Below the pieces are notes generated by a model, which saw only the letters and a list, made by a program, of their open reading frames with translations, was not told where the DNA came from and did not search any database. A DNA stretch of 35,737 nt, from positions 1-35,737 of the forward strand of contig JAFAJV010000139.1 in the NCBI GenBank assembly GCA_019235995.1. Direction: 5' to 3'. Made by a program: the position numbers and the translations under genes. Source of the DNA: Vulcanimicrobiota bacterium. GTDB taxonomy: Bacteria > Vulcanimicrobiota > Vulcanimicrobiia > Vulcanimicrobiales > Vulcanimicrobiaceae. Below are positions 1 to 35,737 of this stretch, in pieces; position 1 is the first letter of the stretch, and each line of letters starts with the position of its first letter.

Positions 1-834
1 CGCATCTGGTCCGTCACGGCGGCGTGCCTGGCGATCTTGCTGCTCGCCGCCGGCTCCAACGTCGTCGTCAGTGGACAGCTCCTCGCATACCAGGACGGCT
101 ACGTCTTCTTCACGACCGGCGACGGCTTTCGGGTCGCGCCGAGCGTCGTGATCCACGACGCGAAGACCGGCGGAGCCACTGCGCTCGTGCCGGCGCCGCG
201 GATCTGGGCCCGCGCGACGTTCGACGCGTCGGGCACCGTGACCGAGCTCGATCTCTCGCGGGATCCGCTTCCGCCTCAAGGCAGTTTCGCCGACGTCGCG
301 CGTTTCGCGGTGGCAGCCTCGACGCCGGCGCCCAATCCGGATCTGCTCGGCTACGCGCCGACGCCGGGCCCGAACGGCACGCCGCTGCCCACGCAGCGCT
401 TCAGCGGGCGACCGGTGCTCGTGACGTTCATCGTGCAGGTGCCCCCCATCACGCCCTTCACGTCGGCCGTGTACATCACCACGGACCAGAGCGGCTGGAA
501 CGCGCAGGCGATTCCGATGGATAGGGTTGACGCGCTGCACTACCAGATTACGCGCCGCTATCCGTCGGGGACGATCTTCCGCTATCTCTACGACCGCGGC
601 TCGTTCCAATCGGCGGAGCTCGCACAAAACGGCCTGCAGCGCGCGCCGCGCGACCTCGTCGTTCCGGATGCCGACGTCCGCGTCGTTCACGATACCGTCA
701 CCGCGTGGCAAGATCAGGTCAACGGCGGCGTCAACCAGGTGCAGCCGCAGATCATGCCCACGCCCTACAATCCGGCGCCGTTCCCGAACCTTCCGCCGAG
801 CGTACCGTCGCCGCGGCCACCGCCGCTTCCCTAG
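1..834 (+). CDS. Secreted protein with CBM20-like beta-sandwich domain (5' partial)
   Basis: The reading frame is open from the first base, so the true start lies left of the window. A TTG at 37 is possible but would cut a hydrophobic stretch (about the first 20 visible residues) that looks like a signal peptide or membrane anchor. The middle (about residues 20-110) is an unrecognised beta-rich part followed by a Pro/Thr linker. From about residue 135 to 235 the pattern of a strand with VTFIV, then SAVYITTD, W, IFRYLYDRGSFQSAEL and a late VxDTVTAWQD resembles starch-binding CBM20 / AMPK-type glycogen-binding modules. The tail is Pro-rich. No catalytic domain is visible. It probably acts outside the cytoplasmic membrane and may bind a polysaccharide; the fold call is from motif shape only, and the substrate is unknown. 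Confidence 0.6.
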   Translation, partial: RIWSVTAACLAILLLAAGSNVVVSGQLLAYQDGYVFFTTGDGFRVAPSVVIHDAKTGGATALVPAPRIWARATFDASGTVTELDLSRDPLPPQGSFADVARFAVAASTPAPNPDLLGYAPTPGPNGTPLPTQRFSGRPVLVTFIVQVPPITPFTSAVYITTDQSGWNAQAIPMDRVDALHYQITRRYPSGTIFRYLYDRGSFQSAELAQNGLQRAPRDLVVPDADVRVVHDTVTAWQDQVNGGVNQVQPQIMPTPYNPAPFPNLPPSVPSPRPPPLP

Positions 835-853
835 GGAACGTCTGAAGAGGTCT

Positions 854-1366
854 TTATCGCACGGTCAGGGGGATGGCTCGCGTCGCGGCGTCGCCGCGTG
901 CGTTGCGTGCGATCACCTGCAGCGTGAAGTTGCCGCGCACGAACCACGGCAGCGGAGCGACCGTGTAGGTCAGGGCGAATCGGCCGACGCCGGTCTTCGA
1001 CATCGACATCGCATAGCCGCCGATGCGCGCCTCGACGCTTGCGACGTTCGAGCTCGTAACGACGCTGCCCGAAACGCGGTCGCCCGGCCGAACGGTCGTC
1101 TCGCTCACCGCGATTGCGAGGATCTGCGGAGCGGCGTCGGGAGCCACCCTCGGCACCGGGTGCGTAAGGCGCGGAGCGGCGGCTTCCGTCGGGCGTCCGG
1201 ACGGGGCGGGCCTAGGAGTGATCACGGGCGCCGTCGCGGCGGCGGTAGCCGCCGGTGACGCCGTGGCACTAGCGGCCGGCTGGGTCTTAGTCTGCGTGCC
1301 ATGGCTGCAGCTGGCCAGCGCGACGAATGCCAGCGCGATGCACGCGGCCCACCCGGTTGTGCGCAT
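854..1366 (-). CDS. Putative lipoprotein with Pro/Ala/Thr linker and Ig-like domain
   Basis: 170 residues. The N terminus has a basic start, a hydrophobic core and the lipobox LASC with Cys20, so it should be a substrate of the Lgt and LspA encoded further right. Residues 21-80 form a low-complexity Ala/Thr/Pro linker, as expected for a spacer that crosses the wall or periplasm. Residues 80-170 read as one beta-sandwich: alternating hydrophobics with TTVRPGDRVSGSV, FALTYTV and NFTLQVIARNARGDA, typical of bacterial Ig-like domains. It is convergent with the CBM20-like gene (19 bases between) and divergent from the glycosyltransferase (31 bases). No catalytic motif is seen. Function is unknown; a structural or binding role at the cell surface is an inference. 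Confidence 0.75.
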   Translation of the reverse strand: MRTTGWAACIALAFVALASCSHGTQTKTQPAASATASPAATAAATAPVITPRPAPSGRPTEAAAPRLTHPVPRVAPDAAPQILAIAVSETTVRPGDRVSGSVVTSSNVASVEARIGGYAMSMSKTGVGRFALTYTVAPLPWFVRGNFTLQVIARNARGDAATRAIPLTVR

Positions 1367-1384
1367 GGCATAGGCTTCTTGCCG

Positions 1385-1398
1385 CGCTCAGGATGACA
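1385..1398 (+). repeat. Copy of a 14-base dispersed motif (CGCTCAGGATGACA)
   Basis: The reverse complement of this exact 14-mer recurs at 17912-17925. Here its AGGA (1390-1393) sits four bases before the ATG of the following glycosyltransferase and can serve as its ribosome binding site. The motif resembles the TCATCCTGAGC-type intergenic repeats common in many soil-bacterium genomes; that comparison is from memory. Confidence 0.5.
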
Positions 1399-2381
1399 TG
1401 CCGAATGCGTTGAAGCTTGGCGGCGTGGCCGATTCCGCGCATCCGGTCCTGAGCGTCGTCGTTCCTCTGTATAACGAGGAAGGAAACGTCGCGCCGCTGT
1501 TGGAGCGCGTCGGCGCGCTGACGGACAGGCTCGCCGGCGCCTTCGACTTCGAGATCGTCTTAGTCAATGACGGCAGCACCGACGGCACGCTCGCGGCGAT
1601 CCGCGGCCAGATGCGCCGGAGGCCGCACATCGTGCTGGTGAACCTCTCCCGAAACTTCGGACACCAGCTGGCCGCGACTGCCGGCATCGAGATCGCCCGC
1701 GGCGACGCGGTCATCCTCATGGACGGCGACCTGCAAGACCCGCCGGAGCTGGTGGACGCCTTCGTGCGCAAGTGGCGCGAAGGCTACGACGTCGTCTACG
1801 CCGTGCGCCGCTCGCGCCAGGGCGAGAGCCGGTTCAAGGTCGTGACGGCGCGCGCGTTCTACCGAATCATCAAGCGCCTCACCAAGGTCGCGATCCCGCT
1901 GGACACCGGAGACTTCCGATTGATGAGCCGGCGGGTCGTCGAGGCGCTGCGCCGCTCGCCGGAACGGCATCGCTTCCTTCGCGGAATGGTGAGCTGGGTC
2001 GGCTTCAATCAAGTCGCGGTCGAGTACGATCGCGACGTGCGGCACACCGGCAAGACAAAGTACCCGCTTCCGAAGATGATCCGCTTTGCGATGGACGGCA
2101 TCACGTCGTTCTCGGATATCCCCCTGCGTTTCGCTTCGTACTTCGGATTCGCCGTGAGTGCGATCGCGTTCGTCTACGCGCTGATCGTCATCGCGTTCAA
2201 GCTGTTCAGTCTCAAGCCGCCCGGATACACGCCCGGTTGGGCCTCGACGATCGTGGCGGTCCTGTTCCTCGGCGGCGTGCAGCTGATGAGCCTCGGCATC
2301 TTGGGCGAGTACCTCGGACGCGTCTACGACGAGGTCAAAGGGCGCCCGCTCTACCTGATCAGCGACATCGAACGGTCCTAG
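1398..2381 (+). CDS. GT2 polyprenyl-phosphate glycosyltransferase (GtrB/DPM1-like)
   Basis: 327 residues. Transfers a sugar from a nucleotide donor to undecaprenyl phosphate on the cytoplasmic face, by analogy to GtrB, ArnC and dolichol-phosphate mannose synthase. Visible motifs: VVPLYNEEGN (21-30), NDGSTDG (57-63), the metal-binding DGD at 109-111 followed by LQDPPE, and KTKYPLPKM near residue 220. Two C-terminal hydrophobic segments (about 245-270 and 285-305) match the two-helix GtrB type. The ATG at 1398 is preceded by AGGA at a good distance. It is first of a three-gene operon with a ligase-like protein and a membrane glycosyltransferase that could use the lipid-linked sugar. The sugar is not predictable from sequence. 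Confidence 0.9.
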   Translation: MPNALKLGGVADSAHPVLSVVVPLYNEEGNVAPLLERVGALTDRLAGAFDFEIVLVNDGSTDGTLAAIRGQMRRRPHIVLVNLSRNFGHQLAATAGIEIARGDAVILMDGDLQDPPELVDAFVRKWREGYDVVYAVRRSRQGESRFKVVTARAFYRIIKRLTKVAIPLDTGDFRLMSRRVVEALRRSPERHRFLRGMVSWVGFNQVAVEYDRDVRHTGKTKYPLPKMIRFAMDGITSFSDIPLRFASYFGFAVSAIAFVYALIVIAFKLFSLKPPGYTPGWASTIVAVLFLGGVQLMSLGILGEYLGRVYDEVKGRPLYLISDIERS

Positions 2382-2387
2382 GTTCCT

Positions 2388-3692
2388 TTGGTCTATCGTC
2401 CGGTCGTCGACCAGTTCGTTACGCCCGTTCCACTCGATCCGCCGTCGGCCGCGCTGTTCGTCGCGGCGTTCGTCGCCGCCGCGCTCGTGACGTCGCGGCG
2501 GGCGGCGTACGGGCTGGCCGCGCTGATTCTGGCGACGCCGTTTGCGTTCGCGCACGAGGTCGCGGGCACGAGCATCACGCTTCCAAAGGTCGTGTTGCTC
2601 GGCGTCCTGCTCGGCCTCTCCACCTATTCCCGCGCCGCGACGGCGCTGCGCGAGCGGCCGGCCCCGCTACTTCTCGGCGCGCTGGGGCTCTACTGCATCG
2701 CAACCGCGCTGACGATCGCCGATGCGGCGCACCGCGGCCCAGTAGTGCGCGAGACGCTCAAGGCGGTCGAGTACGCCGGCGTCTTCGTCGCCGCGTTCTG
2801 CTGTTATCGCGTCGATCCCGAGGACGCACCGCTCCTGACCGCGACGGCCGTCGCGGCGATCGTCGTCGCCGGGACCGCGCTCGCGCAAGAAATCGCCGGC
2901 GCGCCGTCGGGACTTTACATTGGGGCGGCGATCGTGCCGCGCATCGCCGGCGTTCTCGAGGGACCGAATCAACTCTCGGCCTACTGCGAGATCGCGACCG
3001 CGAGCCTCGGCGCATGGGCCGTGGCGCGGCCAAGCGCGGCGGTTCGGACCGCCCTTTTTCTGATCGTATGGGCCGACGTCTTGAGCTTCTCTCGCGCAGG
3101 CCTCTTCGGACTCGCAGTCGTCGCGGCGATTCTGGCCGCCGTTACCGGTAGGGCGGCATGGCGCGCGCTGCGACCAGCGCTCTACGGGCTTGCGGCGGGC
3201 GCGCTCGGCTCCGCCTGGTGGGCCGTGTATGCGCACACTCCAGGGGTGCTGCGCGTCTCGCTGCAGCCCAGCCTCTACGCGGGCGGCGTCGGTAACCGTA
3301 GCGAGCTGTGGGCGGCGGCGTGGAGGATGTGGCGCGAGCATCCCCTCCTCGGAGTCGGCGCGGGGAACTTCGAGCTCGAGTTGCCGCGCTACGGCGTGTA
3401 CGGCGTGCGCACGCACGCCAACAGCTGGTACTTGCAATCGCTGGCTGAAGGCGGAATCGTGCTCTTGTGCGCGACCGTCGCACTTGTCGCCGCGATCCTC
3501 GCCGCGCTGTTGGGAAACGGCGCGATGGCGCGCCTGCGCAACGGATCGCCTTGGGTCGTGGCCGCGGTCGCGGCCACCGTCGCACTCGCGCTGCATCAAT
3601 TCGTCGATTTGCTCGTCTTCTATCCGAAGGTCGGCGGCGCGTGGTGGCTCCTGGTGGGCATCGCCGCGGCGGCACGCAGCACCCGCGCGTGA
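2388..3692 (+). CDS. O-antigen ligase / Wzy-type polymerase family membrane protein
   Basis: 434 residues and strongly hydrophobic, with about ten or more membrane segments. The C-terminal third carries the Wzy_C signature: an outward loop with RSELW, then HPLLGVGAGNFE, then the THANSWYLQSLAEGG segment, which matches the usual histidine-asparagine motif before a membrane helix. Such proteins join or polymerise lipid-linked glycans outside the cytoplasmic membrane. Start is TTG at 2388, the earliest possible because an in-frame TAG (the stop of the preceding gene) lies six bases upstream. Its stop overlaps the GTG of the next gene. Ligase versus polymerase cannot be decided from sequence. Confidence 0.85.
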   Translation: MVYRPVVDQFVTPVPLDPPSAALFVAAFVAAALVTSRRAAYGLAALILATPFAFAHEVAGTSITLPKVVLLGVLLGLSTYSRAATALRERPAPLLLGALGLYCIATALTIADAAHRGPVVRETLKAVEYAGVFVAAFCCYRVDPEDAPLLTATAVAAIVVAGTALAQEIAGAPSGLYIGAAIVPRIAGVLEGPNQLSAYCEIATASLGAWAVARPSAAVRTALFLIVWADVLSFSRAGLFGLAVVAAILAAVTGRAAWRALRPALYGLAAGALGSAWWAVYAHTPGVLRVSLQPSLYAGGVGNRSELWAAAWRMWREHPLLGVGAGNFELELPRYGVYGVRTHANSWYLQSLAEGGIVLLCATVALVAAILAALLGNGAMARLRNGSPWVVAAVAATVALALHQFVDLLVFYPKVGGAWWLLVGIAAAARSTRA

Positions 3693-4918
3693 ACGCGGCC
3701 GCCCAGCCGCTCCTCGTCGTGACGAACTGGGGCGCGCACGGCGCGCTTCCGCTCGCGATCCTGCTGCTCGCGATCGCCGCGGCGGGCATGGCCTACGCAT
3801 ACGCGCTCGCGCGCGCGTCCGCGTTGTCCGTGCCGGCCGTCGCCGGCATCGCCGCCGCCGCGCTCGCGGCCGCATGGTGCTCGCCGCTGCTCTTCTCGAG
3901 CGACGTGTACGCGTATGCGGCCTATGGTGAGCTCGCCCGCCTCGGACTCAGTCCGTACGCGCATGCTCCGGCCAACATGCACGACGCGCTGCTCCGAGAC
4001 GCGGCGTGGCAATGGAGTTCGTCGACCTTTCCGATCTGCGTCTACGGGCCGGCATTCGTGGCATTGGCGCGCGCCGTGGTCGAGGCGCTCGCGCCGCTTG
4101 GAACGCTCGCGCAGCTCGACGGTCTGCGCCTCGCGGCGTCGGCGGCGCTGTTGCTCATTGCACCCCTGGCGTACGCGGCCTACGGCGGAGATCGTGCGGG
4201 AAAGATGCTCGCCGCGACGACAATCGTGTTGAATCCCCCCGCGATCTGGTGCGCCGCGGAGGGGCACAACGACGCAATCGCGCTCGCGGTCGTTCTCGCC
4301 GGTTTCGCCGTGGCACGGCGCGGATTCTTCGGCGTCGGCGCGGCGATCGTCGCCTTTTCGGGCCTCATCAAATCGCCGGCCGCGGTCGCGGCGGTCGCCC
4401 TCGCTGCGCTCCATCGCCGCGCGCTCTTCGGCGCGGCGATGGGGATCGCGCTCGTCGTGTTGTTCTCGATTCCACTCATCCTCGGCATCGGCACGCGCCT
4501 GGCGCCGCACGGACAGTACGCCCCCCAAGCGTCGCTGCAGGCGGCTGCCGCGATCTTCGGTCCTATCGCTGCGCTGGCGGCGGCCGGAGCGCTGTGCGTC
4601 GCGCTGATGGTCGCCGGATACGTGCGCCTGCGCCGTGGCGACAACGAGGGGTGGCTGTGGCTCGGAATCGGCGCGTGGGTGCTCGTTCCGAATCCATATC
4701 CCTGGTACGGAATCTGGCTCATTGCGCTCGCCGCTCTCGCACCGCGCACGCGCATCGCGACGGCGGCAATCTTGCTCTCATTCAGTTCGCTGCTGCGCTA
4801 CGTGCCCGACGCGGTCGGCCAGCCGGCTGCCGGCGCCAGCGTCGCGCTCGGCGTCGCCGCATCCCTTCCGTTGCTGCTGCTGCTGCCCCGGGGCTGGTAT
4901 AATGGGCGACCCAGATGA
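3689..4918 (+). CDS. MptB-like integral membrane glycosyltransferase (GT-C type)
   Basis: 409 residues from GTG 3689, which overlaps the previous stop (GTGA). Almost entirely hydrophobic. The first outer loop has the family signature SSDVYAYAAYGELARLGLSPY with Asp72 in the position of the catalytic Asp of GT-C enzymes; polyprenol-phosphomannose-dependent mannosyltransferases (MptA/MptB) share the D-x-Y-x(4)-G...NPY pattern. These enzymes use a polyprenyl-phosphate sugar, which the GT2 enzyme two genes upstream could supply. A longer frame starting near 3467 runs through the ligase gene in another frame and is not supported. The end overlaps the mfd start (ATGA), and the mfd promoter lies inside its last codons. 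Confidence 0.8.
   Translation: MNAAAQPLLVVTNWGAHGALPLAILLLAIAAAGMAYAYALARASALSVPAVAGIAAAALAAAWCSPLLFSSDVYAYAAYGELARLGLSPYAHAPANMHDALLRDAAWQWSSSTFPICVYGPAFVALARAVVEALAPLGTLAQLDGLRLAASAALLLIAPLAYAAYGGDRAGKMLAATTIVLNPPAIWCAAEGHNDAIALAVVLAGFAVARRGFFGVGAAIVAFSGLIKSPAAVAAVALAALHRRALFGAAMGIALVVLFSIPLILGIGTRLAPHGQYAPQASLQAAAAIFGPIAALAAAGALCVALMVAGYVRLRRGDNEGWLWLGIGAWVLVPNPYPWYGIWLIALAALAPRTRIATAAILLSFSSLLRYVPDAVGQPAAGASVALGVAASLPLLLLLPRGWYNGRPR
4895..4903 (+). promoter_or_regulatory. Extended -10 promoter for mfd (TGGTATAAT)
   Basis: A perfect TATAAT at 4898-4903 with the TG of an extended -10 two positions upstream stands out in this GC-rich sequence. No good -35 is spaced at 17; TTGCTG at 4871 is 21 bases away. 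The start of transcription would fall near 4910, only about five bases before the mfd ATG. Confidence 0.6.
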
Positions 4919-7900
4919 CGACGCTGCTCAAGGAGGCCGGCGCGAGGGCCGGAGACGCACTCGCCGCGCTGAACGGAAGCCGGGCATGGCGCGACGTGCT
5001 CGAACGACTGCGTGCGCTGCGGGCGTTGCCGGGACCCAAGCCGGGCGCCTACGCGCTGCATGAGACGATCGGCCCCGCGCGTCCGGCGTTGCTCGCCGCG
5101 CTCGCGAAGGAGTTTGGCGGGACGCTGCTGGCCGTCGTACCGACCCCCGATGCGGCCGAGCGCAGCTTCGCCGATCTGCTCTATTACTTGGGTGAACGCG
5201 CCGATTGCGTCGCACTGCTTCGTTCCCGCGAAGAGGCGCTCGGCGCGATCGAGAGTCCCTCCGAGCGCAGCGCGCGGCTGACCCTGCTCGCCGACCTGAT
5301 CGCGCGCCGGCCGCGAGTCGTTCTGGCACCGATTGCCGCAGTTCGCCAGCGCTTGGCGGCGCGCACGGCATTCGAGCGTTCGTCCTTCGTCGTGCGTACC
5401 GGCGACGAACCGGGCTGGGAACGGCTCCAAGAACGCCTCTTCGCGTTAGGGTACACGCGCTGCGACGTGGTCAGCGCCGTCGGCGAATATGCAGTACGCG
5501 GCGGGATCGTCGACTGTTTTGCGGCGACCGCGCGAGCGCCCGTACGAATCGAGTTCCTCGGCGATGCCGTCGAGTCGATGCGCGAGTTTGCGATCGAATC
5601 GCAAAGAAGCAGCGAGACGATCGACCATCTCGACGTCACGCCGTGGGCCGACGAGGTCGACGGCGACGCGACGATCTTCGACTACCTCCCGGAGGAGGCG
5701 ATGGTCGTGCTCGAGGAGCCGGCGACCGTCGGCGCCACCGCGCGAGCGCTGGACGAGGAACGCGCCCGCGAGCGTCATACGCTGCTCGCCGACGAAGAGG
5801 CCGCGCAAACGCTCCTCGCGCACTCGGCCGCGCCGCCGGCATCGCTGTACGCCGTCGGCGCATCGATCGCGCGGCACGCCGCGCTGCTGCTGCCGGGCGC
5901 GATCGAGCCGGCTGGGACGTCGAACGACTGGGTGCCACGCGTCATCGACTCGTTCGTCCTCCAATGCCTACCGGTGGAACACTTCAACCGGCAGGTCGCA
6001 CTCTTTTCACAGGCGCTGCGCGAGTGGATCGCGAGGGGCGAGACGGTCTTCATCGTGAGCGCCGCAGTTTCGCGCACGATCGATCTGCTGCGGGCCGCCG
6101 GGATCGAAGCCGGCGCCGGCGCGCGCAACGTGCACGTCGACCATGGATCGCTCGAGGCCGGATTCAGGATCCCGCATCTCCACCTCCGCCTGCTCGGCGA
6201 TCGCGAGATCTTCGGAGCTCCACCCAAACGCGTGAAGATGCGCGCACTCAAGGAAGGCGTGCCGGTGACGCTCGCCGATCTGCGCGTCGGCGACTACGTC
6301 GTTCATGCCGTGCACGGCGTCGGCCAATATCTCGGGCTGCGGCCGGAAACGGTCCTCGGCGCGACGCAGGATTATCTCGACCTGCGATACGCAGGGAGCG
6401 ACCGTATGCTGGTGCCCGTCACGCAGATGCATCAGGTCGCGAAGTATTCGGCCGCCGAAGGGCACGCGCCGCGTCTCTCCAAGATGGGCGGCGCCGACTG
6501 GGCCCGGACGAAGGCGCGCGTGTCGGAGTCGCTCTCGAAGATCGCCGACGAGCTCGTAGCGCTCTACGCCGAACGCGAGCTTTCGCGCGGCTTCGCCTTC
6601 GGAACCGACACGACGTGGCAGGGCGAGATGGAGGAGGCGTTCCCGTACGAGCCGACGCCCGATCAGCAGAAGGCTATCGACGCGACGAAGTCCGACATGG
6701 AGCGCGCGCGCCCGATGGACCGCCTGATCTGCGGAGACGTCGGCTACGGCAAGACCGAGGTCGCGATGCGCGCCGCATTCAAGGCGATCGCCGACAAGAA
6801 GCAGGTAGCGGTGCTGGTGCCGACCACGCTCCTGGCCGACCAGCATTTCCGCACCTTCGGAGCGCGGTTCGGCGCATTCCCGGTACGTGTCGAAGAGCTC
6901 TCCCGCTTCACCCCAAAGGCGGATCAGAAGAGGATCCTACGCGATCTCGCCGAGGGGAGAGTCGACGTCATCATCGGAACGCATCGGCTGCTGCAGAAGG
7001 ACGTCGCGTTTGCCGATCTGGGCCTGATCGTCATCGACGAGGAGCAACGGTTCGGCGTCATGCACAAGGAGCGCCTCAAGGAGTATCGCGCGAGTGTGGA
7101 CGTCGTCACGCTGTCGGCGACGCCGATCCCGAGGACGCTGCACATGTCTCTGATGGGAGTGCGCGATCTGTCGCTCATCCAGACGGCCCCGAAGAACCGC
7201 ATGTCCATCAAGACGATGGTCGTGCCGGCCAGCGACGCGATCGTGCAGCGCGCGATCGGCGCCGAGCTCGATCGCGGCGGTCAAGTCTATTACCTTCATA
7301 ACCGCATCGAGTCCATCTATGCCGTTCGCAACGCGCTCGAGCGGCTCGTGCCGCAGGCGCGGATCGCCGTCGGCCACGGGCAGATGCGCGAAGCCGAGCT
7401 GGAGCCGGTCATGCAGCGCTTCATCGACGGAGAGATCGACGTGCTGGTCGCGACCACGATCATCGAAAACGGCATTGACATTCCGAACGTCAACACGATG
7501 ATCGTGAACGACGCCGATCGCTTCGGTCTCGCTCAGCTCTATCAGTTGCGCGGCCGCGTCGGACGCTCGAATCATCAGGCCTATTGCTACCTCCTCTATC
7601 AGGGACACAAGGCATTGACGGAGGAGGCCAAGGCGCGGCTCGAGGCGATTCGCGAGTTCGCCCATCTCGGCTCGGGCCTGCAGATCGCCATGCGCGACCT
7701 CGAGATTCGCGGCGCGGGCAACCTGCTTGGGTCGGCTCAGTCGGGCTTCATCGCCTCGGTCGGGTTCGAGACGTACTGCGAGCTGCTGGCCGAGGCGATC
7801 GCGGAGCGGCGCGGCGCCCCGGCCTCGCTCGAGGAGCGGCGTGAGGCAGTGATCGACGTCAAGGTGAGCGCCTTCATCCCGAACGACTACATCTCGCAGG

Positions 7901-8286
7901 TGTCGCAGAAGATCGCCATCTACCAGCAGCTCGCAAAGGCTCGAACCGAAGCCGAGGTCGAGGAAGTCGAAGCAGGCGTGCGCGATCGTTTCGGCGCGTT
8001 CCCGGAGCCGCTGCGCAATCTCGTCGAGCTGACGAAGCTGCGCGCGATCGCGCTCAAGAAGCACGTCACGCGGGTCGTCGTGGACGATCAGCGCCTGACC
8101 TTCGGCGTCGGTTCAGGCTTCGCGCTCGGACCCTCGGCAGTTCCGAAGTTTGCGGCGCTTACGAAGGATCGCTTTCGTTTCGGTGAAGGACGGATCGTCG
8201 TGGATCTGCCCGCGTCGCGCGGCTCGCGCAAGAGCCCTTCGGCGAGCTGGATGCCGCTGTTGCGGCAGCTCCTCGAAGCGATTTAG
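4915..8286 (+). CDS. mfd: Transcription-repair coupling factor Mfd
   Basis: 1123 residues, close to the 1148 of E. coli Mfd. It removes RNA polymerase stalled at DNA damage and recruits UvrA. Domain order is intact: UvrB-like N-terminal modules (about 1-430); CarD-like RNA-polymerase interaction domain with VGDYVVHAVHGVGQY (458-472); RecG-like helicase with Walker A GDVGYGKTE (607-615) and DEEQRFG (708-714), helicase motif SATPIPRT and the C-terminal half with ATTIIENGIDIP and QLRGRVGR; then the TRCF domain (about 980-1090). The ATG overlaps the stop of the upstream glycosyltransferase but a separate promoter is visible just ahead. Two GC-rich hairpins follow the stop. Confidence 0.98.
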   Translation: MTTLLKEAGARAGDALAALNGSRAWRDVLERLRALRALPGPKPGAYALHETIGPARPALLAALAKEFGGTLLAVVPTPDAAERSFADLLYYLGERADCVALLRSREEALGAIESPSERSARLTLLADLIARRPRVVLAPIAAVRQRLAARTAFERSSFVVRTGDEPGWERLQERLFALGYTRCDVVSAVGEYAVRGGIVDCFAATARAPVRIEFLGDAVESMREFAIESQRSSETIDHLDVTPWADEVDGDATIFDYLPEEAMVVLEEPATVGATARALDEERARERHTLLADEEAAQTLLAHSAAPPASLYAVGASIARHAALLLPGAIEPAGTSNDWVPRVIDSFVLQCLPVEHFNRQVALFSQALREWIARGETVFIVSAAVSRTIDLLRAAGIEAGAGARNVHVDHGSLEAGFRIPHLHLRLLGDREIFGAPPKRVKMRALKEGVPVTLADLRVGDYVVHAVHGVGQYLGLRPETVLGATQDYLDLRYAGSDRMLVPVTQMHQVAKYSAAEGHAPRLSKMGGADWARTKARVSESLSKIADELVALYAERELSRGFAFGTDTTWQGEMEEAFPYEPTPDQQKAIDATKSDMERARPMDRLICGDVGYGKTEVAMRAAFKAIADKKQVAVLVPTTLLADQHFRTFGARFGAFPVRVEELSRFTPKADQKRILRDLAEGRVDVIIGTHRLLQKDVAFADLGLIVIDEEQRFGVMHKERLKEYRASVDVVTLSATPIPRTLHMSLMGVRDLSLIQTAPKNRMSIKTMVVPASDAIVQRAIGAELDRGGQVYYLHNRIESIYAVRNALERLVPQARIAVGHGQMREAELEPVMQRFIDGEIDVLVATTIIENGIDIPNVNTMIVNDADRFGLAQLYQLRGRVGRSNHQAYCYLLYQGHKALTEEAKARLEAIREFAHLGSGLQIAMRDLEIRGAGNLLGSAQSGFIASVGFETYCELLAEAIAERRGAPASLEERREAVIDVKVSAFIPNDYISQVSQKIAIYQQLAKARTEAEVEEVEAGVRDRFGAFPEPLRNLVELTKLRAIALKKHVTRVVVDDQRLTFGVGSGFALGPSAVPKFAALTKDRFRFGEGRIVVDLPASRGSRKSPSASWMPLLRQLLEAI

Positions 8287-8301
8287 GGCTCGCCCCCTGC
8301 G

Positions 8302-8322
8302 GCGCGTCGGGCCCCGACGCGC
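8302..8322 (+). terminator. GC-rich hairpin after mfd
   Basis: Perfect 9-bp stem GCGCGTCGG / CCGACGCGC with a three-base loop, 15 bases after the mfd stop. There is no U-tract behind it, so it may be an RNA-end stabiliser or a weak terminator rather than a classical intrinsic terminator. Confidence 0.45.
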
Positions 8323-8380
8323 ACGGAGCGTCTTCGTTAGAGGACCTCTGGGGCCGCGCGCGAACCCAGGGCGCCGTAAC

Positions 8381-8399
8381 GCGGGGCCGTCGGCCCCGC
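8381..8399 (+). terminator. Second GC-rich hairpin between mfd and the parvulin gene
   Basis: Perfect 8-bp stem GCGGGGCC / GGCCCCGC with loop GTC, followed by TTCC only. It lies about 30 bases before the next ATG and could end mfd transcripts or structure the leader of the parvulin gene. Confidence 0.4.
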
Positions 8400-8429
8400 T
8401 TCCTACGCACTCAACTTTCCTACGGAGCT

Positions 8430-9395
8430 ATGATGTCGAAAGCCCTACGCATCACCGTGGGCCTCGCAGCCCTTCTCTTGGGCACGTCCGTCGCGGCGTG
8501 CTCCGGCGGCGGCGCGGTCGCCACGGTGAACGGCCAACCGATCAGCCGAGATTCGTTCAACAGCCGCCTCGAAACGAGCCCGATGGCGCGCGGCGTGCTG
8601 CAGCAGATGGTGCAGGAGATGCTGCTGGAGCAGTACGCCAAAAGCAACAACATCGTCATCACCGACGCCGATATCACCGCGCGCGAAGACCAGATCAAAT
8701 CGGCCTTCCCCGGAACGTCGTGGGACGACATGCTGAAGTCTCGTAATCTTACCGAGGCCGACGTGCGCTCTGCGTTGCGCGAGCAACTGATTCTCGATAA
8801 GGCTCTCCAAAAGGAGATCACGATTTCGCCCGCCGAGATCAAGGCGGAGTTCGCGAAGGACCACGCGACGTACGACACGCCGGCGACCGTCACGGCTCGG
8901 CACATCCTCGTGCCCAGCCTCGCGCTCGCGAATCAAGTCGAGGCGGACCTCAAAGCCGGACAAAGCTTCGCGACGCTCGCCGCAAAGTATTCGACCGATC
9001 CGGGAAGCAAAGATAAGGGCGGCGACCTCGGCAACTTCCGCAAGGGGCAGATGGTTCCGGCGTTCGATAAGTACGCGTTCTCTGCGCCGATCGGCGTGAT
9101 CAGCCCGCCGATCAAGTCGCCGTTCGGCTACCACATCATCCAAGTCGAGAAGCGGACGCCGGAAAAGAAGGCGACGCTTGCGGATGCTACCCCGAAGATC
9201 ATGAGCACGCTACGCCAGCAGAAGGAGTCGCCGCTGATGCAGCCGTTCCTCGTCGGACTGCAGCAGCACGCGACGATCGTCACGAACGATCCGCAGTTTG
9301 CCGGACTCTTCCCGACCCCGACGCCCGCGCCGGCCGTTACCGCCTCGGCGGCCGCGAGCTCGGCCGCATCGCCGGCACCCAGCAGCACGAAGTAG
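8430..9395 (+). CDS. Parvulin-type peptidyl-prolyl isomerase lipoprotein (PrsA/SurA-like)
   Basis: 321 residues. The signal peptide ends in lipobox VAAC (Cys24), so it is a membrane-anchored foldase acting outside the cytoplasm. Residues 28-140 form the SurA_N-like chaperone part starting with VATVNGQPISRDSF. Residues 152-242 form a rotamase domain: TARHILV, FATLAAKYSTDPGSKDKGGDLG, FGYHIIQVEKR. The tail (295-321) is Ala/Pro/Thr/Ser-rich and disordered. ATG at 8430 (or 8433) follows GGAG at 8424-8427. It stands between hairpins on both sides, so it is probably its own transcription unit. An equivalent prsA-like gene follows mfd in many Firmicutes, supporting an old neighbourhood. Clients are unknown; exported surface proteins are likely. 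Confidence 0.93.
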   Translation: MMSKALRITVGLAALLLGTSVAACSGGGAVATVNGQPISRDSFNSRLETSPMARGVLQQMVQEMLLEQYAKSNNIVITDADITAREDQIKSAFPGTSWDDMLKSRNLTEADVRSALREQLILDKALQKEITISPAEIKAEFAKDHATYDTPATVTARHILVPSLALANQVEADLKAGQSFATLAAKYSTDPGSKDKGGDLGNFRKGQMVPAFDKYAFSAPIGVISPPIKSPFGYHIIQVEKRTPEKKATLADATPKIMSTLRQQKESPLMQPFLVGLQQHATIVTNDPQFAGLFPTPTPAPAVTASAAASSAASPAPSSTK

Positions 9396-9412
9396 GCCGC
9401 CCGGCGGCTTCA

Positions 9413-9437
9413 CGGGGGCGCCCTCGCGGCGCCCCCG
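9413..9437 (+). terminator. GC-rich hairpin between parvulin gene and mazG
   Basis: Perfect 10-bp stem CGGGGGCGCC / GGCGCCCCCG with loop CTCGC, 17 bases after the parvulin stop. AAAA rather than U follows, so it is terminator-like in structure only. It ends 18 bases before the mazG ATG. Confidence 0.5.
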
Positions 9438-9455
9438 AAAACGGTAGGCTCCTAG

Positions 9456-10646
9456 ATGTTAGTTCGCATCGCGGGTCTGGGTCCGGGAGATCCACGACTG
9501 CTGACGATCGGCACCCTCGATGCGCTCCGAGCGATCGGGAAGGCCGTGGTGCTGCTCGCACCGCCGGATCTCACCTCGTATCTCGAGCGCAACGGCGTCG
9601 CGATCGTCCGGGGAATGGTGGAGGATCCGGCGTTGCTCGTGCGCGGCAGCGGCGACGAGATCGCGCGCTTTGCGCAGCGCCTCGACGATGCTTCGTTGCG
9701 GGACGGCGCGCTCGGGCTCGGCGTGCTCGGCAACCCGCTGTCGGACTTTCCCGGGCTTCCGGCGCTGCTTCGCACCCTGGAGAGCCGCAAAGTCGCCACG
9801 GAGATCCTACCCGGAGTGCCCCGCGCGACGCTCTCGGCCGCGATCACGATGCCGCTCGTGCCGCTTCCACCGCAGTCGTCGCACTATTCCTGGGATGACC
9901 TGGTCGAAATCATGGCGCGCCTGCGGCTGGGCTGCCCGTGGGATCGCGAGCAGACGCACCGCACGCTCGTGCCGTACCTCATCGAAGAGACGTTCGAGGT
10001 CGTCGAGGCGATCGAGCTGTCGCATCTGGAAGGCCTCTGCGAGGAGCTCGGCGACCTGCTCCTGCAGGTGCTCTTTCACGCGCAGATTGCGACCGAGGTG
10101 GGCAAGTTCAGCATTGCCGACGTCGTGGACGCACTCTCCAATAAGATGGTACGGCGCCATCCGCACGTCTTCGGCGACGCCGTGATCGAAGACGTCGACG
10201 CCCAGTGGCGCAACTGGGAGCGTCTCAAGGCACTCGAAAAGACGGGCCGCCGGCGAAAGAGCCGGCTCGACGGCATTCCGAAGCATCTCGGCGCGCTGCA
10301 GCGCGGCCAGCGCATGCAGGAAAAGGCGGCACGCGTCGGATTCGATTGGCCGAACGTCGGCGGTGTGCTCGACAAGTTATCGGAAGAGCTGCGCGAGTTG
10401 GCGGAGGCGCGCCGGAATCCGCAAGACGATCCGCGCGTGCGCGAGGAGCTCGGCGACGTCTTCTTCACGCTCGTCAACCTGTCGCGCGCCCTGGGGATCG
10501 ACGCCGAGACGGCGCTGCGCGAGGCGAACGAGAAGTTCTATCGGCGCTTCGCGTTCATGGAAGAGCGGGCCGGCGCGGACGGCAAAAACCTCTCGGATCT
10601 CTCGCTTGACGAACTCGAGGAGCTATGGGAACTGGCGAAGGCCTGA
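9456..10646 (+). CDS. mazG: MazG nucleoside triphosphate pyrophosphohydrolase with shortened YabN-like N-terminal domain
   Basis: 396 residues. Hydrolyses (d)NTPs to NMP and pyrophosphate, a pool-cleaning or stress function. Two MazG repeats are visible: the first (about 144-250) with [10 protein letters not shown] (159-168), Glu177/Glu178 and EELGD (196-200); the second (about 275-380) with EELREL (310-315) and EELGD (330-334). The first about 135 residues open with the tetrapyrrole-methylase-like [15 protein letters not shown], as in B. subtilis YabN (about 490 residues), but this domain is roughly 85-100 residues shorter than in YabN and probably inactive as a methylase. It follows mfd and a parvulin gene as in Firmicutes. 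The 3' end overlaps the next gene by 22 bases. Confidence 0.93.
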
Positions 10647-11023
10647 CCTGCACGCTGCGCGTGCGCATGGGTTCACAGGACGCGCATTACGGCGGCTCGC
10701 TCGTCGACGGCGCGCGGATGCTCGCGCTCTTCGGCGACGTCGCGACGGAGCTGCTGGTTCGCCTGGACGGCGACGAGGGGCTCTTCGCCGCGTACGACAG
10801 CGTCGAGTTCCTCGCGCCGGTCTACGCCGGCGATTTCATCGAGGCGCAAGGACGCATCGTCAAGGTCGGAAAGACCTCGCGGCGCATCGAGTTCGAAGCG
10901 CGCAAGGTGATCGCGGCGCGGCCGGAGATCGCCGACAGCGCCGCCGACGCGCTCGACGCGCCGGTCCTCGTGTGCCGCGCGACGGGCACGTGCGTCACGC
11001 CGAAGGCGAAGAAACGCCTTTGA
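10625..11023 (+). CDS. Hotdog-fold 3-aminobutyryl-CoA ammonia-lyase-like protein (Kal-like)
   Basis: 132 residues. The segment [29 protein letters not shown] (14-42), then [24 protein letters not shown] and the [12 protein letters not shown] strand, closely follows what I know of the Kal enzyme of lysine fermentation, a hotdog protein that removes ammonia from 3-aminobutyryl-CoA to give crotonyl-CoA. The ATG at 10625 lies within the mazG end and has a strong GAGGAG about five bases upstream, so translation is coupled to mazG. No other lysine-fermentation genes (kamA, kamD/E, kdd, kce) are in the window, so the physiological substrate may differ, for example another beta-amino-acyl-CoA. A general thioesterase-like role is the alternative. 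Confidence 0.75.
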
Positions 11024-11059
11024 TATCTTTTGAAGCCGCCGGGCGCCTCGTTTGATATC
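11019..11059 (+). promoter_or_regulatory. Direct repeat of TTTGATATC upstream of the PfpI-like gene
   Basis: Two identical AT-rich 9-mers at 11019-11027 and 11051-11059, 32 bases apart (about three helical turns), in otherwise GC-rich DNA. The second includes the palindrome TGATATCA (11053-11060). The shared core TTGATATC also occurs in the padR promoter at 13748-13755. Between them TTGAAG (11030-11035) and TGATAT (11053-11058) at 17-base spacing could be a weak promoter. Candidate regulator binding sites. Confidence 0.4.
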
Positions 11060-11068
11060 ATCGCACCG

Positions 11069-11794
11069 ATGAATCGGAAGGACGCCATCGTCATCGGTAG
11101 TACCATGCTCGCCGGCGCGGTACTCCCGCGGAGAGCGCTCGCGCAAGCACCGGCGGTCCCGTCCGCTGCCGTCCGCGTCGCCTTCGTCGTCGGGCCGTTC
11201 TCGAACCTCATCGACGTCGCGGGACCGTACGAAGTCTTCGCCGATATGTACGCGTCGAAAAGCGGTGGACCGCCGCCCGATGGGGCCGACAATTTTGGCG
11301 ACGACAAGGACGCTCACCCGCTGTACGCGCCGTATCTGGTCAGCGACACGCTCGAGCCGATCAAAGCGGGCCGCGGCGTCGTCATCGTGCCGGACTACAC
11401 ATTCGTGTCGGCCCCCTCGCCGGGCGTGATCGTCATGGGCGCGCAATCGCGACACTCGCCGCAGAAGCTCGAATGGATTCGCGAGATGGCGCGGACTGCG
11501 GAGGTCGTGATGTCCGTGTGCACGGGAGCCTACGTGTTGGCAGGCACGGGCTTACTCGACGGCAAACGCGCGACGACCCACCACGACTATTACGACGATT
11601 TCGCAGCGACGTTCCCCAAGGTGCATGTCGTGCGCGGACCGCGCTACGTCGAGGAGGGGAAGTTCAAGACCGCCGGAGGGCTGACGTCCGGCATAGAGCT
11701 CGCCATCCGTGTCATTGCGCTGATGCACGGCGAGCGACGCGCCGACTTAATCGCGCACTATATAGAATACGTGCGAACCGAACGGCCGGCCTGA
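11069..11794 (+). CDS. Exported DJ-1/PfpI family protein (class I GATase-like)
   Basis: 241 residues from ATG 11069; a TTG at 11030 would add residues in front of what is clearly a signal sequence. Residues 1-27 have Arg/Lys, a hydrophobic core and the cleavage-like ALAQA, so the product is probably exported. The rest is a DJ-1/PfpI domain: VRVAFVVGPFSNLIDVAGPYEVF at the start, and the nucleophile elbow SVCTGAYVLAGTGLL with Cys151, then the ATTHH segment typical of the GATase1/AraC-like subgroup (isonitrile hydratase relatives). A Gly/Pro/Asp-rich insertion lies at about 68-88. Activity is unknown; family members include hydratases, deglycase/chaperones and ligand-sensing domains. It is convergent with the MATE gene. 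Confidence 0.8.
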   Translation: MNRKDAIVIGSTMLAGAVLPRRALAQAPAVPSAAVRVAFVVGPFSNLIDVAGPYEVFADMYASKSGGPPPDGADNFGDDKDAHPLYAPYLVSDTLEPIKAGRGVVIVPDYTFVSAPSPGVIVMGAQSRHSPQKLEWIREMARTAEVVMSVCTGAYVLAGTGLLDGKRATTHHDYYDDFAATFPKVHVVRGPRYVEEGKFKTAGGLTSGIELAIRVIALMHGERRADLIAHYIEYVRTERPA

Positions 11795-11810
11795 AGCGCT
11801 TGCAAATGCC

Positions 11811-13202
11811 CTACACCAGGCGCTCGTGCGTCTTTCGTTTCCAGACGAACTCGTAGTAGCAGAACTGCAACACCAGCACGACGCAGTACGCGATCGGATA
11901 GCCGAGCCAAACGCCGTACAGCCCGAGGTAGTGCATCAAGATATACGCGGCGGGCACCTCGACGCCCCAGATCGCGAAGATGCCGTTGAGCGTCGGCCAG
12001 AGCACCGAGCCGCTTCCGCGCATCACGCCGCTGAGAACGGCGGAGTTGCCGAAGAGCAGGTAGCTCCACAGCGTGATCATCAACAGCTCGTGCGCGATCT
12101 TGAGCGTGTACTGGTCGGTGATAAACCAGCCCAAGATCTGCCACGCGAAGATGTAGCACAGCCCGATGATGATTCCGCCGATCACGTAGTTCAGGCCCAC
12201 CGCCGAACGAATCACGCTTCCCAGCTTATCCTCACGCCGCGCCCCGATGCATTGCGCGCCGAAGATCGAGGCCGAGATGCCGATGGAAATCGCCGGAAAC
12301 TGCACGTAGCTGACCACCTGATTGACCGCACCGTACGCGGCCGTCGCGCTCGAACCAAACCGGTTCACGAACGAGATGACGGCGATCTCGGCAAGCGAAA
12401 CCATCATCACCTGGATGCCCGTCGGCACTCCGATGCGCAGGACCGCGCGCAGTATGCTCCAGTCGATGAGCATGTCGGCCAGGGTCTCGCGATCGAACTT
12501 CAGCGCATGATCGTTGCGGTCGAGGTAGTACAGCAGCCACGCCAGTGCCGCCGAGTTGGCGATCAGGCCGGCGACCGCGGCGCTGACGACGCCGAGCTTC
12601 GGCAGCCCGAAGAGGCCGACGATGAAGACCGGCGTGACGACGATTGCGAGCACCGCCGAGACGATTAGGGCATAGAACGGCGTCGTGGAATCGCCGGTGC
12701 CGCGCAGGATCGTCGCGTAGACGAAGTAGACGAAAAAGACGGGCATCGAAAGGAAGAGCACGCGGGCGTAGGCGTCCGACTGCGCGATGATGTCGTGCGG
12801 CGTGCGCAGCCACCCCAGGATGGTGGGCGAGCCGAAGAAGCCGACGATCGCGACGAGGATTCCCAAATAGAGGCCCGCGGCGATCACCGTTCCCGCGATC
12901 TTCTTCACCTTGTGGTGGTCGCCGGCGCCGAACGCCTGACCGATGAGCACGCTGGCGCCGCTCGAGACGCCGAATACGAACGAGAATAACAGGAAGACGA
13001 TCGGAAAGACCGCCGAGATCGCGCCGAGCGCCTGCGTCGAGATCAGCCGGCCGATCCAGATGCTCGCCATCGTCTGCGACGCGGACTGCAGAACGTTGCT
13101 CAGCATCAAGGGCACGAGAAAGACGAGAAGGATCTGCCACATCGGCTTGCCCTCCTCGAACACGTTGACTCCGCGGCGTTGCGCCGCTCGCGCCTGCGCC
13201 AT
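11811..13202 (-). CDS. MATE family efflux transporter
   Basis: 463 residues with about twelve hydrophobic segments in two similar halves, as in NorM/DinF-type MATE antiporters that export cationic drugs or metabolites using Na+ or H+. The N-terminal half has LVPLMLSNVLQSASQTMASIWIGRL, FGVSSGASVLIGQAFGAGD and the second half IGVPTGIQVMMVSLAEIAVISF followed by GAQCIGARREDK, all matching the family. Start is uncertain: ATG 13202 has GGAGGA nearly touching it, while GTG 13163 and ATG 13142 have better-spaced GGAG and GAGGAGG. It follows padR by 11 bases on the same strand and is likely controlled by it. The substrate is unknown. Confidence 0.9.
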   Translation of the reverse strand: MAQARAAQRRGVNVFEEGKPMWQILLVFLVPLMLSNVLQSASQTMASIWIGRLISTQALGAISAVFPIVFLLFSFVFGVSSGASVLIGQAFGAGDHHKVKKIAGTVIAAGLYLGILVAIVGFFGSPTILGWLRTPHDIIAQSDAYARVLFLSMPVFFVYFVYATILRGTGDSTTPFYALIVSAVLAIVVTPVFIVGLFGLPKLGVVSAAVAGLIANSAALAWLLYYLDRNDHALKFDRETLADMLIDWSILRAVLRIGVPTGIQVMMVSLAEIAVISFVNRFGSSATAAYGAVNQVVSYVQFPAISIGISASIFGAQCIGARREDKLGSVIRSAVGLNYVIGGIIIGLCYIFAWQILGWFITDQYTLKIAHELLMITLWSYLLFGNSAVLSGVMRGSGSVLWPTLNGIFAIWGVEVPAAYILMHYLGLYGVWLGYPIAYCVVLVLQFCYYEFVWKRKTHERLV

Positions 13203-13213
13203 TCCTCCGATCC

Positions 13214-13732
13214 CTACTCCTGTGCGAGCAGCTCGTATATACGTCTGCGAGTTTCATTGAGCAACTCACAAACGCGGCCGATTGTTTCAGGCGTCGACGA
13301 AGGCCCGAGCTGCCCGATCGATTGCATCAGGCGGCCCGCGGCCTCCCGCAGCCGATCGGCCGCTCCATCGGACTCGTCATCTTCGTCGTCGTCGTCGAAC
13401 AGTCGCCCCAGGTCCTTGGCGTGCTCCTCGAGCAGGCGCCGGCCCTTGTCGGAGATCTCGTACGTTCGGCGCTCGCCCTCGTCGCGGCCGACGATCAGGC
13501 CCGCGGCCTCGAGCGCGCTCAGGATCGGATAGACCGAGCCGGCGCCGGCGCCCCATCCCTTCTCGCGAAAGGCTCGAATGAGGTCGTATCCGTGGCGCGG
13601 CACGTCGGCCAAGAGCTTCAGCAGCGCGAACTTCAAGACGCCGCGCTTCAGCCGTCTCCCGTGTCGCCGTCGGCGGTGACCGTACAGGCCCCATTTGTCC
13701 GAGCGCAGGCCGCCCCAAAAACCAATATCCAC
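13214..13732 (-). CDS. PadR family transcriptional regulator
   Basis: 172 residues from GTG 13732. I prefer this start over the in-frame ATG at 13801 because GGAGGAGG sits just upstream of it, and the ATG would lie upstream of a near-consensus promoter. After an Arg/His-rich N-terminal arm the winged helix runs from about residue 30 to 105: GVLKFALLKLLADVPRHGYDLIRAF, GSVYPILSALEAAGLI, RRTYEISDKGRRLL, the PadR signature. An acidic DDDDEDDE stretch follows, then a helical dimerisation part. PadR proteins are repressors that release DNA on binding a ligand, often a drug exported by a neighbouring pump. Here the MATE gene is directly downstream and tandem repeats overlap its own promoter, so autorepression is likely. 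Confidence 0.93.
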   Translation of the reverse strand: MDIGFWGGLRSDKWGLYGHRRRRHGRRLKRGVLKFALLKLLADVPRHGYDLIRAFREKGWGAGAGSVYPILSALEAAGLIVGRDEGERRTYEISDKGRRLLEEHAKDLGRLFDDDDEDDESDGAADRLREAAGRLMQSIGQLGPSSTPETIGRVCELLNETRRRIYELLAQE

Positions 13733-13747
13733 GATCTCCTCCTCCGA

Positions 13748-13775
13748 TTGATATCGTGATAGTATGCGATATATC
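13748..13775 (+). promoter_or_regulatory. Possible divergent promoter for rqcP-whiA-glycolysis operon
   Basis: On the forward strand TTGATA (13748-13753) and TATATC (13770-13775) are 16 bases apart and face the rqcP gene. The element overlaps the tandem operator of padR. It is weaker than the padR promoter; GATAGT at 13778-13783 is an alternative -10. Confidence 0.35.
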
Positions 13776-13783
13776 GAGATAGT
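13751..13783 (-). promoter_or_regulatory. Tandem PadR operator candidate
   Basis: Reading on the reverse strand, ACTATCTCGATAT (13783-13771) and ACTATCACGATAT (13763-13751) match at 12 of 13 positions and start exactly 20 bases apart, so both face the same side of the helix. The first also contains the palindrome CGATATATCG. One copy fills the -35/-10 spacer and the other covers the -10 and the likely transcription start of padR. Binding here would block transcription. Confidence 0.65.
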
Positions 13784-13788
13784 GTCAA
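13759..13788 (-). promoter_or_regulatory. padR-MATE operon promoter
   Basis: On the reverse strand a perfect TTGACA (13788-13783) and TACTAT (13764-13759) are 18 bases apart. Transcription would start near 13752, giving a leader of about 20 bases that contains the GGAGGAGG site of padR. Confidence 0.75.
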
Positions 13789-13833
13789 TACGCGCGGGCA
13801 TCAGGAGTGGGGAGCGTTGAATGTGGCGCCCCG

Positions 13834-14106
13834 GTGCGACTCGACAAATTCATGAAGGTCTCGCGGCTGGCCAAACGGCGCAGCGAGGCGCACGAGGCCC
13901 TCGAGCATGGTCGAATCACAAAGGACGGCAAGCCACTGCGGCCGGGCTATCAGGTCAAGCCGGGCGACGTTCTCGAGATCCACTACGCCACCAAGTTCGT
14001 TACCGTGCGCGTGCTCGAGGTGCCGCTGCGCGTGACGCCGGCGGTACGGGCAGACCTGCTCTACGAGGTCCTCGGTTCGCGGAAGGACGACGCGGAATGG
14101 CTGTGA
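13834..14106 (+). CDS. rqcP: S4-domain RNA-binding protein RqcP (YabO-like)
   Basis: 90 residues from GTG 13834, where the family's usual start VRLDKFMKVSRL begins; GTG 13807 in the same frame would add nine residues and cannot be excluded. The S4 fold spans residues 1-60: RLDKFMKVSRLAKRRSEAHEALEHGRI, then KPGDVLEI. In B. subtilis RqcP (YabO) works with RqcH in adding alanine tails to stalled nascent chains on 50S subunits. Hsp15-like heat-shock S4 proteins are relatives. yabO follows mazG (yabN) in Firmicutes; here mazG is 3 kb upstream with other genes between. It overlaps the whiA start by ten bases, so the two are translationally coupled. Confidence 0.85.
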   Translation: MRLDKFMKVSRLAKRRSEAHEALEHGRITKDGKPLRPGYQVKPGDVLEIHYATKFVTVRVLEVPLRVTPAVRADLLYEVLGSRKDDAEWL

Positions 14107-14969
14107 TCTCGGCCGACATCAAGGACGCGCTCGCGCGCGACGTGCCGCCGGAAGCGCATTGCCGTCATGCGCTGCTGGCGGGCCTCGCCCTCTACGGGAA
14201 AACCGACGGCGCGTTCGTGACCCACCGCAATGCGGTCGCGCGGCTCTTCTGGTCGCTCCTCGAGGATCGCAAGTCGCATCCCATTGAGACACGCGCTCCA
14301 ACGCGGCTGCAGCGCCTTCCAACCTTCGCCATCGCGCTCCCCGGGCGGCTCGCGACGGCGCCGCCGAAACCCGTGCATCGCTGCGACCGCCTGATCGAGG
14401 TCCGCGCAGCGTTCCTGGCATGCGGATCGCTCGCCGCCGGAGCGCGCGGATATCACCTCGAATTCGTCGCACGCGGCGAAGAGATCGCCGAGCGCCTGCG
14501 CTGGATGTTGCGAAGCGCCGGGGCCGCGCCCAAGCAGACGCGGCGCAAAGGCCACGCCGTCTTGTACTTTAAGGACTTCGATGCGATCGTCGAGCTGCTC
14601 ACGCGGATCGGGGCCTACGGCGCGGTGCTCGCGCTCGAGGACGTGCGCGCGCTGCGCGAAACGAAGAATCGCATTCATCGCCTCGTCAACACCGAAGCCG
14701 CGAACTTGCAGCGCTCGGCGGAGGCGGCGGCCGCGCACCGCCGCGTCGTCGAATACCTGCAGAACGCGTACGGGCTTCCGCGGCTGACGCCGGCGTTGCG
14801 GGAAGTCGCCGAACTCCGACTTTTGTATCCCGACGAGTCGCTCGCGGAGCTCGGCCGCCGCTGCAATCCGCCGATCTCGAAGCCGACCGTCAGCGGCCGG
14901 CTTGGGGCACTTAGCCGGCTGGCCGGCCACCTCCGCGGCGTGCAGGGGAGCGCGAAACCGGCCAGGTAA
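14097..14969 (+). CDS. whiA: DNA-binding protein WhiA
   Basis: 290 residues from ATG 14097. A longer frame from 13821 runs through rqcP in another frame and is rejected. The N-terminal two thirds is the LAGLIDADG-like fold: LLAGLALYGKTDGAF near residue 25, YFKDFDAIVELLTRIGAYGAVLALEDVRALRETKNRIHRLVNTEAANLQRS (about 155-205). The C-terminal helix-turn-helix is SLAELGRRCNPPISKPTVSGRLGAL (about 245-270). WhiA controls sporulation septation in Streptomyces and affects division and chromosome segregation in Bacillus. Its usual partners rapZ and yvcK are absent here, but the downstream gapA-pgk-tpiA order matches that of Actinobacteria. Confidence 0.93.
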   Translation: MAVISADIKDALARDVPPEAHCRHALLAGLALYGKTDGAFVTHRNAVARLFWSLLEDRKSHPIETRAPTRLQRLPTFAIALPGRLATAPPKPVHRCDRLIEVRAAFLACGSLAAGARGYHLEFVARGEEIAERLRWMLRSAGAAPKQTRRKGHAVLYFKDFDAIVELLTRIGAYGAVLALEDVRALRETKNRIHRLVNTEAANLQRSAEAAAAHRRVVEYLQNAYGLPRLTPALREVAELRLLYPDESLAELGRRCNPPISKPTVSGRLGALSRLAGHLRGVQGSAKPAR

Positions 14970-14977
14970 ACGCGCTC

Positions 14978-15991
14978 ATGCGCATTGGGATCAACGGCTT
15001 CGGCCGCATCGGCAGAAACTTCACCAAGGCGGTAGTCGAACGTCATCCGGAAATCCAAATCGTTGCGGTCAACGACTTGATCGACGCGCAGCAGTGCGCG
15101 CATCTCTTCAGGTACGACAGCAACTACGGCACGTACGAGGGCAGCGTGGCCTCCCGGGACGGCACGCTGGAAATCGACCGGCAACGCGTCAAGGTGTTTG
15201 CCGAACGCGATCCGGCTCGGCTGCCCTGGCGCGACCTCGGCGTCGACGTCGTCATCGAGTCCACGGGCCTCTTCACAAATGCCGAGAGGGCCCGCGCTCA
15301 CATCGAAGGGGGCGGCGCGAAGAAGGTCATCATCTCGGCGCCGGCGAGCGGCGAAGACATCACGATCGTGCTGGGCGTCAACGAGCGGCACTACGATCCC
15401 GATCGGCATAACGTGATCTCCAACGCTTCGTGCACCACGAACTGCCTGGCAACCGCCGTGAAGCCGGTCGTGGATTCGCTCGGATGGATCAAGGGATTCA
15501 TGACCACGATCCACTCGTACACGAACGATCAGAACGTCCTCGATGGACCACACAAGGACCCGCGCCGCGCGCGTAATGCCGCGACGAACATAGTACCGAC
15601 CTCGACCGGCGCCGCAAAGGCGCTCTACCTCACGATCCCCGAGGTCAAAGGAACCTTCGACGGCTTCGCGCTGCGCGTGCCCACGCCGACGGTGTCGATG
15701 ATCTACCTCGTCGCGCAGACGAAGAAAGCGACGACGAAGGACGAGCTCAACGCGATCCTGCGCGGTGCGGCGGAGGGCGAGCTGAGCAAATACGTCGCGT
15801 ATACGGAGCACGAGCTCGTCTCGAGCGACTTCAAGAAGAACCCGTACAGTTCTATTATCGACTCGAAGCTCACGAACGCCAACGGCGACCTCGTGCAGAT
15901 CGCCGCGTGGTACGACAACGAGTGGGGCTACTCGTGCCGCCTCGCCGAGCTGACGGCGATGGTGCTCTCGAAGATTCCCGCGAAGGCCTGA
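14978..15991 (+). CDS. gapA: Glyceraldehyde-3-phosphate dehydrogenase (type I)
   Basis: 337 residues, full length. Oxidises glyceraldehyde 3-phosphate to 1,3-bisphosphoglycerate with NAD+. The Rossmann start is MRIGINGFGRIGRNF, and VNDL at about 31-34 carries the Asp favouring NAD. The catalytic segment SNASCTTNCLA has Cys152. Downstream, DGFALRVPTPTVSMIYL and the C-terminal WYDNEWGYSCRLAEL match the family. It begins eight bases after whiA with AGG a dozen bases before ATG, and pgk begins seven bases after it. A single gap gene is seen in this window. Confidence 0.98.
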   Translation: MRIGINGFGRIGRNFTKAVVERHPEIQIVAVNDLIDAQQCAHLFRYDSNYGTYEGSVASRDGTLEIDRQRVKVFAERDPARLPWRDLGVDVVIESTGLFTNAERARAHIEGGGAKKVIISAPASGEDITIVLGVNERHYDPDRHNVISNASCTTNCLATAVKPVVDSLGWIKGFMTTIHSYTNDQNVLDGPHKDPRRARNAATNIVPTSTGAAKALYLTIPEVKGTFDGFALRVPTPTVSMIYLVAQTKKATTKDELNAILRGAAEGELSKYVAYTEHELVSSDFKKNPYSSIIDSKLTNANGDLVQIAAWYDNEWGYSCRLAELTAMVLSKIPAKA

Positions 15992-15998
15992 GTCCCAG

Positions 15999-17183
15999 GT
16001 GTCGAGCTTTCGGCGGCTCGAAGAGCTCGACGTTCGAGGCAAGGCCGTGTTGGTGCGCGAGGATCTCAACGTCCCCCTTTCCGATGGAAAGATTCTCGAT
16101 TTCGGCCGCATCGATGCCGCGCTTCCGACGCTGCGCTGGCTCCACGAGAAGGGCGCGCGCACGATCATCCTGTCGCACCTGGGGCGACCCGAAGGGAAGC
16201 CCGATTCGCGCTTCTCGCTCCGGCCCGTCGCGCAGGCGCTCTCCGACCGGCTCGGCGTGCGCGTCGCTTTCGCCGACGACAGCGTCGGCGCGGTTGCCGA
16301 CCGCGCCGCCGCGGAGCTGCGTGACGGGGGCGTGCTGCTGCTCGAGAACCTGCGCTTTCATGCCGAGGAGGAGCGCGACGACGAGGAGTTCGCGCGCCGA
16401 TTGGCGCGCCTCGGCGACTACTACGTCGACGACGCGTTCGCGACGGCGCACCGCGCGCACGCATCGACGGACGCGCTGGCGCGCCTGCTTCCCAACGCGG
16501 CGGGGCTCCTCATGGAGGCGGAGCTCTCGGCGCTGTCGCGGCTCGTCGAGCATCCGGCGAAACCGTTCGTCTGCGCGATCGGCGGCGCCAAGATCAAAGA
16601 CAAGATCGGTATCCTGCAACACCTGATGGCGCTCGTCGATGCGTTCTGCGTCGGCGGAGGGATGGCGAACACGCTGCTCGCCGCGTCGGGCGTGAACGTC
16701 GGACGCTCGCTGCGCGACGACGATCTCGAGCCCGCGCGGCGCATTCTCGCCGAATCGAAGGAACGCGGCGTCGCGCTGCAACTTCCTCGCGACGCCGTCG
16801 TCGCGCCGGCACTCGACGCCGAATCGAAGGCGCACGTCGTCGCGATCGCCGACGTGGATGACGAGATGATCCTCGACATCGGTCCCGCAACCGCACAGGC
16901 GTATGCCGCGACGATAGCGCGCGCCGAGACGATCGTCTTCAACGGGCCGATGGGCGTCTACGAGAAGCCGGGGTACCGCCGCGGCACGGAGATCGTCGGC
17001 GAGGCGATCGCAAAGGCAACGGCCGCCGGAGCCACGAGCGTCGTCGGCGGCGGCGACGCGGCCGCCGCGGCGCATCTGCTCGGCTTCGCAGCCGGAGTAA
17101 CGCACGTCTCCACCGGCGGCGGCGCGACGCTCGAGTTCCTCGAAGGCAAGACGCTGCCCGGAGTCGCCGCCCTTGAGCGTTAA
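15999..17183 (+). CDS. pgk: Phosphoglycerate kinase
   Basis: 394 residues from GTG 15999. Converts 1,3-bisphosphoglycerate and ADP to 3-phosphoglycerate and ATP. Visible motifs: VREDLNVPLSDGKI near residue 17 (usual VRVDxNVP), IILSHLGRPEGK, the FAEER-like LENLRFHAEEERDD, DAFATAHRAHAS, and the C-terminal nucleotide site FNGPMGVYE and VGGGDAAAAA followed by STGGGATLEFLEG. Its 3' end overlaps tpiA by 11 bases. The N-terminal R-E-D in place of R-V-D is a small departure from the consensus. Confidence 0.98.
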   Translation: MSSFRRLEELDVRGKAVLVREDLNVPLSDGKILDFGRIDAALPTLRWLHEKGARTIILSHLGRPEGKPDSRFSLRPVAQALSDRLGVRVAFADDSVGAVADRAAAELRDGGVLLLENLRFHAEEERDDEEFARRLARLGDYYVDDAFATAHRAHASTDALARLLPNAAGLLMEAELSALSRLVEHPAKPFVCAIGGAKIKDKIGILQHLMALVDAFCVGGGMANTLLAASGVNVGRSLRDDDLEPARRILAESKERGVALQLPRDAVVAPALDAESKAHVVAIADVDDEMILDIGPATAQAYAATIARAETIVFNGPMGVYEKPGYRRGTEIVGEAIAKATAAGATSVVGGGDAAAAAHLLGFAAGVTHVSTGGGATLEFLEGKTLPGVAALER

Positions 17184-17922
17184 GACGATCGTCGCCGGAA
17201 ACTGGAAGATGCACAAGACCGCCGCCGACACCGCCGCGTTCCTCGACGCGTTCCTGCCGAAGACGGGCTCGCTCCCCGAGAGCATCGAAATCGTCGTCGC
17301 ACCGCCGTTCGTATCCATCCCGACGGCGTCGGTGCGGCTGCGCGACACGCGCGTGCACCTGGGCGCTCAGACGATGCATTGGGAGCTCGAGGGCGCGTTC
17401 ACCGGCGAGATCAGCGCCCCAATGCTGCGCGAGTTCGGCGTCTCGCACGTCATCGTCGGCCACTCCGAGCGGCGCGCGTACTGCAACGAGACCGATCGCA
17501 CCGTGCACCTAAAGGTGCGCACGGCGCTCGAGCAGGGCCTGACGCCGATCGTCGCCGTGGGCGAGACGCTCGAGGAACGCAACGCCGGCGAAACGGACCG
17601 GCGCGTGATCGAGCAGACGCGCGCCGCCCTCGACGGCGTCCGCGCCGACCAGCTCTTTCGCCTCGTGATCGCCTACGAACCCATCTGGGCCATCGGCACC
17701 GGACGAAACTGCGATCCGCACGAGGCGGATCGCGTAATGGCGACGATCCGCGGCTGCCGCGACGGCCTCGGCGATACCCCGATCCTCTACGGCGGCAGCA
17801 TGACCGCCGATAACGTCGCAGCGTACATGCAGCAGCGCAACGTCAACGGCGGCCTAGTCGGCGGCGCCTCCCTCGACCCCGACGGCTTCGCCGCACTCAT
17901 CGCCAACGCGGTGTCATCCTGA
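17173..17922 (+). CDS. tpiA: Triosephosphate isomerase
   Basis: 249 residues, full length, from TTG 17173 inside the end of pgk. Interconverts dihydroxyacetone phosphate and glyceraldehyde 3-phosphate. Catalytic residues are in place: Lys12 in AGNWKMHKT, His97 in VGHSERR and Glu169 in AYEPIWAIGTG; the phosphate loop YGGSMTADN and GGLVGGASLDP follow. Its stop codon lies in a copy of the 14-base dispersed motif found also at 1385. Confidence 0.98.
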   Translation: MSVKTIVAGNWKMHKTAADTAAFLDAFLPKTGSLPESIEIVVAPPFVSIPTASVRLRDTRVHLGAQTMHWELEGAFTGEISAPMLREFGVSHVIVGHSERRAYCNETDRTVHLKVRTALEQGLTPIVAVGETLEERNAGETDRRVIEQTRAALDGVRADQLFRLVIAYEPIWAIGTGRNCDPHEADRVMATIRGCRDGLGDTPILYGGSMTADNVAAYMQQRNVNGGLVGGASLDPDGFAALIANAVSS

Positions 17923-17925
17923 GCG
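17912..17925 (-). repeat. Copy of the 14-base dispersed motif (TGTCATCCTGAGCG on the forward strand)
   Basis: Exact reverse complement of 1385-1398. It overlaps the last codons and the TGA stop of tpiA and is followed by GTCGGAGGATACC, the kind of extension seen in TCATCCTGAGC-type intergenic repeats. GGAGG at 17931-17935 may help translate gpmI. Confidence 0.5.
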
Positions 17926-17948
17926 GAGTCGGAGGATACCGTCCCGTC

Positions 17949-19481
17949 GTGCTCGCGGTGCTCGATGGCTGGGGCTGCCGCGAATCGGAGCACGGCAACG
18001 CCATCGCCGCCGCCAGGCTGCCGCATTGGCGAGCGCTGCTCGAGCGCTGGCCGCATACCACGCTGGAGGCGTCGGGCGAGGCGGTGGGCCTTCCCCGCGG
18101 CGTGATGGGTAACAGCGAGGTCGGTCACATGAACCTGGGCGCCGGACGCGTCGTTCCGCAGGGCGTCACGCTCATCGATGCCGCGATCCGCTCCGGCCAG
18201 TTCGGCACGAACGAGACGCTGCAGCGCGCGATCGCGCACGTCGCGGCGAGCGGCGGAACGCTGCATTTCATGGGGCTGCTCTCCGACGGACGCGTGCATA
18301 GCTCGATCGCTCACCTTTTCGCGCTCGTCGATGCGGCCGTCGCCGCCGCCGCGCCGATGGCGATCCACTGCTTTCTCGACGGACGCGATACGCCGCCGCG
18401 CTCGGCGCTGCGCTATGTGGAGCAGCTCGAGGCCAAGCTCGCGGCCGCCGGGCGCGCCGGGTCGATCGCGAGCGTGACGGGACGCTACTACGCGATGGAC
18501 CGCGATCGCCGTTGGGAGCGCACCCGCCGCGCGTACGAGCTGCTCGCGAACGGTCGCGCGGAGCGCGCCGCACACGACGCTGCCTCCGCGGTGCGCGATG
18601 CATACGCGCGCGACGAGGACGACGAGTTCGTCCTCCCGACAGTCGTGGGCCCACCACGCCCGATCGAGGACGGCGACGCCTTCGTCTTCTTCAACTTCCG
18701 CCCCGACCGCGCGCGGCAGCTGACGACGGCGTTCAACGCCGGCACGTCGCTCTACTACGACGACGGTTTCGGCGTCTTCGAGTCGCGTCGCTATGCCGAT
18801 CCGTACTTCGCGACGATGACGAAGTACGACGAGGAGTATACCAACCCGGTGTTGTTCGGGCCGCGCCCCCAATACGACACGTTCGGAGAGATCTTGGCGC
18901 GCGAGGGGCTTCGCCAGCTTCGGCTGGCCGAGACCGAGAAGTACGCGCACGTCACGTATTTCCTCAACGGCGGTCGTGAGGACGCGTTCGAGGGCGAGGA
19001 TCGCGAGCTGATCCCCTCCGATCGGTCAGTGCTCACGTACGACCTCGCTCCCGCGATGCGCGCGCGCGAGATCACCGACGCCGCCGTGACGGCGATCGAG
19101 AGCGGCCGTTACGACGCCATCGTGATGAACTACGCGAACGCCGACATGCTCGGACATACGGGCAAGTGGCGTCCCACGATCGCGGGCGTCGAGGTCGTGG
19201 ACGAGTGCCTGCAGCGTTTGGTCGACACGACGCTGCGCGCGGGCGGTTTGCTCGCTATCACCGCCGACCACGGCAACGCGGAAGAGGAGATCGACGCCGA
19301 CGGGAATCCGATCACGGCGCACACGACCAATCCGGTGCCCCTGGTCATCGTCGCGAACGGCCTGCGGGGCAGCTTGGCCGGCCGCGGCAAGCTCGGCGAC
19401 GTGGCGCCCACGCTGCTGACGCTCATGGGCCTGCCGATCCCCGAACGCATGACCGGAAAGAACCTCTTCACGCCGGCCTAA
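17949..19481 (+). CDS. gpmI: 2,3-bisphosphoglycerate-independent phosphoglycerate mutase
   Basis: 510 residues, the usual length for the cofactor-independent enzyme, which uses two Mn ions. GTG 17949 is the only start codon available between the tpiA stop and the conserved VLAVLDGWG; no ATG, GTG or TTG lies further up in frame. Asp6 and the nucleophile Ser56 (GNSEVGHMNLGAG) are present, as are HCFLDGRDTPP, SVTGRYYAMDRDRRWER, NFRPDRARQLT, YANADMLGHTG and ADHGNAEE. It completes the lower glycolytic set of the operon except enolase and pyruvate kinase, which are not in the window. Confidence 0.97.
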   Translation: MLAVLDGWGCRESEHGNAIAAARLPHWRALLERWPHTTLEASGEAVGLPRGVMGNSEVGHMNLGAGRVVPQGVTLIDAAIRSGQFGTNETLQRAIAHVAASGGTLHFMGLLSDGRVHSSIAHLFALVDAAVAAAAPMAIHCFLDGRDTPPRSALRYVEQLEAKLAAAGRAGSIASVTGRYYAMDRDRRWERTRRAYELLANGRAERAAHDAASAVRDAYARDEDDEFVLPTVVGPPRPIEDGDAFVFFNFRPDRARQLTTAFNAGTSLYYDDGFGVFESRRYADPYFATMTKYDEEYTNPVLFGPRPQYDTFGEILAREGLRQLRLAETEKYAHVTYFLNGGREDAFEGEDRELIPSDRSVLTYDLAPAMRAREITDAAVTAIESGRYDAIVMNYANADMLGHTGKWRPTIAGVEVVDECLQRLVDTTLRAGGLLAITADHGNAEEEIDADGNPITAHTTNPVPLVIVANGLRGSLAGRGKLGDVAPTLLTLMGLPIPERMTGKNLFTPA

Positions 19482-19544
19482 AAATTCAGGCGACTCACAG
19501 CGCACGTTACGGTCATTATCAGCGTCGCGTGAGAGCATGCGGAT

Positions 19545-19649
19545 ATGAACGAAGTGCATGACGTGCTCACAGTCGCTCGAGGCCTGATTTCCTTCGTCTT
19601 TCTCGGTACGGCCACCGTCGCGATCGCCGTCGCCGCGCACCTTCGCTAG
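19545..19649 (+). CDS. 34-residue single-span membrane peptide
   Basis: ATG 19545 to TAG 19649. After a short polar start (MNEVHDVLTVARG) the rest, GLISFVFLGTATVAIAVAAHL, is one transmembrane helix with a final Arg. It begins 63 bases after gpmI and ends ten bases before the end of the reverse-strand flagellar operon. There is a weak GAGAG about 13 bases upstream. No homologue is recognised; it may be a real small membrane protein or a chance frame. It is the only plausible coding content of this gap. Confidence 0.4.
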   Translation: MNEVHDVLTVARGLISFVFLGTATVAIAVAAHLR

Positions 19650-19659
19650 AGCCGGGCCT

Positions 19660-19968
19660 CTATGCGTCGGCACGATAACACCCGCTCGGATCGACGTCAA
19701 CGCGGCGATCCCCGATCACGATCGAACGAATGCGATGATCCCAGAAACAGAGCACCTTCAGCGCGACGGGACGAAGTTTGGCGAGGATGTCCCGCGCCCG
19801 CTGCGAGACCGCCAGCGCGTCCTTTACCCAACGCGGATGATCGTACGGCAGCAGTGCGGTGTCGAGCTCCGCCTCCGGAGCCGCCGCGACGATCGCCTCG
19901 GAGCGGCTCGCCCCTACATGCAGCGGTAAGGCGGTCGCGCTCTCCTCGGGCTCAAGGCGGCGCAGCAC
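19660..19968 (-). CDS. Uncharacterised protein downstream of the FliA/WhiG sigma factor
   Basis: 102 residues from GTG 19968, which lies 17 bases inside the 3' end of the sigma gene on the same strand, suggesting translational coupling. I do not recognise a domain. The first 40 residues are acidic and Ala-rich and look flexible; residues 47-102 (HPRWVKDALAVSQRARDILAKL, then RSIVIGDRRVDVDPSGCY) look folded, with one or two helices and a short beta part. Size and position would suit a sigma-interacting regulator or flagellar accessory protein, but no FlgM signature is visible, so that is only a guess. Confidence 0.5.
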   Translation of the reverse strand: MLRRLEPEESATALPLHVGASRSEAIVAAAPEAELDTALLPYDHPRWVKDALAVSQRARDILAKLRPVALKVLCFWDHRIRSIVIGDRRVDVDPSGCYRADA

Positions 19969-20641
19969 GTGCCTGACGCGCGGAGAGGCGCTTGAGCCCC
20001 GCGAGCGCGCTCGTGTGCAGCTGGGAAGCCCGCTGCGGCGAGATCGCCAACTGTCTCCCGACGGCGCGAAGCGACTTGCCGTTGAAATAGTGCAGCAGGA
20101 CGACCTGACGCTGACGCGGCGGCAAGCCGGCGATCAGCGCCGCGAGCCACTCGCGTTCGGAGCGCTCCTCGACGATACGTCCGGGGTCGTCGCTCCAATT
20201 GCCCGAGAGGGTCTCGCCGATCGGGAGCGGCGCGTCGAGCGAGAGCGGCTGTCCACGATATGCGGCCGCGACCGCACGCCGATAGCCTGGACAACGAACC
20301 TCCATCTCCCCAGCGCTCGGCACGTCGCCGCGCTCGGCGGCGATCGCGTAGCGCCGGTTCTCGCCGTCGCGCACGATGCGGCGCGCGCGCTCGGAGACGG
20401 GATCCATGCGGCGGACGCCGTTGAGCATCGCGCCGACGATGAGACGGCGCGCGTACTCTTCAAGCCTTGGGCCGCGAGTCGGGTCGAAGGAGTCGACCGC
20501 GCGGATCATGCCCACGCAGCCGTCGCCAACGAGATCGTCCAGATCGAGATTGGGAACGAGCCGCTTCAATCGCCGTGCCAACCTGCGCGCCAGCGGGAGC
20601 AATGTCCTCACGCGTTCCTCGCGTTCGACGGCCTCGATCAA
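19952..20641 (-). CDS. RNA polymerase sigma factor of the FliA/WhiG type
   Basis: 229 residues from TTG 20641, which shares TTGA with the stop of the upstream flgJ-like gene. Region 2 (about 17-80) has LDDLVGDGCVGMIRAVDSFDPTRG and EEYARRLIVGAMLNGVRRMDPV, the FliA-type form. Region 3 (about 85-150) is short. Region 4 (172-222) has LPPRQRQVVLLHYFNGKSLRAVGRQLAISPQRASQLHTSAL with a clear helix-turn-helix. Relatives direct flagellar genes (FliA/SigD) or Streptomyces sporulation (WhiG). Its place behind rod genes argues for flagellar control. No target promoter of the usual FliA form was seen in this window. Confidence 0.9.
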   Translation of the reverse strand: MIEAVEREERVRTLLPLARRLARRLKRLVPNLDLDDLVGDGCVGMIRAVDSFDPTRGPRLEEYARRLIVGAMLNGVRRMDPVSERARRIVRDGENRRYAIAAERGDVPSAGEMEVRCPGYRRAVAAAYRGQPLSLDAPLPIGETLSGNWSDDPGRIVEERSEREWLAALIAGLPPRQRQVVLLHYFNGKSLRAVGRQLAISPQRASQLHTSALAGLKRLSARQARAAPP

Positions 20642-20829
20642 CGGGCGCCCCGCAGTTGCGCCGCGATCAGCGCCGCAAAGCTCTGATCGCGCCGGGCAAT
20701 GTCGCGCGCCAGCAGGTCGAGCTCGTAGTCGCCCAGGGTGCCGGCGCCGGCGATCAGCGGACGCAGAATCGGCGCGAGCAGCATCGCCTCGAACAGCTCG
20801 CCGGCGCGCCGCGTGGTGACGCTATCCAC
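20638..20829 (-). CDS. Small FlgJ-like rod-binding protein
   Basis: 63 residues from GTG 20829, overlapping the flgG stop by eight bases. The sequence AGELFEAMLLAPILRPL...YELDLLARDIARRDQSFAALIAAQL follows the rod-binding N-terminal domain of FlgJ (FEAMLL near the start, Y-E-L-D-L-L-A-R-D in the second half). There is no muramidase domain, as in FlgJ of many non-gammaproteobacteria. A longer reading from 20895 would run through flgG in another frame. It would cap the growing rod during flagellar assembly. The short length makes the call moderately certain; gene order supports it. Confidence 0.7.
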   Translation of the reverse strand: MDSVTTRRAGELFEAMLLAPILRPLIAGAGTLGDYELDLLARDIARRDQSFAALIAAQLRGAR

Positions 20830-21550
20830 GTTGCAGGTTGTTGGCGATGCGCAGCATCTCGTCGGCGGCCTGTACGCCCTTGGCGTTCGCCTCATATGCG
20901 CGCTGCGCGGTGAGGATTTGCATCATCGCGTCGATGATCGTGACGTTCGATTGTTCGAGCATGCCGAAGCGCAGCTTCGGGCCGTCATCGGATCCAGGCA
21001 CGACGTCGTGCCTGCGTCCGGCCTCGCTCGTCGCCGCGAAGACTGAGCCGCCCGTGTCGCGCATCGCCTCGGGCGCCGGAAATTCCGCGAGCCGAACTCG
21101 TCCGACGACGCGTGTACCCGCAGCGGAAGTGATCTCGACCGCGCCATCGGCTGAAACACTCGCGGAGAGCGCGTCCGCCGGGATGCGAACTCCGGAGAGC
21201 GCCAGGTCTTGCGCGGTGCGCAACGAGCCGTCCGCGGCCCGCGAGAACTCGCCGTTTCGCGAGTAGCGAAGGCGGCCGTGCGAATCGGTCAGCGTGAAGA
21301 ATCCGGGGCCGTCGATCGCGAGGTCGAACGGGCCGGGGCTGCGTGCGAGCTTACCTTGATTGAACAGCACGCGCGCACCGAGCGCGACGGTGCCGATGCC
21401 GGGCTCGCCCGGCGCGACCAGCTCGCCGAACGTCTGCGCCGACCCCTTGAAGCCGACGACCTCGGCATTGGCCAGGTTATCCGCGATCGTGTCGAGGTTG
21501 CGTTGCTGTGCCGCCATCCCGGTGGCGGCCGCGAAGAGCGCGCGATCCAT
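20822..21550 (-). CDS. flgG: Flagellar basal-body rod protein FlgG
   Basis: 242 residues against about 260 in E. coli. The distal rod subunit family motifs are present: MDRALFAAATGMAAQQRNLDTIADNLANAEVVGFK at the N terminus; the central DLAIDGPGFFTL and YSRNGEFSRAADGSL; and the C-terminal helix LEQSNVTIIDAMMQILTAQRAYEANAKGVQAADEMLRIANNL. It is exported by the flagellar type III system. It lies between flgF (12 bases upstream) and the flgJ-like gene. As in B. subtilis flhO-flhP, the rod genes here are not inside a large flagellar cluster as far as the window shows. Confidence 0.95.
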   Translation of the reverse strand: MDRALFAAATGMAAQQRNLDTIADNLANAEVVGFKGSAQTFGELVAPGEPGIGTVALGARVLFNQGKLARSPGPFDLAIDGPGFFTLTDSHGRLRYSRNGEFSRAADGSLRTAQDLALSGVRIPADALSASVSADGAVEITSAAGTRVVGRVRLAEFPAPEAMRDTGGSVFAATSEAGRRHDVVPGSDDGPKLRFGMLEQSNVTIIDAMMQILTAQRAYEANAKGVQAADEMLRIANNLQRG

Positions 21551-21562
21551 TGACGGCGGCCT

Positions 21563-22120
21563 CTACTTGACGCGGGCCGCTTCGGCGGACTTCTGCCGGG
21601 AGAGGTCGATCGCCGTGACGGCCTTCTGCGCGCTTTCGAACGACCGCTCCGCGGCGAGCACGTCGATCATCTCCGCGATCGCGTCGACGCTCGATGACTC
21701 GAGGAATCCGCTCTGCACCCGGCTGGCGGCCGGAAGGCCGAGCGCCGACGCGTCGAAGCGCGCGCCTCGGAACGCGCCGTGCGTTCCGAGCAGCGTGCCG
21801 CCCCGCGCGTCGCGCAAGGTGCCGTCGTCTCGCCGAACGAACGCGCCGGCCCGCGTCTCCCGGACGCTGCCCGAGGCGTCGCGCAGACGAAACGCGCCCT
21901 CGCCGACGATCGCGAGATCGAGGTCGCGCCCAGTATGGCGCAGCGCGCCCTGGCCCGCCGCCGAGCGCCGCTCGATCGCGACGCCGTGCGCCGTCAGAAA
22001 TCCGCTCGCCGCGCTGCGGCGGAATCCGTCGGTCGAGACGTTGGCGAGATTCTCCGTAGCGATTTCGAGCCGCGCGCGAGCCGCGACCATGGCGCTTGCG
22101 GCCCAAGCAATTCCGTCCAT
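21563..22120 (-). CDS. flgF: FlgF-like flagellar basal-body rod protein
   Basis: 185 residues, shorter than the about 250 usual for FlgF. The N terminus ARARLEIATENLANVSTDGFRRS, the central DLDLAIVGEGAFRL with ETRAGAFVRRDDGTLRD, and the C-terminal SSVDAIAEMIDVLAAERSFESAQKAV identify a rod/hook family protein. The central beta domain is reduced. It is first in the operon; the ATG lies in a perfect 14-base palindrome. It may be FlgF or a second FlgG-like rod subunit; the symbol rests on position and on similarity to the rod family. Confidence 0.8.
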   Translation of the reverse strand: MDGIAWAASAMVAARARLEIATENLANVSTDGFRRSAASGFLTAHGVAIERRSAAGQGALRHTGRDLDLAIVGEGAFRLRDASGSVRETRAGAFVRRDDGTLRDARGGTLLGTHGAFRGARFDASALGLPAASRVQSGFLESSSVDAIAEMIDVLAAERSFESAQKAVTAIDLSRQKSAEAARVK

Positions 22121-22130
22121 GCGCGCATGG
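22117..22130. promoter_or_regulatory. 14-base perfect palindrome at the flgF start
   Basis: CCATGCGCGCATGG is self-complementary over 14 bases and contains the start codon of flgF. It lies in the 44-base space between the divergent flgF operon and the small lipoprotein gene. It could be a dimer-binding operator or an RNA hairpin that hides the flgF start; GC-rich chance is also possible. Confidence 0.3.
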
Positions 22131-22164
22131 TAGCGGACGGGCGTGGCCGAATCGTGTCCGCACC

Positions 22165-22524
22165 GTGACCGACGTGCGCCGTCTCTTGAATATCGCGCTC
22201 GCCGCGACGCTCGCGGCGTGCGGTCCGACGCCGCAGGAGCGCGTGCACGCCGCCGAGCTCAACGACCTCGCGGCCCTCAAGCGACAGTATCCCGACGTCG
22301 TCATGGGCTTCGATCTGCGCCACGACGACACGCTCATCATCAGCTTGGACCTCCAGCAGTACATCGCCATGGACGACGACGCCATCGCCGCGCTCAAGCG
22401 CGCCTCCCTCGCGCGCTGGCGATCCGCGTGGATCGCGGAGCATCCGCACGAGCACGCGGTGCTGCAGCTGCACTTCATCGACTTCATCGGGCGCCGGGTC
22501 GCCGATGAGACGACGCGCGTCTAG
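22165..22524 (+). CDS. Small putative lipoprotein
   Basis: 119 residues from GTG 22165 (GTG 22174, three codons on, is possible). The signal peptide ends with lipobox LAAC, Cys19, so it is predicted to be lipidated. The mature part has an alpha/beta look: LNDLAALKRQYPDVVMGFDLRHDDTLIISLDLQQYIAMDDDAIAALKRASLARWRSAWIAEHPHEHAVLQLHFIDFIGRRV. No family is recognised. It reads divergently from the flagellar operon, and its TAG stop shares the four bases CTAG with the stop of leuB on the other strand. A flagellar or envelope role cannot be inferred from sequence. Confidence 0.75.
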   Translation: MTDVRRLLNIALAATLAACGPTPQERVHAAELNDLAALKRQYPDVVMGFDLRHDDTLIISLDLQQYIAMDDDAIAALKRASLARWRSAWIAEHPHEHAVLQLHFIDFIGRRVADETTRV

Positions 22525-23591
22525 AGCCGCTCGATCACGGCGCGCGTGAACGCGCTCGTCGAGAGCGCGCCTCCCGCTTTTCCGGCGAGCTCCGCCGTTC
22601 GCAGCCCGCCGGCGTACGCCCCCTCGACGGCGCGCTCGATGCGCGCCGCGTTGGGTTCGTCGCCGAGCGAGTGGCGCAGCAGCATGGCGGCGGAGAGAAT
22701 TGCGGCAGTCGGATTCGCGGCGTCTTTGCCCGCGATGTCCGGCGCGGTGCCGCCGATCGGCTCGTAGAGTCCAAACTGCCGGCCCGTTGACCCTTTCGTA
22801 CCGAGGCTCGCGCTCGGCAGCGTCCCGATCGAGCCCGTGAGGATGGCGGCCTCGTCTGAGAGGATGTCTCCGAACATGTTCTCCGTGAGGATCACGTCGA
22901 ACGCGCCGGGCCGGTGCACGAGCTGCATCGCCGCGTTGTCGACCAGCAGATGCTCGACGGCGACGTCGGGATACTCGCGCGCGACGCCGTCGACGACCCG
23001 CCGCCAGAGCCGCGACGTCTCGAGGATGTTCTGCTTGTCGACGGAGGTGAGCCGCTTGCGCCGCGCGCGCGCGCAGGCGAACGCGACGCGAGCGATCCGC
23101 TCGACCTCCGGCGCGCGATAGATCATAGTATCGACCGCCTCGTCGACCCCGTCGACGCGGCGCTGCTCCTTGGGCCGGCCGTAGTAGATTCCGCCGGTCA
23201 ACTCGCGCACGACCAGCAGGTCGAGGCCGCGCACGATCTCGGGCTTCAGCGACGACGCCTCTTCCAATCCCGGAAAGACCTTGACCGGCCGCAGGTTCGC
23301 GTAGAGCTCGTAGTCGCGGCGCAGCAAGAAGAGCGCGTATTCTGGGCGCTCCGGCAGCGGCTTGCCCTCGTACTCGGGAAGGCCGACGCTACCGAACAGA
23401 ATCGCGTCGCTGCGATCGCACAGCGCGCGCGTCTCCGGCGGAAGCGCCTGCAGGCCGCGCGCGAGCGCCGCTCCGCCCACGGCGGCTTCGACGCACTCGA
23501 CGTCGGCACGGACCCGAGCCAGGACGGCCGCCGCGGCGTGCGTGACCTCGGGGCCGATGCCGTCCCCGGGCAGCACCGCTACGCGGAGCAA
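22521..23591 (-). CDS. leuB: 3-isopropylmalate dehydrogenase
   Basis: 356 residues, full length, from TTG 23591 directly after the divIVA stop. Oxidatively decarboxylates 3-isopropylmalate in leucine synthesis. Motifs: [12 protein letters not shown] at the N terminus; [59 protein letters not shown]; the metal-binding and signature segment [33 protein letters not shown]; then [19 protein letters not shown] in the NAD site. No other leucine genes (leuA, leuC, leuD) are in the window, so its place at the end of a division operon is a curiosity. Confidence 0.97.
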
Positions 23592-24143
23592 TTAATAGAC
23601 CGTGATGCGCGTCGTGTCGGCTTTGGGCGGAGGCGACTCCTCGATCGCGTTGCTCTCGACGGTCGTCGGCGCCTGGGGCTCGCCGTTGGCGCTCGCGCCC
23701 TCGGCGCGCTCGAGCAGCGCCAGATGCGTCACCAGAAGGCTGCGCACCTCGCTGCGCGCCTTCTCCGCCGCTTCGACCGTGCGCTGATGCTCGCGGCGCA
23801 CCTCCGCGATCGCGTCGTTGTAACCGGCGATCTCGCGTTCGCCGGCGAGGCGCGCCCGCTCCCGAATGAGATCCGCCTCCTTGTGCGCGGACGCCTTGAC
23901 TTCGTCGGCGGTGCGTTGCGCAAGCACCAGCGTGTTTTGCAGCGATTCCTCCATCGCCTTGAAGTGGCTGATGCGCTCCTTGAGGTCCGCGATCTCGGCC
24001 TCTAGTGCGGCCCGTTGCTGCGCCTCGTCCTCGAGCGTCTCGATGATCTCGTCGAGAAACTGGTCGACCTCCGAACGGTCGTAACCCTGCAGCGCCTTCT
24101 TGAAGCTCTTGTGCTGAATGTCGACCGGTGTAATCTTTTCCAT
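23592..24143 (-). CDS. divIVA: DivIVA-domain polar/septal protein
   Basis: 183 residues. The N-terminal MEKITPVDIQHKSFKKALQGYDRSEVDQFLDEI is the lipid-binding DivIVA domain that senses curved membrane at poles and septa. Residues 35-145 form a long coiled coil (heptads of Ala, Leu, Glu), and the tail from 148 is Pro/Glu/Thr-rich and disordered. It starts 11 bases after sepF with GGGGAG as the ribosome site, and its TAA stop touches the leuB start. Its co-transcription with sepF points to cell division or polar growth; GpsB-like regulators are the main alternative but are usually shorter. Confidence 0.93.
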   Translation of the reverse strand: MEKITPVDIQHKSFKKALQGYDRSEVDQFLDEIIETLEDEAQQRAALEAEIADLKERISHFKAMEESLQNTLVLAQRTADEVKASAHKEADLIRERARLAGEREIAGYNDAIAEVRREHQRTVEAAEKARSEVRSLLVTHLALLERAEGASANGEPQAPTTVESNAIEESPPPKADTTRITVY

Positions 24144-24154
24144 CGCTCCCCGTC

Positions 24155-24568
24155 CTACGTTCTATTGGTCATGAAATCGAAAGTGCCGTCGGCCATCATC
24201 GACTCGCGCAGCCCCGCGGCATTGACCACGATGCCGGCCGGAACGACGAGATAGATGGACTCCGCGAGCTTCTGTATCTTGCCATCTATGGTGTATGCCA
24301 CGCCAGACGTAAAGTCCACGACCCGCTGCAAGAGCGTTCGGTCGGCATTCTGTAAATTGACGATGACGACTTGCCGGTTGCGCAACGAGTCGGCGATCTC
24401 GACGACGTCCTGATAAGAACGCGGCGAATAGACGCTCACCTGCGTTCCGCCGCGCCGGCCGGCGCTCGAAAGCGGCACGACGCGCGCCGACGACGTCTCG
24501 TCGCCGTATAACTCTTCCTCGTCGTCTCGGATCGAAAAGAACGATCCGATCTTGCTGAACATGCTCAC
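24155..24568 (-). CDS. sepF: Cell division protein SepF
   Basis: 137 residues from GTG 24568, overlapping the yggS stop (GTGA). The N-terminal MSMFSKIGSFF is the amphipathic membrane-binding helix; an acidic linker (DDEEELYGDE) follows. The SepF/DUF552 core (about 45-125) shows VSVYSPRSYQDVVEIADSLRNRQVVIVNLQNADRTLLQRVVDFTSGVAYTIDGKIQKLAESIYLVVP, the ring-forming, FtsZ-binding fold. SepF tethers and bundles FtsZ in Gram-positive bacteria, cyanobacteria and some other lineages. The yggS-sepF-divIVA order is the one found downstream of ftsZ in Firmicutes and Actinobacteria, although ftsZ is not in this window. Confidence 0.95.
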   Translation of the reverse strand: MSMFSKIGSFFSIRDDEEELYGDETSSARVVPLSSAGRRGGTQVSVYSPRSYQDVVEIADSLRNRQVVIVNLQNADRTLLQRVVDFTSGVAYTIDGKIQKLAESIYLVVPAGIVVNAAGLRESMMADGTFDFMTNRT

Positions 24569-25245
24569 GCCTGCCTCCCTTTGGCCGGACGTGGGCCAAA
24601 GAGCGCCTCTCCGATGCGCAGCATCGTTGAACCCGCTCGCAAGGCTTCACGCCAATCGCCCGACATGCCGATTGAGAGCGTACTTCCACCTATGGCGGCC
24701 AACGTCTTGGCGGCTAGCTCGAAAGCGCGAAAGACCGCGCCGCGATCCTGCGTGAGCGGCCCGATCGCCATCACGCCCTCGAGGCGCAAGCCCGCCAGGC
24801 CGCGGAGCGTCTCGGCGAGCCACGGCGCCTGCGCCGGCGGACAGCCGAATCGTTCGGCGGGCGAGACGTTGAGCTGCAACAGCACGGGCAGCGGCCGATC
24901 GAGATCCTGCGCCGCCTTGGAGAGCGCGAGGCCGGCCTCGGGCCGGTCGACGCTCTGCACCACGTCGAACGTCGCCGCGATCTGCCTCGCCTTATTGGTC
25001 TGGATGTGGCCGACGAAGTGCTTTCGCACGGGCGGCAAGGAGGGAAACTTGCGCCGAGCCTCCTGCAGATAGTTCTCGCCGAGATCGTGCAGGCCGGCCT
25101 CGATGGAGGCGCGCAGCACCTCGCTCGGCTGGCCCTTGCCGACGCCGACCAGCGTGACGCCGCCCGGCTCGCGGCCGCAGTCGCGCAGCTCCCGATCGAT
25201 CGCGTCGCGCAGCCGATGGTAGCGCTGCGCGGCGTCCTCGCTCAT
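24565..25245 (-). CDS. yggS: YggS/PLPBP pyridoxal-phosphate homeostasis protein
   Basis: 226 residues. A single TIM-barrel PLP-binding protein that buffers pyridoxal phosphate and affects amino-acid metabolism. Lys37 in TLVGVGKGQPSEVL is the expected PLP lysine; the usual context is SKxxP, here GKGQP. HDLGENYLQEARRKF, HFVGHIQTNKAR and the phosphate-binding end GDWREALRAGSTMLRIGEALFG are typical. The ATG overlaps the lgt stop (ATGA), and its stop overlaps the sepF GTG. The B. subtilis equivalent is ylmE, directly before sepF. Confidence 0.93.
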   Translation of the reverse strand: MSEDAAQRYHRLRDAIDRELRDCGREPGGVTLVGVGKGQPSEVLRASIEAGLHDLGENYLQEARRKFPSLPPVRKHFVGHIQTNKARQIAATFDVVQSVDRPEAGLALSKAAQDLDRPLPVLLQLNVSPAERFGCPPAQAPWLAETLRGLAGLRLEGVMAIGPLTQDRGAVFRAFELAAKTLAAIGGSTLSIGMSGDWREALRAGSTMLRIGEALFGPRPAKGRQA

Positions 25246-26093
25246 CCGGGCGACGGGCGAGCCGCCACCCGCGCATCCGTCCGCGTGCCGCGGGTCGCGC
25301 AGTAGAAGATGCCGACGGCCCCAATGAGCACCATGGGCAGCGCATAGAGCTGGCCCCCCGTCAGGCCCATCCAGCTAAACGCAGTCTGCCGCCACATCTC
25401 GGCGATCGTTCGCGTGATGCCGTAGAGCGTGAACCAGGTCCATGCGACCACGCCGTCTTTCGGCCGCAGGCGATAGACGATCAGCAGAATCGGAAGCGTG
25501 AGGATGTCGAGGATCCCCTCCATGAGCTGCGACGGATAGCGATACGCCTGCGCGCCGTTGACCAGCGGCGCCGCCGGGAAGATCATGCACCAGGGATGAT
25601 CCGGGACGCAGACGTCGCCCCAGAGCTCGTCGTTGATGAAGTTCACGATCCTTACGAGCATGATGCCGACCGGCAGCATCATCACGATCTCGTCGCCGAC
25701 GACCACGTATTTCAGGCCGGGATGCTTGCGAACGAATAGCCACAGCGCCACCAGCACGCCGATCAAGCCGCCGTGGAAGGCCATGCCGCCGTTCCACACG
25801 GCTATGAAGTTGATCGGGTTCGAGAGATAGTACGACGCGTCGTGCATGCTGATGATGTCGTTGATCACGAAGAAGGTGCGGCCACCGACCAGCACGCCGA
25901 TCAGCGCGTAAAACAGGAAATCCTGTATCTGCTCGCGCGTCAGCCCAAGACGAAGCCGCCCTGCCGGGCGGCTCATCCAGAGATAGACGCAGACGAACGC
26001 CACCAGATAGGCGATCCCATACCAGTGAATTTTCAGCGGCCCGAGATGAATCGCGACCGGATCGATGTTTGGATAGGTGAACCAGTGCTGCAT
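25242..26093 (-). CDS. lgt: Prolipoprotein diacylglyceryl transferase
   Basis: 283 residues from ATG 26093; the open frame continues upstream through ccdA but has no support there. Transfers diacylglycerol from phosphatidylglycerol to the lipobox Cys. Several membrane segments are visible. Family motifs: IHWYGIAYL near residue 22, GGRTFFVI, WNGGMAFHGGLIG with His107, and RIVNFINDELWG with Arg148 and Asn151, then PSQLMEGILD. The usual GRIGNFIN is VRIVNFIN here, with both glycines replaced by Val. It opens the operon lgt-yggS-sepF-divIVA-leuB and lies 19 bases from the divergent ccdA. The window encodes three likely substrates. Confidence 0.95.
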   Translation of the reverse strand: MQHWFTYPNIDPVAIHLGPLKIHWYGIAYLVAFVCVYLWMSRPAGRLRLGLTREQIQDFLFYALIGVLVGGRTFFVINDIISMHDASYYLSNPINFIAVWNGGMAFHGGLIGVLVALWLFVRKHPGLKYVVVGDEIVMMLPVGIMLVRIVNFINDELWGDVCVPDHPWCMIFPAAPLVNGAQAYRYPSQLMEGILDILTLPILLIVYRLRPKDGVVAWTWFTLYGITRTIAEMWRQTAFSWMGLTGGQLYALPMVLIGAVGIFYCATRGTRTDARVAARPSPG

Positions 26094-26112
26094 TCCTAAC
26101 CTGACGTAACCG

Positions 26113-26844
26113 ATGAGCGCGACGACACACATTACCGCCGGCATCGCCTTCCTAGCGGGCCTCGTTTCCTTCGTGTCGCCGTGCGTCCTCCCGCTCGTAC
26201 CCGCGTACCTCTCGCTCCTGACCGGCGAGAGCCTGGAAGATCTGAAAGCGCAGCCGAGCGCGCAGGCGCGCACGCAGGCGATGCTGCACGCCGTCGCGTT
26301 CGTCATCGGCTTCAGCGTGATTTTTGTCGCACTCGGCTTGAGCGCGAGTGCGATCGGGGGAGCGCTCGACCAGAACCGCGTGCTGATCGCCCAGATCGGC
26401 GGCGTGATCGTGGTCGTCCTCGGGCTCCACATGATGGGGATGATCCGCATCCCGCTGCTCATGCGCGACGCCCGCGTGCACGTCGTCCGCGCCCGCGCGA
26501 CCCTGTGGACGTCGGGGCTCGTCGGCATGGCCTTCGCCGCGGGATGGTCGCCCTGCATCGGGCCTATCCTCGCCGGCATCCTCGCCATCGCGTCGCAGCA
26601 GCACAGCGGTCAGGCGGCGCTGCTGCTGTCGTTCTACTGCCTCGGGCTCGCGCTGCCGTTCCTAGTGACGGCCGGCGCGATCGGAGCCGTGCTCCCGCTG
26701 CTCAACCGGATCAAGCGCTCGTTGCCGGCGATGGAGTTCGCCGCCGGCGCGTTTCTGATCGTGGTCGGCCTCGTACTCGTCAACAACGCATTTCTCAACG
26801 TCGCAGGATGGTTTTATCAATTTGTCCCGCAACCAAGCCTCTAA
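26113..26844 (+). CDS. ccdA: CcdA/DsbD-type membrane electron carrier
   Basis: 243 residues, six membrane segments expected. It carries reducing equivalents from cytoplasmic thioredoxin across the membrane for cytochrome c maturation or other extracytoplasmic thiol reduction. The paired cysteines are Cys24 in VSFVSPCVLPLVPAYLS and Cys148 in AAGWSPCIGPILA. ATG 26113 is fixed as the first possible start, because an in-frame TAA lies just upstream; no clear ribosome site is present, so it may be leaderless or weakly translated. It overlaps lspA by 23 bases. No cytochrome c maturation genes are in the window. Confidence 0.92.
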   Translation: MSATTHITAGIAFLAGLVSFVSPCVLPLVPAYLSLLTGESLEDLKAQPSAQARTQAMLHAVAFVIGFSVIFVALGLSASAIGGALDQNRVLIAQIGGVIVVVLGLHMMGMIRIPLLMRDARVHVVRARATLWTSGLVGMAFAAGWSPCIGPILAGILAIASQQHSGQAALLLSFYCLGLALPFLVTAGAIGAVLPLLNRIKRSLPAMEFAAGAFLIVVGLVLVNNAFLNVAGWFYQFVPQPSL

Positions 26845-27287
26845 CCTAGTCAACACGCTCGTCATCGCGGGGGTCGCGATCGTCGTGCTCTGGGCCGACC
26901 AGCTCTCCAAACGCTGGATCGCCGCGCACTGCGTGCCCGACTTCCCGGCGTGCCGCACGATCATTCCGCATTTCCTGCGCTGGACGTACGAACGCAACAT
27001 CCACGGCGCCTTCGGCTTATTTGGAAACAACGCCGTCGTGCTGATTGGAATGGCGATCGTCGTGCTCGTGCTGTTCTGGTTCAGCTTTCGCGAGACCGCG
27101 GCCCGCTCGCGTACGGTCCGCGTCGCGTTCGGCATGATCGTCGGCGGCGCGATCGGCAACATCGTGGATAGGTTGCACTTCGGCTACGTCATCGACTTCA
27201 TCGACTTCTACCGCATCTGGCCGAACATCTTCAACCTCGGAGACTCGTGCATCACCGTCGGCGTGGGGTTACTATTGTTGTCAAGCC

Positions 27288-27310
<23 letters not shown>
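26822..27310 (+). CDS. lspA: Lipoprotein signal peptidase (signal peptidase II)
   Basis: 162 residues from TTG 26822 within the end of ccdA. An intramembrane aspartyl protease that removes signal peptides after Lgt action. Four membrane segments are visible. ADQLSKRW (25-32), ERNIHGAFGLF (57-67, usual N-x-G-x-A-F), GNIVDRLHFGYVIDFIDF (112-129) and FNLGDSCI (137-144) give the catalytic pair Asp125 and Asp141. The FNLGD replaces the usual FNxAD. It is co-transcribed with rluD as in Firmicutes. Confidence 0.95.
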
Positions 27311-32065
<4,755 letters not shown>

Positions 32066-32073
<8 letters not shown>

Positions 32074-33157
32074 CGCCCATGAGCTCTCCCAGCACGTCGA
32101 AGTTGCGGGCCGCGGCGGCCTGCACGAGCTCGCGCTGGCGCTCGAGCTGCGAGGACAGGGCGTCGCGCTGCTCGACGAGCCGATCCACCAGCTCGTCGAC
32201 GGCGCCGTCGCCGAGCCGTCCCCCTCCGGTCGCCCACAGCGGCTCGAGCGGATACTGAAGATCCTCGCACAGCGCGGCCACCTTGGGGTCGTAGGCCATC
32301 GCGAGAAACGGCACGGCGTAGCGCGCGGCGAGCACGAGCGAGTGCAGCCGCATGCCGATGGCGACCCGCGCGGCGCGCACGATCGACGCCGCGTTGGCGA
32401 GCGGACACTCGGGCAAGAGCACGGGGTTGGATGCGCAGGAACGGATCACGTCGCTGGAGATCGCCGCGTCCGCCGCGCCGCCGAGCGGCAAGAACGCGCT
32501 GCGGATCGCGTGGCGTTGCGCCAGCCGATCGACCGCGCGCGCCAGCACGGCCGCGCCGTCGCGAAAACCGGCCGCCTTCCGAACGCTGATCACGGCGTAC
32601 GCGCCGCTCTCGGGCCCCAGGCCCTCCGCCGCGAGATCGCCGCTACCGTCGGGCGCGTCGTACAAGAAGACCGGATCTGCGGTCCGCTCGACCGGCGTGC
32701 GCGGAGCGAGCTCCTGCAGCAGGCGGCGCGAGCGTTCGTCGCGCACCGTCGCGCGGTCGACACCCTTGCAGCTGCGCTTGACCACGAGCCGGCCCCAGAA
32801 GTCGAGCGGGCCGATGGACTGCGCGAAGATCATCGTCTTGCGGCGTGCACGCACCGCCTCGCGCAAGATCATCGCGTAATAGAGCAGACTGCGCAGGCTC
32901 GTGCCGTTCTGCAGCAGGCCGCCGCCGCCGGAGAGCACCACGTCGGCGCGCGCGATCGCCGTCCGAACCGCGCGCCAGTCCCAGCGCGGCGTCGCCTCTA
33001 GCCGATATGCTGCTGCCGTCATGTTCGGCGTGTTGGAGAGCACCTCGAGGCGGGACGCCGGGAAGCGGCGCCGCATCTGCGCGACGAAGACCTCGAGCAG
33101 CGCCTCGTCGCCGAGATTTCCGAAACCGTAGTAGCCCGACAGCAACACGCGTGCCAT
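32066..33157 (-). CDS. csaB: CsaB-type polysaccharide pyruvyl transferase
   Basis: 363 residues from ATG 33157; the upstream extension to 34192 runs through the neighbouring gene in a different frame and is rejected. The N-terminal MARVLLSGYYGFGNLGDEALL is the family hallmark, followed by VVLSGGGGLLQNGTS, KTMIFAQSIGPL, ATVRDERSRRLLQEL and, in the second half, AVISVRKAAG, IGMRLHSLVLAARYAVPFLAMAYDPKV. CsaB adds pyruvate ketals from PEP to wall polysaccharide so that SLH-domain surface proteins can bind. A coiled-coil tail (about 325-355) is present. It shares one base with the DUF5693 stop (TGATG) and overlaps ileS by eight bases. Confidence 0.93.
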
Positions 33158-35154
33158 CACGGCGCGGTCGACGGGAAGCGCCGGTAGATCCAGATCGCAA
33201 CGACGCCGACGATCGCGCCCAGCACGAGGCCGTTGACGACCCGCAGTATCGAGACTTCGAGCGGCGTGTGCAGATGCGAGAAGGTGTCGATCACATCGCC
33301 GACGCCGACACCGATCGCGAGGGCGAGGAGCCAGCCGATCGCGCGGCGATGCCGCGGAAGGAGCGCCGGCAGCAGCATGATCGCGGGGAATCCGATCAGG
33401 AACTCCTTGAAGCGCGGCCGCACGCTGAGAACCGCGGTGAGCGAGTGACGCAGCGCCAACTCGAGGGGCGACGGCGAAACGTCGCTCTCGTTGCCGCTGC
33501 GCACGAGCATCAGCGCGCCCGCGGCGACGATCGCGATGCCCGCGAGGAGCTGATAGGCCAGCACCGGCGACAGGAAGACGTCGCGCGGGCGTTCCACGCC
33601 CGAGCCGAAGCGCCGGTCGAAGAGGTAGAGCGCGAGCGCGATCAGCGGAGGGAGACCGAGCACGAGGCGAACGCCCCGAAAACGCTCGATCTCCTCCATG
33701 GCCAGCGGAAAGCTCATGACGCCGACGACGACCAGGGCGCCGAGCAGCGCGACGCCGGTAGCGACCAGCGTCCAGCCCAAGCTTCGCACGACCTGCGCGC
33801 CCAGTCGTTGCGCCGGCGCTTCGTTCCAGGCGGGGACGAGGCAGAGCAGCGCGGCAGTCGCGAACAGCAGCGCGCCGGCGAGCGCGATGACGGAGCGCGC
33901 AAACGCGTCGTGATGCGACAAGACGCCCGCGGCGTAGAGCAGGACCGTCAGGCCGTACGCGGCGACCGCGAGCCGGCGTCCGTACCAGCCGAAGAGCTCC
34001 AGCAATATCACGAAGATGGACGGGACGGCGAGCGTCGCGACGCCGACGAGGATGCGGTTGTTGCCGTGGTACGGTGGAATCGGGGTCGCGCGTCCGAGTC
34101 GAAATCCGGCGGCCTTGACCTGGTCGGCGATGGCCTTGACCATCTCGACGTTGGTGGCCTCGATCGAGAGGTTTCCGTCTTGATGCCCCCACGGACGAAG
34201 ATAGACGACGCGGACGTTGCGCTCGTGCACGCCGAGGGCGTAGCGGGCGACGACCTCTTCCAGCCTGAGCTTGTCGAGCTCGGTCTTGGCGATCGCCTGC
34301 ACACGGACGGTTCGTCCCGGAATCAGCTTCGCAAGCGTGTCGTTCCCCTTCTGAACCTGACTCGGATCGTACGTCTCGATGGAGCCGAAATTGAAGATGT
34401 GGCGCCTGAAGGCGTCGGCGGTGTCCTGCAGGTGGTCGGGATATCCCACCACTTGATTGGCCAGCCCGAAGAAAACGACGGTGGAAAGCTTGGAGTCGTA
34501 GCGCAGCACGTCACTGAACAAGCCGTCGATCTGCGGGAACGTGAATCGCTCGTCATTTTGAAACCGCGGAATCACGAGCAGTCCGAGCCGCCGCGCCAAC
34601 TCGATCTGATCGGTCGGGATGCCGAGGGCGATCGCGTTGAAGTAATCGATCTGCGTGTGCACCTCGATCAGCCAGGGACGCGTCGAGCGCAAGACGCGCA
34701 CGCTCTTGGGCATGAAGTGCAGCGCCAGTTGGGTGATATACCGGTGGTACGTGGACGAATCCGTGACGAGCAGGTAGACCGCGCCGCGATCGATGCGCCG
34801 CGCGCGGACGAGCTCGGCAAGGAGGGGATCGGCGATCGGGCTGATGCGCGCCTGATTGAGCAGGGCCGCGCCCGTGGTCGCGTATGCCTTGCCGTCGTAG
34901 CCCACGTTGCTCCCGAGCTCTTCGGTCAGCGCGAGCGACGTCAGCCCAGCGCGGCGCAACGCGACGAGGAAGGCCGCGGGGTTGTAATCGTAGGAACGCG
35001 CGAGCGCGTCGAAATCGGTGTAGTCCATCGCCAGCTCAACGCGGTTGGCGTGCGACTCGACGCGCGCGCGAAAGAACGCCACGGCGAGCGAGGCGATCAG
35101 GGCAACGAGCAAGACGATGGCGGCATAGCGCGTTCGCGGTGGAAGGAAGGTCAC
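33157..35154 (-). CDS. DUF5693 family membrane protein
   Basis: 665 residues from GTG 35154. One membrane helix at about 9-27, a large outer domain (about 30-360) that starts DYTDFDALARSYDYNPAAFLVALRRAGLTSLAL, and then about eight to ten membrane segments to the C terminus. The outer domain has an alpha/beta repeat pattern reminiscent of a TIM barrel, with motifs ALTEELGS, IPRFQNDERFTF and VVFFGLANQVVGYP. I recall this family as a frequent neighbour of csaB in Firmicutes and relatives; its role is not established. A function in export, assembly or modification of the pyruvylated wall polymer is an inference from linkage. Translation runs directly into csaB. Confidence 0.8.
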   Translation of the reverse strand: MTFLPPRTRYAAIVLLVALIASLAVAFFRARVESHANRVELAMDYTDFDALARSYDYNPAAFLVALRRAGLTSLALTEELGSNVGYDGKAYATTGAALLNQARISPIADPLLAELVRARRIDRGAVYLLVTDSSTYHRYITQLALHFMPKSVRVLRSTRPWLIEVHTQIDYFNAIALGIPTDQIELARRLGLLVIPRFQNDERFTFPQIDGLFSDVLRYDSKLSTVVFFGLANQVVGYPDHLQDTADAFRRHIFNFGSIETYDPSQVQKGNDTLAKLIPGRTVRVQAIAKTELDKLRLEEVVARYALGVHERNVRVVYLRPWGHQDGNLSIEATNVEMVKAIADQVKAAGFRLGRATPIPPYHGNNRILVGVATLAVPSIFVILLELFGWYGRRLAVAAYGLTVLLYAAGVLSHHDAFARSVIALAGALLFATAALLCLVPAWNEAPAQRLGAQVVRSLGWTLVATGVALLGALVVVGVMSFPLAMEEIERFRGVRLVLGLPPLIALALYLFDRRFGSGVERPRDVFLSPVLAYQLLAGIAIVAAGALMLVRSGNESDVSPSPLELALRHSLTAVLSVRPRFKEFLIGFPAIMLLPALLPRHRRAIGWLLALAIGVGVGDVIDTFSHLHTPLEVSILRVVNGLVLGAIVGVVAIWIYRRFPSTAP

Positions 35155-35218
35155 GAGTCGCCTGTAGTTCGCTTCAGCGCCGTCTTTCTTCTGCCGATCT
35201 CAGACGCCGATCACAGAA

Positions 35219-35239
35219 GGGCTCGCCATAGGCGAGCCC
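35219..35239 (-). terminator. GC-rich hairpin in the space before the DUF5693 gene
   Basis: Perfect 9-bp stem GGGCTCGCC / GGCGAGCCC with loop ATA, in the 208-base gap between the partial hydratase gene and the DUF5693 gene (both reverse strand). No U-tract follows on either strand. It could end the hydratase transcript or fold in the DUF5693 leader. The 9-mer GGGCTCGCC recurs right after mfd (8286-8294). I see no clear promoter or small gene in the rest of the gap. Confidence 0.4.
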
Positions 35240-35362
35240 CCTGCCGTCGCGTATGCGCGGTTCCCTTTTTGTCGGGCCACGCATACCGGGTGTGGGCGAC
35301 GCTTGTGCGCTGCTGCCTGTCGCTTGCGGCCCACGAGCGCGAGCGACGCGGATGGCGGGCAT

Positions 35363-35737
35363 TCAACGCCACCGCGGCGGGCGCCTTTCGAGAAATGCGG
35401 TGATGCCTTCGTGCGCGTCCGCCTCCGACGCGTTGGAAACCATGACGTCCCTCGTGTATTCGTAAGCGCTCGCGAGATCGAGATCGATCTGCTTGTAAAA
35501 CGCGGCCTTCCCGATTGCGACGATGTCGCGGCTCGACGACGCGATCTTGCGCGCGAGCGCCAGCGTTTCTGCGTGCAGCCGCTCCGGTGCGACGACGCGA
35601 TTGACCAATCCCCATGCAAGAGCCGTCGGAGCGTCGATCGGATCGCCCGTGAGCAGCATCTCCATCGCGCGCTTGCGGCCGATCGCACGCGTAAGCGCCA
35701 CCATCGGCGTGCTGCAGAACAGCCCGATGCGCACGCC
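35363..35737 (-). CDS. Enoyl-CoA hydratase/isomerase family protein, ECHDC3-like (5' partial)
   Basis: Only the last about 124 residues are in the window; the frame is open to the right edge. The visible part begins GVRIGLFCSTPMVALTRAIGRKRAMEMLLTGDPIDAPTALAWGLVNRVV, the second half of a crotonase fold, and continues with LARKIASSSRDIVAIGKAAFYKQIDLDLASAYEYTRDVMVSN and EGITAFLERRPPRW. The GLFCSTPMVAL and GKAAFYKQ segments resemble the ECHDC3 subgroup of crotonases more than the beta-oxidation enzymes. The catalytic N-terminal half is outside the window, so activity cannot be judged. Confidence 0.88.
   Translation of the reverse strand, partial: GVRIGLFCSTPMVALTRAIGRKRAMEMLLTGDPIDAPTALAWGLVNRVVAPERLHAETLALARKIASSSRDIVAIGKAAFYKQIDLDLASAYEYTRDVMVSNASEADAHEGITAFLERRPPRWR

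Follow-up and report, generated by a model that had tools for sequence, protein, structure and literature searches.

A csaB-linked DUF5693 membrane protein as a probable component of pyruvylated wall-polymer synthesis in Candidatus Eremiobacterota

Export and polymerisation of pyruvylated secondary cell wall polymer (SCWP) have no assigned gene in Paenibacillus alvei and are only modelled in Bacillus anthracis. The window analysed here (the whole stretch of 35,737 nucleotides, from genome G000 of a phylum called Candidatus Eremiobacterota throughout) carries csaB fused to the gene of a large membrane protein, and raises the question of whether this protein serves one of these steps and whether the polymer tethers an outer membrane. 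As the gene stands beside csaB or in its operon across two phyla, with a confident predicted fold and few invariant residues, the gap becomes testable.

The DUF5693-csaB-ileS row and its conservation

Three minus-strand genes form a tight row. The first (33157..35154), reading from a GTG start at 35154 to a TGA at 33157, encodes a membrane protein of 665 aa with a full-length match to DUF5693 (PF18949; 440 bits against a cut-off of 29, profile positions 1-606 of 609). The second, csaB (32066..33157), encodes a ketal-pyruvyl transferase of 363 aa, with a full-length PF04230 match and a score of 251 bits (cut-off 213) for the NCBIfam equivalog TIGR03609, 'polysaccharide pyruvyl transferase CsaB'; its predicted activity is pyruvylation of lipid-linked ManNAc. 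The third, ileS (29293..32073; PF00133), encodes isoleucyl-tRNA synthetase and is an operon neighbour outside the pathway. DUF5693 and csaB overlap in a TGATG stop/start junction (33155..33159, minus strand; ...CCG TGATG GCACGC...) with one base in common, and the end of csaB overlaps the start of ileS by 8 bases (32066..32073, minus strand; ATGGCTGA). The reading frames and the TGATG fusion of csaB with a 665-residue membrane protein, as given by the initial annotation, were thereby borne out by coordinates, junction sequence and Pfam and NCBIfam matches. Third-position GC was high and similar across the three genes (0.87-0.89), and a partial enoyl-CoA hydratase gene lies ~200 bases upstream of the row.

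A total of 100 loci around DUF5693 were inspected (20 by genome and 80 from a collection scan, some genomes being represented twice). Wherever the sequence extended far enough (94 loci), csaB was located downstream of DUF5693 on the same strand, in most cases starting only a few bases from where DUF5693 stops, and the remaining six loci end at a contig edge. Because the arrangement held in 94 of 94 loci, the pairing in soil Eremiobacterota is far beyond chance. By a crude measure the spacing was wider at two loci (L149 and L169). The two genes were found together in the same 39 of 41 whole genomes; the exceptions, G015 and G021, also lacked ileS (only paralogous synthetases were found), so that a contig, not the genes, is missing from these assemblies, and G021 was rejected as a genuine loss of csaB and DUF5693. 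As a separate observation, two ORFs of ~500 aa, at least one of them with aspartyl-protease domains, are positioned between DUF5693 and csaB in G022 (L047:7904-10932).

The collection scan reached essentially Eremiobacterota only, and the cross-phylum evidence comes from three plasmid-collection records and from control genomes (n=14). By tblastn of the plasmid records, DUF5693 was found in three Bacillota with csaB near each, the pair recurring at about 25% protein identity. The gene orders were DUF5693-csaB-TagA-TagO, then SLH proteins, in Paenibacillus cellulosilyticus; DUF5693-csaB-TagA in Acetoanaerobium noterae; and csaB-tagA-tagO-DUF5693, as four overlapping or abutting genes in the annotation, on the Pontibacillus plasmid NZ_CP062975.1 (L175:12001-16601). 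In the controls, DUF5693 was matched in Thermus, Deinobacterium, Thermotoga and Bacteroides (three of these four above the cut-off), all of which except Bacteroides were SLH-positive and csaB-matching. The Synechococcus control, SLH-positive and csaB-matching, gave no DUF5693 match, and at an archaeal csaB plasmid locus no DUF5693 was annotated nearby; DUF5693 is therefore not required everywhere. Judged by gene context, DUF5693 is very probably part of the csaB pathway, though not universal in it, and the cross-phylum SCWP operon with DUF5693 is a new element. Thus the fixed DUF5693-csaB linkage proposed at the outset is upheld by the 94 loci and by the recurrence in Bacillota, the suggested survey of co-occurrence returned the pair in all of the 41 whole genomes but two with a missing contig, and the proposed link to wall-polymer assembly gained support from the Bacillota, in which tagA and tagO belong to the same operons. 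The Pontibacillus plasmid bears a whole minimal SCWP operon.

In P. alvei, the substrate of CsaB is a lipid-PP-linked disaccharide (PMC6030368, PMC6801904), the lipid-linked pyruvylated disaccharide is made by CsaB, TagA and TagO, and the locus includes an uncharacterised orf1, next to csaB by locus tag (PMC6030368). Another Paenibacillus has the P. alvei SCWP gene set with DUF5693 upstream of csaB. The P. alvei pathway resembles that of G000, which likewise encodes CsaB, TagA, LCP ligases and an enzyme of TagO/MraY type; however, P. alvei cells are monoderm and bear an SLH S-layer, whereas the organism of the window is a diderm without SLH, and its tagA lies elsewhere in the genome. This TagA-type ManNAc transferase (G000:C64:7243-7740; 192 bits) has counterparts across the collection, TagA being found in 40 of the 41 genomes, in single copy except for two copies in G022. 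LCP genes (PF03816) number two in G000 and were present in 12 of 12 genomes tested, and for PF00953 enzymes, among which a TagO-type initiating transferase would stand beside MraY, only one gene was found in G000, against two in most of 12 genomes. On this gene content, the SCWP route of G000 (TagO/MraY-type enzyme, TagA, CsaB, DUF5693 and LCP) appears near-complete. In Eremiobacterota tagA stands in the row asd-lysC-dapA-tagA-nucleotidyltransferase (G000:C64, L181:3645-8831), and this position within a lysine/diaminopimelate row may tie the polymer to peptidoglycan precursor supply.

Predicted structure and role of DUF5693

AlphaFold2, run for the full protein on a 27-row alignment, predicted a single helix at the N-terminus, then a beta/alpha domain (residues ~36-350) and, after it, about nine helices in the membrane (pLDDT 86). 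As the full-length fold search was blurred by the two joined domains, the extracytoplasmic barrel (residues 33-362; 34069..35058, minus strand) was folded and searched alone (pLDDT 92.8). Its significant Foldseek matches were TIM-barrel enzymes (E 1e-4 to 1e-3) of mixed function, that is, epimerases, pyruvate kinases and glycosidases, yet with low TM-scores (0.23-0.37 on query), and the barrel is therefore called TIM-like and given no enzyme class. The membrane half (residues 362-664; 33160..34071, minus strand) contains about nine further helices by AlphaFold2 and hydropathy, and one of the ten helices of the protein, at residues 582-597, is short and was overlooked by simple hydropathy. Searching PDB sequences for relatives of CsaB and DUF5693, and with profile A1, yielded nothing meaningful, and no Wzy family was among the Pfam matches at E up to 10.

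Residue invariance was judged across Eremiobacterota plus Paenibacillus, Acetoanaerobium and Pontibacillus. The membrane half harbours a charged motif, RSGN...E..R...RPRxKxF (residues 552-585; 33400..33501, minus strand), in which R552, G554, E565, R569, R579-P580-R581, K583 and F585 are invariant, and a second motif, DTFSHxHT (residues 623-630; 33265..33288, minus strand), with T624, H627 and T630 invariant; R638 is invariant as well, and so are R197, E260, Q268, R284, R312 and R315 of the barrel. Assuming ten helices and an N-terminus inside, both membrane motifs would be located next to the barrel, on the outer face. Such a predicted architecture would fit a step of polymerisation, transfer or export. 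A structure placing DUF5693 in an unrelated pathway had been named in advance as evidence against the proposal, and the predicted fold shows none.

From gene context and model together, DUF5693 is, with reasonable confidence, a component of pyruvylated SCWP synthesis. Its assignment specifically as an outer-face polymerase or transferase is a candidate one, held at somewhat under even chances, although polymerase/transferase would be its most likely activity and flippase the next. DUF5693 and CsaB would then be two steps of one route to a peptidoglycan-linked pyruvylated SCWP, in which a TagO-type enzyme would start the unit on undecaprenyl phosphate, TagA would next add ManNAc, and CsaB, in the cytoplasm, would then use PEP to attach the pyruvate ketal. 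DUF5693 would act on the lipid-linked product of CsaB on the outer side of the inner membrane; polymerisation or transfer of units would be its most likely action, with possible help in export, and the chain would be joined to peptidoglycan by LCP ligases. The literature searched, which left most subscription papers outside, held no paper naming DUF5693 or PF18949.

Alternatively, DUF5693 might primarily flip the lipid-linked pyruvylated unit, as an analogue of CsaA or Wzx, with the barrel only assisting. The SCWP pathway requires a flippase, and in the four-gene Pontibacillus operon, which is without Wzx, DUF5693 is the sole large polytopic protein besides TagO. CsaA of B. anthracis is a predicted membrane transporter. 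There csaA is the upstream partner of csaB in the csaAB operon (Mesnage 2000, as cited in PMC3545897), and csaB is likewise paired with an upstream partner gene here; in domain content, DUF5693 is set apart by its TIM-like domain outside the cytoplasm and by a Pfam family of its own. A Wzx/MurJ-type flippase would be expected to share the fold of that class and to lack any large enzyme-like domain outside the cytoplasm, but the ~330-residue TIM-like barrel with its conserved charges is foreign to known Wzx/MurJ flippases, the invariant motifs would, by the topology assumed above, lie at the outer face, and no flippase was among the listed PDB fold matches of DUF5693. Flipping as the primary activity is accordingly regarded as unlikely. 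Of the missing roles first suggested for DUF5693 (flippase, polymerase or anchor factor), its candidacy for the flippase or polymerase step is supported, and the predicted structure does not single out a flippase.

That the neighbourhood is merely a conserved housekeeping operon with ileS, DUF5693 and CsaB being functionally unrelated, is very improbable: ileS is indeed downstream of csaB on the same strand wherever both were found in Eremiobacterota, yet in Bacillota it is tagA and tagO that accompany the pair, and further genes part csaB from ileS in other families of Eremiobacterota, with DUF5693 and csaB still adjacent. One such gene between csaB and ileS encodes an M50 (site-2-type) metalloprotease (L055:10842-12002; similarly at L051, L052, L160 and L171), which at L055 carries CBS domains.

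The outer membrane and the OmpM locus

Eremiobacterota are reported to be diderm, with BamA and LPS genes (PMC6664022). In G010, a member of the window's genus, genes for LptF/LptG and an ABC ATPase (LptB-like) flank a porin gene, and the locus is syntenic with that of G000. The outer membrane, on which the initial annotation had made its tether conditional, is supported by this Lpt operon together with the LPS and BamA genes of the phylum. OmpM is a known outer-membrane tether of Terrabacteria (PMC10628300, PMC9388160), and a csaB mutant of Thermus thermophilus detaches its outer membrane (Cava et al. 2004, described in PMC6282519). Thermus offers a likeness in that csaB operates in a diderm and the Thermus control matched csaB, SLH and DUF5693; however, Thermus has an SLH-bearing SlpA, whereas G000 is without SLH.

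A parallel to the OmpM/SlpA tether of Veillonella, Deinococcus and Thermus is found in class relatives of the window's genus, which have csaB and, at an Lpt locus, OmpM-type proteins composed of a signal peptide, one SLH, a coiled coil and a barrel. The gene row there comprises lptB-like, lptF/G, DUF3084 and RuvX-like genes, followed by those for a TPR protein and a glycosyltransferase. The polymer of these SLH-bearing relatives is probably gripped by OmpM, tethering the outer membrane. In the window's genus, in contrast, the OmpM locus holds a remnant without SLH or stalk that corresponds to the C-terminal portion of the OmpM barrel only, in frames of 358-548 aa versus 870-1040 aa in the class relatives. 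The remnant of G000, which matches OmpM residues 804-909 only, is located at L073:3727-4956 (G000:C145, minus strand; syntenic loci L074-L086). An SLH-less, stalk-less C-terminal barrel is also at the OmpM locus of G021, G023, G032 and G040, and at least two separate truncation events are required on the DUF5693 tree.

Neither PF00395 nor a lineage-specific SLH+stalk profile found an SLH domain over the cut-off in G000, with positive controls recovered, and both profiles were likewise blank in G003, G006, G007, G008, G013, G016, G023 and G040 (each >90% complete). With no SLH and a truncated OmpM, the outer-membrane tether proposed initially is not complete in G000: the search of the rest of the genome for SLH proteins, also suggested then, came back empty with both profiles, and the csaB-DUF5693 pair without SLH, the case named beforehand as counter-evidence, occurs in G000 and the eight other genomes, where it speaks against the tether and leaves the pathway link between CsaB and DUF5693 standing. 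As OmpM of the window's genus lacks SLH and stalk, some other receptor or function must be served by the polymer. On present gene content, the polymer pathway seems to have outlived its known receptor in this genus. The SLH-less genus is a new element; the idea of an outer-membrane tether is itself already known (Cava 2004; PMC10628300). Retention of the polymer pathway in a diderm genus whose OmpM has had its SLH domain cut off is a natural experiment on tether loss or replacement, and loss of outer-membrane tethering is a step proposed in the diderm-to-monoderm transition. The joint reading, in which DUF5693 is a new kind of outer-face polymerase or transferase (TIM-like barrel plus Arg/His membrane site) and the genus has its polymer uncoupled from SLH proteins and its outer membrane held by a different receptor, is put forward tentatively, as rather less than an even prospect.

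Somewhat less probable than not is the view that the polymer of the SLH-less genus is a relic, or just an anionic wall component for which no protein serves as receptor. In P. alvei csaB, tagA and tagO were undeletable, suggesting that the anionic polymer matters in itself (PMC6801904), and csaB and DUF5693 are retained here despite the truncation of OmpM; yet both genes are intact and well conserved genus-wide, which makes 'relic' an unlikely term, and sequence cannot prove that a receptor was lost if an unfamiliar domain took over.

It is improbable that an SLH tether operates here too, its SLH proteins having been missed through incomplete assembly or divergence. The G000 assembly, of 154 contigs, has a completeness of 95.7%; in G032 a divergent SLH escaped the Pfam model and was caught by the lineage profile; and lipoproteins with three SLH repeats occur in genus members G001, G004, G010 and G014, as well as in G021 of another genus. 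However, both profiles were blank in nine genomes, including G013 (97% complete, 9 contigs), and the syntenic OmpM locus is present, yet holds an SLH-less barrel. Two candidates for a substitute were considered. The lipoproteins, of ~300 residues with up to three SLH repeats (L031:4974-5957 in G010; L029:5088-5999 in G021), are possible lipid-anchored SLH tethers, and were rejected as a genus-wide receptor given their restriction to these five genomes. OmpA domains were rejected as a general substitute tether, being present in G000 and absent from G006, G007, G008 and G013; these four are near-complete diderm genomes in which neither SLH nor OmpA domains were detected. The OmpM remnant itself carries, after its signal peptide, a conserved N-terminal stretch like SQLMLRLFGETSDS...GDR.SESPLRDLA, matching no known domain.
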